A stretch of 64,000 bases of DNA from Lentisphaerota bacterium (GTDB lineage Bacteria; Verrucomicrobiota; Lentisphaeria; Oligosphaerales; JABHEG01). The DNA lies in contig JABHEG010000220.1 in the NCBI GenBank assembly GCA_018676675.1, positions 1-64,000 of the forward strand, written 5' to 3'. Of the stretch, positions 1 to 64,000 are shown piece after piece. A program made the position numbers and the translations under genes. Below the pieces are notes generated by a model. The model did not search any database and had not been told where the DNA came from. It worked only from the letters and a program-made list of their open reading frames with translations. Position 1 is the stretch's first letter; the number at the start of each line of letters is the position of its first letter.

Positions 1-94
1 CGGCTCGACGGAGTCTCTCCCTCCAGGGGTTCCTTGGGCCATCTGTGTCCGATGGAGGGAGAGACTCCGTCGAGCCGCCTCACAAGACTGAGGC
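1..94. repeat. Palindromic repeat family C, copy 1 (two adjacent hairpins)
   Basis: Positions 1-24 and 54-77 are perfect 24-nt inverted repeats around a 29-nt loop. A second small hairpin (GCCTCA, loop CAAGAC, TGAGGC) follows at 77-94 and touches the stop codon of the first oxidoreductase gene. The same two-hairpin unit recurs at 39490-39582. The window starts exactly at the first stem, so the element may extend further left. It has no coding potential of its own. It could act as a transcript end for the minus-strand gene, but there is no T-run. Confidence 0.85.
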
Positions 95-95
95 G

Positions 96-1166
96 TTACC
101 AGGCACCATGCCCAAAAAACACCGGCTGTCCCGTCTCGGCGGAGCGGTAGCAGCCGTCGATGAAACGTATGACGTCGAGCGCATCGTCGACGGTAATCCT
201 GGGCGGACGTCCGGTGATAATGGCGTCTACGACATCGTTGATGTACAGCTCGGTGTGAGCTGGCGTGTAGTACTGATGGGCCAAGCCGCCGCGCTCGAAG
301 GGATCCTTGCCATCGTTGAACGGGCCCCAGATCTTGAACTTGTCTCCCATGGCATCGTCCACATACACAGATCCGGCACTGCCGATGATCTCGAGTCGGA
401 ACTCGGTTGTGGGGAGCGAGAGTGTTGGGGTGCGTCCCACCACAATATTGGCGACTGCCCCCCCACCGAATGTGACGGTGGCGACACACATGTCCTCGTG
501 TCCGACGTCGCGGTAGTGTTCATAGAAGAACGCGTTTCTGCGGGCGAACACACTCCGGAGACGCTGCCCCAAGGCCTTGGAAACGGCGAGGAACCCGTAC
601 GGACCGTGGTTCGGCAACTCACCGTACTTGGCAGTCACCTTCTCTCCATCGACAATCGTGTAGGTGTATCGCGGGCCTTTGGGTTGCAGGCAATGGCAGT
701 ACGCAACGCGTGGCTTGCCGATTCCGCCGGAACGGGCCCGGTCCTGCGCGTCGGCCAGTGGGCGAGGGAAGCAGGCGTTGGGCACATCCAGGGAAAAGCA
801 CACCCCGGACGCTTTGACTGCCGCGAGTGCACGTTCCGCGCTGGCCAGTGAATCAGACACAGGCTTCTCTGACAGAATGTGAATCCCGCGTTCGGCGGCA
901 GCGACAATCACCTCGGCATTGCTGGCCGGGGGAACACAGAGAGACACAACGTCGGGCTGGAACGAGTCCAGCATCTCGACGTAATCCTCGACGTGGGGAA
1001 CGCCATGGACCTCGGCAAAAGCCTCCGCCAGATCACAGCGAGCATTCTCCCCCGGGACCTCGGCCACGGCGACAAGTTCCACCTCGAAATGATCGGCCAG
1101 GCCTCCGCTGTACGCCTGTGGGTGACCGCCGGCAAAACTGATGGCTGCTGCGCGTAGTTTACTCAT
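96..1166 (-). CDS. Gfo/Idh/MocA family oxidoreductase
   Basis: 356-aa NAD(P)-dependent sugar or inositol dehydrogenase-like protein, cytoplasmic. The Rossmann domain occupies about residues 1-125, with the family EKP motif at 100-102 (HILSEKPVSD). The C-terminal alpha/beta substrate domain ends with a typical DALDVIRFID helix. The N-terminal nucleotide loop (SFAGGHPQAYS) departs from the usual GxGxxG, so cofactor binding may be atypical. The ATG overlaps the stop of the upstream oxidoreductase gene by four bases (ATGA at 1163-1166), indicating translational coupling. The substrate cannot be read from sequence; neighbouring saccharolytic genes suggest a sugar derivative. Confidence 0.9.
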   Translation of the reverse strand: MSKLRAAAISFAGGHPQAYSGGLADHFEVELVAVAEVPGENARCDLAEAFAEVHGVPHVEDYVEMLDSFQPDVVSLCVPPASNAEVIVAAAERGIHILSEKPVSDSLASAERALAAVKASGVCFSLDVPNACFPRPLADAQDRARSGGIGKPRVAYCHCLQPKGPRYTYTIVDGEKVTAKYGELPNHGPYGFLAVSKALGQRLRSVFARRNAFFYEHYRDVGHEDMCVATVTFGGGAVANIVVGRTPTLSLPTTEFRLEIIGSAGSVYVDDAMGDKFKIWGPFNDGKDPFERGGLAHQYYTPAHTELYINDVVDAIITGRPPRITVDDALDVIRFIDGCYRSAETGQPVFFGHGAW

Positions 1167-2209
1167 GCGATGCTCCCCCCTTCCTCGACAAACGCGGCGA
1201 CATCTACGTTACGGCCGGATGCGAACGACTGACAGGCAGCGCGGAGTCCCTTGAGTACCTGTCGAGTGAAGGCAAGCGGAATGTCAGGCTCCTCACCCGT
1301 CCGGATAGCGTCCACAATCGCCTGGACCTCACCGGCGAATGCCTCCTCCGCCCCCCAGGAGGTGATATGGGCACCGGGGAAATCGACGCCCTGTTGCGAA
1401 TACGAGCAGACCGAGAACGTCTGCCGGTCTCCAGCATCGATGGTCCCCTCGGTTCCGACGATGTAGAAATCACAGTGAAACGGATGCCCCGGCGGCTGCA
1501 TGATGCGGTTCTCTTCGCTCAGCGCGTAAGCCCCGTTCTCGAACTGCATGTTCACCGCCACATACTCGTGGACCCGCAGCCAGTCCTGGCCCGGGTGACT
1601 CACGGTATAGACTTCACTGATCGAGCTCTCGAACAACATCGACAGGTAGTCGAACTGGTGCATGCCGTTGTGCATGAGCAACCACTCCGGCCCACGTTTG
1701 GCATCGTAGCCCCCCTGCGCCCACTTCTCGGGCGTCCAGAACGGGCTGGATGGACTGCTCATACGGGCAAACACCGGTCGCCCGATCCGGCCGGCCCGAA
1801 TGGCGTCTCTGATCGCTCGGAGCTTCGGACGATAGCGAAGGCTCTGGGCGCACATCATCGTGACCCCGGCGGACTCCGCAGCCGCGACCATCGTGTCCAG
1901 CTCCGCCAGCGTCATGGCAAACGGCTTCTCCACCAGCACGTGCTTTCCCGCCTGCGCCGCCGCGATGGCCATAGGAGCATGCAATTCATCCGGCGTGACC
2001 AAGCTGACAATCTGGATGTCATCGCGCCTCAGGATCTGCTCGTAGTCGGTCACAGCATCAACGCCAAACTCCCCTGCCAGCGTGCTGGCCGCCTCCGGAT
2101 CGCGATCGCAGACTGCCACGAGACGGGCGCCGTCAGCCCGCACGAATCCCCTGGCATGCAAAGGCGCGACCGCCCGACACCCAACAACCGCTGCTCCGAG
2201 ATCAGTCAT
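1163..2209 (-). CDS. Gfo/Idh/MocA family oxidoreductase
   Basis: 348-aa NAD(P)-dependent dehydrogenase family protein. The N-terminal Rossmann fold begins at MTDLGAAVVGCRAVAP, and the EKP motif is at residues 94-96 (HVLVEKPFAMT). The C-terminal half carries the family's HNGMHQFDYL segment, which is likely to supply the catalytic histidine. The frame stays open 45 codons upstream, but that stretch does not resemble the family. The ATG at 2209 has GGAG nine bases upstream, so I chose it. It is the first gene of a coupled pair with 96-1166 and is divergent from the SUMF1-like gene across about 210 bp. The pair probably acts on related sugar acids or inositols (inference). Confidence 0.9.
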   Translation of the reverse strand: MTDLGAAVVGCRAVAPLHARGFVRADGARLVAVCDRDPEAASTLAGEFGVDAVTDYEQILRRDDIQIVSLVTPDELHAPMAIAAAQAGKHVLVEKPFAMTLAELDTMVAAAESAGVTMMCAQSLRYRPKLRAIRDAIRAGRIGRPVFARMSSPSSPFWTPEKWAQGGYDAKRGPEWLLMHNGMHQFDYLSMLFESSISEVYTVSHPGQDWLRVHEYVAVNMQFENGAYALSEENRIMQPPGHPFHCDFYIVGTEGTIDAGDRQTFSVCSYSQQGVDFPGAHITSWGAEEAFAGEVQAIVDAIRTGEEPDIPLAFTRQVLKGLRAACQSFASGRNVDVAAFVEEGGSIA

Positions 2210-2420
2210 TCCATCTACTCCATTGCCCGACACACAATCCGTATCGCCCAGACAACCCCCGTGGCAATCATAAGGCACCCAATGCGGCACGGCAAACGGC
2301 TGTCCGTGCTCCTGTTCCCCTTCTGCTCCCCGACTGCCCTCCACACCAACGGGGCGGTATATTCAGGGAACCAGTGGAACTCGCGGAACGGCAACCAGAC
2401 TCAACCGGGAGGACTGACAC

Positions 2421-4025
2421 ATGCACATTGGGATCACTCTCGTAGTCGGAACAGCCGGCTTCTGCTTCGCCGGCGCCGTCGAGATCAAAGATGCCGCGCC
2501 GATGGTCTATGTGCCGGCAGGCGACTGTGTCCTTGGGACAACAGACATCGAAGCAGGACGCCTGGCGACGGAACTCGGCGCACACCCCACGCTGTTCAGG
2601 AACGAAACGCCGCAACGCCGGACGGCGCTTCCCGGTTTCCTCATTGACAAATACCCGGTCACGAACCGGCAGTTTAAGCGGTTCGTGGATGAAACCAACG
2701 GGCGCCCACCAAACGGCTGGAGAAACCGAACATACCCACAAGGGCAAAGCGACCATCCGGCAACCGGAATCATGTGGCAACAGGCTAACGCCTATGCCGC
2801 ATGGGCGGGCAAGCGCCTGCCAACCGCCGATGAGTGGGAGAAGGCAGCCCGAGGAACAGACGGAAGACGTTACCCGTGGGGAGACGAATGGTCCCCCGGC
2901 GCAACCCGAATCGACGATCCCGCCTCTCCGAAGACGCGCGCCCTCACAGCCCCCATTGGCAGCTTCCCCAAGGGAGCCAGCCCGTATGGGGTCATGGATC
3001 TGTGCGGCAATGTCGCCGAATGGACGTCGACAGAGAGCCAGAAGTCCAACCCGGAAAGGGGCTGGGCCTGGTACGTGGTCAAAGGCGCCTCCGCGGCCCA
3101 TTGTCTGAGGGAGAGCTTCCGCTGTGCGGCGGTAAACTTCTCGGCCCACACGAGTCGTTGGCACACTTGGACAGGGTTCCGCTGCGCGATGGACTCCCCG
3201 GAGCCCCCCGCTGACCTGCCCGCGGATACCACAGCTGAGCCGGAACTCATCACACCGAAGCCATGCTCCGGCCCGGCGGAAGAAAAGCACGGTTCAGAAC
3301 CGATTCGCCTCAGCGTTTCACCAGGACACGCGAGAGTCGTGTTTGACGTGCCGTTCTTCCCGGACGCGGGATTCAGCCTCTACGCACCGGAACAAAGCGG
3401 CGCCAAGGGGATGTCGCTTTCCTGGGGCGGAGGGCGCCCCAAACTGGAATGGCAGTTGAGTGAAGACCGCACCGAAGCCAGTTACCGGATCACCTTCACC
3501 GGGCGAGCAGTTCAGACGGTCACCCTTACCTCGGGCATAGACGTGGTGGTCTACACCATCGCGATCCGGAATCTGACCGACAGGCCATTCACCGGAGTCG
3601 GCTGCAACAGCTGCTTCAACAACAGTTCCTCGGCCTACTTCGAGGATATGGAACGCGCCCGTTCCTACGTCTGGACTGACGAGGGAGCCACCTCCATGCT
3701 GAAAATGCCGATCGGCGGCTCGGGCGAACCCCTGCATGGCGGCTGGAACGTGGCGGGAAGCGACCAGGTGGCCACACCGGCATCAGGAAAGGTCCGTCAC
3801 CCCCTCATCGCCATCGTGTCACGCGACCGCAAGTGGGTGATAGCACAAGGCTATGGTGCAGGCACGAGCGTGGCCACCAATGCCCACTACTCCTGCCTGC
3901 ACTCGCGCCCCGCCTGGCCTGACATTCCGGCCGGAGAAGAGCGGGCCGTCACCGGCAGGATGTACTTCCTAAAGGGCAACCTCGAGGATCTGCTCAAACG
4001 CTGGAAGTCGGACTTCGGCAAGTGA
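2421..4025 (+). CDS. SUMF1/formylglycine-generating-enzyme-like secreted protein
   Basis: 534 aa with a likely signal peptide (about residues 1-19). A SUMF1 (FGE-sulfatase) domain spans about 28-258: RLPTADEWEKAARG at 132-145, YPWG at 151-154, GNVAEW at 196-201, GFRCAM at 252-257. The active-site segment reads KGASAAHCLRESFRC, with cysteines at 228 and 235 (C-x6-C) instead of the C-x4-C pair of aerobic FGE, so genuine formylglycine synthesis is doubtful. Residues about 265-534 form a beta-rich extension I do not recognise. Many SUMF1-domain proteins in these phyla are non-catalytic or act as carbohydrate-binding or modifying proteins. A sulfatase that would need FGE lies far away at 56577. 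Confidence 0.8.
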   Translation: MHIGITLVVGTAGFCFAGAVEIKDAAPMVYVPAGDCVLGTTDIEAGRLATELGAHPTLFRNETPQRRTALPGFLIDKYPVTNRQFKRFVDETNGRPPNGWRNRTYPQGQSDHPATGIMWQQANAYAAWAGKRLPTADEWEKAARGTDGRRYPWGDEWSPGATRIDDPASPKTRALTAPIGSFPKGASPYGVMDLCGNVAEWTSTESQKSNPERGWAWYVVKGASAAHCLRESFRCAAVNFSAHTSRWHTWTGFRCAMDSPEPPADLPADTTAEPELITPKPCSGPAEEKHGSEPIRLSVSPGHARVVFDVPFFPDAGFSLYAPEQSGAKGMSLSWGGGRPKLEWQLSEDRTEASYRITFTGRAVQTVTLTSGIDVVVYTIAIRNLTDRPFTGVGCNSCFNNSSSAYFEDMERARSYVWTDEGATSMLKMPIGGSGEPLHGGWNVAGSDQVATPASGKVRHPLIAIVSRDRKWVIAQGYGAGTSVATNAHYSCLHSRPAWPDIPAGEERAVTGRMYFLKGNLEDLLKRWKSDFGK

Positions 4026-4045
4026 GAAGAGTCGCCCGCTCCGCC

Positions 4046-4261
4046 CTACACGTACTTGACGAGCTGATTGATGCTCCCTGACCAGGAGCAACCACAGCAG
4101 AAAATCTCTGAGAAGTCGAGCCCGGCCAGGTCCGCGTTCGAAGCCTGAGTCGGGAAGGGCTCATAGTCGTACCCCACGTGGAAGTACACCTTCTCGCCCG
4201 CGTCATTCGTGCCGTAGAAGCGATGCAGCCCACATGGCTCGCAGAGCAGGTACTTGGTCAT
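4046..4261 (-). CDS. Small cysteine-rich protein (putative zinc ribbon)
   Basis: 71-aa protein starting MTKYLLCEPCGLHRFYG. It has a CxxC pair near the N-terminus and a CCGCSW segment near the C-terminus, which together could bind one zinc ion. GGAG lies eight bases before the ATG. It is transcribed divergently from the methyltransferase/propeller gene and convergently with the SUMF1-like gene. I do not recognise the family. The ordered Cys knuckles and good ribosome-binding site favour a real gene, and its function is unknown. Confidence 0.55.
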   Translation of the reverse strand: MTKYLLCEPCGLHRFYGTNDAGEKVYFHVGYDYEPFPTQASNADLAGLDFSEIFCCGCSWSGSINQLVKYV

Positions 4262-4467
4262 TGTTGAGGCTCCGTTGGTGGCGCCGAAAGGAAACTGCTA
4301 CCGAGCCGAACGTCCTGGAAGGGCGGGGTCCTCAACGGCCGTGCTTCGGCCGCCCAAGCTCAAGACAGCCCGTTCCGCAGCCTGTTCTTTCCGTTTGTCT
4401 GCGGCTACTGTATCACCACTTCACCATTTCCCAGAGCAGAAAAAGCGCCCAAAGGAGATTGCTCCGG

Positions 4468-7400
4468 ATGATCAGAAGACGTGGTCTGTTACTCGCCTCG
4501 CTGAGCCTCGCGCTGATTGCTGTTGGCGGGTCGGCCCAAGAACACACATCCACTCCACGGCAACGGGCTGACGCCGTTTTCAAGGCCACTGGGGTCACCG
4601 GTGGGCTGGTCGTTCACCTCGGCTGTGGCGATGGGTGTCTCACCGCCGCACTGAAGCAAGACGGAATCTCCCTCGTTCACGGTCTGGAAGCGGACCGAGA
4701 AGCCGTGGCCAAAGCGCGCGTCCATATCCGCTCACTGGGAATCTACGGTCAAGTGGCCGTGGAGCACTGGGATGCCTCCGTCCTCCCCTTCGCCGATCAC
4801 ACGGTTAACCTCCTTGTGGTCGAGGCGCCCGGATCAGTGCCCCCTGATGAAATGACCCGGGTGCTGGTCCCCGGAGGCGTCTCCTGCGTCAAGAAAGGGG
4901 ACACCTGGGCGACAACCACCAAACCGCCTCGTGCAGGCGTTGACGATTGGACCCATTTCCTTCACAGCGCCAGCGGAAACCCCGTCTCAAGCGACACGGT
5001 GATGGGGCCACCGCGCCACCTCCAGTGGACGGCGGAACCACGCCACACGCGCAGCCACGAGTTCACCCCCAGCATTCAGGCCGTCGTGTCAGCGGCTGGA
5101 CGGCTCTTCTACATCGCCGACACAGCTCCCACAGACACGCTTCGCAAGCCCGCCGAATGGGCCGTGGTCGCCCGAGATGCCTACAACGGACTCCTGCTCT
5201 GGGAACAACCCATCCCCGAGTGGTTCTCCCACCTCTGCGGCTGGACATCCGGACCACAGCAGCTTCAGCGGAAGCTGGTGGCTGTCAAGGACCGCGTCTA
5301 CGTGACGCTCGGCTTCCACGATCAAGTCAGGGCACTCGATGCCGCAACGGGGAAGACCCTCCTAACCTACGCCGACACGCATGGCACGGACGAGATCCTC
5401 TACCACAACGGCATCCTCCTGCTCGCGGTCAGGGAGGTCACGGAAGAACGCCTGGCCGAATACAGAAAATGGGCAGACCTGACCACCCAGTCTGAGTCGC
5501 CCCTGCATGTCCGTGACTCGGCCAGACCACTCGTCAAGGCATTCCGCAAGGCCGAAGGCAGAGCCCCTCGCACAATCGTCGCCCTAAACGCAACCACCGG
5601 ACAGCTGGTGTGGAAGAAGATGGGCGCAGCAACAGCCGGGCTCAGGCCCTTCAGTCTTCGGGCCTGCGGCAGCCGTGTCTACTGTCAGACCAACAGCGGG
5701 CTCCACTGCTTCGATGTCAAGACCGGGGGCAAGCTGTGGACAACGTCGACACCGAAGCTTCGGGCCGTTTCAGAGAACGCCGTTGTCTGTTTGAGCAAGA
5801 AGGAAATCATGCTGCTCTCTCCGGAAGACGGCTCCGTACGCTGGAAGCAACCACCGTCACTCCTCAACATCCGCGATGTGATGCTCATCAATGACTCGCT
5901 GTGGATCGGAGGCTTCAAGCCCTTCAGCACGGGTAGCAAGAAGTACACCGGCCCCGTCTGGGGCCCCTTCTTCGCCGCGCAGCACGACCTGAAAACGGGA
6001 GCGCTGCTGAAGGAGATTACCCAGGACAACCCGGAGCACCACCATCGCTGCTGGGACAACAAGGCCACGACCCGCTACATCCTCGGAGGACGGCGTGGAA
6101 CGGAGTTCCTCGACCTGGAGAGCGGTGATGTCCTGTGGCACAGCTGGGCCCGAGGTGTGTGCCGGTACGGCATCATGCCGGCCAATGGCATGCTGTACGT
6201 TCCCCCGCACTCCTGCGGCTGCTACCGGACAGTGCAGCTCGAAGGCTTCAATGCGCTTGCTCCGGCGAGGCCGAGGACCAACACTGGCAGCGCCACCAAG
6301 GGCCGATTGGAGAGAGGACCGGCCTACGGCAGACAGACGGCCTCTGCCACGCGCGACGACTGGCCGACCTACCGCGGTGACGCCCAGCGCAGCGGGCGAG
6401 CTCGGGGCACAATCCCCCTCACCCTCACCACCAAGTGGCAGACTGCCCCCGGCGAAGCAACCACAGCCCCAGTCGTGGCAGGCAACAAAGTGCTCGTCGC
6501 CCGAACGGACCGGCACGAACTCCTTGCCGTCGACACCAACTCCGGCAAGACCGCCTGGGCCTTCACGACAGGAGGCCGAATCGACTCCCCACCCACCGTC
6601 CACGGGGGACAGGCCATTGTCGGCTGCAGCGATGGCCACGTCTACAGTCTCAAAGCCGAAGACGGAACGTTGAGCTGGCGTTTCCGTGCTGCCCGGGATC
6701 CGCGACGCGTGATCGTCCGCGGCCAAGTTGAGTCGGCCTCACCAGTCCATGGCAGCGTGCTCATCGACGATGGGACTCTCTGCTTCACCGCCGGCCGCTC
6801 ATCCTATCTTGACGGTGGAATCGACCTCTACCGTCTCAATCCACTGACCGGTGAACAGCTGTCTCGCACAACCATCTACAGTCCCGATGAAAGAACCGGA
6901 CAACAGCCCAAACAGTACAGCTCCAACGCCATGCCTGGAGCGCGCTCTGATCTCCTGGCCGCCGACAACAAACACATCTACCTGCGCGACCTCACCTTCT
7001 CCAAGAAAGGCGTCGAGATAAAGGACCGGGAACGACACCTGTTTACCCTCACCGACTTCCTCGATGACTCGTGGACACATCGCTCCTACTGGATCTTCGG
7101 GACCAAATCCTCCCTCTCAACCGGTTGCAGTGGTAGGAGCAGGAAGCTCCTCTTCGGCCGTCTCCTGACCTTCGATGGCACGACAGCCTATGGCTATGGC
7201 AGAGAAAAGGTCCACTGGTCCAACGAGTTTGAGGATGGGAAGTACCGCGTCTTCGCGCGCAGACTCAATGCCGACAAGCCGATGTGGGCAAAGCCGGTGT
7301 CCATTCACATCCAGGCCATGGTTCTGGTTGGAGACATCATCTTCGCCGCCGGAGCCGGGGAGCCACCAGAGCGAATCGGCAAAGGCGAAAAACGAAGCGC

Positions 7401-7557
7401 CGCGCCCCTGCTCCTGGCCATCTCAACCACAGACGGTTCCGAGTTGGCGCGCTATCCCATCCCCGCGGCCCCGGTGTTCAATGGTATGGCCGCCGCAAGG
7501 GGTGAATTATTCCTGACACTGGCGAACGGCCAACTGCTCTGCATGACTGGGAAATAG
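4468..7557 (+). CDS. Exported methyltransferase-like / PQQ-type beta-propeller fusion
   Basis: 1029 aa from the ATG at 4468, with AAAGGAG nine bases upstream. The longer frame to 4234 would overlap the divergent small gene and lacks family resemblance. Residues 1-23 form a signal peptide (RRRGLLLASLSLALIAVGGSAQ). Residues about 35-150 resemble a class I SAM methyltransferase: VVHLGCGDG at 48-56, acidic GLEAD at 72-76, and RVLVPGG at 131-137. The remainder is a PQQ-like (pyrrolo-quinoline quinone/quinoprotein) beta-propeller, starting with DDWTHFLHSASGNPVSSD and containing a second start-like block DDWPTYRGDAQRSGR near residue 630. An exported protein would meet little SAM, so the N-domain may be repurposed. 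It is followed 13 bp later by the ceramidase-like gene. Confidence 0.85.
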   Translation: MIRRRGLLLASLSLALIAVGGSAQEHTSTPRQRADAVFKATGVTGGLVVHLGCGDGCLTAALKQDGISLVHGLEADREAVAKARVHIRSLGIYGQVAVEHWDASVLPFADHTVNLLVVEAPGSVPPDEMTRVLVPGGVSCVKKGDTWATTTKPPRAGVDDWTHFLHSASGNPVSSDTVMGPPRHLQWTAEPRHTRSHEFTPSIQAVVSAAGRLFYIADTAPTDTLRKPAEWAVVARDAYNGLLLWEQPIPEWFSHLCGWTSGPQQLQRKLVAVKDRVYVTLGFHDQVRALDAATGKTLLTYADTHGTDEILYHNGILLLAVREVTEERLAEYRKWADLTTQSESPLHVRDSARPLVKAFRKAEGRAPRTIVALNATTGQLVWKKMGAATAGLRPFSLRACGSRVYCQTNSGLHCFDVKTGGKLWTTSTPKLRAVSENAVVCLSKKEIMLLSPEDGSVRWKQPPSLLNIRDVMLINDSLWIGGFKPFSTGSKKYTGPVWGPFFAAQHDLKTGALLKEITQDNPEHHHRCWDNKATTRYILGGRRGTEFLDLESGDVLWHSWARGVCRYGIMPANGMLYVPPHSCGCYRTVQLEGFNALAPARPRTNTGSATKGRLERGPAYGRQTASATRDDWPTYRGDAQRSGRARGTIPLTLTTKWQTAPGEATTAPVVAGNKVLVARTDRHELLAVDTNSGKTAWAFTTGGRIDSPPTVHGGQAIVGCSDGHVYSLKAEDGTLSWRFRAARDPRRVIVRGQVESASPVHGSVLIDDGTLCFTAGRSSYLDGGIDLYRLNPLTGEQLSRTTIYSPDERTGQQPKQYSSNAMPGARSDLLAADNKHIYLRDLTFSKKGVEIKDRERHLFTLTDFLDDSWTHRSYWIFGTKSSLSTGCSGRSRKLLFGRLLTFDGTTAYGYGREKVHWSNEFEDGKYRVFARRLNADKPMWAKPVSIHIQAMVLVGDIIFAAGAGEPPERIGKGEKRSAAPLLLAISTTDGSELARYPIPAAPVFNGMAAARGELFLTLANGQLLCMTGK

Positions 7558-7570
7558 GGAGATTCGAGTA

Positions 7571-8899
7571 ATGCCCACCACCTGCCCGTACAACATTGAT
7601 GGTCTGCCGTCAGTCCAGGCCGGCGCCGCAAAGACAGTCATCACCCCTCCTCTCGACACTGGTTTGGCTGGCTACTTCCACGAGCGCATTGCCACAAGCG
7701 TCAAGTCGGATCTCCACTGCCATGTTCTGGTCCTGCAAAGCGGGGACGACCGCCTTGCCCTCATCTCCTGTGACGTCATCTGCTTCGGCAACGAAATGGC
7801 TGATGAGACCAAGCGTCTGGTGCTCGAGCGAGCGGGAATTCCTCCTGAGTTCGTGTTGCTCCACGCCACCCACACCCACACCGGACCGGTGATGCGCAAG
7901 ATCGCCCTGCTGCCTTCCCACGACGAATATCTGGCCGGCCTCCCCGGACGCATCGCGGACACGGTGGCCAGAGCGACAGAGGACATGTTTGACGCCTTTC
8001 TCGTCGTCGGACGCCGTGAGGAAACCAACGTCGGCAGCAACAGACTTGGTCGACAACCGGACGGCGAGGAAGTTTTTGGCAAAACGGACGTTCTCGGCCC
8101 GGCCGGCCCCATTGATCCAGAGGTCCTCAGTTTGGCCGTGCGGGACACGGACGGCACCATGCGCGCCATGGTCGTCAACTATGCCATGCATCCGGACGTC
8201 ATCGGCGGCGGAAGCGCTGACTTCTTCTCGCCCGATTGGCCCGGCTACGTCGGCGACACAATTTCAGACGTCTATGGCGACGAGGTCGTCACCGTCTTCC
8301 TGAATGGAACATGCGGCGACCTGAACCATCGTGAATGGAGCGACACCCGCCTGCCCTGTGGTGGACCGGCCAAGTCCATCCAGATGGGGCGGACCATTGC
8401 CTCAGCTGCCATCGCGGCGGCGGAGACCGGAGACGTCATCGAGTCTGCCGAATGCCGGGGTGAGCTCGAGGTCCTGGAGATCCCATTCTTCACTCGCAAT
8501 GAGGCTTTCCAGGCAGAGATGGAGGCCATCCAAGCCAAACCGGAAGCCGAGCGGAAGGGCTGGGAGAAGGTCATCCTGGGCGCCTGCGAACGCTGGAAAC
8601 ACGATGATGAGATCGCTCGCGTCCCCGTCCACACCATGCGCTTTGGAGACCTCGTGTTCGTCGGCCTTCCGGGCGAAGTCTTTGTGCGCTGGGGCCTGGA
8701 AATCAAACACTGGAGTCCGGGACGGTTCACCTTCGTTGCGGAACTCGCAAATGGCTGGCTCGGCTACATCCCGACCACCGACCAGGCCCACCGGGGAGCC
8801 TACGGGGCCAAGCCGATTCTCTCCCGCCAACTAATCGCCGATGGCGGCCGGCAGATGACTGACACCGCGCAGATTCTCATGTGCAAGTTGTGGGAGTAG
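7571..8899 (+). CDS. Neutral/alkaline ceramidase-like amidohydrolase
   Basis: 442 aa with the N-terminal domain of neutral/alkaline non-lysosomal ceramidases. The zinc motif HATHTHTGP lies at 98-106, a further histidine is in NYAMHPDV, and FLNGTCGDLNH follows. The second, Ig-like ceramidase domain is absent, as in many short bacterial homologues. No signal peptide is visible, so it is probably cytoplasmic. It starts 13 bp after the propeller gene, with an AGGGAG site overlapping that gene's stop, so the two are likely co-transcribed. The substrate is probably an amide of a sugar or lipid, and true ceramide cleavage should not be assumed. Confidence 0.85.
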   Translation: MPTTCPYNIDGLPSVQAGAAKTVITPPLDTGLAGYFHERIATSVKSDLHCHVLVLQSGDDRLALISCDVICFGNEMADETKRLVLERAGIPPEFVLLHATHTHTGPVMRKIALLPSHDEYLAGLPGRIADTVARATEDMFDAFLVVGRREETNVGSNRLGRQPDGEEVFGKTDVLGPAGPIDPEVLSLAVRDTDGTMRAMVVNYAMHPDVIGGGSADFFSPDWPGYVGDTISDVYGDEVVTVFLNGTCGDLNHREWSDTRLPCGGPAKSIQMGRTIASAAIAAAETGDVIESAECRGELEVLEIPFFTRNEAFQAEMEAIQAKPEAERKGWEKVILGACERWKHDDEIARVPVHTMRFGDLVFVGLPGEVFVRWGLEIKHWSPGRFTFVAELANGWLGYIPTTDQAHRGAYGAKPILSRQLIADGGRQMTDTAQILMCKLWE

Positions 8900-8914
8900 G
8901 CCCGGCTTCTGCCC

Positions 8915-8994
8915 GTCACAGCCCTGATCAACGGGAGGGGACACGCACACTGCGGCGGAACCGACACCGCTCCCGTTAGTCACGGCTCGGACAG
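8915..8994. repeat. Repeat family G, copy 1 (imperfect palindrome)
   Basis: The motif GCCCTGATCAACGGGAGGGG at 8921-8940 is answered in inverted form by CTCCCGTTAGTCACGGCTCGG at about 8973-8993. The left arm recurs with one change at 38731-38750, and a more decayed right arm follows there. This is a dispersed imperfect palindrome between genes. Confidence 0.6.
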
Positions 8995-9012
8995 ACAGGA
9001 AGGCCGCTTCAG

Positions 9013-9088
9013 TGTGGGAGGCGGTGCCACCCGCCGATTGCCTGTTGGCTTGGGCATAGGGAATCGGGGCGTGGCAGCCCCTCCCACC
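9013..9088. repeat. Repeat family A, copy 1 (REP-like GTGGGAGG element)
   Basis: An outward-facing pair of GTGGGAGG arms: GTGGGAGGCGGTGCCA begins at 9014 and CCCCTCCCAC ends at 9087. Each arm is followed by a short hairpin. Related copies lie at 17633-17913, 27250-27366, 43402-43494 and 62531-62588. The layout resembles REP/BIME elements. It sits in the 345-bp gap before the rhamnogalacturonan-lyase-like gene, which otherwise shows nothing. Confidence 0.75.
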
Positions 9089-9244
9089 TTGGATGCCCCT
9101 GAGTTTCGGGGCATTCGGAGGCACCCCTGCCTACCACATGATCACCGGGCAGGAATGCCCGGCGCCACCTTGAAACAGGCCGCATGCGGAGATGCGGCGC
9201 TACCAAACGTTGCAGAAGGCCTGGCAACACAACAGCGAGAAACC

Positions 9245-12200
9245 ATGAAGACACCGCCTCTCCTCGTGAATCTACTCCTCACAGCCGTACTGGTCGGCGC
9301 CCTCTCCCTGGCCGCTGCTGAACGGATCCCGCTCCAGGTCAACGGCCCCACAGGGCTGCAGACACCATGGCCGTTGGTTGGTGGAGTTCCCTTCCCCCCC
9401 GGCGCGCTCAAGAGCACCGATCACTGTCGTGTTGTGGATGGTAGTGGAAGCGAAGTCCCTTCCCAAATCGAGTCAACCGCCGTTTGGCAGGACAGCAGCG
9501 TGCGCTGGCTGGCCGTTTCGCTGGTGGCGGAGCCATCCGGGAGCTACGTCCTGGAGTTCGGCGAAAGCATCAAAACCAGGGAAGCCGTCACGGGCCCGGT
9601 GGCAGTGACCGCATCCCCCGGTGGGTACATCGTCGACACCGGGGCGGCCCGGTTCACATTGCGGAGTGACGCACTGGGGATGGACACGGCAACCATGGGC
9701 AGTGGTCACCCGCTGTGGACGGACGGGGCAGCCGGTATCTACGCCGTCGACTCGCAAGGCCGCCGGGCAACCTGTGCCGGTTCTGAGGCCGATGTCCGCT
9801 GGACCATCCCCGTGGCAGGGCCGATTCGCACCATCCTGCGAGGAGATGCTCACTACGTCACTGAACAAGGGGAACGTGTCGCCCGCGCTACCATCTGGTA
9901 CTGGTTCTTCCGAGGCTGCGCACAGGTCAAGATTGTCCACACGTTTGTCTTCACCCGCAACACGGATGAGCTGTGGTTCCGTGAGATTGGTGTGGATATC
10001 CCATTCCGCCCAAGCTCGCCGCGAACGGTGACCGTCGACACCAGCAAGGAACACGACGCGGCCGTTGAGCAGTTCAAGCTTGAAGCTGGCTCAGAGATCC
10101 GAGCCGTCCAGGAGGACTATCCCCATTTCCTTGAACGCGGCTCACGCTCCTCCATCTCCCGAATGGCAGGGGGCGACACCGCGGAACTGTCAAGCGGCGA
10201 AGCCATGGGAGAGTGGCTTGATCTGACCGACTCCACAAGCGGCGTTACCGTGGTCATCCGTGACCTCGCCGAGCAATTCCCCAAGAGCCTTGAGGCCTCA
10301 GGCGATGGCATGTCCGTGAAGCTCTGGACGACGATCAGCGACCGCGAACTCGACGTCCGGCTGAGCACGCTGATCCCCAACTATTTCGGAGAGTGGGCGA
10401 CGACTTTTCCGAAAGGTGGGAAGACGTTTGCCCGCCAACCGTCGAATGCCACCGGCGCTGCCAAGACGCATGAACTGTGGTTGCTGCCGCACAATGGAAC
10501 ACTGGATCTCGACCTGACGGTTCAGCAAGCTCAAGCCGCTGACGAACGCGTAATGCTCATCCCGGATCCAGCCTGGACCTGTAACGCACGCGTCCTGCAC
10601 CTTGAGCCAACCCAGGAGAAAGACACGGCTCGTTTCCCGCAAGCTGAAGCGGCGATGTCCGACTACTTCGATCGTGTGACGCTCGGGCTGCGCGCATTCC
10701 CGATGACCGGAGCAATCGCCTGGGGCTGCAACCCATTCCTGCAGTACAAGCGAACGGAAGACGGGCGTTGGTATGCTGGGTACTACCGCCTGCAGTACCT
10801 GATCGAGTACAACCTGCGTCGCAACGCCTGGATGATGTTCGCTCGGTCCGGGGACCGCAAGTACTACGATTACGTCTCACGTTTCGACTGGTTTGCCGCG
10901 GACTGGTCCATGCACCACGAGAACACGGACAAGAAGGTGAAGGGCGGGTTCGCACGGCAGAGCAATTACCACTACCCCATCTTCTGGGGAAACCGTAGCG
11001 AGGTGCTCTACACCGAGTGTTCGGGGACGGATCTGTTCAACTGGTACACGAATTACTACATGACCGGGGACCTGCGCTCCCTTGATGTGATCCATGAGTA
11101 TCGAGATGCCGTACTGCGGGAATGGGAAGCGGCCAAGAAAGAAGAAAAATACGTAGCTGCGGGATCGGCAGGATTCATGACCTTGCGCCTGCTCGTGCAA
11201 CTGTACATGGAGACCTGGGATCCACAGTTCCGTGAGATGATCGAGCTCTGGGCGCACGGACTGTTCGACCCGGAAAGCCCAAACGGCATCACCGACAAGC
11301 AACCTTATGGGTGCCTCTACAAAGTCTCGCGCAACCTCTGCTCGACCCTCGAATACTGGTGGGTGACCAAAGACCCCGCCGCCAAAGAATGCTACCTCAA
11401 AGCCGTTGACTACAACCGACGCTTCGCCCGATTGAGCGCGCCCATCAGTTATCAGAACGGCCAGGGGGCCTTCCACACGCAGGCCTACCGTTGGACTGGG
11501 AACACGGATTGGTTACGCGTGCCGCAGACACTGTTGGCTGCCGGGATTGCGGACATGGCGGCCCGGCCTCCTCTGCAGGAAGCGCTCAAACCCGGATTCG
11601 ATAACCTGAAGTCACTCCCCTATCTCGGGCCGCACACCAACCTCCACCCACTGTACGCCATGCCGATCGTCATGAAGGCGCTGACCGAACAGGACAAACC
11701 GATTGGGCCACCGGCCTGGGCCGTCAAGGGAGAGTCAGAGCTTCCCGCCTGGATCGTTGTCCGTAAGCAGAAAGGACGCCCTTGCACGCTGGACCTCGCA
11801 TACAACGTCAAACCCAGCGATGGAATCGAGCCAATCGTGCTGGACTCGAAAGGAGGCCCCGTACGCGACGCCCAGATCACAACTGAGAAGCAGCACTACT
11901 GGCGCAGCCCGAGTGGACGCAAAGATTACACCCCGAAACCAGGCCAGCCCTGGCGTGTAAGCGCTCGGGTTACCTTGCCTGAAGCCCTGCCGGCCGACGA
12001 CTACCGGATGAGCATCAATGGCCCGGGACGGGTCGTCGTAGTCGGGGCAACGGTTGACCAATGCGTCGTTGAGTGCCCTGATGGCCTGTTCCTGAACGCA
12101 GGGAACTACGGCGCCAAGGTTCACTTCGACGTACCGAAGGACACGGCAGAGCTGCGCTTGTTCTGCACGCGCCCTCTCGTCCTCACCCGTCCGGACGGCA

Positions 12201-13084
12201 CCCGGGAGAGCGTGGACGAGCCAGGCCATGTCACACTGCCGGGAACGGCGGGTATGTGGTCCGCCGAGACCACCTTCCCAACGTTCTTCCGGCTGGAGAA
12301 CGTGCCGCGTGTGGTTGCGGCGACACCGGAACTCCATTTCACTCCGGAGACGCTTCGTTCACCCACCCCGGTCCCGCCTCCAATCCCCCCCGATGTGCTT
12401 TACATTCCCGGCCCCATCGGCCAAGCCCGCCACCTGCCGGACAACGCTGTTGTCGACCTCCCCCGTGGTGCCCCACGCCCAGATGGCGGTTTCGCCAACT
12501 TCCCCGGGGATGAAGGGACCATCGAGCTCTTCTTCCGGCCCAACTGGTCAAGCCGTGAGCTCGTGTTTAATGATCGCATGATCTTCCGATCCTTCATCGG
12601 GTCCAACAGTACGCGCTTCTATCACCGCTACGGCAAAGGCCCAATGGCCGGGGTCTACAGCTACGTGGATATCCTCATCCCCGGCCGGGGAGAAGGCTAT
12701 GGAACAGACTACGGGACCGCCCTTCGACACCTGTTCAGGAAAGCAGAATGGAATCACTTTGCCGCAACCTGGAAGATAAACCGCACCGATCCGAAGAAGA
12801 CCAAGGGTGAATTCACAATCTTCTTCAATGGCAAAAAGACGCCGCGTGATCGGTTTTATCCGCACGCGCTCGACGTCACCCCACCGTTCAACATCCGCGA
12901 TATCCAGGAAACCCTCACCATCGGCCCCATGGATGGGTGTGTCGACGAACTCAGGGTATCCGACACCGTGCGCTACACTGCGGACTTCGCAGTGCCAACC
13001 CAGCCTTTCTCCCCTGACGAACACACCACTGCCCTTTTCCACTTTGATGGCGACGACGATGGCTGGCTCAGAGGCAAGCAGTAG
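9245..13084 (+). CDS. PcRGLX/YetA-like exo-rhamnogalacturonan lyase with C-terminal LamG domain
   Basis: 1279 aa from the ATG at 9245 (MKTPPLLVNLLLTAVLVGAL, a signal peptide). The frame upstream runs through repeat sequence and is not coding. The N-terminal domain (about 22-200) has the RIFT-barrel signature of the PcRGLX/YetA family: GVPFPPGAL, then SEVPSQIESTAVWQDSSVRW. A beta-sandwich and a long alpha/alpha-toroid domain with Trp/Tyr/His-rich segments (DWFAADWSMHHENTD, SNYHYPIFWG) follow. Residues about 1050-1275 are a LamG/concanavalin-like carbohydrate-binding domain (ETLTIGPMDGCVDELRVSD). It probably acts outside the cytoplasm on pectic or related acidic polysaccharide; family assignment is by motif only. 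Confidence 0.7.
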   Translation: MKTPPLLVNLLLTAVLVGALSLAAAERIPLQVNGPTGLQTPWPLVGGVPFPPGALKSTDHCRVVDGSGSEVPSQIESTAVWQDSSVRWLAVSLVAEPSGSYVLEFGESIKTREAVTGPVAVTASPGGYIVDTGAARFTLRSDALGMDTATMGSGHPLWTDGAAGIYAVDSQGRRATCAGSEADVRWTIPVAGPIRTILRGDAHYVTEQGERVARATIWYWFFRGCAQVKIVHTFVFTRNTDELWFREIGVDIPFRPSSPRTVTVDTSKEHDAAVEQFKLEAGSEIRAVQEDYPHFLERGSRSSISRMAGGDTAELSSGEAMGEWLDLTDSTSGVTVVIRDLAEQFPKSLEASGDGMSVKLWTTISDRELDVRLSTLIPNYFGEWATTFPKGGKTFARQPSNATGAAKTHELWLLPHNGTLDLDLTVQQAQAADERVMLIPDPAWTCNARVLHLEPTQEKDTARFPQAEAAMSDYFDRVTLGLRAFPMTGAIAWGCNPFLQYKRTEDGRWYAGYYRLQYLIEYNLRRNAWMMFARSGDRKYYDYVSRFDWFAADWSMHHENTDKKVKGGFARQSNYHYPIFWGNRSEVLYTECSGTDLFNWYTNYYMTGDLRSLDVIHEYRDAVLREWEAAKKEEKYVAAGSAGFMTLRLLVQLYMETWDPQFREMIELWAHGLFDPESPNGITDKQPYGCLYKVSRNLCSTLEYWWVTKDPAAKECYLKAVDYNRRFARLSAPISYQNGQGAFHTQAYRWTGNTDWLRVPQTLLAAGIADMAARPPLQEALKPGFDNLKSLPYLGPHTNLHPLYAMPIVMKALTEQDKPIGPPAWAVKGESELPAWIVVRKQKGRPCTLDLAYNVKPSDGIEPIVLDSKGGPVRDAQITTEKQHYWRSPSGRKDYTPKPGQPWRVSARVTLPEALPADDYRMSINGPGRVVVVGATVDQCVVECPDGLFLNAGNYGAKVHFDVPKDTAELRLFCTRPLVLTRPDGTRESVDEPGHVTLPGTAGMWSAETTFPTFFRLENVPRVVAATPELHFTPETLRSPTPVPPPIPPDVLYIPGPIGQARHLPDNAVVDLPRGAPRPDGGFANFPGDEGTIELFFRPNWSSRELVFNDRMIFRSFIGSNSTRFYHRYGKGPMAGVYSYVDILIPGRGEGYGTDYGTALRHLFRKAEWNHFAATWKINRTDPKKTKGEFTIFFNGKKTPRDRFYPHALDVTPPFNIRDIQETLTIGPMDGCVDELRVSDTVRYTADFAVPTQPFSPDEHTTALFHFDGDDDGWLRGKQ

Positions 13085-13151
13085 CACAAACCTGAATGCG
13101 GCTGACTCGGAGAACTGCCGGTTTGATGAGTCCCGAGATTGGAGATCGCAG

Positions 13152-16100
13152 ATGATGAATCGCCCATCCGTTTCCATGCTGGCACTCGCCGTCCTCCTGC
13201 TCTCGCTCACGGGAAACACCTGCGCAGAGCACGTATACGAAGCCCACATGCTTCCCTCCGATGCGTCGCCCGCGTGGCGGACCGTCATCGACCACAACCG
13301 GTCTGCCCAACGGTTCGTCTGGGCAAATGACGGCCTGCTCACGGTCCACACCCCGGAATCCCACGACAATATCGCCTGGAGCGTCGGATCCTGGGCCGGG
13401 AAAGACGGGACGGACGTGTTCCGGATCGAGCCTCAGAAAGGAGCGACAGTCGATGTCCGGCTGCGGGTCGTCGAGAGCTCCGCCACAGGCGTGTTCCAGC
13501 TCCAAGTCAGCGACGGCAGGACGTACTGGACGGTGTTTTTCCACCCCGCACACATCCTGGTGCACCGAGGAAAATCGGGGGCCCAGTCCACCAGAGTGCG
13601 GTACGACAACACATCGTTCAACACCTTCCGTTTCGCTATTCTCGGCGAGAGGGCATCGCTGTACGTCGCGGGAAGAGATGATCCGCTCATCGCTGATGCG
13701 GCTCCGAGCGGAACGCACGGGAAGACCCCTCGACATGCATTGACCTTTGGCGATTTCAACAGTGGCGCCAACGGACGATTCGACCTGAAATCCGTCCGCT
13801 GGTCCACGGAAATCGCGGAATTCCGTCCACCTTCCACAACAGAAGCAACCGAGACGGAGAAGGCCGTCGCCAACCTGACAACGCTCCGACGGCGCTGGGC
13901 CAAGACGACTGGCGGGCCGTCCGTACTGTTCATGGGCTACCGACACCACGCGTACACGGGAGCCGCATCGCGACGTCTGTTCCTGCGCGACCTGGCTCTC
14001 AAACACGGATTCCGGGTGACATTCCGGCATCAGGAATTCGGCTTCCGAAACCAGCCGGCCGAGTTTGAACCCGCTGAGTTCGACAACTACGACGTGATCG
14101 TCTACCTCAGCCCGCCCTGGTCCCGAACCGACGAGAAACGACTCACAGACACCTTCACCAAGCAGTGGGCAGCAGCGTTGCGCTTCGTGGACAGGGGCGG
14201 TGGCCTGCTCTTCATGCCGCATGTGGGCGAAACCTACCAGTTCACCATACAGCAGTGCTTCGCGTCCCTCGGACTGGAACCCCTTGCGGCCATCCCTGTG
14301 GAGCCCGCTCCTGTCTCCGCAACGGTGATGCAGATCCGGTGGTCCTACACCGACCGCCTGGATAACGACCACCCGATCACCAAGGGCGTCCGCGGCCTTT
14401 GGCTGCCTGCGTATGGTGACAAAGCACGTGAGATCTGGAACGCGAACAGCACCGCCGTCCGAGTGAGCGATGCCTGGGACGTCATCGCCCGGTTCGGAGA
14501 CGCCGTCCAGTTCCGCCCGTTCGAATTCCACGGCGTTGGACGACAGTTCAGCGAACCCGGCGAACGGGACCAGCGCAGTAAGCCTCTGCTGGCCATCCGC
14601 TCCCATGGCAAGGGACGCATCGCTTTCTTCGCTCTGGATTCTGCCTTCCACATCGTCGGCGGCCGAGCTCCGGGATACGAAGGTATCTTCCTGAGCAATG
14701 GTGTGAAAGGCATTCCATCGGACGGCGAGACCCTCGTCGTCAACACGCTGAACTGGCTCGGGGCCGTCGCCCGCACAGGCGACGATCTGGGAGGAGCGTT
14801 GACCGATCCGGCATCCGTTTCCGACAGCACGTTCAAGCCGTCTCCGAAGCTCACGGAACCACAGGGCTTCGCAGCGCCTCGGCCTGGCTACAAAGGAGCG
14901 ATCGGCGCTCTGTCGCCGCGGTCCGGAGGCAAGAGCTCCGTTGCTGAATACGCCGCCAGAGCCCAGGAGATCGGGCTTGACTTTCTGGTGGTCCTGGATG
15001 ATCTGGACCAGATTGACGCAAAGCAGCTCGCCCAGCTGAACACCGAAGCCAAGAGCGCCAGCACTTCAGAGTTCACCTGCATCCCCGGCCTGCGGTTCCG
15101 GGATGAATCAGGAAACCGCTTTGTCGCCTTCCGCAACGCACTCCTCTACCCCACTGACGCCATGCTTCGCCCGAACCGACGATTCCGAACCGTCATTCGC
15201 AAGAAGGAGCGGTCCAGCGGCACGAGTGGTCTCGGCCTTGCTCAGTGGATGCAGTCCAACGGCCACCGCTGTGCCGTCGTGCACTACAGGGATCCGAAGG
15301 ACCGCCTCAGCGATGATCCCTATGAGTACGGCGTTCCACCTTGGGATGTGCGGCCCTACCGGCAGTTCCATAGCGTGTTCACCCATGATGTCGATGGCAA
15401 CCTGATCGATGACATGGTCGAAGAGCACAAGGTCGTCGTCGATGATGGCCAGCATCCGCATCCGGTAGCGATCACGTTCATGGATGAGGCGGCCGATCTT
15501 GACAGAATCGCCGACGGAACGCTGCCGCACACCGTGCGCTGGACTGCGGATTTCAGTACCTTTGGTGCGAACACAGGAGAGGAACCGGAGTATCTGCCCA
15601 CGTCCTACGCCACACAGGGCCCCGTCATCGAGCGCTGGCAATGGGACAGTCGCGATCTGGTCAACAACGGCACGTACTGGGATTGGACCTACTACCAGCA
15701 ACGCTGGGGCCTCGACGTGACGTCGGATGTCGGTCTGAAGACGGTCGAGATCTGGGATGGGAAGGAGCTGATCCGCCGCTGGCACCCCGGCGGGGCGCAG
15801 GCATTCAGCAAGACCATCACGGTCAACAAACACCAGCTCACGATGCCGCTGGTCATCGCCACCGACATTGAGGGCAAACGTGCTGTAACGGATGGCTTCC
15901 AGTGGCGGAGTCACAACTTCTACGTGTCCTGGTGCTCGGACCGAGTCAACACACTGAGCTACTCGGCGTTGCCCTCCAAGGAGTCCCCGTGGGGTCACTC
16001 CGGCGGGACCTGGTGCGTCACGACCCAAGCAAAGGGCCCAATCTGGGACAACCTGCGCCTTGATGTGAATCTGGACATCCTGCGCTTCCCCGGATTCGAC

Positions 16101-17384
16101 GGTCAAGCCGGCGGTGGCGCGTTCAGCAGCCCCGTGTTCTACGTGCATGCAGCCGAAGGCCAGCCGCGTGACGGGCGCCTGTACCGACACATCACCTGGC
16201 CACTTGGGTCGCAGGAGGTGGTCATCCAGGAGCAGGTTTTCGAGCATCAGCTTGTTCCTGAGCAGACCGGGCCACATGGCTGGTCGACCTGTGGCCCCAT
16301 CGTCCCCACAGACGTCCTCGAAGGGAAGATGCGCTACACGACATTCGTCCACTGGGGGCATGCTCCGGCCCCGATCCTGGTCGAGGCTGAGATGCGCTTC
16401 AAGCAGGACGTCACGACGAGTGACTCCCGTCCTGCCCTCACAATCAATAACCTGACGGGAGGCAACCGATCCGCCGCCTATGCGGGGGTTGCTGTCCAGG
16501 GAACGGGTACTCACGACCGCGCCTACCCAATCTGTCATGATCGACGCGACCACCATGTAGCGACCGGTCCACTGCCACCCGGGGCCTATGTCTGGTTCTA
16601 CCCCTCCACATTCGGCCCGTTCGGCACCATCGCCCTCAGCGACGATCTGTCGTACCGAGTCTCGGTCCAGCCCACTACCCGCAACGCTCAGCTGCGCCTC
16701 GGCAAACCGGGGCAAGTGTTCCGCAAGGGTGACGTGGTGCGCTGGAGATACCTTGCGGTCACCAGCGGGTTCAACGATTCCACCGGCATTGACACGCCTC
16801 GCCGCATCGTCGATCTCCTCGGCATTGACGGCAAACCAGGCTACACAGTCACCCCACAGCAGGGAACCGTGACCGACACGACCTACATGCTCACCGTCAG
16901 CCCGTCCCCGGGCGAAGGTGGATTCCGCGGCACAATTGAGCCGAACGAGGACGTGCGCCTGCACGGGTTACCGACTGCACTGCCGCTGGTCGCCGAGAAC
17001 ATGAACGACCGCTGGACTGCCGTGCTCTGGGACAAGGGACAAGGGGCTGCCCGACCAATCCCCGTCGCTGAAGGAAAAGCCTACGCCCACTACCGTGAGC
17101 TGCGCAAACCGATCACGCTGTTCATCGGGCACCCGTTCGTGTGCGACGATCCGGAGGTACACATCACCGTCGTGCAGACTGGCGACATGAGCTTCTACGT
17201 CCAGGGACACAACCCAACCGACCAACCGCGGACAGTCACCATTCGCTCGTCTGAGGGGTGTACCTGGCTGCCACAGATCGATGCCAAGCCCATCCAGTGG
17301 ACGTGGGCCCTCCCTCCGGGCGGAGATCGCGAAGAGCATTTGGGGGAACCGACGCCCTTCACACCAGCCATGGCAGAAGAGTAA
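13152..17384 (+). CDS. Secreted multidomain protein (LamG-like, GATase1-like, PHP-like regions)
   Basis: 1410 aa from the tandem ATGs at 13152, with GGAG seven bases upstream. The N-terminus MMNRPSVSMLALAVLLLSLTG is a signal peptide. Residues about 45-230 look like a concanavalin-type beta-sandwich. About 255-540 resemble a class I glutamine-amidotransferase-like/ThuA-like fold (PSVLFMGYRHHAYTG, ALRFVDRGGGLLFMPH). About 575-900 resemble a PHP-type phosphoesterase or amidohydrolase region (ARAQEIGLDFLVVLDD, FTCIPGLRFRDESGNRF), without the full HxH metal set. The C-terminal 450 residues are beta-rich and unassigned. It lies 67 bp after the lyase-like gene and is probably in its operon. Function is unknown. 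Confidence 0.65.
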   Translation: MMNRPSVSMLALAVLLLSLTGNTCAEHVYEAHMLPSDASPAWRTVIDHNRSAQRFVWANDGLLTVHTPESHDNIAWSVGSWAGKDGTDVFRIEPQKGATVDVRLRVVESSATGVFQLQVSDGRTYWTVFFHPAHILVHRGKSGAQSTRVRYDNTSFNTFRFAILGERASLYVAGRDDPLIADAAPSGTHGKTPRHALTFGDFNSGANGRFDLKSVRWSTEIAEFRPPSTTEATETEKAVANLTTLRRRWAKTTGGPSVLFMGYRHHAYTGAASRRLFLRDLALKHGFRVTFRHQEFGFRNQPAEFEPAEFDNYDVIVYLSPPWSRTDEKRLTDTFTKQWAAALRFVDRGGGLLFMPHVGETYQFTIQQCFASLGLEPLAAIPVEPAPVSATVMQIRWSYTDRLDNDHPITKGVRGLWLPAYGDKAREIWNANSTAVRVSDAWDVIARFGDAVQFRPFEFHGVGRQFSEPGERDQRSKPLLAIRSHGKGRIAFFALDSAFHIVGGRAPGYEGIFLSNGVKGIPSDGETLVVNTLNWLGAVARTGDDLGGALTDPASVSDSTFKPSPKLTEPQGFAAPRPGYKGAIGALSPRSGGKSSVAEYAARAQEIGLDFLVVLDDLDQIDAKQLAQLNTEAKSASTSEFTCIPGLRFRDESGNRFVAFRNALLYPTDAMLRPNRRFRTVIRKKERSSGTSGLGLAQWMQSNGHRCAVVHYRDPKDRLSDDPYEYGVPPWDVRPYRQFHSVFTHDVDGNLIDDMVEEHKVVVDDGQHPHPVAITFMDEAADLDRIADGTLPHTVRWTADFSTFGANTGEEPEYLPTSYATQGPVIERWQWDSRDLVNNGTYWDWTYYQQRWGLDVTSDVGLKTVEIWDGKELIRRWHPGGAQAFSKTITVNKHQLTMPLVIATDIEGKRAVTDGFQWRSHNFYVSWCSDRVNTLSYSALPSKESPWGHSGGTWCVTTQAKGPIWDNLRLDVNLDILRFPGFDGQAGGGAFSSPVFYVHAAEGQPRDGRLYRHITWPLGSQEVVIQEQVFEHQLVPEQTGPHGWSTCGPIVPTDVLEGKMRYTTFVHWGHAPAPILVEAEMRFKQDVTTSDSRPALTINNLTGGNRSAAYAGVAVQGTGTHDRAYPICHDRRDHHVATGPLPPGAYVWFYPSTFGPFGTIALSDDLSYRVSVQPTTRNAQLRLGKPGQVFRKGDVVRWRYLAVTSGFNDSTGIDTPRRIVDLLGIDGKPGYTVTPQQGTVTDTTYMLTVSPSPGEGGFRGTIEPNEDVRLHGLPTALPLVAENMNDRWTAVLWDKGQGAARPIPVAEGKAYAHYRELRKPITLFIGHPFVCDDPEVHITVVQTGDMSFYVQGHNPTDQPRTVTIRSSEGCTWLPQIDAKPIQWTWALPPGGDREEHLGEPTPFTPAMAEE

Positions 17385-17415
17385 CGGGACACTGCACGGG
17401 AAGTCATTCGGAGCA

Positions 17416-17522
17416 GGTTTCAGGTGTCAGTGTTCAGGAAGCGGGAACGTGCGGATAAAACCGCCATGTACAGCGCTGAACCCCACGCCCTGGAGCCCCT
17501 CACCCCACTGACACCTGAAACC
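17416..17522. repeat. Repeat family F: 107-bp palindromic element
   Basis: GGTTTCAGGTGTCAGTG at 17416-17432 is exactly complementary to CACTGACACCTGAAACC at 17506-17522, giving 17-nt perfect terminal inverted repeats around a 73-bp centre. No reading frame fits. This is MITE- or REP-like. Only one copy is seen in the window. Confidence 0.75.
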
Positions 17523-17632
17523 CGGAACCTGACACCCCGCGGCGATAAGCCGCATTCCCGATTCGGCACTATCTTACCGCGCCGGAGAATACTCCCCTTC
17601 GAGTGGAATGGCGTTAAGATAGGCGGCGGAAA

Positions 17633-17913
17633 GTGCATCCGGGGAAAGGTCGCCGGATGGCACCGCCTCCCACATTGAGGTCAGGCGCAGCCAACGTGCA
17701 TCCAGGGAAAGGTCGCCGGATGGCACCGCCTCCCACATTGAGGTCAGGCGCAGCCAACGTGCATCCAGGGAAAGGTCGCCGGATGGCACCGCCTCCCACA
17801 TTGAGGTCAGGCGCAGCCAACGTGCATCCGGGGAAAGGTCGCCGGATGGCACCGCCTCCCACATTGAGGTCAGGCGCAGCCAACGTGGGAGGGGCTGCCA
17901 CGCCCCGATTGCC
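17633..17913. repeat. Repeat family A, copy 2, with a 63-bp unit tandemly repeated four times
   Basis: The unit starting GTGCATCC occurs at 17633, 17696, 17759 and 17822, an exact 63-bp period with only one or two base differences. The array ends in the right arm GTGGGAGGGGCTGCCACGCC at 17885. Since 63 is divisible by three, frames stay open on both strands and mimic a 21-residue-repeat protein. The composition and match to intergenic repeats elsewhere show it is not a gene. Together with family F it fills the 583-bp gap before the permease. Confidence 0.9.
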
Positions 17914-17967
17914 TTTGTCTTAGCGCCATTTCCATTTCGAGTGTGTTGCTCAACCTGGGCGTTGCCT

Positions 17968-19335
17968 ATGTCCTGCGATAGCCAAGAACGGCTGCCTGCA
18001 ACGGAGACCCGCAAAGGACTGCGCTTCCTGTTGGCCCACGCGGCGTTCTTCGGGACATGGTACACCGTCGGCATGCCTGCAAACCCTTTTATTGCAGGAT
18101 ACGCGCTGAACGTGCTGGGGATGACGCCTGAGAACGCAGGGCTGATCGGGACCTCGATGTACGCGTCGGCGATCTTCCAGTTCCTCTCCTTCGCGTTGAC
18201 GAACCGCATACGTGACCGCAAACGATTCGTCCTGCTTGTGTGGAGCGGCGAGATGGTCTTCCTCGGCTTGGCACTGCTCCTCCCGTTCCTTCTTGGCACA
18301 GGGAACAGCCTGGCATGGGCTGCGTTCTTCGCCCTTCTGTTCGTCAGCGGCACCTGCCTCAACCTGATTCAGCCCATTTTCGGGAGTTGGCTCTCGGCCA
18401 TCATTCCCTCCCGGATCCGAGGGCGCTACCTCGGGACCCGCCAGCTCCTGATCACTGGAATGCAGACCGTAGGGATCTACCTGGGAACGCAGGTCGTCGA
18501 TCGCTGGCCGCAGTGGCAGGGATTTGCGGTCGTGTTTCTCGCGGGTTGCCTGACAGGTCTGACAGCCCTGTGGATGCTCTCCCATGTCCCCATGCCCCGA
18601 GTATCCCAAGACAGCCGGTTCCGCCTGGCTGACTTGCGTGGGGCTTTCCGTCCCGGACCGTTCCGCCGTTACCTGGTCTACTCCGCCACACTGTTCGCCG
18701 GGTTCTCCCTCGCATGCGGCTACTACGCACCGTTCTTCCTGAGTGAGATTGGCCTCAGCTTCCGCCAAGTAGGCTGGTACCGAATCGGGCACAACGTGCT
18801 CATGCTGCTGGTGCTGCGTCCTGGCGGGCGTTTGGTCGACCGCCTTGGGGCGCGGCCGGTGGTCATTCTCATGACGCTGATCTACATGGTCTTCTTCGCC
18901 CTTTTTCCGTTGTTCTCTGCACAGAGGTATTGGCTGATCGTCGTCGCCTGGGCAGGGGTGGGTATCGCCGATGGGCTCTTCTGGGTGGCACTGACCTCCA
19001 CGCTTTACCACTCACTGCCTACCGGCCCGGAACGCACCGGCTACCTGGCCCTGGCGCAGGGAATGGCGCTGATCTACATGGGTGTCGGCCCGTTCATCGT
19101 CCGCGGCTATCTGGGGCTGGCCAAAGGCATTGAATTCGACCTGCTCGGAGCGCACTTCGAGCCCTTCCGCCTGATGTTCTTCGCGTGCTCCGTGCTCATG
19201 CTTGGTGCCGCTGTTGCCGCAACCCAAGTGGAGAATACCCGTGACGTCCGATTCGGACCGGCCGCGATGGCCATGCTCCGAGCTCTTCCGTTCCGGTTGC
19301 TCCCCAGGCTCTGGCAATTGGACGACAGCGAGTAA
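17968..19335 (+). CDS. Major facilitator superfamily (MFS) permease
   Basis: 455-aa polytopic inner-membrane transporter with about 12 hydrophobic segments. A cytoplasmic-loop motif is visible between the second and third helices (TNRIRDRKRFVLL), and a related one in the second half (GGRLVDRLGARPVVIL). A GTG at 17941 would add nine residues, but neither start has a strong ribosome site, so I prefer the ATG at 17968. The glycosidase-like gene begins 43 bp downstream and its partner overlaps that, so the three probably form an operon for uptake and processing of an oligosaccharide. Substrate unknown. Confidence 0.85.
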   Translation: MSCDSQERLPATETRKGLRFLLAHAAFFGTWYTVGMPANPFIAGYALNVLGMTPENAGLIGTSMYASAIFQFLSFALTNRIRDRKRFVLLVWSGEMVFLGLALLLPFLLGTGNSLAWAAFFALLFVSGTCLNLIQPIFGSWLSAIIPSRIRGRYLGTRQLLITGMQTVGIYLGTQVVDRWPQWQGFAVVFLAGCLTGLTALWMLSHVPMPRVSQDSRFRLADLRGAFRPGPFRRYLVYSATLFAGFSLACGYYAPFFLSEIGLSFRQVGWYRIGHNVLMLLVLRPGGRLVDRLGARPVVILMTLIYMVFFALFPLFSAQRYWLIVVAWAGVGIADGLFWVALTSTLYHSLPTGPERTGYLALAQGMALIYMGVGPFIVRGYLGLAKGIEFDLLGAHFEPFRLMFFACSVLMLGAAVAATQVENTRDVRFGPAAMAMLRALPFRLLPRLWQLDDSE

Positions 19336-19378
19336 GCCCGGCGACGTCAGACTGCAAACGAAATGGAGCGAGACCGGC

Positions 19379-21937
19379 ATGACCGTCAAACGCCCCTATC
19401 CCGAAAGTCACACCTTCCTGCACCATCGCGCCCCTCGAGTGGCGACGCTGTCGGACGGGCGCATTGCCGTGCTGAGTGAACCGGGCTTCGAGACGGTCAG
19501 TGAGCTGCGTCTTCACCTACACGCCCCTGCGGATGCCCAGGAAGGCTTGCCGGGCCCCGTCATGACACGAACACTGAGCCGGAGCCCCGGATCAGCCGGT
19601 GTTTGGTGTGACGCTCAGGACCGCCTGTGGCTGGCCTGGTCCGACGGAACGACCGTGCGTGTCGAGCGCCTGGAGTCCGTGGATCACATCGCGGACGAGA
19701 CCGCGTGGAAGGTGATCGACACGATCGACGCAGACCATCTGGGCGGCGGCGCCCTGATCCCTGGAGGCGAGTCACTCATGCTCGCCACTCTCGACACGCC
19801 CACCGGACGGATCAACCTGATCGAGACAGGCGGAACGTGTCAACATGTCACCGCGGTGCACACGCATCCACTCAATCACTCGCCGTCTCTGGCTCTCACC
19901 CCCGACGGAACGTGTACCCATCTCGTGTGGGACACGGAGGACCTGTTCATCCGTCACACTGCGGTCATGATCGAGGACCTGCGGGACAACACGTCCGTGT
20001 CGACCGAACCGAAGCAAGTGTGGAGCGGCTGCCACCACCCTGATGTCGCGTGCAACGGCGAGCATGTAGTCGTCACCTACACGGGCCACATGCAGAACAT
20101 CAAGTACGGGTGGTTCGACGGCGCCGAATGGCATCTTGACCGTCACCTGACCACTCTGCATCCACGGTTCAGCGAAACACTTGAGCACTCACCGTGGCTC
20201 TGGACCGACAACGAAGGCGTCCTGCACCTCAGTTTCGTGTGCCTGACACGCCGTCTCGCATTCGATTCACGCTGGCTGGGTGAAGGCTTCTCTGATCCGC
20301 AACCGGCGGAGGGGCTGATGCATCCGTCGCTCTTCCTGGACGAGGTGCGCGTCCGTCCTGAGAGACTCAGCCTCGATCGGAAAGGCGGCACGATGCTCCT
20401 GTCGAGCAGCTTTCTTCCCGAGCGCCACGGCGTCTACCGACAGAGCGCCCCGTCCTCGAGAATTGAGCCTGACGAACCCCTGCTCTTCCTCGACCTGGAG
20501 GAACTCGCGGAGCTGAGCAATGGTGCGCCGCAGCTGGAGACAATGCGTCTCGATCCTGTTGGCCCGGTCCTGGAGCCAACCGGGAATCTGGACGACTTTG
20601 ACAGCTCACGCGTCCTGAGCGGGGGCACGGTTATCAGAGATGATGGCCGTTACCGCATGTGGTATGGCGCTCTGGGGCTGACTCCGGAGGCCGGTATTCC
20701 CTGGTACGAACAGGTCTACGTCGGTTACGCAGAGAGTGGCGACGGGATCAACTGGCGCCGCGTCGATACAGGGAACGGCGACACGTACAAAGGACGACCG
20801 GCTCCGAATCGCATCCGGAACGTCGATCACAACGCCTGCGTGTTTGTCGATCCCGCAGATGATCGGTCGCGGCGTTACAAGGCCATCAAGTTCGAGTCCC
20901 GGGCCCAACGCCATGATCATGTCCTCCGCGAAGGTGAAGGGAGCTATCTCGGACTTCCGAGACGCGCCTGGCTCAGCACGAGCCCGGATGGGCTCACCTG
21001 GAAACGGGAACAGGTCAGTGTGGACTTCCCCGGCCCGGAACCGTACGGATTCCAACCCCAGAGCGCCATCCACGATCCCCGGGATCCGGATCCGGCACGC
21101 CGCTACAAGGCTATCGGCTTCACCAGCCTCGCGGGCAGACGACGGGGCGCCTCGCTGGCCTACAGTCCTGATGCCCGGCACTGGGTGTGCGCCGAACGCC
21201 ACCCGTTGCTCGATTCGCTCATGGCCGTCAACCCCATCCGCGGGGCCGGCCCGTATGGGCAAATCCACGACGCCGGCATTGCCCGTCACGGGCGCTACCT
21301 GCTGGCATTCTACCAGTACCAGCACGACGGCAGCAGCGCCGACATCCGTCTCGCATTCAGTCGCGACAACCAGCGCTTCCGCTTTACCCAGCCAGAGACC
21401 CCCTTGGTTGCCCTTGGGAAACCGGGAAGCTGGAACAGTGCATACCTAATGACGTCGAGTTTTGTGGCCGATGGCGACACGATGAGCGTCTACTTCGGAG
21501 CCAACAGCGATCAACCCCACGAGACGGTCCACGGGCTCCCCATCCTGCACATGTGTGCCGGTCGCGCGGTGGCCAAACGCGACCGATTCGTGCGGCTCGC
21601 GCCGCTGCGCGAGGGACGAAGCATGACCGCAGAAACTGTGCCGTTGACGCTGGAGCGGCACGGCCCCATCACCCTCCAAGTCAACGCCAAACTGTCCCCA
21701 ACTGCCCGGTTGCGCGTGGCATTGCTCGAGGAAACGGGGGAGTGGGAGATCCCCGGCCTGGGACTCGAAGACTGCCAACCGATCACGGGAGACAGCCTTG
21801 CGCACACCGTGGTATGGGGAGAAACTCGCTACCTTCGCCGGGCCATAAGCCGGTTCAGAGTTCGCTTCGCGCTGGATGGCACGGCTGAGGATGGCGTGTA
21901 CGCCCTTACGTTTGTCTCGACCGCGAGGATCCCCTGA
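19379..21937 (+). CDS. Five-bladed beta-propeller glycosidase-like protein (GH32/GH43-like)
   Basis: 852 aa from the ATG at 19379 (GGAG ten bases upstream). The first 400 residues form a sialidase/propeller-like beta region (SPSLALTPDGTCTHLVWDTE). About 420-760 resemble the five-bladed propeller of GH32/GH43-type enzymes: GTVIRDDGRYRMWYGA, VFVDPADDRSRRYKAIKFES, STSPDGLTWKRE, SFVADGDTMSVYFGA. A beta-sandwich follows at the C-terminus. No signal peptide is apparent, so the substrate is probably imported by the adjacent permease. The stop TGA at 21935-21937 overlaps the next ATG by one base. Enzyme specificity cannot be assigned. Confidence 0.7.
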   Translation: MTVKRPYPESHTFLHHRAPRVATLSDGRIAVLSEPGFETVSELRLHLHAPADAQEGLPGPVMTRTLSRSPGSAGVWCDAQDRLWLAWSDGTTVRVERLESVDHIADETAWKVIDTIDADHLGGGALIPGGESLMLATLDTPTGRINLIETGGTCQHVTAVHTHPLNHSPSLALTPDGTCTHLVWDTEDLFIRHTAVMIEDLRDNTSVSTEPKQVWSGCHHPDVACNGEHVVVTYTGHMQNIKYGWFDGAEWHLDRHLTTLHPRFSETLEHSPWLWTDNEGVLHLSFVCLTRRLAFDSRWLGEGFSDPQPAEGLMHPSLFLDEVRVRPERLSLDRKGGTMLLSSSFLPERHGVYRQSAPSSRIEPDEPLLFLDLEELAELSNGAPQLETMRLDPVGPVLEPTGNLDDFDSSRVLSGGTVIRDDGRYRMWYGALGLTPEAGIPWYEQVYVGYAESGDGINWRRVDTGNGDTYKGRPAPNRIRNVDHNACVFVDPADDRSRRYKAIKFESRAQRHDHVLREGEGSYLGLPRRAWLSTSPDGLTWKREQVSVDFPGPEPYGFQPQSAIHDPRDPDPARRYKAIGFTSLAGRRRGASLAYSPDARHWVCAERHPLLDSLMAVNPIRGAGPYGQIHDAGIARHGRYLLAFYQYQHDGSSADIRLAFSRDNQRFRFTQPETPLVALGKPGSWNSAYLMTSSFVADGDTMSVYFGANSDQPHETVHGLPILHMCAGRAVAKRDRFVRLAPLREGRSMTAETVPLTLERHGPITLQVNAKLSPTARLRVALLEETGEWEIPGLGLEDCQPITGDSLAHTVVWGETRYLRRAISRFRVRFALDGTAEDGVYALTFVSTARIP

Positions 21938-23121
21938 TGGCACTGAACCCAACCCAATCTGTCCGCGGCATTTACGGCACCACCCCGGAGGCCTGTGAGT
22001 CGCGCATCTCCAACATCGTCCAGGACGTCTTTCTCGACCGTGACGGCCTGCTCATCGGCGCGGTAAAGGGGTCAACTCTCAAGCCCTACACGCAAGCCGA
22101 CATGAAAGGCGTCCCGCTCGAGAAGACACTCGGCAAAGACCTCGGCGCCCCACACCAGTACAAGCTGGTCCTGATGAACTACGAGGAAACCGGGATGGCC
22201 CACGGTGACTACCTCATGATGCTGTGTGAGAAGTACCAGGCGACACGTGGAGGCGAGGTCAGATCCCAAGCCGCAACCGCGTTCCAGGCCATTCAGAGAT
22301 TAGCTGACACCGTGGCTGAGACGAACCCGTACGGCCGAGGCTGGTGGCCCAAGCCCTACGGGGGCATGAATGACCTCGACGAAATGTTCGAGACCAGCAT
22401 CGACCAGACCATCAAGATCGTGCTCGCGCTGACACAGTACGATCAACAACTCGCGACGGCCTCCGAACGGGACTGGATCAGGATGCAGGTCCGTGCCATG
22501 GCTGACTGGTGGATCGAGCACCACTACACAACGCGCTACTTCGGCAACTGCTGTTGGTGGGACCGACACGAGGCGGCTCACTCATCCTCGGCATTGCTCT
22601 ATCTCGTACGCCAGGCGATAGCGTGGACACCCGGCCGGACACCACGGCGTCTGCTCGACGCCTGGGAGTACCTGATGGGGCACCGGCGATGGGTCCTGAC
22701 AACGCGCGGGGGACTCAACACCCACAACCTGGCCATCGAGTGCCTGCATCGGCTTGACCAACTCGACCCGACTCACAAACGACACTGGCGCCGCGCCCGG
22801 AACGTGTTGCTGGACCACACGGTCAGCGAGACCAATCCCCACACCGGCACAAACGATGTCCCCGGTTACGGCGCCTACAACACCGGCATGCGTACGGCCT
22901 GTTCAATCGCCGAAGCAGCACGCTGGAGCAGCCGGAAGCGACACGTCGCGTTCGCCTGGGAATTGCTCCGGTTGTACGACCGAGAAGGGAAGTTCTTCCA
23001 CCACGACCAGTCCCACCAGCCGCGCGAGCACAACCAGGTTACCTGGTGGTTTGACGCCCTGTCCGGCCATCACTATGTCGCCTGGCTGCTCGCCTACTGG
23101 CGTCTGAAGAACCTGCCCTGA
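21937..23121 (+). CDS. Predicted alpha/alpha-toroid protein, function unknown
   Basis: 394 aa rich in Trp/Tyr and alternating helices (MADWWIEHHYTTRYFGNCCWW, GYGAYNTGMRTACSIAEAARWSS). The pattern suggests an (alpha/alpha) toroid such as those of glycoside hydrolases, lyases or terpenoid-cyclase-type folds. The ATG overlaps the preceding TGA (TGATG), so the gene is translationally coupled to the propeller glycosidase-like gene. The two products probably act on the same substrate. No signal peptide. I do not recognise the exact family. Confidence 0.75.
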   Translation: MALNPTQSVRGIYGTTPEACESRISNIVQDVFLDRDGLLIGAVKGSTLKPYTQADMKGVPLEKTLGKDLGAPHQYKLVLMNYEETGMAHGDYLMMLCEKYQATRGGEVRSQAATAFQAIQRLADTVAETNPYGRGWWPKPYGGMNDLDEMFETSIDQTIKIVLALTQYDQQLATASERDWIRMQVRAMADWWIEHHYTTRYFGNCCWWDRHEAAHSSSALLYLVRQAIAWTPGRTPRRLLDAWEYLMGHRRWVLTTRGGLNTHNLAIECLHRLDQLDPTHKRHWRRARNVLLDHTVSETNPHTGTNDVPGYGAYNTGMRTACSIAEAARWSSRKRHVAFAWELLRLYDREGKFFHHDQSHQPREHNQVTWWFDALSGHHYVAWLLAYWRLKNLP

Positions 23122-23148
23122 GCAGCGGGCGAACGCTGCTCCCACACC

Positions 23149-26100
23149 CTATTCCCGAACGATACAGCCGATGCCCTGCGGCGGAAGAGACAGGTTCAGG
23201 ATCGCGCAATCCCCCTGGACCTCGGGGGTGAGTTCACGGTCGTTCCACAGATCGCGGTAAGTGGCACCGGGAGTGTGTGGCACACGAAGCACGTCCCCTC
23301 GTAGCATCTGGTAGCGACCGTTGAACAACGTCCAGACGGTTCGTTTCGTGCCCGGCCACTCGTTGGCATGGAGATGCCCCCTGAGTGTGGGGACAAACAT
23401 CCGAGGATGATCGGAAGCAAAGCAGTCTGCGTGGGTACGCATGATCTGCAATGACTTGCCCAATTTCATTCGGCAGTCCGTTTCGTAGAGGCGCCAGGTC
23501 GTGTCAAACAGCGCCTGGCCATTGAAGAGGAGGAATTTCATGAAGCGCCAGCTCTCAATGTGCCCTTCCTGACCAACCGGAAACACAGCCTGTTTGAGTT
23601 TGGGGAACAGGAAGCGCAGGACATTGGGAGGCAATGTCAGACTGCTCCACAGCGGAGCTCGATCACTCACCTCGTAGTCTTCCGCCAAGTAGCTGTGCAG
23701 GGGAATGCAGTCGTAGGAGATGAACCCATCCCAGAACACGCTGGCGATGTCCGTGGTCGGGAACTCGCCCCAGATCGCCACACCGTAAGGCTGGGCCTGG
23801 CGCACCGCACGCAGGAAATCCCGGTCTCCTTGGGAAACACGGGACGGCATGGCGTGTCCGGCATTCGGGTTGAAGCAACGACTCCGGTGGTCGCTCCCGA
23901 AAACATCGAGGTAGAGGATCTGCGCCTTCGTGTCTGATTGCAGCCGGGACAGTGTTTCGGCGGCGTGCTTGCGCCAAACGGGCGTAGATGTCGCCATGTA
24001 AACGGTGTCGCTGTTGACCAGCGTCTGCCCCGTATGGCGGACCTTGGCAAAGCGCTCGCCGTGCTTCTTCACAAAGGGCGTGGACCGGCTGCACCTGTCC
24101 CATATGGTGTAGAGCGACGCAGGCATCCCCCGTTCGCGCTGAATCTCCCGAATCGCCGCTGCGAAGTTCGCAACGCCGCCCAGGTTGTCGTAATCCGGGC
24201 CGCCGTATTCGCCGCTGCGCGAAGCATCGCCCTTCCCCGCGCGGTCGAATGCCCACACATAGAAATGCACGATATCGGGATCCAGCCCGAAGAGTCGGCG
24301 GTCCTGTTCGAGGAATTCGCTGATACGGTAGCGTTTGGTCTCGGGGTCCACGATCGGCGGAAGGTGAGCAATGCGCTTAGCGCTGGTCGGAGAGGACAGG
24401 TGACTGCGCAGCCAGACGGCCTCTCGAAACCACGCCTTGTCTTGAGAGCCGACCGGGACGTACCAACTCTCGGTCCAGCGCCCATAGGCTTCGGCGGCGC
24501 CGTGCCAGTCTCCCGGATGGAGGACGACCACCCGCGGGCAGTATGTGGTGGCATGCGCCGGGGATACGGGATAGTCCTTCCCGCCACTCTCAACGTATGC
24601 GCTCGCCCCGGTGTCGTCCTTGCTGAGGCAGTACTCAACCGGCTCGCCCGACAGGCTCCGGGTCATCAGGCACACCCCCACACCCGCGACAGGGTTGTAG
24701 ATGTCCATGAACTGCATGGGGAACCCACGGTGATTGGGCTGCTTGCAGAACGCCCTTCGATTGGTCATGACGTTTCGGTACTGCGGGAAGAAAATCCACG
24801 TATCCTCAGAGGCACCAAGGACGGCCTGGCGGATCATCGGGCAACGGACGACCGGGGCCAAGGCTTTCTCACCGGTATTCAGGACCTCGATCTGGAACGT
24901 CCACTCGGCGTTGTCGCACGCGCTGATCGTGAGCATCAGCTCCAACGGCAACTCCGATCGCGGACAGTGCAAGCTGATGCGGGCAGTCGTCCCCTTCACG
25001 GAAAGCCCCGTGCACTCGAAGTCCGTGCCGTTCAGCACGGTCCCGTCATGCTCGACCTCCAGACCTGAATCCGGAGAGAACGTGACGGGCGCCGTCTCCC
25101 AGCGAGGACGGATGTGGGCGATACGGAATCCCGTGCTGCAATCGAGGACCAGATCGCCACAGGCGTTCGCCAGCCTGACCGTCCGCCCCTCCAAGGTCAC
25201 CGTCGGCGGCCCCGGTGACAATGGATCAATGGGCCGCGAGGCGGGGGCCGGTGGCTCGGAGGCCAGAGCAGGGAAGAGGCGGTCCGAGGATGTCCGCAAA
25301 GTCAAAGCGATCAGACTGACTGTGTGCCTCCAGGTGCGGTTGTGCAGGACCACCTTCTGGAGCCTCTTTGCGGGGTCCGCGGGCACGACATACGCGCCCA
25401 CCAGCCCACAGACGCGGTACCCGTGATGCTCAACCGAGTATGGAAACGCCTGGTCCACACTCCCATCGTCATAGTGGAGATCCACAGAGAACGCCTCGAT
25501 ATCCGTAAAGACCACAGGAACAGGCGGACGAGAATAGCGCTTGCGGATAGCCGGGAAACCGCAACTCAGAAGCATGAAGACCTCGGCCACCTTTGCGTCA
25601 ACCGGAACCGTCAGTGTGTCATCGCGGGACTCGGGCATGAATGATGCCTTGGCCACGCTGACCCCAAGGACGTCAACCTGCTCTTGATTGACAGCAGCAT
25701 TCCTGGCTTCCGGGATCACAAGGTCAGCCCCCCGTGCACCCACCGAGAACGGCACCCCACGCCAGGAAACAAAGGGGGCCTGGAAAGCTGTGAGGGGGTT
25801 GCGCAGGACGGCCCCATCCTTCGAGAGCAGACGTTCGGTGCGCGCACTCAGAGCGCCGTTCAACTGTCCACTGAGGTCAACCGTCTTGAACTCCCCGGCC
25901 CGCTCTGCCCTCGGGGGATCTGTCACCAGCCCCGTGGGCGCAGGGAGAGCGTCGAGAGTCGCCGCGAAACGGACCTCCGCCAGCTCAAGCTCCGCCTCGC
26001 CGCCACGAGTTGCGAGGGCCACCTCCAAACCAGTAGCCCAGCGAACGTCTCCAGTCTTCACGACACACACATGCCACAGCCCATCCTGAATGGTGTGCGA

Positions 26101-27201
26101 CGAGGTCAGAAGGACGCGTCCCGCGTTGCCTGTGAGACTGAGAACGGGAACAGGCGTCATGGCGCGCTGGATGCCGCGCGCCCGACAACGGACAAAGCAG
26201 TACGGTAACCCGGTCAGGTCCACTGCTTCGGGGAAGCTGGACCGCCAACTCCCCGTGAGCCGCTCCGGGGGATTCCCCTTCAGTGAAAACCGCGTCCCAT
26301 CTGCGGCGGAAACGACCGTCCCCGCAGTCGCCTTTGAGATCCCTTCAGTCTGCTTGATTCCTGACATGCGATCGACCGTTGCGGACGCTCCCGCCGCTCC
26401 CGTCCGCAATTGCCACTGCTTCACGCCCAACTCCGGACTCCACACCGCTTCAGCCGGTCTGCGCGCCCGCTCCGCTTTGGCCTCGTACAGCGTTGCGATC
26501 TCCGCAGGTGAAAGAGCGTGGTCAAAGACAGCGGCCTCATCCCAATCGGCCCGGACGCTGTTCTTCATGTCCATCGTGCTGTTCTGTGCGATCCGCAGAG
26601 GTCCTGAGGAGGGCTTCAGTGCCAACGGATTCCGCGTGGCGTTTGAGAGTTTCCCATTCACGTACAGCCACTGGTTGGGGCCGTCGTCGCGGGGACCATC
26701 GTACACGGCGACAATGTGGAGCCAGTTCCCCGGCTTGATTGGGCTGGCATAAGCGCGGTTCTGGGTGAGGTGCCCCCCGCCAACGTAGAACTCGACCGTT
26801 CCCCTGCCGTTGGGCGTCCAGCTCAGTTGGTACTGATGGCTGTACCGCTTGCCCAGAACCATGGTGTAGCTTCCTGCAGGAGACGGGTGCGGACGAAACC
26901 ACGCCTCGAGCGAGAACTGCCGCGTCAGGTCAAACGGTGCGCCTTCACCAAGCGTCACGCAGTCCCGTGTTTCTGTCCCGGGGAGGCGCAGGAACGTGCG
27001 GGCCCGTTCCGTGAGTTGCTGGATTTGGCCGCTGACATTCGCCAGGGACGCAGGATGTCCGGGCGGCACGGAGGCCATCGGGGCATCGAGCGAGCCATCA
27101 AACGTCCAGCGGGCAACCAGTTCGCCCTGAACACCGGGTGATACGCATACCACAACCACGGTCACCCAAAGCAACCCAAGGACACCAGTAGTCGACTTCA
27201 T
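23149..27201 (-). CDS. Secreted LamG-domain protein with TIM-barrel glycosidase-like region (DUF6259-like)
   Basis: 1350 aa from the ATG at 27201 (MKSTTGVLGLLWVTVVVVCV, a signal peptide). The frame upstream to 27405 crosses repeat sequence and is rejected. A LamG domain spans about 28-240 (LVARWTFDGSLD, WDEAAVFDHALSPAEIATLYEAK). Beta-rich linkers follow. The C-terminal 500 residues look like a glycoside-hydrolase-type barrel: ILYLDVFGSDHRS, VAIWGEFPTTDIASVFWDGF and RMKLGKSLQIM resemble DUF6259 proteins, with Asp/Glu at strand ends as candidate acid/base residues. Likely an outer-surface polysaccharide enzyme. It is divergent from the radical SAM gene. Confidence 0.7.
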   Translation of the reverse strand: MKSTTGVLGLLWVTVVVVCVSPGVQGELVARWTFDGSLDAPMASVPPGHPASLANVSGQIQQLTERARTFLRLPGTETRDCVTLGEGAPFDLTRQFSLEAWFRPHPSPAGSYTMVLGKRYSHQYQLSWTPNGRGTVEFYVGGGHLTQNRAYASPIKPGNWLHIVAVYDGPRDDGPNQWLYVNGKLSNATRNPLALKPSSGPLRIAQNSTMDMKNSVRADWDEAAVFDHALSPAEIATLYEAKAERARRPAEAVWSPELGVKQWQLRTGAAGASATVDRMSGIKQTEGISKATAGTVVSAADGTRFSLKGNPPERLTGSWRSSFPEAVDLTGLPYCFVRCRARGIQRAMTPVPVLSLTGNAGRVLLTSSHTIQDGLWHVCVVKTGDVRWATGLEVALATRGGEAELELAEVRFAATLDALPAPTGLVTDPPRAERAGEFKTVDLSGQLNGALSARTERLLSKDGAVLRNPLTAFQAPFVSWRGVPFSVGARGADLVIPEARNAAVNQEQVDVLGVSVAKASFMPESRDDTLTVPVDAKVAEVFMLLSCGFPAIRKRYSRPPVPVVFTDIEAFSVDLHYDDGSVDQAFPYSVEHHGYRVCGLVGAYVVPADPAKRLQKVVLHNRTWRHTVSLIALTLRTSSDRLFPALASEPPAPASRPIDPLSPGPPTVTLEGRTVRLANACGDLVLDCSTGFRIAHIRPRWETAPVTFSPDSGLEVEHDGTVLNGTDFECTGLSVKGTTARISLHCPRSELPLELMLTISACDNAEWTFQIEVLNTGEKALAPVVRCPMIRQAVLGASEDTWIFFPQYRNVMTNRRAFCKQPNHRGFPMQFMDIYNPVAGVGVCLMTRSLSGEPVEYCLSKDDTGASAYVESGGKDYPVSPAHATTYCPRVVVLHPGDWHGAAEAYGRWTESWYVPVGSQDKAWFREAVWLRSHLSSPTSAKRIAHLPPIVDPETKRYRISEFLEQDRRLFGLDPDIVHFYVWAFDRAGKGDASRSGEYGGPDYDNLGGVANFAAAIREIQRERGMPASLYTIWDRCSRSTPFVKKHGERFAKVRHTGQTLVNSDTVYMATSTPVWRKHAAETLSRLQSDTKAQILYLDVFGSDHRSRCFNPNAGHAMPSRVSQGDRDFLRAVRQAQPYGVAIWGEFPTTDIASVFWDGFISYDCIPLHSYLAEDYEVSDRAPLWSSLTLPPNVLRFLFPKLKQAVFPVGQEGHIESWRFMKFLLFNGQALFDTTWRLYETDCRMKLGKSLQIMRTHADCFASDHPRMFVPTLRGHLHANEWPGTKRTVWTLFNGRYQMLRGDVLRVPHTPGATYRDLWNDRELTPEVQGDCAILNLSLPPQGIGCIVRE

Positions 27202-27249
27202 CTGCGCTCGTTTCCTCGCCTGTAGCGCCTCGGTTTCCAGCACGGAATG

Positions 27250-27366
27250 GTCGCCGCACGGAGGCGCCTCCCACTTTGCTCTAGGGCATGCGTGGGGCTC
27301 CGTCCCGCGACTGCTTCTGCTGTGCCTTCCCCAATGTGGGAGGGGGCTCCGTCCCACGGCCGGGAT
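27250..27366. repeat. Repeat family A, copy 3 (diverged)
   Basis: Two arms, GGCGCCTCCCACTTTG near 27263 and AATGTGGGAGGGGGCTCCG near 27334, face each other within the divergent intergenic region between the LamG/barrel gene and the radical SAM gene. This copy is more diverged than those at 17633 and 43402. Confidence 0.6.
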
Positions 27367-27456
27367 GGCAGACAGCCGACCGTCAGAGTAGGGTACACGC
27401 CCCATACGTCTGAAGCTACGCCCGGAGCACGGTTTCTGTACGCAAAGGAACGCCCG

Positions 27457-28788
27457 ATGTACTCACTGGCCTCGAAATTGTACGTCCACAAAGACTACGC
27501 AGACTTCCCCGATGCACCTGCGCGGGTGGAACGCATCGAGTCAGCCATGGGCCAGGAAGCCGAGAACTTCGGGGATTTGGACATCCCCGACTTGATCGAG
27601 GAACGCGGCTGGCAGGATCGGCGATCGAGACGGTTCAGCGCGTTCGACACCACACCGGATCAAGATGTCGTGCTGATGCTGTCACACTTCGGTGAACACC
27701 CAAATCTCGCCAAGCTCACGGAGAAACTGGGTAAGGACAAACCCGTCACCGGGCTGATGCGCCAACTGCTTGGCCTCCGGAACATGAATCTCTTCTCCAG
27801 CGGCGTTGAGGACTTCCACAAGCCGCGCAAAGACCACGTCTGTCGCCCACAGTGGCAGCTGTTCACCATGGAGGGCTGCTCCCACCAATGCGCGTACTGT
27901 TCCCTCGGTGGAGTGATCGCGGCCAAGGTCAACATGGACTACTATTGCGACCATCTCGGCAAGCTGATCGAGAACAACCCCTGGCAACAGGTCTTCCTGA
28001 CCAACTCCAACTCCGACACCCCGATTCTCGAGCCCGAAATCGGCCATATCCGCGCGTTACTCGACCTTGTTAAGCGTTACGACAACCGCCACTTCGTCGT
28101 TCACACCAAAAGCGCCAATGTCGACCACCTGTTGGAGCATACGGACCACGACCAACGAGCCATCATGCTCTGGACGATCGCCACCCCCAGCGCCGCCAGG
28201 ATCTACGAGCCGGGCGCCCCAAGCACGGAAGAGCGCTTCGCCGCCGCCAGGAAATGCTACAGGACAGGCTACCCGGTACGCATCAAGTTCAAGCCGATCA
28301 TCCCGATGAAAGACTGGCGTGAAGAGGCCACGCTCATGGCTCGACTGGCCCTGGACGGAATGAAGCCCGAGGTCATCAATCTGCTCACGCTCACGTGGAT
28401 GGATGTCACGACGCTCCGCAACGCGTTCAACCCCGAAGACCTCGACCCCGAGGCGATGGAGGCCGCGGATACCGCAAAGGACGACATGACAGACGACCAT
28501 CTCAGACCTTTCCCGCACGCATTTCGGGCCACAGTCTACGATCATTTCATCACTGAAATCCGCAAGATCGATCCGGATGTCCCCATCACGTTCAGCACGG
28601 AATCGCTGGATATGTGGAAGCAGTTCGGGGAACGCCTCGGCTACGATGCGAGAGACTACATTTGTGGTTGCGGCCCTCAGTCTACGCCAGGCTGTCGCCG
28701 CCTCGAGGGAAACCCCTGGAAGGTCATTGCGCCAATGAGCTGGGATGGACATGCCATCGAGCCGGGTGGTCCGGGACGCTCGGCGTAG
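27457..28788 (+). CDS. Radical SAM protein, spore-photoproduct-lyase-like
   Basis: 443 aa. The radical SAM cluster motif C-x3-C-x2-C is at 141-148 (GCSHQCAYCS), and the SPL-like VFLTNSNSDTPILEPE strand follows. The C-terminus has an additional cysteine group (DYICGCGPQSTPGC) that could hold an auxiliary ligand or the radical-relay cysteine. It would reductively cleave SAM. Relatives repair UV thymine lesions, but many SPL-like proteins in non-sporulating bacteria have unknown substrates. The ATG at 27457 has AAAGGAA seven bases upstream; the longer frame runs into a repeat. Confidence 0.85.
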   Translation: MYSLASKLYVHKDYADFPDAPARVERIESAMGQEAENFGDLDIPDLIEERGWQDRRSRRFSAFDTTPDQDVVLMLSHFGEHPNLAKLTEKLGKDKPVTGLMRQLLGLRNMNLFSSGVEDFHKPRKDHVCRPQWQLFTMEGCSHQCAYCSLGGVIAAKVNMDYYCDHLGKLIENNPWQQVFLTNSNSDTPILEPEIGHIRALLDLVKRYDNRHFVVHTKSANVDHLLEHTDHDQRAIMLWTIATPSAARIYEPGAPSTEERFAAARKCYRTGYPVRIKFKPIIPMKDWREEATLMARLALDGMKPEVINLLTLTWMDVTTLRNAFNPEDLDPEAMEAADTAKDDMTDDHLRPFPHAFRATVYDHFITEIRKIDPDVPITFSTESLDMWKQFGERLGYDARDYICGCGPQSTPGCRRLEGNPWKVIAPMSWDGHAIEPGGPGRSA

Positions 28789-28892
28789 CGAGAGCGAACT
28801 GAAGTGGCCGCTCTCCGGTGCCGTGTCACGCACAGCACGGCCCTGCCGATTCTGCGACGTTTCGCCGCGTTCACTGTGGAGGAATGAAGACA

Positions 28893-29663
28893 ATGACCAA
28901 GACCATCCGCAACATTGCCTACGCCCCTGAACACGGTTTCCGCGGGGAGGCCGACCTCTATCTGCCTGCGGACACCGCAGACGCGACATGCCTGTTAGTC
29001 ATCCACGGCGGGGGATGGCGAGCGATGGACCGGTTCCGATTCAACACTGTGTGCGAAATGCTGGCTCAGGATGGGTATGCGGCACTCAATGCCAACTACC
29101 GCCTGACCGGCGATGACCCGTGGCCGGCTTGCGGGGATGATTGTGTACGGGCTGCACAGTTCCTCCTCGCAGGCGGACACCCGGCAATGGCCCCCCTCGA
29201 CCGGCGACGAATCGTCGTTCTCGGGGCTTCGGCCGGTGGGCACCTGGCGCTCATGACCGGCCTGCAATTGCCCCCGGAACGCGTGGCCGGGATTGTTGAT
29301 ATCGCCGGACCAGCCGACCTCACCACCTTCTGGGATGTGCATGGCCCCGAGCGCTTCGGACATCTGTTCGGGACGCCACACGCCACCCCCGCGATGCTGG
29401 AAGCCGCCTCCCCGGTGACCTACGTAACAGAAACAGCCCCTCCGCTTCTCTGCGTCCACAGCGGGAACGACAGGCTCGTCCCTTTGAGCCAATCGGAGCT
29501 GATTGCGGAAGCCTACGCAGAGCACGGCAGGTCCTGCGAGATCCATGAATATCCGGGTGAAGGCCAAGCGCACGGCATCTGGGCGAACGAGACTCCATCG
29601 CCCCCCCTCCTTCCCCACATCCGGGACCGGATCAACACGTTCATCAGGAGCGTCACAGCGTAG
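28893..29663 (+). CDS. Alpha/beta hydrolase (BD-FAE/esterase-like)
   Basis: 256-aa cytoplasmic serine hydrolase of the carboxylesterase/BD-FAE type. The oxyanion motif HGGGW is at 38-42 and the nucleophile elbow GASAGG at 111-116 (Ser113). The catalytic Asp is probably D193 (SGNDRLVP) and the His H227 (GQAHGIW). Two ATGs lie nine bases apart; the second, at 28893, has GGAGG ten bases upstream and was chosen. It lies about 100 bp after the radical SAM gene and may be co-transcribed. It probably deacylates a sugar or xenobiotic ester; the true substrate is unknown. Confidence 0.88.
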   Translation: MTKTIRNIAYAPEHGFRGEADLYLPADTADATCLLVIHGGGWRAMDRFRFNTVCEMLAQDGYAALNANYRLTGDDPWPACGDDCVRAAQFLLAGGHPAMAPLDRRRIVVLGASAGGHLALMTGLQLPPERVAGIVDIAGPADLTTFWDVHGPERFGHLFGTPHATPAMLEAASPVTYVTETAPPLLCVHSGNDRLVPLSQSELIAEAYAEHGRSCEIHEYPGEGQAHGIWANETPSPPLLPHIRDRINTFIRSVTA

Positions 29664-29672
29664 CGGCGCCCT

Positions 29673-29880
29673 GCTGCTTGTACGCCGCACGGCCCCCCGG
29701 GCGCATCGTCTGCTTGTACGCCGCACGGCCCCCCGGGCGGCACCTTCTGCTGGCGGCTAGAGGGCCATCCGCCGTACAAGAAGAACCGGGCGCATCGTCT
29801 GCTTGTACGCCGCACGACCCCCCGGGCGGCATCTTCTGCTGGCGGCTCGAGAGCCGCCCGCCCTGCAGAAACAGCTCGCG
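29673..29880. repeat. Repeat family D cluster (GC-rich, GCTTGTACGCCGCAC units)
   Basis: GCTTGTACGCCGCACGGCCC occurs at 29676 and 29712, with a one-base variant at 29801. Between them is an inverted relative ending in GCCGTACAAG (about 29771-29780), and two copies of a TTCTGCTGGCGGCT segment. The cluster fills the gap between two convergent genes and may double as a bidirectional transcript end (inference). Confidence 0.75.
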
Positions 29881-29884
29881 CCTC

Positions 29885-31504
29885 TCACTCCCCTCGTGCC
29901 TGGAACAGCCATTCCCCCCTGGCGTGACGACAGACCAGTTGATCCTCGTAGAGGGACTGAGGCTGCAACGTCCCTCCCCTGCCCTTCCCCTCCACGAAGT
30001 CTTCCGGGCCGGCGCCCTGTGCAGACCGGTCGAACTTCCCCGTCTTGATCGTGATGTCACGCGTCCCGATGATGTACCCCAGGCCGTACTGCCAGGAGCG
30101 GATCTTGCCGCCGCCGGACGTGTTCCAGTAGATGCTCTGCGTCACCGAGTGACCAGCTCCAGAACTCCAATGATGCCTGTTCCCGCCATACCAGCCATCT
30201 TTGAGAACACAGTGATCCACCAGACACGCCATCGTGAGCGAATGATGGTACTCGCAGTAGGCAGCGAACGAAATGGGAGCTTTCGCGCTTTTCACATCAC
30301 GACTCCCGGAACTGGTACAGCGCAACCACACACAGCCACTCGTCCCGAAATCCCAGTTCTGGATGAAGTTATGACGCCCGTCCCGTCCCGTGCAGTCCCG
30401 TGTCAGGAGTTCACTGCTCCGACCAATCTCGAAGAGGTAACCACATCCTCCTCCCCCACGGTGCTGGGCTTTCGCCATGTGGCACTGTGCCACCGTCACC
30501 CGCTTTGAGTCACCCACGTAGATCCCCCCATTCTGCAGATGGTATCCCTTCGCCTCGGGCAAGGGCGACGTGTACGAGGAGACGTCTCGGACCCATGAGT
30601 CACAGACCGCCCGTAGCGCAATGGCATGGACGCGGTTCTCCTGCCAGGCATCGTCCCAGGCCACGGCCGTGGCAACCGAAAGTCCCTCCAGGCCACACTC
30701 GGTCAGATAGCCGGATTCCTTCCGCACACTCGCCTTGTCTCGAACCAACGCCCGGTAACGCAACGGGACATCGAGCGTCAGTCGAAGGCCGCCCTCCACG
30801 GGCTCGACAGCCATGATCCGACGCCGAAAGAACGGACGCCATTTGCCGTTGAAGGCCTTCCAGGTTCCCTCCATGCGATGCTCGCGCACAAATGCATCCG
30901 TGATCACCCATCCCACGCTGATGTCATCACCGACGGCCAGCCCGTCCACACCGGTAATGTCCACCGTCTTGCTCAGGTTCTTTCCATCACGAGCCAACGG
31001 GAACTCCGCAGCCGTGCGGACGGCGCCCCGGAACGTGATGTGGCTCTTTCCCCGCATCCCTTTTACCCGCGTAAAGAAGAGACGCGTGGCCTCAGGACCA
31101 GCACCGCGGAGAACCACCCCGGAGCGCGCCACCGTCAGGAGGCCGTCACAGCGGAAGCTGCCGGCCGGAATGGAGACCGTGCCGCCACCCGCCTTCTCAA
31201 CCAGCGCAATAGCCTTCTGAATCGCGGGGGTCGCATCACTCGCACCGGCGGGATCAGCACCTGCCTCAACAGCCGCCTCCACCGACAGTCCAGGAACCTG
31301 TTGGGGAATGGGGACGTCGCCATTCCGGTACCCCGCATAGGACACATCATGCAGGAAATGCCCCTCGGCATCCTGATACCCCGGAGCCCAATCTTCGGGA
31401 TAGAGGGCGCTGCGCCATCCTGCGTCCATCTCCTGAGCGCAGAGCCACACCCCCACAAGACAGCTCACAACCAGCACAATTCTCACCCCACGAGGTCCTA
31501 CCAT
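29885..31504 (-). CDS. Pectate-lyase-superfamily right-handed beta-helix protein
   Basis: 539 aa with a signal peptide at the N-terminus (MVGPRGVRIVLVVSCLVGVWLCAQ). The segment DATPAIQKAIALVEKAGGGTVSIPAG near residue 90 is the classic entry of the pectate-lyase/GH28 beta-helix superfamily. The remainder has repeating short strands (SYTSPLPEAKGYHLQNGGIYVGD). Probably an exported polysaccharide lyase or hydrolase. ATGGTAG at 31498-31504 overlaps the upstream gene by seven bases, and GGAGG lies nine bases before the ATG. It follows the NodB-like gene, so the two may be co-expressed. Confidence 0.8.
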   Translation of the reverse strand: MVGPRGVRIVLVVSCLVGVWLCAQEMDAGWRSALYPEDWAPGYQDAEGHFLHDVSYAGYRNGDVPIPQQVPGLSVEAAVEAGADPAGASDATPAIQKAIALVEKAGGGTVSIPAGSFRCDGLLTVARSGVVLRGAGPEATRLFFTRVKGMRGKSHITFRGAVRTAAEFPLARDGKNLSKTVDITGVDGLAVGDDISVGWVITDAFVREHRMEGTWKAFNGKWRPFFRRRIMAVEPVEGGLRLTLDVPLRYRALVRDKASVRKESGYLTECGLEGLSVATAVAWDDAWQENRVHAIALRAVCDSWVRDVSSYTSPLPEAKGYHLQNGGIYVGDSKRVTVAQCHMAKAQHRGGGGCGYLFEIGRSSELLTRDCTGRDGRHNFIQNWDFGTSGCVWLRCTSSGSRDVKSAKAPISFAAYCEYHHSLTMACLVDHCVLKDGWYGGNRHHWSSGAGHSVTQSIYWNTSGGGKIRSWQYGLGYIIGTRDITIKTGKFDRSAQGAGPEDFVEGKGRGGTLQPQSLYEDQLVCRHARGEWLFQARGE

Positions 31505-32658
31505 CTGACAGTTCCTCCAACCTGGTTGCGGGGCGCCAACGTCAGGCGCACCTCGCCCGGCCGACCCTCGACACCACTCACGTCGAACGCCTCCGACACG
31601 ATCTCACGCATAGACCCCAGGGATCTGTCCGGGAGACAGAGGGTGAACGCTCGGGCAAAGCCCTCGTCCCAGGCCCGTTCAGGGATGCCCTTCAGGTCGA
31701 TGGAGCAACCGCGCTCGGACTCGGAGACCTCCGCAAAAGAATGGTACACCCACTGCGACCAGCAGTGCTCGCTGTTCCTGGCCAATACCAGCCCCGAAGC
31801 AGCGTCAATCTCTCGCAGATAGGCGATCCACCGTTCAGCCACAGCGTCGTTGTCGGCCACCTCGGCGGCCAACATGTTGCCCCAGTGCATCCCACAGATG
31901 GAGGTATTGGGTAACCGATCCGGCACGGTCGCGACCTGGGCGTGGTTCACCCCAACCATGTCACGTTCCAGGAGCAGCAACCCGGAGTCGAACACGCCAT
32001 CCCCGGCCGAAGCGGGGGAATGCTCTCGCCAGGGCTCCCGAAACGGATTGGAGGCATAGCGAACACCATGCCGGGCCATTAGGGCCCCAGTTGACCTCGG
32101 ATCCCCATCGCGCAGGCAGTACTGAAAGTAGCAGGCGACGAACGATTCCGGGAACGGCGTCGGCAGGTCTCTGTCAAGGCCATGTTGGGCCATGATCGCT
32201 TTGAAGCAGGCGAGGTGATCTTCGGCATCGGGCCACGGCTCACCGTCGCGGCTATCCACCCACTCACCGGGGAAAGGCTCACCATCGATCCAGTAATCAT
32301 GAGCCACACCATGCACGGTGAACTCAATGTCGTCGGCCCGTTCAGTGTAGAGCCGGCAGACACCGCCGACCCAGTCCCCATACACGGCTGAGTTGTCCCA
32401 TCCCTCTCCCTGCCACTGGGTGGTTGGGTAATGGGCGCACACATTGTCACGGTCCCAGTCACAGAGCTCAACAGCCGTCTGTGGGGACATGCCGACAACG
32501 GCCCCAATGTCGGCGATGGTCTCGTAATCCCGCAGCACGGTCTGCCGATCGATCACCGGAGGGCGCCGGTACATTGACCCTCGCGCTTTGATGCCCTCAC
32601 GGCGCCCAACATCGTCAATGACCAGTTGCACGGCCTTGGGAATGTACGGGTTGCACAT
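31498..32658 (-). CDS. NodB-like (polysaccharide-deacetylase-fold) protein
   Basis: 386 aa. The N-terminal VIDDVGRREG (Asp15-Asp16) resembles the catalytic/metal DD motif of NodB-type deacetylases, and TVHGVAHD (His116, His120) resembles their H-x3-H metal motif. The rest is less typical, so the assignment rests on these two motifs. No signal peptide is visible. The 3' end overlaps the beta-helix gene by seven bases and the acyltransferase gene lies 99 bp upstream. A polysaccharide de-acetylating or related metal-dependent role is inferred. Confidence 0.6.
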   Translation of the reverse strand: MCNPYIPKAVQLVIDDVGRREGIKARGSMYRRPPVIDRQTVLRDYETIADIGAVVGMSPQTAVELCDWDRDNVCAHYPTTQWQGEGWDNSAVYGDWVGGVCRLYTERADDIEFTVHGVAHDYWIDGEPFPGEWVDSRDGEPWPDAEDHLACFKAIMAQHGLDRDLPTPFPESFVACYFQYCLRDGDPRSTGALMARHGVRYASNPFREPWREHSPASAGDGVFDSGLLLLERDMVGVNHAQVATVPDRLPNTSICGMHWGNMLAAEVADNDAVAERWIAYLREIDAASGLVLARNSEHCWSQWVYHSFAEVSESERGCSIDLKGIPERAWDEGFARAFTLCLPDRSLGSMREIVSEAFDVSGVEGRPGEVRLTLAPRNQVGGTVRW

Positions 32659-32757
32659 GTTGCGCGTCTCGCGGCTCCTCGATTCACTGTCCGGGAAAAT
32701 AGGCTGTAGGCTCTTGGGCTCAACAACTGAAGAACTCCGGCCTCATCAGCCTCCAGC

Positions 32758-34032
32758 CTAACCGACCTCGAACGGCCACCTCCCGCGGTACGCCTGTTTG
32801 CCGAATGCCGAGAAATCGTCAAGCAACAGGAACATCCCTCCGGTCAGAAGTGGGCGTTCCGCCTCGAGTTCAGACAGCATCACCCGCTGGATGCTGGTGT
32901 CTCGTGGGGACGTAGCCGGATCAACGACATCGGTCCCGAAAATGAAGTAGACGCCATCCCGCCCACCGGACGACACCGGGTAAAGGTAGACCTGCTCCTG
33001 GTTCTGTCGGATGTTCGCTTCGGGAGGGAGAATCTCGCTGAAACGGGCGTTGAACACCCAGGAGGTGCAGACAAACCCAACGAATGGACGCTCCGGAAAG
33101 TAGCGCGGGAAGAAGTCCAGCGCGTGAGTCATCGCGTCACGCACTCGCTCAACCGTCATCCCTCCGCCGCCCGGAATGTGGACCTCGATCATCGGGTCTC
33201 CAGGCGTCAGAGCGGGCTCCCAACCGCTTCGGTCAAGGGTGATCTCCTCCTCGCAAGCGTATCCCCATGGAGAAACCGGTACTCCGTGGTAGCCATCTCC
33301 ATCCTCGCTGAACGACGCCACCCACGCGCGCCGACCCTCGGCGACTTTACCGTGCAGAAGAATCCCCGGCTCCACAAACCGCGTGCCGTCAACAGCCAGG
33401 GCGGCAACCGCCCCGGACTCCCGATTCCTGAAAGCACGCACGCAGCCACGGAATGGGCGGATCATGAAATGCAGGCGTCCAAGCCGGAACAGCTCTCCGG
33501 TCGTGTGATTGCGCATCCAGGGCAGCAAACGCTGCTCAGTCCCCCACCGTCCCGTAGTCAACACCTGCCGTTCGCCATGCCCGAAGACATTCTTGGCGTT
33601 GGCACAGGCGACATCCCCCGGAATCCCCAGTTCCTCGTGTTTCTGCCGAGCCAGACAGACGCTGGCAAGGGTAAGCAGGAAATAGAAGAGCGGCGAATCC
33701 TTCCCAAGTCGCTGGTCCAGATTTGGCCAGCGTGTGACCATTTGCGCCGGGTAATCCAAGTGCTCATACAACAGGCGGCAGCAATGCCAAAGCAGCAGGC
33801 GTAGATCAGGGTCGTCTGAGACCAACTGAGCAACCCGAAGCACCTCGCGAACGGCTTCATCGGGAAGCGCGGCATCGGTGGACTGGGACTGGATTCGATC
33901 CGGGGCCAGAAGCCACGGCGTGGCACCGGCCAGCGCGGCAACCGACTCCTCCCAGTGGGGCGCGAAGAGTTCGGCGCTGTCGGCGATAGATAGCGCGGTG
34001 AGTACACTCGAAAGGGACTCAGCTCCTGTCAC
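32758..34032 (-). CDS. NAT_N/GNAT_C-type acyltransferase
   Basis: 424 aa. The C-terminal half matches the GNAT_C acyltransferase pattern: FVGFVCTSWVFNARFSEILPPEANI, then a long strand-helix block. The N-terminal half is helical, with LRLLLWHCCRLLYEHLDYP typical of the NAT_N domain. The frame is open to 34206, but the first 57 residues are encoded by a dispersed hairpin repeat (34102-34178). I therefore use the GTG at 34032, which has GGGAG eight bases upstream. It would transfer an acyl group from acyl-CoA or ACP to an unknown acceptor. It is upstream of the NodB-like gene on the same strand. Confidence 0.7.
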   Translation of the reverse strand: MTGAESLSSVLTALSIADSAELFAPHWEESVAALAGATPWLLAPDRIQSQSTDAALPDEAVREVLRVAQLVSDDPDLRLLLWHCCRLLYEHLDYPAQMVTRWPNLDQRLGKDSPLFYFLLTLASVCLARQKHEELGIPGDVACANAKNVFGHGERQVLTTGRWGTEQRLLPWMRNHTTGELFRLGRLHFMIRPFRGCVRAFRNRESGAVAALAVDGTRFVEPGILLHGKVAEGRRAWVASFSEDGDGYHGVPVSPWGYACEEEITLDRSGWEPALTPGDPMIEVHIPGGGGMTVERVRDAMTHALDFFPRYFPERPFVGFVCTSWVFNARFSEILPPEANIRQNQEQVYLYPVSSGGRDGVYFIFGTDVVDPATSPRDTSIQRVMLSELEAERPLLTGGMFLLLDDFSAFGKQAYRGRWPFEVG

Positions 34033-34101
34033 CACACAGTCTCCCAAAATGACGTTCTTCGATGCAGAATCCGCCAACAGCCGCAGAGCGCCCAAGTAGT
34101 C

Positions 34102-34178
34102 GACGCAGAGCCTGTGTCGGACATCGAACACCAACACGGCAACAAAAGCAACCAGGAGTACGACGCAGAGCCTGCGTC
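34102..34178. repeat. Paired hairpin repeat (GACGCAGAGCCTG.GTC units)
   Basis: Two nearly identical 17-nt units, GACGCAGAGCCTGTGTC at 34102-34118 and GACGCAGAGCCTGCGTC at 34162-34178, lie 60 bp apart. The second has a perfect seven-base stem (GACGCAG/CTGCGTC), the first a mismatched one. The pair sits immediately upstream of the acyltransferase start and explains the spurious N-terminal extension of that frame. Confidence 0.7.
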
Positions 34179-34242
34179 CGCTACCCATGGCAGGCAGGGC
34201 AAACAACGCGTGCCCGGGGAATCCAAGCAGGATGGAACAGCT

Positions 34243-34431
34243 TCAGATGTGTCCTGAAGATGTGCTTGCGTGGCGGAGACCCAGGTTGTTGTTCCGGTTG
34301 CCCGGACTGGTCTGGCCGCGATTCGCAGCACCGCAATTCCTGTCGTTGCTGTTCCAGCTTCCGCCCCGGTTCACCCGATCCTCGTCCGACCGGGTCCGTT
34401 GCCTGCAACTCCGGTGACCATCCACCGACAT
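34243..34431 (-). pseudogene. Orphan FGE/C-type-lectin C-terminal fragment, like a retroelement variable region
   Basis: The minus strand encodes RVNRGGSWNSNDRNCGAANR, followed by a short Asn/Arg-rich stretch ending in NNNLGLRHA. This matches the C-terminus of SUMF1-type proteins used as targets by diversity-generating retroelements, where Asn (AAC) codons are the mutable sites. The preceding frame is closed by a TGA five codons before the ATG and nothing upstream resembles the N-terminal SUMF1 domain, so only the last domain segment survives. No reverse transcriptase is in the window. It could be a decayed target or a displaced template repeat. It lies beside the RAYT and REP array. Confidence 0.6.
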
Positions 34432-34547
34432 TAGACGTCGAGGTCACTCTGCACAAGCCCCGTGAATCCTCTTCCCGACGCGATAGGCGTAGCTGTCGAA
34501 GACAAACCGACGCTTGATGAACGGGCTGCCCATCACACAAGACATGA

Positions 34548-34650
34548 TAGTTCCGCGTTTGCGCGGCCTGCCCTGGCTCGGGGAAAGACCGCCTGAAGGC
34601 GAGACTACGTACACGACGACGCCTCCGTATGTAGTTCCGCGTTTACGCGG
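34548..34650. repeat. Family B REP/BIME downstream of RAYT (one pair plus one half)
   Basis: One complete back-to-back pair of palindromes lies at 34548-34607 (left hairpin CCGCGTTTGCGCGG; right hairpin CCGCCTGAAGGC followed by GAGACTAC). A further left half, GTAGTTCCGCGTTTACGCGG, occupies 34631-34650. The stop codon of the transposase gene (34643-34645) lies in the loop of this last hairpin. The full array is on the other side of the gene at 35294-35776. Confidence 0.9.
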
Positions 34651-35248
34651 CCTGCCAGTCGTCCCACCCCTGGCCGAAGTCATGCAGGGGGTACTCCTGC
34701 CACAATCGAGTCGCCTCCTCCCTTCCTATTCTCTCGAGGAAAGACGCCGCACTGCCGAAAGGCCACTCCTGCCAGAGCTCGCAGCACGCATGACGAACGG
34801 GATTGTGATGGATGTAGTTGAGTGTCGCGAGCCGATGTCGCTGCGACCGCATGCGACGATCAGTGCAGCGATGCCAGCACTTGCGCCCAGGGCACGAATC
34901 ACACCTGTTCCAAGCATGCGAACTCCTGCCGTGCAGCTTCCCGATCAAATGCAACACGTCTTCGAGCGAGGGAGTCGCGACGAGGGCATGCCAGTGATTG
35001 GGAAGCACGCAATGCGCGTAGATGTGCTCGCATAGCTCGCCTAGGAGTTCCACTAGTTCAGCCTCGAATGCCGCAAGTCGATGCAATGATCGTCCGAGGA
35101 TGACTTGGTGCTCGAAGTTGGCGGCCGTGAGGTGAAACGTGCCCGGGCCGATCAGATGAGGGGGAGAGTGCATGGGGTAGCCCCGTGCTTTCCGCAGACG
35201 AAGGGCTTCCTGGCGTTGTTCATCAGTCATGTTCCGCCAAGCGTACAC
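34643..35248 (-). CDS. REP-associated tyrosine transposase (RAYT), IS200-like Y1 fold
   Basis: 201-aa single-strand HUH/Y1 transposase-family protein. The metal motif HWH is at 85-87 (HCVLPNHWHALV), and the catalytic tyrosine is probably Tyr145 in NYIHHNPVRH, the RAYT signature. The frame is open further, but its first residues translate REP sequence. I chose the GTG at 35248, with AGGAGG eight bases upstream. It is flanked by its likely target repeats on both sides, and the 3' end of the gene is itself a REP. RAYTs nick and join REP DNA, and are usually single-copy domesticated relatives of IS200/IS605 transposases. Confidence 0.92.
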   Translation of the reverse strand: MYAWRNMTDEQRQEALRLRKARGYPMHSPPHLIGPGTFHLTAANFEHQVILGRSLHRLAAFEAELVELLGELCEHIYAHCVLPNHWHALVATPSLEDVLHLIGKLHGRSSHAWNRCDSCPGRKCWHRCTDRRMRSQRHRLATLNYIHHNPVRHACCELWQEWPFGSAASFLERIGREEATRLWQEYPLHDFGQGWDDWQAA

Positions 35249-35293
35249 TGATCGTTCCTCCTCGTTTCTACGTACACGACGCCTGCTCCGTAT

Positions 35294-35776
35294 GTAGTTC
35301 CGCATTTTCGCGGCCCGCCCAGGCTCGGGGAAAAACCGCCTGAAGGCGGGACTACGTACACGACGTCTGCTCCGTATGTAGTTCCGCGTTTACGCGGCCT
35401 GCCCAAGCTCGGGGAGAGACCGCCTGAAGGCGAGACTACGTACACGACGCCTGCTCCGTATGTAGTTCCGCGTTTACGCGGCCTGCCCAAGCTCGGGGAG
35501 AGACCGCCTGAAGGCGGGACTACGTACACGACGCCTGCTCCGTATGTAGTTCCGCGTTTACACGGCCCGCCCAGGCTCGGGGAAAGACCGCCTGGAGGAC
35601 GGGACTACGTACACGACGCCTGCTCCGTATGTAGTTCCGCGTTTACACGGCCCGCCCAGGCTCGGGGAAAAGCCGCCTGAAGGCGGGACTACGTACACGA
35701 CGCCTGCTCCGTATGTAGTTCCGCGTTTACACGGCCCGCCCAGGCTCGGGGAAAAGCCGCCTGAAGGCGGGACTAC
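35294..35776. repeat. Family B REP/BIME array, six units of 84 bp
   Basis: The GTAG marking each unit starts at 35294, 35378, 35462, 35546, 35631 and 35715 (period 84, once 85). Each unit reads GTAGTTCCGCGTTTACGCGG, then a 22-bp linker, then a second hairpin CCGCCTGAAGGCGG ending in GACTAC. On the reverse strand that arm also begins GTAG followed by its hairpin. So every unit is two inverted REPs, each with a 5' GTAG, followed by about 22 bp of spacer. It lies between the RAYT start and the convergent end of pyrE and fills that gap. It is not a CRISPR array: the intervals are repeated too. Confidence 0.95.
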
Positions 35777-35807
35777 GTACATCCAGTCCGTCCATCCCAA
35801 GGACTGC

Positions 35808-36479
35808 CTACACGCCATATTCCGCGCGATAGGCGTCGATCCTCGTCTTCAGTTCATCGTCCAGGACAACGCACCCGTTGACCGGCCGATTGTGCAGATG
35901 CTCAACGATCTCCGCGAGATCCACGATGGATGCCGTCGGCATTGAGAACATCTCGCCAACTTCGACCAGCGCTCCCTTGCTGCCCGTTCCGCGTTCCATC
36001 CGGTCGGCGGAGATGATAAGCCCTGCCAGCTCGATGTCAGCCGCGGCCCGCAGGATCGGGACGGTCTCCCGAATGGAGGTCCCCGCGGTTGTGACGTCCT
36101 CGATGATCAGCACGCGGTCGCCGTCCTGGAGCTTGTGCCCCACCAGTGCCCCGCCTTCACCGTGGTCCTTGACTTCTTTCCGATTGAAGCAAAAGGCAAT
36201 CTCATGGTCGTTCTCGGCCGCAAGAGCGATCGACGCCGTCACAGCCAACGGGATTCCTTTGTAGGCAGGCCCGAACAACACGTCGAAATCCCGCCCGAAC
36301 GTTGCTGTGATGGCTGCTGCATAGTACCCGCCCAGACGCCGAATCTGCTCCCCGGTGCGGTAGTTTCCGGTGTTGATGAAATAGGGCGTCTTTCGCCCGC
36401 TCTTGGTCGTGAAATCACCGAACGTCAGTACGCCCGACTCGACCATGAACTCGATGAAGTCCTGTTTGTACGTTTCCAT
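35808..36479 (-). CDS. pyrE: Orotate phosphoribosyltransferase
   Basis: 223 aa. It converts orotate and PRPP to orotidine 5'-phosphate in de novo pyrimidine synthesis, in the cytoplasm. The PRPP-binding motif VLIIEDVTTAGTS is at 123-135, the flexible catalytic loop NRKEVKDHGEGG at 99-110, and the N-terminal SGRKTPYFINTG is diagnostic. Length is normal for the family. GAGGAAAG precedes the ATG. It is transcribed toward the REP array and divergently from the DUF6785-like membrane gene. No other pyr gene is adjacent. Confidence 0.97.
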   Translation of the reverse strand: METYKQDFIEFMVESGVLTFGDFTTKSGRKTPYFINTGNYRTGEQIRRLGGYYAAAITATFGRDFDVLFGPAYKGIPLAVTASIALAAENDHEIAFCFNRKEVKDHGEGGALVGHKLQDGDRVLIIEDVTTAGTSIRETVPILRAAADIELAGLIISADRMERGTGSKGALVEVGEMFSMPTASIVDLAEIVEHLHNRPVNGCVVLDDELKTRIDAYRAEYGV

Positions 36480-36662
36480 GTTCTTTCCTCAACAGATACG
36501 AGAGAATGCCGGCAGTGTGAATAGACGTGGCAGAAGTATAGTCGGTCCCCAAATCAATGAAAGACGAGGTCCACCGAAGGGCCTCACATGTCGAGTTTCG
36601 CACGTTCGCGGCTATCTTACACCGCTTCCCCGTTTGAAGCTCTGAGGAATGATCACTCTCAC

Positions 36663-38696
36663 ATGACCAAACGCGCCATCATTCTCGGTCTCCTGTGCGC
36701 CGCCTTTATCGCGGGCTTCTGTTATTTCCACGACTGCGTCATCAACCCGGGGGCCCGGATCCGCCTGGTGCCGCACCTGATGCCGCACATCGTGTACGGC
36801 GCCCTCCTCTTCGCTGTCCTCGGAATCAACCCGCTGCTCAAACACGTCCTCAAGTGGAAGCCACTGGGTGCGGGTGAACTAGCTCTGGTCGTGGCTCTGG
36901 CGCTGGTCGCCTGTTCGGTTCCCTTCTACGGCATGGTCCACTGCTGGCCCTCGGCCCTCATGCTCCCACACCACTACGAGCGTGTCTCGCCGGGATGGCA
37001 ACGGGAGGGAGTGCTCCAACTCGCTCCCAAGGCGATGTTGGCAGACGTCAGCAAAGACGAGACAACCGCACTCACCGGCTACGTGACCGGTCTTTCGGTC
37101 GGCAGTGACCACGCGGCAATCACGGACATCCCGTGGAGCGCCTGGCTGCGCCCTATGCTCTTCTGGGTTCCGCTCGTCCTCTCGATCACCATCGCCTGCA
37201 TCGCTCTGAGTGTCGTCATCCACCGACAGTGGGCCCACCATGAACAACTGCCCTATCCCATCTCGCAGTTCACCCATGCCCTGCTCCCGGGCGATGGGCC
37301 CTCCGTGTTGCGGTCACGCGGGTTCATCATCGCGGCAACTGCGGTATTCGCAATCCATATGGTGAACTATGCTCATGCCTGGTGGCCCCAGTATCTGATC
37401 CCGATCAAACTGCGCCTCGACCTCTCTCCCGCCCTCAAGCTCGTGCCCGAACTGCTCAGTGGGGACGGGCGGTCTCTGCTCTATCCTCGGGTCATTTTCG
37501 CAGTCATCGGTATCACCTACTTCTTTGCATCCGACGTCTCGTTCTCGCTGGCAATCGCCCCGGTCTTCATGTGTTACGTGTGCGGTGTCCTGACCGGTTA
37601 CGGCCTCTCAGTCACCAAAGGCTTCAGCCTATTCCACAACAGCAAGGTGTTCCTCTACTTCGGCGGATACCTCGGGATCTTCCTGATGAGCGTCTACACG
37701 GGCCGACACCTCTATGGGAACGTGCTCAGGCGCAGTCTCGGCATGCAATCGAGTGAGGACCAGGACCCGGCGCTGGTATGGGCCATGCGGATCTTCCTGG
37801 CCGGCGCGGCCCTCTTCTGCCTGTTGCTCATGATCGTGGGACTGGACTGGCCGTTTGCGCTGTTCTACACCGGGGTCAGCATCCTCGTCTTCACCGTGAT
37901 CAGTCGCTCCATAGCAGAGACAGGCGGTTTCTACATCGGCACCTGGATCCTGCCGGGATCAGTCCTGTGGGGGCTGCTGGGCGGCCGCGCCGTGGGTCCA
38001 CGATCACTGGTAATCATGGTCATGGTTTCCATCATCGTTCTGGTCGGACCGGGGTGGGCTCCCATGCCGTTCGTGGTGCAGAGCCTGAAGATCGCAGACA
38101 TGACCGGGCTCCGGGTCCGGAAAACGGCGATATGGTGCGGGATTGCTCTGGTCCTGGCCATGGCTATCGCCATCCCGGCGACGATCTACTGGCAATACGA
38201 CGGTGGCGTCATGCGGACGGCGTCCGGCTGGGCGCGCTACACCCCTCGACTTCCCTTTGACCAAGCGGTCGTCATGCAACAGCAGTTGGCCGCGCAGGGG
38301 TTGCTGGATTCAGCCTCGGAAACTCACGGTTGGGCACGACTGAGTCAGCTGGCCCCCAGCCCGACGTTCTGGGCTGCCTTCGGGATAGGCACGGTGCTCT
38401 CCGTCCTCATCTATGTCTGCCGCCTGCGCTTCCCCTGGTGGCCGATTCACCCCATCGTGTTCGTCTTCCTAGGAACGCACCAGGCCCAGCGACTGGCCTT
38501 CTCATTCCTGCTCGGCTGGGCCATCAAGACGGGAATCTACAGATACGGAGGGGCAAGGCTCTACCAGTCGGCAAAGCCGGTCATGATCGGTCTGATCGCG
38601 GGGGAAGTCGCCGCCGGAACGGTCCCGATGGTTTTTGGCGTCCTCTATTACGCCATCACGGGCGACCCACCGGTCAACTACTCCCTGCTGCTCTGA
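36663..38696 (+). CDS. DUF6785/DUF6784-type polytopic membrane protein (OPT-like)
   Basis: 677 aa with about a dozen or more hydrophobic helices, resembling the DUF6785/DUF6784 proteins distantly related to oligopeptide (OPT) transporters. Recognisable pieces are the HHEQLPYPISQFTHALL loop, ISRSIAETGGFYIGTW and the C-terminal GWAIKTGIYRYGGARLYQSAKPVMIGLIAGE. It is inserted in the inner membrane; substrate unknown, and a transport role is inferred. I chose the ATG at 36663 because the first 25 codons of the longer frame do not look like a membrane-protein N-terminus. It ends convergently with the HIT gene, 76 bp apart. Confidence 0.8.
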   Translation: MTKRAIILGLLCAAFIAGFCYFHDCVINPGARIRLVPHLMPHIVYGALLFAVLGINPLLKHVLKWKPLGAGELALVVALALVACSVPFYGMVHCWPSALMLPHHYERVSPGWQREGVLQLAPKAMLADVSKDETTALTGYVTGLSVGSDHAAITDIPWSAWLRPMLFWVPLVLSITIACIALSVVIHRQWAHHEQLPYPISQFTHALLPGDGPSVLRSRGFIIAATAVFAIHMVNYAHAWWPQYLIPIKLRLDLSPALKLVPELLSGDGRSLLYPRVIFAVIGITYFFASDVSFSLAIAPVFMCYVCGVLTGYGLSVTKGFSLFHNSKVFLYFGGYLGIFLMSVYTGRHLYGNVLRRSLGMQSSEDQDPALVWAMRIFLAGAALFCLLLMIVGLDWPFALFYTGVSILVFTVISRSIAETGGFYIGTWILPGSVLWGLLGGRAVGPRSLVIMVMVSIIVLVGPGWAPMPFVVQSLKIADMTGLRVRKTAIWCGIALVLAMAIAIPATIYWQYDGGVMRTASGWARYTPRLPFDQAVVMQQQLAAQGLLDSASETHGWARLSQLAPSPTFWAAFGIGTVLSVLIYVCRLRFPWWPIHPIVFVFLGTHQAQRLAFSFLLGWAIKTGIYRYGGARLYQSAKPVMIGLIAGEVAAGTVPMVFGVLYYAITGDPPVNYSLLL

Positions 38697-38723
38697 CGCG
38701 CTCTATTGCGCACGGCGCGGCTC

Positions 38724-38795
38724 CGTCAGAGCCCTGACCAACGGGAGGGGTCCCCCTGGACAGCAAGACCGCTTACGTTGTGCGCGGCTCGGACG
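38724..38795. repeat. Repeat family G, copy 2
   Basis: The left arm, GCCCTGACCAACGGGAGGGG at 38731-38750, differs by one base from that at 8921. A decayed right arm (GCGGCTCGGACGAG, 38781-38794) overlaps the last codons of the HIT gene, whose C-terminal SSEPRTT is encoded within it. It lies between convergent genes. Confidence 0.55.
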
Positions 38796-39333
38796 AGGCC
38801 CCCGCCTCCATTTCGTCCCAGGCCTCACGCAGAATGCGGGCCGTCTCGTCCAAGGCTTCCGGGACCACGCGGACGTCGGCGAAGACCGGCATAAAGTTGG
38901 TGTCCCCGACCCAACGCGGGACAATGTGCTGGTGCAGGTGCCCGGGGACCCCAGCCCCGGCAGCCACACCAAGATTGATCCCGATGTTAAAACCATCCGG
39001 ATGCATCACACGCCGCAGCAACGCCTCGATCTTCACCGTGAGCTGCATCATGCCAAGCCGTTCCGCATCGGTCATCTCGCTCAGATCCGCCACATGGCGA
39101 CACGGCGCCACCAGCATGTGCCCGGAACAGTACGGAAACGTGTTCAAGAGGGCGAACACCGCATCGCATCGCGCAATGACATGGTTGCTGCAGTCGCAGC
39201 CATGGTCCGCCTCCGCCTTGCTGCAGAAGAAGCACCCCGTCTGCTCACGCGCATTGACGATATAAGAAACCCGCCATGGGGCCCACAACGGGCGCGCATG
39301 GGACGTCACATCAGCCTGGTTATCCGTGCTCAC
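38773..39333 (-). CDS. HIT-family hydrolase/Ap4A phosphorylase-like protein
   Basis: 186 aa. The histidine triad HLHQHIVP is at 132-139; its central His forms the nucleotidyl intermediate. LWAPWR (16-21) and a CFFC zinc knuckle (34-37) are typical of the AP-4-A phosphorylase II-like branch. It probably hydrolyses or phosphorolyses dinucleoside polyphosphates or AMP-conjugates in the cytoplasm. I chose the GTG at 39333 (GGAGG, spacing four); an ATG at 39357 lacks a ribosome site. Its 3' end runs into a family G repeat. Confidence 0.9.
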   Translation of the reverse strand: MSTDNQADVTSHARPLWAPWRVSYIVNAREQTGCFFCSKAEADHGCDCSNHVIARCDAVFALLNTFPYCSGHMLVAPCRHVADLSEMTDAERLGMMQLTVKIEALLRRVMHPDGFNIGINLGVAAGAGVPGHLHQHIVPRWVGDTNFMPVFADVRVVPEALDETARILREAWDEMEAGASSEPRTT

Positions 39334-39489
39334 TCTGCCTCCGAACAGTCGCTTCATCCATCATACAAACGCCAGGGAATCTCCATCACCCGACAGCGGC
39401 ATCAATATGGTGTCCCGTTACGGATCAATGCAAATGCAGCGAGATCGCAACCGGCAAGGGGTCAGGTACGCGGGGAAGAACTCTAAGAT

Positions 39490-39582
39490 GGCTCGACGGA
39501 GTCTCTCCCTTCAGGGATTCTCCGGGCCATCTGTGTTCGGTGGAGGGAGAGACTCCGTCGAGCCGCCTCACGAGACTGAGGC
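39490..39582. repeat. Palindromic repeat family C, copy 2
   Basis: The element seen at 1-94 recurs here. Perfect 21-nt inverted repeats lie at 39490-39510 and 39544-39564, followed by the second hairpin (GCCTCACGAGACTGAGGC, 39565-39582). The loop differs from copy 1 at several positions while the stems match, as expected for selected or recently copied palindromes. Together with unassigned sequence at 39583-39914 it fills the gap before iorA. Confidence 0.85.
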
Positions 39583-39914
39583 ATTGCTCGCAACCGGGCA
39601 ATGCCGACTCCCTCGGTGGTAAGGGACTGCTTGAGCAGGTGAGGAACGAGTCCTCAGAAACGTCCAGCCAGCCTACCCACCAGAGGTGCAATTGAGCTTC
39701 CGGAGGGTATATTCTCATGCTTTTCCTGCGCTCGGGGCTCCCCCTCGCAGCGCTCGTGCCGACCGGATGACTGGTATCTGTGACATGCGACCCAATGCAC
39801 GGGCAGGGACCATGACGCCATGGTCGTGGGCGACAAGTTTCCCTCACCGTGCAGCGACACAGCGTCCACATAGCGATCGGCCATACTCAACCCGGAACTT
39901 TCTGAGGACACCTA
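39583..39914. other. Intergenic region, no gene recognised
   Basis: About 330 bp upstream of iorA between the family C repeat and the iorA start. Short open frames here have no family resemblance. It probably holds the iorAB promoter, but no clear -35/-10 pair could be assigned. Confidence 0.5.
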
Positions 39915-41507
39915 ATGGCTGTGAAACTACTTCTAGGTGACGAAGCAGTGGCCCAGGGCGCTCTCGACGCCGGAATCTCCGGCTGCTACGCCTACCCCGG
40001 CACACCGTCCACCGAAATCATGGAGTACATTCAGGCTGCTCCAGAGACGGGGACCCGCGGGGTGCACTCCCAGTGGTCAGCCAACGAAAAGACGGCGATG
40101 GAAGAAGCCCTGGGCATGTCCTATGCAGGCAAACGTGCCCTCGTCTGCATGAAACATGTCGGGCTGAATGTCGCCGCCGACGGGTTCGTCAACTCGGCGA
40201 TTACCGGCACGCTTGGGGGGCTGGTCATCACGGTGGCCGATGACCCCTCCATGCACTCCTCGCAAAACGAGCAGGATTCGCGGAACTACGCGAAGTTTGC
40301 CATGATTCCGTGCCTGGAGCCGTCCAACCAGCAGGAAGCGTACGATATGCTGGCCTACGGCCTCGCTTATTCGGAAGAAAAGCGCGTTCCGGTCATGATG
40401 CGAATCACGACACGGCTTGCCCACTCCCGCGCCAATGTCACGCTGGGCGAAGCACTGCCCGAGAACGGCAACGCCCTCCCTGATGACCCGCGCGATTTCG
40501 TCCTCCTCCCGTCCAATGCACGGCGTAACTACGACCGCCTGGTTGAAAAGCAGGCCGAATTCGTCGCCTCTGCCGAAACGTCACCCTACAACCAACTGGT
40601 CGAGGGCCCGGACAAATCCCTGGGCATCATCGCTTCCGGCATCGCGTTCAACTACCTGATGGAAGCCTACGCCGGGGCCACCTGCCCCCACCCGCTCCTC
40701 AAGGTCTCACAGTATCCACTACCGACAGACCAGCTCCGGCAGCTCGTCGATGGATGCGACAAGGTTCTCGTCCTCGAAGATGGCGGACCATTCATTGAGG
40801 AAATGCTGTGTGGCCCGCTTGGTCCTCAGAAACCCGTCATCGGCCGCCTGACCGGCGTTCTGCCCAGAACCGGCGAGCTGAGCCCAGCCGTAGTCGCAGC
40901 CTGCCTCAATCAGGGCTCGAACGACGACAAAGCACCCTCTGAACTGATCCGCGTCCGTCCGCCACGCCTGTGCACAGGTTGCCCACACATCTGTTCGTAC
41001 AAGGCCATGCTCGAGGCGATGGACGATGTACCTCAAGGCCATGTTTTCTCCGACATCGGCTGTTACACGCTGGGCGCACTCCCGCCATTCAACGCGATCA
41101 GTACCTGTGTGGACATGGGGGCCTCAATCTCCATGGCCAAGGGGGCGGCCGATGCCGGTATGCGCCCCGCAGTTGCCGTCATCGGGGACTCGACCTTCAC
41201 CCACTCCGGAATGACGCCACTGCTTGACGCCGTCTGGGAAGACACCCCCATCACCGTGTTCATCATGGATAACGGAACGACAGGGATGACCGGTGGGCAG
41301 GACTCACCCGCCACCGGCCGCCTGGTCCAGATATGTGAAGGAATCGGTGTCCCCAGGGAACACATCAGACACATCGATCCCCTCCCGAAGAGGCACGAGG
41401 AAAACGTCCGCGTGCTGCGTGAAGAGATCATGGAATACGAAGGCCTTTCAGTGGTCATTGCCGAGCGCGAGTGCATCCAGACCCTGCGTCGCTCGAAGAA
41501 GAAATAG
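39915..41507 (+). CDS. iorA: Indolepyruvate ferredoxin oxidoreductase, alpha subunit
   Basis: 530 aa. Thiamine-diphosphate enzyme subunit oxidising indolepyruvate and related aryl pyruvates to acyl-CoA with ferredoxin; cytoplasmic heterodimer with IorB. The N-terminal pyrimidine-binding region has YPGTPSTEIME (near 27-37). The diagnostic PRLCTGCPH is near 352, and the TPP motif GDSTFTHSG begins near 424, with the NG of DNGTTGMTGG downstream. The protein stops right after ERECIQTLRRSKKK, so the C-terminal double 4Fe-4S ferredoxin domain normally found in IorA is missing. Electron transfer would need a separate ferredoxin. iorB begins 15 bp later. Confidence 0.93.
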   Translation: MAVKLLLGDEAVAQGALDAGISGCYAYPGTPSTEIMEYIQAAPETGTRGVHSQWSANEKTAMEEALGMSYAGKRALVCMKHVGLNVAADGFVNSAITGTLGGLVITVADDPSMHSSQNEQDSRNYAKFAMIPCLEPSNQQEAYDMLAYGLAYSEEKRVPVMMRITTRLAHSRANVTLGEALPENGNALPDDPRDFVLLPSNARRNYDRLVEKQAEFVASAETSPYNQLVEGPDKSLGIIASGIAFNYLMEAYAGATCPHPLLKVSQYPLPTDQLRQLVDGCDKVLVLEDGGPFIEEMLCGPLGPQKPVIGRLTGVLPRTGELSPAVVAACLNQGSNDDKAPSELIRVRPPRLCTGCPHICSYKAMLEAMDDVPQGHVFSDIGCYTLGALPPFNAISTCVDMGASISMAKGAADAGMRPAVAVIGDSTFTHSGMTPLLDAVWEDTPITVFIMDNGTTGMTGGQDSPATGRLVQICEGIGVPREHIRHIDPLPKRHEENVRVLREEIMEYEGLSVVIAERECIQTLRRSKKK

Positions 41508-41522
41508 AGGGACTCCCCAGAC

Positions 41523-42110
41523 ATGAAGAACGATATCGTCATCGCAGGAGTGGGTGGACAGGGCATCTTGACCATCGCCGCTATCGTCGGGCATGCCGCC
41601 GTGGCCAATGGCCTGAACGTGAAGCAGTCGGAAGTGCATGGAATGGCCCAGCGAGGCGGCGCCGTTCTCGCTCATTTGCGCATTTCTGACGACGTCATTT
41701 ACTCCGATCTCGTGCCGAAGGGAAAAGCCGATGTCGTCTTGGCCGTGGAGCCCCTTGAGGCCCTGCGTCATATCGACTTCCTGGCCCCCGACGGCGTTGT
41801 CCTCGCCAATGAAGTACCCGTGGTGAACATCGACAACTACCCGGATCTCGAAACCGTCCTGGCCGAGCTGCGTCAGTACCCGAGACGCCTCGTACTGGAT
41901 GCCGACCAAGTGGCAAAAAACACGGGCTCTGCCCGGGCGATGAACATGGTCATGCTCGGGGCGCTCTCCCCCTTCCTGGACCTTCCCGATGAGAGCCTGA
42001 CCGACATGATCAAACAGGCCTTTGAACGCAAGGGCGAGAAAGTGCTGAAGACAAATCTCGAAGCATTCACCGAGGGACAGCAGGCGGCCGAAACCGTCGC
42101 GGATGCCTGA
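41523..42110 (+). CDS. iorB: Indolepyruvate ferredoxin oxidoreductase, beta subunit
   Basis: 195-aa catalytic-partner (gamma-type) subunit. It has the family opening IVIAGVGGQGILTIA, then SEVHGMAQRGGAVLAHLR and ADVVLAVEPLEALRH. It works with IorA in the 2-oxoacid:ferredoxin oxidoreductase heterodimer, providing reduced ferredoxin from aromatic-amino-acid breakdown or working in the reverse direction for synthesis. Usual length; no cysteine-cluster domain of its own, so the missing ferredoxin module of IorA is not compensated here. It starts 15 bp after iorA, so the two are one operon. Confidence 0.95.
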   Translation: MKNDIVIAGVGGQGILTIAAIVGHAAVANGLNVKQSEVHGMAQRGGAVLAHLRISDDVIYSDLVPKGKADVVLAVEPLEALRHIDFLAPDGVVLANEVPVVNIDNYPDLETVLAELRQYPRRLVLDADQVAKNTGSARAMNMVMLGALSPFLDLPDESLTDMIKQAFERKGEKVLKTNLEAFTEGQQAAETVADA

Positions 42111-42207
42111 GCAATCAGCGAACGGGGGCAAGACTGGACACATTGGCCAAACCTGAGATAATGCACGATAGTGCGGCCCCCCGTGAAGTCAGGGAGTGAT
42201 ACACACA

Positions 42208-43362
42208 ATGAAAGAGCAACTCGTTTCGGCCTTTGTGGAGCGGTTCGATGCCAGGCCCACCGTGGTGACCCGTGCTCCGGGACGCCTCGAAATTCTGGGC
42301 AATCACACCGACTACAACGAGGGAGTCGTCCTCAGCGTGGCCGTTGACCGGGCGGCGTTTGTTGCCGCCGGAGCCGTCCCGGGAGGAACCTGCTGCATCC
42401 GTGATATCATGGACGGCAGCGAACGGACGTTCTCGCTCGACAGTCTCGACTCCCCGACCTCAGGAGACTGGGCCAACTACGTCAAGGGCGTTGTTGTGGA
42501 ACTGCAGAAGCGCGGGATTGAGATCCCGGCCTTCGAGGCGGTCTTCGGCAGCACCGTGCCCATGTCAGCCGGCATGAGCAGCTCAGCCGCACTCGAGATT
42601 TCGGTCGCCTACGCCCTGGGTGAGCTGGCCGGGGCAGACCTCCCCTGGCAGGAGTGGGCCAAGGTAGGCCAGGGAGCCGAGAATAACTACGTGGGAGCCA
42701 AAACAGGACTCCTGGACCAGTTCAGCTCCATCAAAGGCAAAGCAGGGCAGCTCGTCTTCTCCGACTTCCGGACACTGGAGGTCGAGAACGTCCCCATTCC
42801 TGAAGGCACAGCCCTGGTTGTAGCCAACAGCATGGTGAAGCACACGTTGACCAACGAGTACAACGACCGGCGCGAAAGCTGTGAAGATGCCGTCGCCTCA
42901 CTGAAGCCCCGGATGCCCGACATCACGGCTCTCCGCGACGTTTCACGAGCCGACCTTGAACGCCACCGCGAGGCTTTGGACCCCGTGAGCTACCAGCGAG
43001 CGCTCCACGTGGTGGGCGAGAACGAACGCGTGATGGCGGGAATCTCCGCACTCGAGGACAACAAACTCGCCGCATTCGGAGACCTCATGTTCGATTCTCA
43101 GAACAGCTCCACCCAGCACTTTGAGAATAGCTGCGACGAACTGGACACGCTTGTGGCCATCGGTAAGACCCTCCCCGGGGCAATCGGCGCCCGGCTAAGC
43201 GGCGGCGGCTTTGGCGGAATCACGGTCCACCTGGTCGAGGCCGACAAGGCTGAACCGTACAGCGAGGCCCTCGCCGACGTCTACAGTAAACAGACCGGCC
43301 TCGAGTCTGAGGCGATGATCTGCCAACCCGCCGATGGGGCAAACACCTTGTTCAAAGCATAG
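42208..43362 (+). CDS. galK: Galactokinase (GHMP kinase family)
   Basis: 384 aa; phosphorylates galactose to galactose-1-phosphate (Leloir pathway) in the cytoplasm. The galactokinase signature RAPGRLEILGNHTDYNEG is at 22-39, the GHMP ATP-binding loop VPMSAGMSSSAALE begins near 118, and GARLSGGGFGG begins near 328. Length is normal. AGGGAG lies 11 bases before the ATG at 42208. It starts about 97 bp after iorB. No other gal genes are adjacent, so it may serve salvage of galactose from polysaccharide. A closely related GHMP sugar kinase cannot be excluded. Confidence 0.93.
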   Translation: MKEQLVSAFVERFDARPTVVTRAPGRLEILGNHTDYNEGVVLSVAVDRAAFVAAGAVPGGTCCIRDIMDGSERTFSLDSLDSPTSGDWANYVKGVVVELQKRGIEIPAFEAVFGSTVPMSAGMSSSAALEISVAYALGELAGADLPWQEWAKVGQGAENNYVGAKTGLLDQFSSIKGKAGQLVFSDFRTLEVENVPIPEGTALVVANSMVKHTLTNEYNDRRESCEDAVASLKPRMPDITALRDVSRADLERHREALDPVSYQRALHVVGENERVMAGISALEDNKLAAFGDLMFDSQNSSTQHFENSCDELDTLVAIGKTLPGAIGARLSGGGFGGITVHLVEADKAEPYSEALADVYSKQTGLESEAMICQPADGANTLFKA

Positions 43363-43401
43363 CTCGCCGCGAGCACTAGGAACGAATGGTACTAAGATAA
43401 A

Positions 43402-43494
43402 AGCAATCGGGGCATGGCAGCCCCTCCCACACTAGCTGCGGTGACCTCAATGTGGGAGGCGGCGCCATCCGGCGACCTCTTCCGGGATGCACTT
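43402..43494. repeat. Repeat family A, copy 4
   Basis: GCAATCGGGGCATGGCAGCC at 43402 and the facing TGTGGGAGGCGGCGCCATCC at 43451 match the arms of the copies at 9013 and 17633 in opposite orientation. It lies between galK and ffh. Confidence 0.8.
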
Positions 43495-43565
43495 CCTGCC
43501 GCTTGTCTTGGTGCCATCCGACACTGAGAATGCCAGCCCCAGACGCTTCGGTTTGAAGGAATACC

Positions 43566-45071
43566 ATGTTCGAGCGACTCACAGATCGACTGCAGGATGC
43601 GTTCAGAGACCTTTCCGGACGTGGACGACTGACCGAAACCAATGTCGGCGATGCCATGCGTGAAGTGCGCCGGGCACTGCTGGACGCAGACGTCAACTAC
43701 CAGGTCACCAAGGAATTCATCAAAACGGTCCGCGAGGAGTGCCTGGGCGAGCGCGTCATGCGCAACATTGCCCCCGGGCAGATGGCCATCAAGGTCGTTA
43801 ACGATGAGCTAACAGCTCTTCTCGGGGAAGAGAACGCCCCGCTGGAGCTGACGGGGACGCCTGCGGTCATCATGCTCGTAGGCCTCCATGGCAGTGGCAA
43901 GACCACCACTGCGGCGAAGCTGGCCAATCTGCTCCAAACCAAACACGAACGCCGGGTGATGCTGGCCGCCGGGGACCTCTACCGCCCCGCAGCCATCGAC
44001 CAATTGGAGATACTGGGCAAAGAGCTGGAAATCCCGGTCTACACCGAACGCGACAGCAAAGATGTGGCAAAGCTCGCGGTCAATGCCAGAAACCACGCCC
44101 AGGAACAGGGCTGTGACACACTGCTGATCGACACGGCAGGACGACTCCAGGTCGACACGGATCTCGTTCAGGAACTGATCGACGTCAAGCGTCGGGCTCA
44201 GCCCCGAGAGATTCTCCTGATTGCAGACGCCGCTCTGGGCCAGGAAGCCGTCTCCGTCGCTCAGCACTTCGACGAGGCGCTGGGAATCACCGGCATCGTC
44301 CTGACCAAGCTGGATGGGGATGCCCGTGGCGGGGCAGCGCTGTCCATGCGGAAGGTCACCGGGCGCCCCATCAAGTTCGTCGGCGTGGGCGAACGCACAG
44401 TGGACCTTGAGCCGTTCTACCCCGAACGCATGGCCTCACGCATCCTCGGTATGGGCGATGTCGTCAGCCTCGTGGAGAAGGCATCCGAGCAGTTCGAGGA
44501 AGAAGAGGCCACTCGCCTCGAAGAGAAGCTGCGCAAAAGCACGTTCGATTTCGAGGACTTTGTCGACCAACTGGGCAAGATCCGCAAGATGGGCGGGCTG
44601 ATGTCACTGCTTGACATGATCCCCGGCGTCAGTGGTCTCAAAGACCAAATCGGGGGGGATGAAGGCCAGTTCAATCACATCGAAGGGATCATCAACTCGA
44701 TGACCCCGCACGAACGCCAAAACCCCAACTTGATCGACCTGTCCAGACGTCGCCGCATCGCTCGAGGAAGCGGAAGTGAGATCGTTGAGATCAATCAGCT
44801 CATCAAGCAGTTCCAGACCATGCGCCAGATGATGTCGAAAATGGGCAAAATGGGTGGAATGGGTGGAATGGGCGGCATGGGTGACCTTCTTGGGGGAGGC
44901 GCAGGCGGAATGGGTGGAATGGGGGGGATGGGCGGGATGGCAGGCATGGGCGGAATGCCCGGCATGGGTGGCTTCGGAGGAGGCTCCAGTGCCACCAAGC
45001 CCAAACGCAAGCCTCGCAAGAAGCCACAGAAGCCAAAAGCGAAGAAGAAAAAGAAGAAGAAAAGACGCTGA
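43566..45071 (+). CDS. ffh: Signal recognition particle GTPase
   Basis: 501 aa. It binds signal sequences and 4.5S RNA and targets nascent membrane proteins to FtsY/SecYEG. The N domain is followed by the G domain, with P-loop GLHGSGKTTTAAKL from about 106, DTAGRLQ near 190 and TKLDGDARGGAAL near 247. The methionine-rich M domain starts near 330. The tail is unusually Gly-Met rich (several GGM repeats), ending in a run of lysines. AAGGAA precedes the ATG. The 4.5S RNA gene is not apparent nearby. Confidence 0.98.
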   Translation: MFERLTDRLQDAFRDLSGRGRLTETNVGDAMREVRRALLDADVNYQVTKEFIKTVREECLGERVMRNIAPGQMAIKVVNDELTALLGEENAPLELTGTPAVIMLVGLHGSGKTTTAAKLANLLQTKHERRVMLAAGDLYRPAAIDQLEILGKELEIPVYTERDSKDVAKLAVNARNHAQEQGCDTLLIDTAGRLQVDTDLVQELIDVKRRAQPREILLIADAALGQEAVSVAQHFDEALGITGIVLTKLDGDARGGAALSMRKVTGRPIKFVGVGERTVDLEPFYPERMASRILGMGDVVSLVEKASEQFEEEEATRLEEKLRKSTFDFEDFVDQLGKIRKMGGLMSLLDMIPGVSGLKDQIGGDEGQFNHIEGIINSMTPHERQNPNLIDLSRRRRIARGSGSEIVEINQLIKQFQTMRQMMSKMGKMGGMGGMGGMGDLLGGGAGGMGGMGGMGGMAGMGGMPGMGGFGGGSSATKPKRKPRKKPQKPKAKKKKKKKRR

Positions 45072-45157
45072 TCGACGGTCTCCCTTCGGCTGACTTCGCA
45101 CGTCATACCCGCTGACGGTGGGCTGTCCCGACTTCCCTTGAAGCCCGGGAGACGACG

Positions 45158-48100
45158 ATGGGCCGAAAACGCCCTAAACAATCACGGTGGCGGAGCCTCC
45201 TTCCCTGGGCGCTCCTAGGACTGTGCATCCTCGTCAGCGCCACGATTCTCACCACCCTGGTTCTCCTTCCGTACCTCGCCAACGAGGTTGCGTCCCGTCT
45301 CCTCTCAAAACATGACCTCGCCGAGCACCTGCGCCTGGACCTGTCCTCCGTCAGTTTCACGGGGACGACCGTCGGCCCCATCGCGTCTCAGGACAACTTG
45401 GGCGAAATCGGCATCGATTCAGCAATCATCCGCTACACGCCCCGGGGCCTCATGCGCGGACGGTTGGATTCCCTCACCATCTCCTCGCTGCGGATCACGG
45501 CTGTTGAGGAAGACGGCAAATGGACGATCCCCGGCATTGAGTGGCTCCGGAGGCGGAATCCGGAGCAGTCGACTCCGGCACCCGCTCCGTCCGACCGTCC
45601 TCGATCACTCCCCCTCATTGCGTGCGAGGCGCTATATCTGCGCGGTGGAACGCTCGAGATCCAGTCAGGCGACGGCTCTCTCCAAGTCCCATTCGAGGCA
45701 CAGGGCACGCTTCACCCCAACCACACAGTCACCGGAACAGCCTGGCTCCGGCTCTTGGGACAACGAGTCGACATCACCTTCGAGGGGACGCCGGCGGACG
45801 GCAATTTCACCGTAGCCGGGCACAGCGGTGCCTTGCAGATTGATCAGCTTCGCGGACTACGCCGATTGGCCATGGCCAAGCCCCTCCCTGCGTCCCCATG
45901 GCCAGTGGGCCAAGCCGATGTGAGAATTCAGGCAACCCTGAAAGGCTGGTCACCGCAAGACGCAAATGTCACGCTAAACGCTTCGAACACACGAGTTGAA
46001 CTGGCTCAGACGGACATCGTTCTGACACAGTTGGAGGCAACCATACACATGCCTGCCGACCAAACCCAAGCAACCGTTACCGTCAAAGGAGAGATCGCCC
46101 CGTTGACAATAGAAGGGATTACTATCGGGAAGACGGAAATATCCGGTTTCCTCAAGGAGCTCTCCGCATCTCTGCAGGTGACATCTTCAGAACTCGCTTG
46201 GGTTCACGGTGTGACGGGACGGGCAACGGCTGAGGTGCGTTTCCCCCTCGCCCCGGATTTCACCCCGGGGAACGTCACCGTCAGCGCTCGTCTTTGGGAT
46301 CTCATCTACAAGGGACAGGCCATTGGAGGCATCCACGCGGAGTTGACAGGTACACGGGAGCAGTTCGCCTTCACACTCAGCTCCCCCCCGCCCGCCCCGG
46401 GAGAGGAACTGATCGCACTCCAGGGCACAGGAACAGTTGATCTGCGAACGGGCATCGCCGGGGCATTCCAGGGAACAATCTCAGCCGCCATCCCCACGCT
46501 TCTCACCACACTGGGATTCCCGGACAGTCACCTCGCCATGGACGAACGACTGTCGTTGGGCGTTGTCGCAGAGGCAAAGGGAATAACGTCAGAGGACGTG
46601 GAGGCAACAGCCTCCCTCGAGCTGGGAAAGACGTCGTTGGCGTTTCGCCCCGATGATGACACGACGATGACGGCTGAAGTAGCCGCACGTGTTCGAGGTT
46701 CATGCCTGTTTCCCGCCCGGACGGCCGCTCTACAGGCAGATGTCACCCTCATGGACGTCGCTCTGCGTCACGCGGCGACCACCGCTCACGTCGACCGCAT
46801 TGAACTGAGCTCTACCATGGAACAGATCGCACCCGGTGCTCCCGCGCGCGACCTTCGTGTTCGCGGGAAGGCAAACGCCGTCAACGTGGTCCTGGAGCTC
46901 GGCGAGGAAGGGGATTCCTCCCTGTCCGGGGCATTCGACGCAAGCCTGGAAGTCGCCGGTACACCTGCGTCCTTCACGGCCAAGTCCAAGCTGCACGCAG
47001 ACACGTACTCGCTGGGCACAAACACCATGGTCGCGACGGCACAGGACGCCCTGATCGAGGGAAGGGCAGACCACGCCTCGCTACCGGGGCTTTTGGAGCT
47101 CGCCAAGGTGGAGTGGTTCGCTCCGAAACTCATCATCGCCCCCGCCCTGCGACAGATGACCGGCGAGCTCGGCTTGTCCTGCCGGGAACTCAGCCTTTCT
47201 GACGGCCAGAAACTGCGGATTGCGCCGCCCCCGGGCAGCGATCCGACAACGGGCTGGAGCTGTCGATTCGGGATCACCAACGGAGCCCCGCTCGCGGCAG
47301 ATCTCTCTCTCCGGACTCCTTCGTCCGCATGCACGTTCCGGGCGTCAAACGAGCAGGTCCTGACCACGACCGGACACGTCGAGAGCACGGTCTCCTTGAC
47401 TGAAGAACTGTGCGAATTCGCTTTGGCCTCCACGTTCTCAGAGCTTGCCTTCCACTCCGCCGCGGCGAGTGGGACCGCTCAGACGGCGAGACTTGAATGC
47501 GCAGGGCACATCGCCGCATGGCGCCCCCTCGCCGCTCAGTGCCTGCTCGCTTTCGCGGAATCGAGCGACGCGGATGACTCCCCGGAACGACGGCCCATGA
47601 GACCTTCGTTGGCCGCCCTGCGAGAACGGATTCCCTTCGAGGGATGTCTCACCGTTCACAATGGGAAGGTCACGGTTCCGGACACACTGACCGCCGCAGG
47701 GCTGGACCTCTCTCTGCCGTTCAACACCCACCCACGGGCCGAACTCGAGCCCTCCCCTGCCCCGCCTGAAAGCGAGGCAGGCCGGGTCCGGATCACGACA
47801 GTCGAGGTACGAGGAAACCAGCTCGCAAGCCTGGAAGGGACGTGTGCCATTCGCGGGGAGACAGCGACCGCAGACGCCACACTGAGTCTAAAGGCCGTTC
47901 CGGCCACCGTTCGCATGGTGGGCAAGGCACACTGGCTGCGCCCGTTCAAGGCTGTCGCCGACGTCACACTGCCCCCTGTCTCCCTGACAGACCTGACCCC
48001 CTTCAAAGCCTTCCACCCCGGTATCGATGCGTTCGGCTTCTCCGGCACGATCTCAGGGCAGGGATCATTTTCTTACAGTTCAGAAGGTCCCGAGGGCACC

Positions 48101-48847
48101 TGTGCGCTGACTCTGCGCGATGCGACGGTCAGCATGAAAGACAAAGGGCTTTCCATCAGCGGAATCCAGAGCACGCTACTGCTCGACGACCTCCCGGACC
48201 TCCGTACAGCTCCACACCAGAAGATCACCTTCACCTCACTGCAGCTTGACCAACTGACGATGGGAAGTGGCGAGATTACCTACCACCTCCAGTCGCTCAA
48301 CGACGCATTCCTGGAGCGCTGCAGCCTGGACTGGCTCGGGGGACACCTCATCACCCATGCCGTTCGATTCAACCCCCGGAAGCCGGACTTCGATGTCACG
48401 CTCTTCCTGGACAACATCTCTCTTGAGGAGACAAGCTCTCTGTTGACAGGCATCGGGGGAGAAGCTCAGGGCACACTGTACGGGAAACTCCCCATTGTAT
48501 TCAGGGACGGACGCATCAGCTACCGAGATGGTTTCCTGTACAGCGTGCCCGGCGAAATGGGAACACTCAAACTCACCCAGGCAGACATCCTGACGAAAGG
48601 CGTCCCTGAAACAGCACCAAACTACAAGGAGCTCAAGCTCGCAGAGGAGGCCCTCCGCGACTTCGAATTCTCCCTCCTGCGATTCGACCTGAAAGCACCC
48701 GAGCGTGAGGGAGCCCAGCTCCAACTGCGGCTGGATGGACGAGCCGTGGACAATCCCCTGATTCCGCCCGTGCGCCTGGACATCAATGTCAACGGAGCAT
48801 TGCAGGACTACATTAACATGGGACTGAAGATGAGTGGGCAGCGATGA
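45158..48847 (+). CDS. YdbH-like AsmA-family intermembrane protein
   Basis: 1229 aa with one N-terminal transmembrane segment (about residues 12-45, WALLGLCILVSATILTTLVLL) followed by a very long beta-rich domain, as in AsmA-family proteins of diderms. The C-terminus LDINVNGALQDYINMGLKMS matches the conserved end of YdbH/dicarboxylate-transport-type proteins. In E. coli, YdbH with YnbE and YdbL forms a bridge for phospholipid movement to the outer membrane. The next two genes resemble those partners, which strengthens the call. GGGAG precedes the ATG. It follows ffh by about 87 bp. Confidence 0.85.
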   Translation: MGRKRPKQSRWRSLLPWALLGLCILVSATILTTLVLLPYLANEVASRLLSKHDLAEHLRLDLSSVSFTGTTVGPIASQDNLGEIGIDSAIIRYTPRGLMRGRLDSLTISSLRITAVEEDGKWTIPGIEWLRRRNPEQSTPAPAPSDRPRSLPLIACEALYLRGGTLEIQSGDGSLQVPFEAQGTLHPNHTVTGTAWLRLLGQRVDITFEGTPADGNFTVAGHSGALQIDQLRGLRRLAMAKPLPASPWPVGQADVRIQATLKGWSPQDANVTLNASNTRVELAQTDIVLTQLEATIHMPADQTQATVTVKGEIAPLTIEGITIGKTEISGFLKELSASLQVTSSELAWVHGVTGRATAEVRFPLAPDFTPGNVTVSARLWDLIYKGQAIGGIHAELTGTREQFAFTLSSPPPAPGEELIALQGTGTVDLRTGIAGAFQGTISAAIPTLLTTLGFPDSHLAMDERLSLGVVAEAKGITSEDVEATASLELGKTSLAFRPDDDTTMTAEVAARVRGSCLFPARTAALQADVTLMDVALRHAATTAHVDRIELSSTMEQIAPGAPARDLRVRGKANAVNVVLELGEEGDSSLSGAFDASLEVAGTPASFTAKSKLHADTYSLGTNTMVATAQDALIEGRADHASLPGLLELAKVEWFAPKLIIAPALRQMTGELGLSCRELSLSDGQKLRIAPPPGSDPTTGWSCRFGITNGAPLAADLSLRTPSSACTFRASNEQVLTTTGHVESTVSLTEELCEFALASTFSELAFHSAAASGTAQTARLECAGHIAAWRPLAAQCLLAFAESSDADDSPERRPMRPSLAALRERIPFEGCLTVHNGKVTVPDTLTAAGLDLSLPFNTHPRAELEPSPAPPESEAGRVRITTVEVRGNQLASLEGTCAIRGETATADATLSLKAVPATVRMVGKAHWLRPFKAVADVTLPPVSLTDLTPFKAFHPGIDAFGFSGTISGQGSFSYSSEGPEGTCALTLRDATVSMKDKGLSISGIQSTLLLDDLPDLRTAPHQKITFTSLQLDQLTMGSGEITYHLQSLNDAFLERCSLDWLGGHLITHAVRFNPRKPDFDVTLFLDNISLEETSSLLTGIGGEAQGTLYGKLPIVFRDGRISYRDGFLYSVPGEMGTLKLTQADILTKGVPETAPNYKELKLAEEALRDFEFSLLRFDLKAPEREGAQLQLRLDGRAVDNPLIPPVRLDINVNGALQDYINMGLKMSGQR

Positions 48848-48981
48848 CTGAGGAAGCGTCCCGGAGGATTCCGCGACGCGGCCGCTGGCGATTCGTTGCC
48901 GAAGATTCGCGGAGCTACAGAGCTTAATGCGTGAATACGACCGCCAGTAGAACCGTCTAGAAGGTGTAAAGGAGGCACGCC

Positions 48982-49170
48982 ATGCCAATGAGGTACGCCA
49001 CAGCACTCCTGCTGCTGATCCCATCAGTCGGATGCATCAGGGTCAAGACAGAGCCGGTGGAAGTGAAACCGATCCACATCACAGTCGATGTCAACTTGCG
49101 GATCGACCGGGAGCTGGAAGACTTCTTCGGTGATCTTGATGCCTTGGATCCCTCGATGAAAGCCGAGTAG
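48982..49170 (+). CDS. YnbE-like small lipoprotein
   Basis: 62 aa with a signal peptide ending in a lipobox-like SVGC (Cys18). The acidic tail follows KPIHITVDVNLRIDRELEDFFG, which is the short beta-strand pattern of YnbE. YnbE subunits are thought to stack with YdbH across the periplasm. The lipobox is weak at the -3 position. GGAGG lies seven bases before the first ATG; a second ATG is two codons later. It sits between the YdbH-like and YdbL-like genes. Confidence 0.75.
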   Translation: MPMRYATALLLLIPSVGCIRVKTEPVEVKPIHITVDVNLRIDRELEDFFGDLDALDPSMKAE

Positions 49171-49194
49171 AGAACCCCTACGGAGGTACGAAGA

Positions 49195-49578
49195 ATGAAA
49201 CGATATGTCTACATGGTTGTCGCTGCAGCATGTCTCGGCGTCATGGTTCCGGGCGCGACGGGCGCAGGGGCGAGCGGACTCAAGGCCAGAATGGTAGCCC
49301 GGGCACCGAGACTTGCCGAACTGAAGCAAGCCAAGGCGGTCGGAGAAGACCTGAAGGGACTGGTTCAGATTGCGGACGAGACGAAAGTCACCGCCGCAGA
49401 CAAGCAGCTGGTTGCCGACGAGAACAGAGACCGCGCGATCGTCTACCAGATAATCGCGAAGCAGCACGGGTCAACGCCTGGGCACGTCGGCACACAACGC
49501 GCAGCGGCCATCTACAAGAGAGCGAAAGCCGGGGTCATGCTTCAGCGTGAAGATGGAACATGGTACGAGAAGAAGTGA
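49195..49578 (+). CDS. YdbL-like periplasmic protein (DUF1318)
   Basis: 127 aa with a signal peptide (MKRYVYMVVAAACLGVMVPGATG). The mature part GLKARMVARAPRLAELKQAKAVGEDLKGLV matches the helical YdbL/DUF1318 pattern, and a C-terminal KAGVMLQREDGTWYEKK resembles the family's ending. In the known system YdbL regulates YdbH-YnbE assembly. GGAGG lies eight bases upstream of the ATG. It is the third gene of the set that begins at 45158. Confidence 0.82.
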   Translation: MKRYVYMVVAAACLGVMVPGATGAGASGLKARMVARAPRLAELKQAKAVGEDLKGLVQIADETKVTAADKQLVADENRDRAIVYQIIAKQHGSTPGHVGTQRAAAIYKRAKAGVMLQREDGTWYEKK

Positions 49579-49709
49579 GGAAAGGGGGAGGAAGCGGGGG
49601 ACGGAGGGCACCGGGGAAAATGGAGGGGTGCCGCTAAGACAACGGTTCGGCACCAAATCCACCCCAGCGCACCCGTCACCCGAACAGCCCCCTCGGAAAC
49701 AACTCTCTC

Positions 49710-49898
49710 TCAGTGATTGACCGCCCGGCCGACCGTCGGGATTCGGGCGATCTTCGCCATGAAAGCCTGGAAACAGACCGGGCAGTACCCGTGTGAGTAG
49801 ATCCACTCGGGATGAGGCTTCGCGGGATGAAACCAACGGCCATCAGCCCGGATCCGGCCACACACCGCGCACTTCGCTCTTGCTCCTTCGTCTTCCAT
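49710..49898 (-). CDS. Small zinc-ribbon protein
   Basis: 62 aa with two CxxC knuckles (AKCAVCGRIRADGRW and GYCPVCFQAFM) separated by a His/Tyr-rich stretch. The pattern resembles the short C-terminal zinc module seen on some response regulators and as a separate small protein. No strong ribosome site precedes the ATG, which lowers confidence. Convergent with the YdbL-like gene. Function unknown. Confidence 0.55.
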   Translation of the reverse strand: MEDEGARAKCAVCGRIRADGRWFHPAKPHPEWIYSHGYCPVCFQAFMAKIARIPTVGRAVNH

Positions 49899-51139
49899 CG
49901 CAACCAGTACCGATCTTCTCAGCGGCCATCCATCCGGAAAGCCTGACTCTTATCCTGCCTCCATGGACTCTCTAGCATGGCGTGTGCCAACCGTGTGAAA
50001 CACGCGAGTGCCGCGCTGGAAACACGATAGAGAGGACACTCCCGCAGGAAGGAAAACGCGCTGTTCCCGTACCTTCCTCTTCGTAGCAGCTGAGACGTCT
50101 CCCCCCCCCCATCACCGGCTCAACCGGCTTCCAACAAGACAGTTACGGCGCTGGGAAGAACGGGTAGACGGAACGGAGAATGGAGAAGGACGAGGCCCAC
50201 GTCGAGCGCTCGGGAGGGCAGACCGAGAGCCGGAACGCGTTCCCTCTCTGGTTCGGTTGAATCCTCCCAGTCCTCAATTCCGAGAAGCCTCCTGCGCAAA
50301 AGCGCGAGTCGTCCAGAGATGAGGACACCGGGGTCCGCAGACACGTCATCACGCAGACATTCGGAGCCTGCCGTCTTCTACACCAACTCAACATGGTGAC
50401 CAGCTGGTCGTTCAGTTTGTGGCTTGAATCATCCTGTCGACAGTCTAGAGACGCTCCAGCAGTAGTGTGTCGGATGCGATGGTGCCAATACTCGGGAGTC
50501 ATCAGAGGAGGGTGCGTTTGGGAGAGAATCGACGGTCCAAGAATGGGCAAGTCCGCGAGCTGACGTCAAGCAGAGAACACCCTTGACGCGCTCTCCCGGC
50601 AAGCATATCTTCAGCAATGGAGGAAGGGCGAACGCCAGTGGCGACTGCCAAGTGCGCTCAGGCGCACCGCGTGTCGTCTATCATGTGGTAAGTAAGAACG
50701 ACGACTTGGGGCTTGACTGGGAAATACCCCATGGGGTCCATACAGAGTTCGCCGGACAGGAAGATGATCGGCTGGCTTCACCGGAGAATCAGGCCGGCCG
50801 CGAGGCCACCTTGTTCTTGCGCTGAAGGCGCAAGTCATCGTAGCCTGGAGCAGAGCGATAGCGCCGCCCCAGGTCGCCCGTCGCCCGGGAGACGCCCGTT
50901 GCCAGCCGTGAAACCACCAAGGAAGCCGTCCGGGGTCTGGACGGGAACGGTGAGGTCCCTTTCAGGGCACAATGGCTGTTTCCCCGTTGGCCTGGGGCGA
51001 GTGCCCCAGGCTACGATGAGGCCGCCCCGTTGGGGCTGGAAACGACAACACCAGAGGTGAACCAGTCGATCGAGAGGGACGCTCCAAAGCTCGCGCCCCT
51101 CATCCATTCGTTGGGTTGAACAACACATATGGGGAGAAG
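49899..51139. other. Long intergenic region with repeat family E, no gene recognised
   Basis: About 1.2 kb without a believable gene; frames are short and low in family resemblance. It includes a run of ten C at about 50100-50109 and repeat family E at 50836-51018. It separates the YdbH-type block from the glycosyltransferase. A short or unrecognised gene could have been missed. Confidence 0.5.
50836..51018. repeat. Repeat family E, copy 1 (183-bp element with terminal inverted repeats)
   Basis: CATCGTAGCCTGG at 50836-50848 is exactly complementary to CCAGGCTACGATG at 51006-51018. Inside and just after are nested small palindromes such as GCCCCGTTGGGGC. A related element lies at 56232-56382 with the same outer motif. 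It is intergenic and has no reading frame of its own. Confidence 0.75.
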
Positions 51140-52381
51140 ATGAATACGTTAGTGTTCGCGGTCGCAGGATACAACCTCGCCGAAACCGGCAGGATGATTG
51201 AGATTGCCAGGGAGGCCCGGAAGCACTTCGAGGTCATCTTTGCCAGTTACGGCGGACAGTTCGAACAGTTGATCGAGGAAGAAGGATTCGCTCTCAGCAG
51301 AATGGAGCCGCGGCTCACGGAGAAGGAGCTTCGCCGATTGCGGAAGGTGCTAAGCGGCCAAACGCTCAATACTCTTGGATACCTCTCGGCCAAAGAGCTA
51401 AGAACACGGGTTCCCATGGAGATCGCGTTCTTCGAAGAGATGAAACCCGCTGCCGTACTCACCGGTTGGTGCCTGAGCGTCACCATCTCGGCTCGTGTGG
51501 CCAAGGTTCCGTTTGTCAACGTTCTGCATTCCACTTCAGTTACGGAGTACTACGAGGCTGGCCTGCAGTCCTGGCCGGACCGAAACAGTTTCCGGTTTGT
51601 GCGGTGGTTGTTCGGGAATGACGAAGAGAAGATGAACCGCTGGGTGAGCAAGATGGTCCTCAAGCTGGCAGCTCCGGCCAGGCCCTACAGCAAAGTCGGA
51701 GCGAAGTATGGACTGCCCAAGTTCAAGAACTTCATTGAACTGTTAGAAGGCGACCACACTTTGCTTGCCGATATCCCAGAATGGGTCGGGTTCTCAGAGG
51801 TCCGCCCCGCTCTGCACTATATTGGTCCTCTACCTGCCAGGATCGACAAGCCCATTCCAGAAAGCGTGGCGTCGATACCCCGTGACAGACCCATCGTGTA
51901 TTTCGCAATGGGCAGTTCCGGAAAACCCGCGCTCGTATCTGAAATCCTGCAGGGGTTCCGAGGCATGCCGTATCGCGTGATCGCACCTGTGAAGTCGCTC
52001 ATTGAGGAAATGAGTATAGACGTACCCGAGAATGTTGTGGCAACAGGATTCCTTCCTGCACACTTGGTGAACCCAATGGCGGACATATCGGTCATTCATG
52101 GAGGACAGAACACCGTCATGAATGCATGTCTATCCGGGACACCGATCGTAGGCATAGGGATGCACCCGGAGCAACAAGCGAACTTGGACGCCTGTGTTCA
52201 CAAGGGCTTTGCCCTTCGCCTGAACAAGAAATGGACAACGGCGTCCGATGTCCTGGCCGCTATAGACAGACTGCTCCACGACGAAGACGCAAAGAGGAAG
52301 GTCACGGCATTTCAGACGCAACTTAAAGAGTGGAATGGTCCCGAGAATGCTGTTCGCTTCCTTGTGGAGCACTACGCCTAG
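51140..52381 (+). CDS. GT1-type glycosyltransferase (MGT/UGT-like)
   Basis: 413 aa with the GT-B fold. The C-terminal nucleotide-sugar region carries ADISVIHGGQNTVMNACLSG and then PEQQANLDA, the classic GT1/UGT signature. The N-terminal domain has LVFAVAGYNLAETGRM. It would transfer a sugar from a nucleotide donor to a small acceptor or lipid; cytoplasmic. The ATG at 51140 was preferred over an upstream TTG. It stands alone next to the HEAT-repeat gene; local codon use looks slightly different from the flanks, so a transferred gene is possible (not computed). Confidence 0.85.
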   Translation: MNTLVFAVAGYNLAETGRMIEIAREARKHFEVIFASYGGQFEQLIEEEGFALSRMEPRLTEKELRRLRKVLSGQTLNTLGYLSAKELRTRVPMEIAFFEEMKPAAVLTGWCLSVTISARVAKVPFVNVLHSTSVTEYYEAGLQSWPDRNSFRFVRWLFGNDEEKMNRWVSKMVLKLAAPARPYSKVGAKYGLPKFKNFIELLEGDHTLLADIPEWVGFSEVRPALHYIGPLPARIDKPIPESVASIPRDRPIVYFAMGSSGKPALVSEILQGFRGMPYRVIAPVKSLIEEMSIDVPENVVATGFLPAHLVNPMADISVIHGGQNTVMNACLSGTPIVGIGMHPEQQANLDACVHKGFALRLNKKWTTASDVLAAIDRLLHDEDAKRKVTAFQTQLKEWNGPENAVRFLVEHYA

Positions 52382-52444
52382 CGGGGGAACGAACAACCCA
52401 ACCAGTGGACATGGACCGGGACGTTGGCACAAAGCGAGAACACA

Positions 52445-53926
52445 ATGACTGGGACATCGGGCCACATCCTTTGGGCCGTCGTTCTTGGACTCACGGTTTG
52501 CATGTCTCAACCGGGGTTCGCGCACTACCCATTTCCTTGTTCGGAAAATGAGAAGAAAAGGGCGAGGGAGATTGAGGCCGCCCAAAGAAACGACCAGCAA
52601 GGCATTAACGCGCTGGTAGCGCTGTTGGCGGATGAGAACCCCCGAGTTCAGACGGCCGTGCTGCTCTCTCTGGGAAACCTGAGCACCTCGGGCTTGGACA
52701 TGGATGGGGCTTTGCCGGTTGCGAATCGCCTGACGAAGGGGGACGAGAAGCGCTCTCTTGCTTACCTGCGAGCCGCGGCCGGCGCGTTCCTGATCCTGCT
52801 GGACAAGCAACTCACGCGTGAACAGAAACAAGAGCGATTGGTCGCATTGTCCACGGACCACGAGGGCACCAGCCGGAGAATGGCCATCGAGGGGCTTAAG
52901 GTGATCGGCGACAAGGAGTGCTTGCCGGCATTGGAGAAGAGGATCAACGACTCCTTCGGGGACCATGATGACAGTTTTGACATGAAAGCCGTGGCTCGGG
53001 TGGCGTTCGAGGCGTGGTGGGCAATCACGCGAACGGACCTTACACCGGAACAGCAAGTGCCGATCCTGCTTGCGTCCCTGGATGCGGCGCAGCCCTTCAG
53101 TTCACGTTGGGGAGACGCGGCCTGTGATGTGGTCGAGGGAATGGGACACATGGCAGTGCCCATTCTCATCGACACTTGCCGGTCTGCCTCCGGCAACGCG
53201 AAGGCATGGGCTGCGAGGACGTTGGCGGACGCCGAACTGCGAGAAGAGGACGTCGCACAGGTGCGGGCGATAGCCCTCCGCGATCTGTGTAGCGATGACG
53301 AGATGGCTTGTCGTATGGCGCCTCGATTGGCGAATCGGTGCCTCGGTCGTGAGGACGTGGGCTTGCTGGCGGGGTTGCTCCGCGACCACAGCGAGCCAAT
53401 GATCCGGAACTTTGCGGTCACCAGTCTGGGAAGGCTTGGAGGACAGAGCGCGATCCAGGCCTTGCGGGATGCTCTCAAGGACAGCAATGAGCTGACCAGA
53501 GTCAACGTTGCACGGGCGTTGGCTGCTTTGGGCAAGGAGGATGGGCATGACGTTTTGCTGGAGGCCCTTGGGAGCCTTGAGATTGGCCCTCGTGCTGTCT
53601 CGTTGGGTGCTATCGAGTTCCTCGACCGAGATCGAGCGCGCGACAGAGTACTGACGTTGCTCAGAGCGCGGGAAGCAGAAGACATTGACCCACAGGCAAA
53701 GGCGTTGGCTGCTATGGCCAAAGCGGACCTGCTTCGAGAACTGGCCAAGATGCCCCCGGACAGACTCGCACCGGCCATTCCAGCGCTCAAGGCGCTCTTG
53801 AGACATCCGGAAGACAGCGTGTCACGCAGAGCAGCCGACATCCTGAAAGGCATAGGCGTTGCCCTTGAGTGGCGACACGATATGAAGCAACGCCGTGGAT
53901 GGTTCGAGGTGGTGGGAGACAAATGA
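52445..53926 (+). CDS. Secreted HEAT-repeat protein
   Basis: 493 aa. The N-terminus MTGTSGHILWAVVLGLTVCM is a signal peptide. The rest is a succession of about 35-residue helical repeats (GINALVALLADENPRVQTAVLLSLGNL; RNFAVTSLGRLGGQSAIQALRDAL), giving a curved HEAT/PBS-lyase-type solenoid that probably binds another protein. I used the ATG at 52445 in place of an upstream TTG. It follows the glycosyltransferase by about 60 bp and may be co-transcribed. Partner unknown. Confidence 0.82.
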   Translation: MTGTSGHILWAVVLGLTVCMSQPGFAHYPFPCSENEKKRAREIEAAQRNDQQGINALVALLADENPRVQTAVLLSLGNLSTSGLDMDGALPVANRLTKGDEKRSLAYLRAAAGAFLILLDKQLTREQKQERLVALSTDHEGTSRRMAIEGLKVIGDKECLPALEKRINDSFGDHDDSFDMKAVARVAFEAWWAITRTDLTPEQQVPILLASLDAAQPFSSRWGDAACDVVEGMGHMAVPILIDTCRSASGNAKAWAARTLADAELREEDVAQVRAIALRDLCSDDEMACRMAPRLANRCLGREDVGLLAGLLRDHSEPMIRNFAVTSLGRLGGQSAIQALRDALKDSNELTRVNVARALAALGKEDGHDVLLEALGSLEIGPRAVSLGAIEFLDRDRARDRVLTLLRAREAEDIDPQAKALAAMAKADLLRELAKMPPDRLAPAIPALKALLRHPEDSVSRRAADILKGIGVALEWRHDMKQRRGWFEVVGDK

Positions 53927-54124
53927 AGTGCCAACAGCCGGCTGCGCCATGACGCGCTAGCGCGTGCCGGTGAGCCGCGGCGTTGCCCGCTGACCGCGGA
54001 CAGAAGCGATTTACCACAGACACGGAGCCGCCTTCGCCAAGGCTACGGCGGGCCACAGGACGAAGATCACGGAGATGCGGCGTGTGCATGCCGTCTGTGA
54101 TGGCCCCCGCTTCCCGCGACACGT

Positions 54125-55540
54125 TCAGTTCACGGCATTCCCTACGGCCACCAGGTGGTGCCTGGTCCGGAAGAAGAGCGTCCCCCGCCAGATGGCAGGT
54201 GTGGCCAGACAGGCCTCAGTCAAAGAACTCCGGCCTATACGATCGAAGCGCTCCCCGACGGGAATGGTGTGGACGATCCCCTTCTCACTGGTGAAGTAGA
54301 GCTTCCCATCGCCTGCAACGGGCGACGCCGTAAAGCCACCACTGCCCAGTCTCTCGCGGTAGACAAGTTCTCCGGTCGCCAGGCGGTAGCACGCCAGTGA
54401 ACCGTTATCGCGGCAACTGTAAAGATAGCCATCGATGGCAAGCGGAGTCTGCATGTAAGCACCGTTCCGAAGGTGGTGCCAGGCCATGTGCTCTGACGAC
54501 GTTCCGCCCTTTAAGGGGTCAATGTCCCCGCTGACTCCCAGGCGAAGGGCGTAGATCGGAGCGATCCGCCCATGTGCGCCAGCAAGAACGATGAGTCCTT
54601 CGGCAACGATCGGAGTTGGGACGGGGATATCTCCTCCGCCGGACATGCTCCAGAGCCGGCGCCCCGAGGCGATGTCGTACCCTCCCATGCACCGGAACCC
54701 ATTCACCACGAGTTGCTCTGCCCCCTCCACGGACACGATCGTGGGCGTGCTCCAAGTCGGCACATCATCGCGAGACGTTCGCCAGAGCTCTTTCCCGGAA
54801 GCGACGTCGAAGGCCGCCACAAAGGAGGCCCCGTTCACGTCGCACTGGACGAACAGGCGCCGGCCATGGATTACAGGCGAACTGGCAAATCCCCACTGCG
54901 CCTTTGGGGCACGGAAGAAGCCTGAGTCGAGGACACCGAGATCGCGGTGCCAGAGCAACATTCCGGCCGTATCAAAACAGTACAACCCCTCGGACCCGAA
55001 AAACGCCACCACATGTGTTCCGTCAGTCGCAGGCGTGGCATTTGCGTGGCTCGCTTTGGGATGCCGACGCGTCTTCGGCACGCCCCGGACAGCCGTGCGT
55101 TCCCACAGCTTCTCACCGGATACAGCATCCAGACAGAGCACTCGCCAACCGTGAACACCTTCGTCGTCGACCGGTTTGATGTCCCCGTACAGGCCCGTGC
55201 GAAGGGTAGCTGAGCGCCCCGATTCCGCGACGGCCGTGGTCAGGAAGAGTCGTCCTCCCGAAACAACCGGGCTTGAGAGCCCCAGACCGGGAACGGGCAC
55301 GCGCCAGCGCACATTCTTGCCCGTCTCCACATCCCAGACAGTGGGCAACCGGTGCCCTTGAGCAACGCCCGCGGCGCGAGGTCCGCGGAAGCTGGGCCAT
55401 GCGTCCGAATCCGTGGTTCCGGAGGGAGGTTTGCTGTCCTGGCCAAGGGCGGAAAGCGCAACCCCGGCAAGCAACAGGAAAAGGAGCCCTGAGCGCCCGC
55501 CAGAGTACCGCCACGTCATGTCTTGTGCGTCACGGACCAT
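54125..55540 (-). CDS. Exported PQQ-like beta-propeller protein
   Basis: 471 aa with a signal peptide after a short charged start (LLFLLLAGVALSALGQ). It contains the propeller entry AWPSFRGPRAAGVAQG and repeated PQQ-like blades (VLCLDAVSGEKLWERT, VAAFDVASGKELWRTS, LACYRLATGELVYRER). This type of outer-membrane-linked propeller is common in planctomycete-like genomes; the role is usually unknown. The ATG at 55540 has GGAG seven bases upstream, inside the end of the VOC gene, whose stop is four bases away. The frame extends upstream to 55708 but overlaps the VOC gene. Confidence 0.87.
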   Translation of the reverse strand: MVRDAQDMTWRYSGGRSGLLFLLLAGVALSALGQDSKPPSGTTDSDAWPSFRGPRAAGVAQGHRLPTVWDVETGKNVRWRVPVPGLGLSSPVVSGGRLFLTTAVAESGRSATLRTGLYGDIKPVDDEGVHGWRVLCLDAVSGEKLWERTAVRGVPKTRRHPKASHANATPATDGTHVVAFFGSEGLYCFDTAGMLLWHRDLGVLDSGFFRAPKAQWGFASSPVIHGRRLFVQCDVNGASFVAAFDVASGKELWRTSRDDVPTWSTPTIVSVEGAEQLVVNGFRCMGGYDIASGRRLWSMSGGGDIPVPTPIVAEGLIVLAGAHGRIAPIYALRLGVSGDIDPLKGGTSSEHMAWHHLRNGAYMQTPLAIDGYLYSCRDNGSLACYRLATGELVYRERLGSGGFTASPVAGDGKLYFTSEKGIVHTIPVGERFDRIGRSSLTEACLATPAIWRGTLFFRTRHHLVAVGNAVN

Positions 55541-55544
55541 GCCA

Positions 55545-55979
55545 TCACTCCTTTGCGGCACGCAGCCGCGTTCGGGCCTCGGCCTGTGAGGATCCCGGAC
55601 ACAACTCCTGGAACTCCACGCGGTGCCCATCAGGATCGAAGAAATTGAGAATCCGGGATCCGTCGCTGCCAGTGATGATTTCGTCCGTCGGCAACTGCTC
55701 CTGCGCAATCCGGGTCTTCAGGTCGGCGGTAGCAGCGTCGACATCCTCCACCTCAATGGAAAAATGCGTGTGAGGCGGTTTGGGCTGGTCGGCTCGCGGA
55801 GCAAAGAGCTCGACAAATGTCTCCGGTCCAAGGTGCAGGTAGATGATCCAAGGCTTCCCGTCACGCTCGAGAGTAAATGCTTCGTCAAGCCCCAGGACGC
55901 GTGTGTACCAGTCCAGCGATCGCTCCAGGTCGGATGTCGGGATCCCGACGTGACTCAGCCGCGTCAAGTGTTTGTTCAC
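55545..55979 (-). CDS. VOC-family (glyoxalase/dioxygenase-like) protein
   Basis: 144 aa with the paired beta-alpha-beta-beta-beta fold of the vicinal-oxygen-chelate superfamily. Candidate metal ligands are His10 (SHVGIP), Glu57 (ETFVELF), His72 (HTHFSIEVED) and Glu122 (GHRVEFQEL), a full glyoxalase-I-like set. Likely a lactoylglutathione lyase, epimerase or dioxygenase-type enzyme; substrate unknown. It is upstream of the PQQ-propeller gene on the same strand and probably co-transcribed. Confidence 0.88.
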   Translation of the reverse strand: MNKHLTRLSHVGIPTSDLERSLDWYTRVLGLDEAFTLERDGKPWIIYLHLGPETFVELFAPRADQPKPPHTHFSIEVEDVDAATADLKTRIAQEQLPTDEIITGSDGSRILNFFDPDGHRVEFQELCPGSSQAEARTRLRAAKE

Positions 55980-56231
55980 CGTGTACTCTCCTGGTGGGTG
56001 ACGACACCGCCTCTACTGCCCTTGCGCAAGCGGGGCGAGAATTGGGAAAATGGGCGGGGACCGACGCATATACCGCCGGCCGACCTCCCGCGCGCAGACA
56101 ACGTAAGCGTTCCCGAGCAACAAACCACCGTCAGACCACCATTGACGGAGTTGCCTGTCCTCACCGTGCGCAAGCCCACGTCCCGAAAACACGGACGGCC
56201 TGTCACTCTCGCCCCAACGGGGCCGATCCAT

Positions 56232-56382
56232 CGTAGCCCAGGGCAATCGCCCTGGGTATGCGAAGCAGTAGTCTGTGCCCTATCGGGGCACTTCAACAGA
56301 TTCTCGTTCGACGAGTTGATGCGCACCTTCAGCGCGCTCAAATGTGCTGTCTACTGTACCCAGGCCGCTGGCCTGGGCTACG
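56232..56382. repeat. Repeat family E, copy 2 (151 bp)
   Basis: CGTAGCCCAGG at 56232-56242 is complementary to CCTGGGCTACG at 56372-56382. Each end also folds on itself (CCCAGGGC..GCCCTGGG; CCCAGGCC..GGCCTGGG), and a GCCCTTTCAGGGC hairpin follows near 56390. This matches the architecture of the copy at 50836. It lies in the roughly 600-bp gap between the divergent VOC and sulfatase genes, where no gene is seen. Confidence 0.75.
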
Positions 56383-56576
56383 TTGCCAATGCCCTTTCAG
56401 GGCTCAACGCCACGGGGCGCTCAATTTCTAAGACAGTCCACTACTTCAAGCCGACGAGCGGGCCATGCTGTTTCCACCGTGGAAGGTAATCTGATGCTGG
56501 AACGCCACCGAGAACAAGCTAAGGTTAACCACGCAACAGTACCTGATTCCCGGAACGACTGAGAGGAACAATTTCC

Positions 56577-58169
56577 ATGCAGTTTCTGGACGAAAAGCGC
56601 GGGATGCACCCGTTCGACACGCGCGATGTCGAACGCCCGAATGTGTTCGTGTTCACCGTCGACATGATTCCGCCGGAGTTTCACCGGCAGCCCAGCGAGT
56701 GCCTCACCCACATGCGGCGACCGGCCTGGCAGACCCTTGAGAGCGACAGCGTTTCCTTCACCAACGCGTTTGCCGTCTCGCCCCTCTGTGGCCCCAGTCG
56801 CGCATCCATGTTCACCGGCCGCTATCCCTACATTCTGGTCAATGAGGAGCGGGCTCACGATGGGTGCGAAGTCGAGTTGCGCCCGGACGACCCCATCTAT
56901 CCCGACTACCTGAAAGCTGCCGGCTATCTCATGGGGCATGTTGGGAAGAGCCATATCGGGACAGCCACCTTCGCGCGCGTCTTCGGCGAAAGCTGCAGCC
57001 CCTGGAACCGCTGGGCACCACCGATCTATGACGATCCCGAGTACCATGAGTACCTGCGCGCCATGGGCGTCGACGGTTTCCGCTTCAAACGTCGGATCGA
57101 AGGTCTGAGGACCGACAGGACGACGGCCGGGAACTTCTACGGGGGCTGGCTCGAACAGAAGAATGGTATGCCTTTCCCCCTGGAGGCCACCTATCCGCAC
57201 TACCTCGTGCACCGGGCACTGGCACTTTTGGACAGCTTGCTGGAACGGAACGAGGACAATGCCCCGCTCTATCTGCATCTCGATCTCTTCGCCCCGCATC
57301 AACCGTTCCTGATCCCCGCAGGGCTCGAGGAACGCGAACAGGCCCTGCGCGCAGACGTGCCCCTCCCCGCCGGATACACCGGTTGGCGAGACCGCGACTA
57401 CAAACCGGCGGGACCGGAGCCCGGCATCTACGCCACCTACCGATCCAGTTGGGGGCTCTACGATGAGAACACCGCGCGGGACTACCAGATCGCTCATCTC
57501 CTGCAGATGGAAGTCATTGACAGCGCCCTGCGCGTGTTCGTCGAGCGTCTGAAGGCCCTGGGGCTCTACGACTCAGGCATCGTCTTACTGACGGCTGACC
57601 ACGGCGAGATGAACCTGGAGCAGGGACTTATCGACAAAGGTGTCTACGGCCACCCCAAGCCAGGGCGAATCCCCATGCTGCTCAAGCTCCCCAACGCCGA
57701 CCGCGCCGGCGAGATCGTCGAGCAGGATGTGTCCCTTCTGGACATAGCCCCGACGTTCCTGGAAGTGGGAGGCATCGACGCGATCGGTCGGCACGACGGC
57801 GAGAGTCTGTTTCGGCGCCTTGTCCCGGGGGACCAGGGACACGATGAACCCTTTGTCTTCGAGGCCGGATGGCACGTTGCCCCCAACCCGGCTGTCGCCA
57901 TCAACAAGCGCTTTGAGCAGGGCCACTTCCGGTACGTCTATAACGCCTGTTCGGACGTCGATGAACTCTACGATCTGGATGACCCCGGTTTCACCAACCA
58001 GATCGACGACCCCGCCTGTGCAGAAATCCGCGTCACGATGCGCCGAGAACTCCAGGAGATCGTCAACAACGACGCCCGTTGGCGCTGCTACCGCCAAGCG
58101 TTCGAGCTCACCCGCTATGAGGACCTTGAGCAGCGAGCAGGAGACGGCCAGATGTTCATCCCGGAGTAG
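56577..58169 (+). CDS. Sulfatase family protein (Cys-type)
   Basis: 530 aa with the sulfatase signature CGPSR at 71-75 (Cys71 would become formylglycine) and TADHGEMNLEQG near 339 for metal binding. The first metal segment reads FVFTVDMIP, so one of the two usual N-terminal aspartates is replaced. No signal peptide is visible, unlike most sulfatases of these phyla. It would hydrolyse sulfate esters of carbohydrates after maturation by an FGE. The only SUMF1 protein in the window (2421) lacks the usual cysteine pair. Its substrate may come from the surrounding polysaccharide set (inference). Confidence 0.85.
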   Translation: MQFLDEKRGMHPFDTRDVERPNVFVFTVDMIPPEFHRQPSECLTHMRRPAWQTLESDSVSFTNAFAVSPLCGPSRASMFTGRYPYILVNEERAHDGCEVELRPDDPIYPDYLKAAGYLMGHVGKSHIGTATFARVFGESCSPWNRWAPPIYDDPEYHEYLRAMGVDGFRFKRRIEGLRTDRTTAGNFYGGWLEQKNGMPFPLEATYPHYLVHRALALLDSLLERNEDNAPLYLHLDLFAPHQPFLIPAGLEEREQALRADVPLPAGYTGWRDRDYKPAGPEPGIYATYRSSWGLYDENTARDYQIAHLLQMEVIDSALRVFVERLKALGLYDSGIVLLTADHGEMNLEQGLIDKGVYGHPKPGRIPMLLKLPNADRAGEIVEQDVSLLDIAPTFLEVGGIDAIGRHDGESLFRRLVPGDQGHDEPFVFEAGWHVAPNPAVAINKRFEQGHFRYVYNACSDVDELYDLDDPGFTNQIDDPACAEIRVTMRRELQEIVNNDARWRCYRQAFELTRYEDLEQRAGDGQMFIPE

Positions 58170-58191
58170 CGTGGCGCAACCAGGAAATCCC

Positions 58192-59646
58192 CTACTTCCG
58201 GGAGACCTCGTAAACGCGCAGGTTTTCATACTGGGCAGACAGCAGATGGTTCATCTGGCGCAGCCCGATGTAGCCATCACCCAGGACTGGCCCCCACGTC
58301 TCCCCATCGTCGTCGAACGCAACCGAGAGCTTCCCGTTGGCCTCGACCCTAACCAGGTTGCCCATCTTCAGGATCCGCACGCGATGCGGCCCTCGTCCCA
58401 GGTCGTGCCCCAGGATCTGGTCATCGCCGCAAGCGACCAGCCAGAACCCACTGTTCTTCCGCACGTTGGCGGATCGACGCGGTCCCGGAATGGCCGTGCG
58501 ACGCTGTCCGGCCGCCAGATACGAAACATGGTACGAATCGACATCGCCCTTGATGTATGTCCCGAACACACCGCCGCGCTTGGCCAGTCCGGTCTTGAAA
58601 ATGCTCCCGACAGGGTCGCCACACGGGCGGGCGGCGAAGAAAACGATGGCCAGCCCCTCTTCGTCGCGCTCGATCGTGATATCGAACTCGAGCATGACGT
58701 TCGCGGGGAAGGCTCGCGGGAGCCACAGCACCGTGTGAGCCGGTCCATCTGACAGGTTGTCGATCGTCAGCTTGCCATCTGCGGTGAAGGCTTTGGCCGG
58801 GCCTTCGAGCACCCACTGTCCCGGCTCCGGTTCACGGGTACGCGCCTCCCCTTCGAACAGCGTGTCCTCCGCAATGATCGGCAGCGGCTTGCTCAGGTCC
58901 GGCTCGAACAGAGGCGTGAGGGTGTAGTCACTCAAATCGAGTGCCGTCTCGTAACGCTTGCGGACACCGCTCCCGCCATCAGCCAATTGCTCCAGAGAAA
59001 TGGCTTGCCGAAGCTGCCCTTCATCCATCGGCCAGGCATGCAGTGAGATCTCTTCAAGCTCGATCCGCGCAGCGTCAGTGCCGGCACCAAGAGTCCCACC
59101 AAATCGCAGTGTTCTGTCGCCTTTGGGCTGCCACGGGGGAAGATGAACGCGCTGTTGCGCCCAACCGTTGACAAACACATCCACGAGACCGGTCTGGCTG
59201 GTCCAGGAAAGCGCCACATGGTACCACTGACCAGCGTTCAGATAAGCGATGCGGCACACGGCGGCCGGCCGCGTTGAACCGCCCGGATGGAAGAACACGA
59301 AGCGAGGGGAATCACGGTGTTCGGAGAGCTGAACACGAACGCCGGAGCAGTTCATCAGGTCCATCGCCAAAGACGTTTCGTCAACATGCCCAAGCCTGCG
59401 CGAACTCCGCAGGCGCATCATCACTGTGCCCTGAGCCAGGTCACCCACGCCATCGGGCAAGGCGGTCTTCAGTCCTCCGGGTGAGTCACTGTCCGCGGAC
59501 AGCGCGAGTGTGTTCCGGCCAACCCGTCCGGCCAGTTCCGGGTCAAGTTCCAGTGCGGTCTCGGCGACGGCCGTCATGCTCCAGCCAACAGCCAAAGCCG
59601 CAAAGGTGATCGTCGCTCGCGAGTAACTCCAGCGTTGGTGCACCAT
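58192..59646 (-). CDS. Secreted LamG / DUF1961 protein
   Basis: 484 aa with an N-terminal signal peptide (ATITFAALAVGWSMTAVA). Residues about 30-230 are a LamG/concanavalin-like domain. Residues about 255-484 match the DUF1961 beta-sandwich pattern: GQWVLEGPAKAFTADGKL, RGGVFGTYIKGDVDSYHVSY, RKNSGFWLVACG and GDGYIGLRQM. It is likely a carbohydrate-binding or degrading surface protein. Convergent with the sulfatase gene and close to the propeller gene 59658 on the same strand, probably co-transcribed. Catalytic activity unknown. Confidence 0.88.
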   Translation of the reverse strand: MVHQRWSYSRATITFAALAVGWSMTAVAETALELDPELAGRVGRNTLALSADSDSPGGLKTALPDGVGDLAQGTVMMRLRSSRRLGHVDETSLAMDLMNCSGVRVQLSEHRDSPRFVFFHPGGSTRPAAVCRIAYLNAGQWYHVALSWTSQTGLVDVFVNGWAQQRVHLPPWQPKGDRTLRFGGTLGAGTDAARIELEEISLHAWPMDEGQLRQAISLEQLADGGSGVRKRYETALDLSDYTLTPLFEPDLSKPLPIIAEDTLFEGEARTREPEPGQWVLEGPAKAFTADGKLTIDNLSDGPAHTVLWLPRAFPANVMLEFDITIERDEEGLAIVFFAARPCGDPVGSIFKTGLAKRGGVFGTYIKGDVDSYHVSYLAAGQRRTAIPGPRRSANVRKNSGFWLVACGDDQILGHDLGRGPHRVRILKMGNLVRVEANGKLSVAFDDDGETWGPVLGDGYIGLRQMNHLLSAQYENLRVYEVSRK

Positions 59647-59657
59647 CTCAATACTCC

Positions 59658-62327
59658 TCAGTCCGTCACAGTCAGTCCGAAATCTGTGGTGATGACGATC
59701 TTATCCAGCCGCGTTCCATCCTCGCGCGACTTGACCACCAGTTCGTGTGCTCCCTTGGCCAGCGGCGCCCCCTCAAGGCCAGGAACTCGCTGCCAGGTGT
59801 AGGACGCTTTTCGCCCCTTCCGGGGTGACGGAACTCCCCAGGTCGCGTCCCGGGAACCATCCAATGAGAGAAAGAACGAATTGCTCTCCCCGTCCGGTCC
59901 CAGGCTGCGAGCCCAGAAAATGTAGAGAGCGTCCCGTGGCACGGTAAAACGGTAACGCACATACCCTTCGGTCACATAGGGCTCATCGCTGAAGTCGATG
60001 GGGACTTGAACACACTTCGCACCGAGCGCTTCGTCATCCACGGCCACGCCCATGGGGGCTTCGCACTCACCGGTCTCGGCTTCAATCTCGATCAGCACCG
60101 GAGGCCCGGCTTCGCCTCCGGTCGTTCCCTTGACGGCGGGACTGGGCAACGACTCGTTCCCCTGGGCATCCATCACCGTCACACGGTACCAGTAATCCGC
60201 CCCCGGCTGCAATCCCCAGTCCAGGAAACGTGGCCCCTTCGGCGACCCGACAAGAGTTCCCTGACAGGGGGCCTTGGTCGGACTGTCAGCAGCGTAGACA
60301 TTGTAATGCGCGAGTGCCAGCTCAGGGGACGCCTCCCAGGCGAGGTCCACGTGGCTCACCCCAGTCCCTGAAACCGTAGGCGCTGTGACCGGGGCCGGGG
60401 CCAGGCGTTCGCGCACACGAATCGATGTCCCTGCGATGGCAAGGTGGCTCTCCAGTCCCGACCACTCCCGCGCCGCGACCGCCAGGCGACAACCGGTGGG
60501 TACGTCGGCCGCAGCTGTGCCGGTGACCCCGCCTCGGACGGGCATCCAGTCACCGGCCTGTTCACGGTAAACGGTGTAAGTCTCGATCTCACGATGCAGT
60601 TCAGGCGCCTCCCAGCTCAGTTTTCCCTCGGCCAAACGAACACTGCGGGGTGCCCCCGGGCGCTTCCACACCGCAGCCCAAACATCCGGCTGGCCCATCA
60701 GATCGGAATCATAGATGATCTTAGTCTCATCAGGGCTGCAGATCGGTGCCGGGTGGGTCGCTTCCGGATCGGGCACGCCGGAAGCCCAGCCTGAATACGA
60801 CGAGCCGTGGTAGGAGATCGGGGTCACGAGACCACTGGCCAGCTCAACCACGTAAACAAGATCGGCGAACGGACCGCTGCGCGGAGCATCCGACACGTGG
60901 TAACGGCCGGTTGTGATGCTAAAGCCGCCATGCCCACCGGCATCAGTGTGGACAAGCTCCTTGCGGACCGCCCCATCGTGCGAGATGAGCCAGATTCCGC
61001 CGCTCCCGAACGCCCCAAGCCAGGCGCCGTCCGGCGACCAGTCCGGGTGCCCACCGCCTTCGGGCAGCCGCCGTCTGGTCCCGTCCAGCGCGAGGACCCA
61101 TTCGGTACGCTTGCGGACGCCGGGATTATCGGGATCCTCGTTGCTGTTGACGAATACGGATAGATCTGAGTGCTTGGTAAAACGCACGCGGTGAGTTGGC
61201 ATCCCCGGTTCTATACGCCAATGCTTGCCTGTTTCGGCATCCGCAACCACAAGTAGCGTCGCAAACCGATCCTGGCCGCCCCAGCGCATCAGGAAGTGCC
61301 TTCCATCCGGATGGGGTGGGGGCAACTCGGAGAACACGCGTTCCCCCAATCGCCCCGGGATGGGAACGGAAACGACCTCAACCACAGCACCATCTCTGGC
61401 GTCGAGCGTATAGACTGTCGTCCGCGTCTCATCTGCCCGGGCGAAATACATCACATGCGGACGCTGCGGACACCAGTGAGGGGCTTTCACCATGCCCCCG
61501 TCGGCTGCCCCCGGCAACGGGCGGTAGTTTGTGCCGTCTGCATCCATGAGCCAATGGCCTCCCCCCGCTCGGCGTGACACCCACATCACCGTGCTGCCGT
61601 TCGCGTTCCAAGCCAGAATGTCGTAGTAAACATGCCGCTCCACAGCTGGGTGATCGGTCAGGCGCCACACCGTCCGCCCGGTCACAGGGTCCGTGTAAAC
61701 GGTCCGCTCTCCGTCCTCCGCGCGAGCCCCGAACGGTTTCATCCCGACTCGGGCAGCCAACGCATCCAGCCCGGCCTTCACGGGAGCCAGGGATGAGGGA
61801 CGGCTGGCCTGCTTTTTGGTCAGTGCCTTCCGCTCTTCACCTGTGAGTGTGTCCGTAAACTTCACAAAGCCGTACTCGACTTCACTGCCGTCGCCAGTGG
61901 TGTAAAGCATGACGGTGAGATTGCCCTTGCCCAGCGGCCAACGCGTTGCCTTGCCAATGTCGACAACGACAAGTCCCGCATCGCTGCCCCGGCAGACACT
62001 CTTCTTGCCCCATTTTCCCCTGCCGGCCAACTTCGCCTGGTACGCCCCCGTCAGCCGGTTGACCTTGATCACGAGATACTGAAGTGCTTCGAGATCCATC
62101 CCCTTGAACGCCTTGGACATCGAGCTTCCCCAGGTGACCTCTCCCCCAGGGTGGTCCTTGAGGATCAGCTTCCCCGGTTCGGCCGTCACCGTGGCGGGGG
62201 CCTTGGCGTTGGATTGCTTCCACCCGCCTTCACTGAAATCATCCAGCAACTCCGCTGAGTGCCCACGCATCCCTACGGCAAACAACAGTAGTCCCAGAAA
62301 GGCGAGGCCCAATCGTCCAGCATACAT
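59658..62327 (-). CDS. Secreted TolB-like propeller with Fn3 and carbohydrate-binding-like domains
   Basis: 889 aa from the ATG at 62327, with GGAG eight bases upstream; a GTG three codons earlier lacks that spacing. The N-terminus is a signal peptide (MYAGRLGLAFLGLLLFAVGM). Residues about 20-150 are beta-rich. About 200-580 form a WD40/TolB-like propeller (DPVTGRTVWRLTDHPAVERH, HPDWSPDGAWLGAFGSGG, APICSPDETKIIYDSD) resembling oligogalacturonate-lyase-type proteins. Fibronectin-III-like strands follow near 650-740, and a C-terminal carbohydrate-binding-like domain near 745-885. Probably binds or processes polysaccharide at the surface. It lies 11 bp upstream of the LamG/DUF1961 gene. Confidence 0.8.
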   Translation of the reverse strand: MYAGRLGLAFLGLLLFAVGMRGHSAELLDDFSEGGWKQSNAKAPATVTAEPGKLILKDHPGGEVTWGSSMSKAFKGMDLEALQYLVIKVNRLTGAYQAKLAGRGKWGKKSVCRGSDAGLVVVDIGKATRWPLGKGNLTVMLYTTGDGSEVEYGFVKFTDTLTGEERKALTKKQASRPSSLAPVKAGLDALAARVGMKPFGARAEDGERTVYTDPVTGRTVWRLTDHPAVERHVYYDILAWNANGSTVMWVSRRAGGGHWLMDADGTNYRPLPGAADGGMVKAPHWCPQRPHVMYFARADETRTTVYTLDARDGAVVEVVSVPIPGRLGERVFSELPPPHPDGRHFLMRWGGQDRFATLLVVADAETGKHWRIEPGMPTHRVRFTKHSDLSVFVNSNEDPDNPGVRKRTEWVLALDGTRRRLPEGGGHPDWSPDGAWLGAFGSGGIWLISHDGAVRKELVHTDAGGHGGFSITTGRYHVSDAPRSGPFADLVYVVELASGLVTPISYHGSSYSGWASGVPDPEATHPAPICSPDETKIIYDSDLMGQPDVWAAVWKRPGAPRSVRLAEGKLSWEAPELHREIETYTVYREQAGDWMPVRGGVTGTAAADVPTGCRLAVAAREWSGLESHLAIAGTSIRVRERLAPAPVTAPTVSGTGVSHVDLAWEASPELALAHYNVYAADSPTKAPCQGTLVGSPKGPRFLDWGLQPGADYWYRVTVMDAQGNESLPSPAVKGTTGGEAGPPVLIEIEAETGECEAPMGVAVDDEALGAKCVQVPIDFSDEPYVTEGYVRYRFTVPRDALYIFWARSLGPDGESNSFFLSLDGSRDATWGVPSPRKGRKASYTWQRVPGLEGAPLAKGAHELVVKSREDGTRLDKIVITTDFGLTVTD

Positions 62328-62530
62328 GGCAATCACTCCAGGTTGCGTTCTGCCCGGACACCCCGGCCGGGCTGGACCTCCAACGTACGCCCGCCATAGG
62401 TGAAGTCAACAGACAGGATCGTTCGCCGAAAAGAGGTGACCGGACGGATCGGGTTCTGCAAATCCTGACCGCGAGTACGATGGGAAGCCCCGGACGGGAA
62501 CAGATCGATCGAGAGGGACACGTCGAAACG

Positions 62531-62588
62531 GCCTCTCCCACGTAGCAGAGCTGCACAATGTGGGAGGCGGTGCCATCCGGCGACCTCT
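62531..62588. repeat. Repeat family A, copy 5
   Basis: CTCTCCCACGTAGCAGAG and the facing ATGTGGGAGGCGGTGCCATC match the family A arms. It lies in the 515-bp gap between the propeller gene and a small membrane gene, which otherwise holds only a run of nine C at about 62630 and no recognised gene. Confidence 0.75.
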
Positions 62589-62842
62589 CCGCCAGTGCAG
62601 TAGCAGGAGAAGGTCAATAGCATTGCTGGTGCCCCCCCCCGAATTCGTTCGCCGAAGCGATGCTCAGTGTCGCAGCAACATCTGGGGTACTATTGACCGC
62701 CAAATGCGGCAGACTGAGCAGGGCGAACGTCCCGATTGACGGGGCAAGGCAAAGCCGGTACAGTGACCTCAAGAGAGCCCCCTCAGCCGCAGCATTTGGA
62801 CTGGATGTCGCTGCGGCACAATAGACGTCCTGCGGAGGAAAA

Positions 62843-63019
62843 GTGAAATCCATCAGCGCATCGATAGTGATTCTTGCGGCCGCCGTTCTACTCGCTGGCG
62901 GATCACATGTTGCCCATGGGCAGACCCGAGTGTTCGTGCAGTTGGTGGGGTGTGCTGCCGGCTTGCTCGGCTTTGGGGTGTGGTTCGTCGCGCTGCAGGA
63001 CAAGGGGGAATCCGAGTAG
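62843..63019 (+). CDS. Small two-helix membrane protein
   Basis: 58 aa, MKSISASIVILAAAVLLAGG then a second hydrophobic segment (CAAGLLGFGVWFVALQ) and a charged tail. It begins with GTG at 62843, with GGAGG just five bases upstream, and ends at TAG 63017-63019. The clear ribosome site and continuous hydrophobic segments support a real small gene. Function unknown. Confidence 0.6.
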   Translation: MKSISASIVILAAAVLLAGGSHVAHGQTRVFVQLVGCAAGLLGFGVWFVALQDKGESE

Positions 63020-63293
63020 CGGCACAGAGGCGTGAGACAGCTTCTCAAGCCTTTCCCGGTTCCTGCCGGTGCCGGTCTGAGTTCGTGCCTGCGACCGTGG
63101 GAGGAGACTTGCCGGGCTGCATCGCAGACTGGTCAGAGGACACCTGGCAGAACATGACGCTTCACATGGCTCCGGTCCGGCTGGTGCCGCAGTGGGGCGG
63201 TGAGCTGTTCGTTCGCGGCCGGAAAGCACTGGCACGACGCAATGGCGATCAGCTTGAGCCGCAATACGTCTCACACCGCGAGCGGCAGGGAAA

Positions 63294-63935
63294 ATGAAGC
63301 AATCACCAGACCGGAGTGTCTCGATCACTAACACCGATTCCAGGCCGTTCCGCCGTTACATCCTCCTGGGAGTCGCCTCAATGGCCTCCGCGGAGTTCCA
63401 GACGAATGTGTTGCTGCGCGGCAGTCTCATCAACTTCGTTCTGGCGATGGTAGTGGTGTACGCGCCGCTCTCGGCCCTCGCATATTGCATCGGCAGGCAC
63501 GTCAGGTCGCAACATGCCGATCTCTGGTTCTATGCAGTCGGAGGCCTGTTCGGCCTGCTGGTCATCGAGTGGTGCTGCATCGGGTTCTACCCGGGATCGG
63601 GCAAGGCCGGCATTCACGCGGCGATGTTCACGAACTGGGCAGCCGTCTTCACCATTCCGCGGCTTTTCTCCGCGCAACAGACCGAGGGAGTTTCGCGCGT
63701 GCGCCGCAAGGTCAAACGGACCATCATCATCTACTCGGTGGGAGCGCCCTTGCTGGTACTGGCCTCCCCCATCTCAAAGGGAGGGACGGTTGCCCTTCTG
63801 ATGACCGCATACAGCCTTGTCCTGAGCTTCCAGTTCGTGCCATTCTTGGTCGAGTCAGAGCGGGCAAGGAACGGGCTAAACCGCTTCAACACCGTTCTGG
63901 TCTTGGCCGCAGTGATCAACGTGCTGTGCTGGTAG
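63294..63935 (+). CDS. Polytopic membrane protein, function unknown
   Basis: 213 aa with several hydrophobic segments (LINFVLAMVVVYAPLSALAYC, LWFYAVGGLFGLLVIEWCC, GGTVALLMTAYSLVLSFQFV). AGGGAAA precedes the ATG closely. A short basic N-terminus suggests a cytoplasmic start. No family recognised. It follows the small membrane gene by about 275 bp, a gap with no gene seen. The window ends about 65 bp after its stop. Confidence 0.7.
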   Translation: MKQSPDRSVSITNTDSRPFRRYILLGVASMASAEFQTNVLLRGSLINFVLAMVVVYAPLSALAYCIGRHVRSQHADLWFYAVGGLFGLLVIEWCCIGFYPGSGKAGIHAAMFTNWAAVFTIPRLFSAQQTEGVSRVRRKVKRTIIIYSVGAPLLVLASPISKGGTVALLMTAYSLVLSFQFVPFLVESERARNGLNRFNTVLVLAAVINVLCW

Positions 63936-64000
63936 AGTCGTGCCCATGGGAAGAGGCCGGGATGTCGCGTGGGTTGATGTGGCGGCTGGCTCCCGTCACT

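Follow-up and report, generated by a model that had tools for sequence, protein, structure and literature searches.

Here we found that the locus between about 34543 and 35781 of the window (the whole 64-kb stretch of DNA that was analysed) appears to be a REPtron, in which a domesticated IS200-like HUH/Y1 endonuclease, or RAYT, is accompanied by a tandem REPIN array on both flanks. This assignment draws on the protein sequence, its predicted fold, the flanking REPs and the dispersed REPs, and we put its probability at roughly 0.92. As in other REPtrons, REPs stand on both sides of the gene and are also dispersed in the host genome; the protein combines an HUH motif with one catalytic-type Tyr in a Y---NP motif (class 2 TnpA-Y1), as read from its sequence, and its AlphaFold model has the TnpA-REP fold. 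An earlier note on this DNA had proposed that the RAYT lies within an array of its own GTAG-hairpin substrates, which is supported by homology, fold, genome-wide recurrence and hairpin covariation. Taken alone, the locus adds a REPtron from a phylum that has been little studied, and the arrangement is already known. What is new, and the part worth following, is family-wide switching of the guide tetranucleotide that precedes the REP hairpin.

The RAYT coding sequence lies on the minus strand (34643–35248) and runs from a GTG start to a TAA stop over 201 amino acids, with the HUH motif at H85-W-H87 and a predicted catalytic Tyr145 within YIHHNP. The frame called by the ORF program is 220 amino acids long and opens within a REP at an ATG at 35305. 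The GTG at 35248 is the more likely start, because it is preceded by an AGGAGG sequence 8 nt upstream, read as the ribosome-binding site (35257–35262, minus strand), and because it aligns with Met1 of the homologues, which start exactly at this codon with MYxWR. With this start, only the 3′ end of the RAYT gene lies in a REP; its 5′ end does not. Upstream and in the same direction is pyrE, encoding orotate phosphoribosyltransferase (35808–36479, minus strand; TIGR00336, 162.9 bits against a cut-off of 106.8), which lies outside the REPtron. The earlier note's remark that any promoter must lie in or through the array is plausible; read-through transcription from pyrE into the RAYT gene is also possible, and no promoter for the RAYT gene was established from the window sequence.

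When the 220-residue reading was scored, the match to NF047646 (REP-associated tyrosine transposase) was 58.2 bits and the match to Pfam Y1_Tnp was 20.3 bits, below the cut-offs of 80 and 23, respectively; these cut-offs are annotation thresholds and do not define biology, and the scores mark a divergent subgroup. A profile built from 39 homologues matches E. coli TnpA-REP (4er8) with an E-value of 3e-9. The AlphaFold model, with a mean pLDDT of 88.6, likewise has 4er8 as its top PDB match (E-value 1.1e-7, TM 0.58/0.69), followed at a great distance by IS200/IS605 transposases. Residues N84, H87, Y145, N149 and P150 are invariant in the 39 homologues and H85 is nearly so, with the HUH motif being HWH here and HYH in most homologues. 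The recognizable motifs are NHWH, WH, YIHHNP and, in a proline-rich N-terminus, PMHSPPH. The gene is single copy, with one match at an E-value of up to 1e-8 in the host genome, and a plasmid search with the protein gave no match.

At 35268–35781, Tandem Repeats Finder resolves an 84-bp unit repeated 6.1 times with 95% matches. Each unit comprises a 70-bp REPIN and a 14-bp spacer, and the REPIN reads GTATGTAGTTCCGCG-TTTA-CGCGG, a linker, and then inverted GTACGTAGTCCCGCC-TTCA-GGCGG. Six REPINs lie upstream of the gene, at 35290–35359 (nearest the gene start, with a degenerate top REP, GTAGTTCCGCATTTTCGCGG), 35374–35443, 35458–35527, 35542–35612, 35627–35696 and 35711–35780 (the outer end of the array, adjoining pyrE), with start-to-start spacings of 84, 84, 84, 85 and 84 bp. 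On the downstream side there is a single REP, or half unit (34627–34652, plus strand), and a seventh REPIN at about 34543–34612, whose inner arm (34587–34612) is intact and whose outer arm is degenerate, with ATAG from 34547. The earlier count of 84-bp units, six on the upstream side and one and a half on the other, is therefore borne out by the repeat finder and the REPIN coordinates. Its further statement that both strands of every unit present GTAG and a hairpin is true of most arms, but not of the ATAG arm or of the bottom arm of the fourth REPIN (35586–35612), in which a 1-nt insertion breaks the stem. The stop codon had been placed in the loop of a REP, at 34643, and this is where it lies: the TAA (34645–34643, minus strand) falls within the TTTA loop (34642–34645) of the single REP. 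Most REPs of the array remain intact. Thirty REPs were used to build a covariance model, which gives 15 matches in the 64-kb window, all within the array; an Rfam search returned no match.

The array is also open in several frames on the minus strand (35227–35529 and 35558–35818), giving spurious ORFs (VVPPSGG...RKRGTTYGAGVV); in genomes of this kind, such frames are likely to be annotated falsely as “hypothetical proteins”. Outside the array, a hairpin scan shows two facing, longer GTAG-headed palindromes at 34096–34185 (GTAGTCGACGCAGAGCCTGTGTCGG and GTAGCGGACGCAGGCTCTGCGTCG), which are unlike the array REPs, were not reported by the repeat finder, and could be a worn REP pair of another type.

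In 30 distinct REPs, taken from the host genome and from relatives, all stem positions form standard pairs (100% paired), and the covariation score is 0.705, against 0.13 for shuffled controls and at most 0.125 for slid controls. Since the REPs were picked for pairing, the evidence is the covariation and not the pairing itself. REP stems are 5–6 bp long and offset by 2 nt from the foot. With the loop left unconstrained, 129 of 132 hairpins of the form GTAG, 2 nt and 5-bp stem in the homologue loci have a TTTA or TTCA loop (TTYA). The same layout is found in the REPtron Mb of Marinomonas sp. MWYL1 (Bertels group 3), whose REP is GTAG, 2 nt, a 5-bp stem and a 4-nt TTNA loop (PMC8266576). In Mb, SELEX and mutants showed that T12, T13 and A15 are essential and position 14 is free (PMC8266576), and the three essential bases are the invariant ones here. 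This agreement, which is independent of the present analysis, supports the idea that recognition would proceed through stem and loop.

The earlier note had considered so long and regular an array at a RAYT to be unusual, which did not hold up. The two flanks (350–380 bp) share 13-mers in 64 of the 70 named homologues for which both flanks were present, compared with 2 of 70 for control flanks 1.5 kb away, and tandem REPIN clusters beside RAYTs, flanking sequence included, have been published (PMC3116915). GTAG hairpins occur at 1.04 per kb within 800 bp of the homologues and at 0.07 per kb beyond 1.5 kb. Long arrays are present at L038, L050, L051 and L059, and the layout recurs in homologues that are 40–57% identical. 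The REPtron layout is the rule in this RAYT family rather than an exception. A stop codon within a REP is also seen at L049, L061/L160, L089, L092, L099 and L127, at differing positions of the REP; REPs are known to overlap RAYT gene ends and often provide the stop codon of flanking genes, and GTAG REPs have been described in Verrucomicrobia (PMC3733652). The family was found in Verrucomicrobiota (including Lentisphaerae and Kiritimatiellae), Acidobacteriota, KSB1, Calditrichota and Planctomycetota. In the scan of genome contigs, a single-protein query gave nothing and an alignment query gave 80 loci.

The host genome (G000) is a 14.1-Mb draft of 390 contigs with an estimated contamination of 8%, in which the window is contig C245. 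The covariance model gave 54 REP matches there at an E-value of up to 0.1, of which about 15 are the array and about 38 lie outside it, mostly as inverted pairs. A genome-wide hairpin search had been suggested earlier, and its outcome is that the palindrome is not confined to the locus. A bare count of GTAGTYCCGC was uninformative (93 sites against 165 for the reversed control), the motif being too short and the count near chance, and it was replaced by BLAST of the 84-bp unit together with the covariance model. Fourteen of the copies outside the array are of a single element, whose 58-bp REPIN core has one arm in common with the array, and the dispersed REPINs are of another subtype than the array REPIN. 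The exact array REPIN, with its CCGCCTTCAGGCGG arm and linker, does not recur elsewhere in the host genome, and only its other arm is present in the dispersed REPINs; recent movement out of the array therefore lacks support.

The 14-copy element is located on contigs C4, C17, C28 (two), C32, C102, C120 (two), C137, C257, C321, C358 and C388 (two), corresponding to L063–L076, and its REPIN core sits inside longer conserved flanks. These flanks look as if they were the two arms of another palindromic repeat of larger size (GGGGGAGCCGCCGGTC... / ...GCCGCCGGTCCCCC), so that the copies look like a REPIN nested in another repeat, the two having spread together.

Among 149 relatives, REPs were found in 16 of the 20 genomes with a close RAYT homologue (E-value under 1e-30) and in 25 of the 129 others; the Fisher p of about 2e-7 is only indicative, as related genomes are not independent and REP counts per genome are lower bounds. 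The comparison of REPs with RAYT presence proposed in the earlier note thus mostly favours the link, with a strong association across the relatives, but several RAYT-less genomes are REP-rich. Genomes G023, G031 and G035 have at least 126, at least 130 and at least 65 REP matches, respectively, with no NF047646 match at an E-value of up to 1e-8, and only G031 of the three has a Y1_Tnp protein. The REP-RAYT link is therefore not one to one. These genomes may have lost the RAYT, the gene may have fallen into assembly gaps, or a different mobiliser may be at work. In the same three genomes, which are of one family (loci L194–L217), the REPs often form 26-bp head-to-tail repeats instead of inverted pairs, and these repeats alternate two hairpin types with CAGCC and CAAGC stems.

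Going by published TnpA-REP biochemistry, the RAYT would bind the REP folded as single-stranded DNA, for example in the lagging-strand template, through its stem and loop. The cut would be set by pairing of the GTAG guide with a CT or CA dinucleotide close by, and Tyr145 would nick and rejoin the DNA, such that REPINs could be excised and re-inserted elsewhere. The regular 84-bp array probably expanded as one REPIN and its spacer were duplicated in tandem, since the spacer repeats too, and nicking by the RAYT may have set this off. The stop codon in the REP would be a by-product of a REP overlying the 3′ end of the gene.

In a rival scenario, the array arose passively by slippage or unequal recombination and the RAYT no longer acts on it. 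The repetition of the spacers along with the REPINs at about 95% identity, the decay of two arms, the different subtype of the dispersed REPINs and the inclusion of flanking sequence in published tandem clusters (PMC3116915) all speak for this scenario. Set against these are the HUH and Tyr residues, which are intact and conserved, the preservation of most array REPs, and the recurrence of the layout in such divergent homologues, and we regard the passive scenario as possible but rather doubtful. Much less probable, in our assessment, is that the array is a transcription or mRNA-end structure (terminators or mRNA stabilisers) lying behind pyrE and surrounding a small gene, rather than a substrate of the protein. 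The array does directly follow pyrE, one of its hairpins has a T-rich stretch behind it and is scored as a terminator (35349–35336), and REPs elsewhere affect mRNA stability and termination (PMC6006769). However, there are 2 terminator-like sites compared with 1.4 in shuffles, which is no excess, and a terminator role does not predict repeats on both flanks of most homologues or a guide that follows the RAYT tree.

A further alternative is an insertion sequence of the IS200/IS605 type, autonomous and bearing subterminal hairpins. In its favour are the common HUH/Y1 superfamily and the weak Pfam Y1_Tnp match. These elements have a YxENQ motif and are multi-copy, whereas the RAYT has YIHHNP (class 2, Y---NP), a single match in the genome, and TnpA-REP as its best fold match, which makes this the most improbable of the readings we considered.

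Within the RAYT family, the foot of the REP, or guide, is not fixed. By locus, the guide is GGAG at 27, GTAG at 23, AGAG at 17, GTTG at 7, TGAG at 5 and GGTG at 2, and non-GTAG feet thus outnumber GTAG in the sampled homologues. Many homologues have no GTAG hairpins, and the same hairpin stands behind another tetranucleotide. The genomes G151, G152 and G154 yielded 79, 94 and 75 matches to a GGAG/AGAG REP model but 0, 0 and 2 to the GTAG model; in the window's genome, the corresponding counts are 3 and 44. The GGAG/AGAG feet are thus genome-wide and not local. Since the hairpin is common to both models, the two cross-match (122 vs 149 in G161, for example). Both foot types are present in G149, G150, G153, G155 and G164. 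On a tree of 90 proteins with 80 labelled rows, the foot changes 18 times, compared with 36–50 times in 200 shuffles and 25–34 times in within-phylum shuffles. Read across about 80 homologues, these sequences suggest that the guide changes between lineages together with the enzyme, with the hairpin held constant. No clear covariation was seen between the flank tetranucleotide and the guide, most guides being preceded by G-Y-N-Y. At L124 and L159 an extra base separates the GGAG foot from the stem (GGAG + 3 nt), so that the layout varies in a second way. A published REP survey using RNAMotif rules targeted GTAG or GTGG feet, and the GGAG/AGAG REPs of this family would therefore escape it; surveys limited to these feet miss much of this RAYT family's REPs. 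The papers that we searched yielded no description of these GGAG and AGAG feet.

The protein column most informative on foot position 2 is residue 130. This residue is Asp in 33 of 33 loci with T at position 2, and at loci with G at this position it is Glu in 31, Asp in 11 and another residue in 5. In the 4er8 profile alignment, residue 130 is opposite E. coli E100, which is among the GTAG-contact residues of E. coli TnpA-REP (PMC6006769, PMC8266576). The raw association with the guide has a p of 2.5e-13, which is inflated by kinship; in tree-independent pairs, all those that differ agree, with just 3–4 being well supported, so that a sign test cannot reach significance. We consider the link between residue 130 and guide base 2 a lead. 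In every foot G4 is retained, together with A3 or with a T at position 2 or 3, and by the Mb pairing rule (PMC8266576) the kept bases would hold the cut site at CT or CA. Taken as a whole, the family may be a natural series of re-addressed REP endonucleases, in which the TTYA hairpin is fixed, the guide switches with the protein, residue 130 helps to determine the second guide base (Asp where this is T, mostly Glu where it is G) and the kept foot bases hold the cut at CT or CA; we give this combined proposal an even chance of being correct. The approximately 80 natural enzyme-substrate pairs vary in the guide tetranucleotide and are fixed in the rest of the hairpin, which makes RAYT recognition of REPs and the choice of cut site testable by swaps of single residues or guides.

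The REPtrons of E. coli, Pseudomonas fluorescens SBW25 and Stenotrophomonas (PMC3116915, PMC3733652, PMC8266576) likewise have an HUH/Y1 protein with one gene copy, GTAG hairpins in inverted pairs that are both flanking and dispersed, and tandem REPIN clusters beside the RAYT. Unlike these, the present locus belongs to another phylum and RAYT subgroup, and the feet of its homologues are often GGAG, AGAG or GTTG, rather than GTAG or GTGG. Bertels group 3 (subclass 2.5) has the same short, REPMb-like REP with an offset GTAG, but its proteins have DH[LF]H and YI[VI]ANP, compared with NH[YW]H and YIHHNP in the present family (NHWH in the window). TnpA-Y1 subclass 2.8, with 8 cyanobacterial proteins and relatives noted in other phyla, is described as having HYH, W[YH], YIHYNP, a proline-rich N-terminus and long canonical REPs with GT[AG]G feet (PMC6006769). 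Judged by this published description, the present family seems similar in having HYH (in most homologues; HWH in the window), W[YH], YIHxNP, a proline-rich N-terminus and a length of about 200 amino acids, whereas its REPs have 5–6 bp stems, a 2-nt offset and feet that vary between homologues. The protein motifs therefore fit best with subclass 2.8 and the short offset REPs with group 3 (subclass 2.5), and we do not file the family under either.

The host genome also contains 11 other Y1_Tnp paralogues, which were considered as alternative mobilisers; a scan showed no array-type GTAG hairpins beside them. One of the 11, a tyrosine-transposase-like gene, has beside it a tandem array of another kind at L029 (contig C324, 770–1198), in which a 91-bp unit whose ends are inverted (CTTGTACG...CGTACAAG) is repeated 4.7 times, and this is possibly a second REPtron type with another foot. 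At L240 (contig C339, 26188–26213), a REP lies in an apparent open frame beside YD-repeat-like (RHS-type) sequence and would translate as FVVPPSGG.
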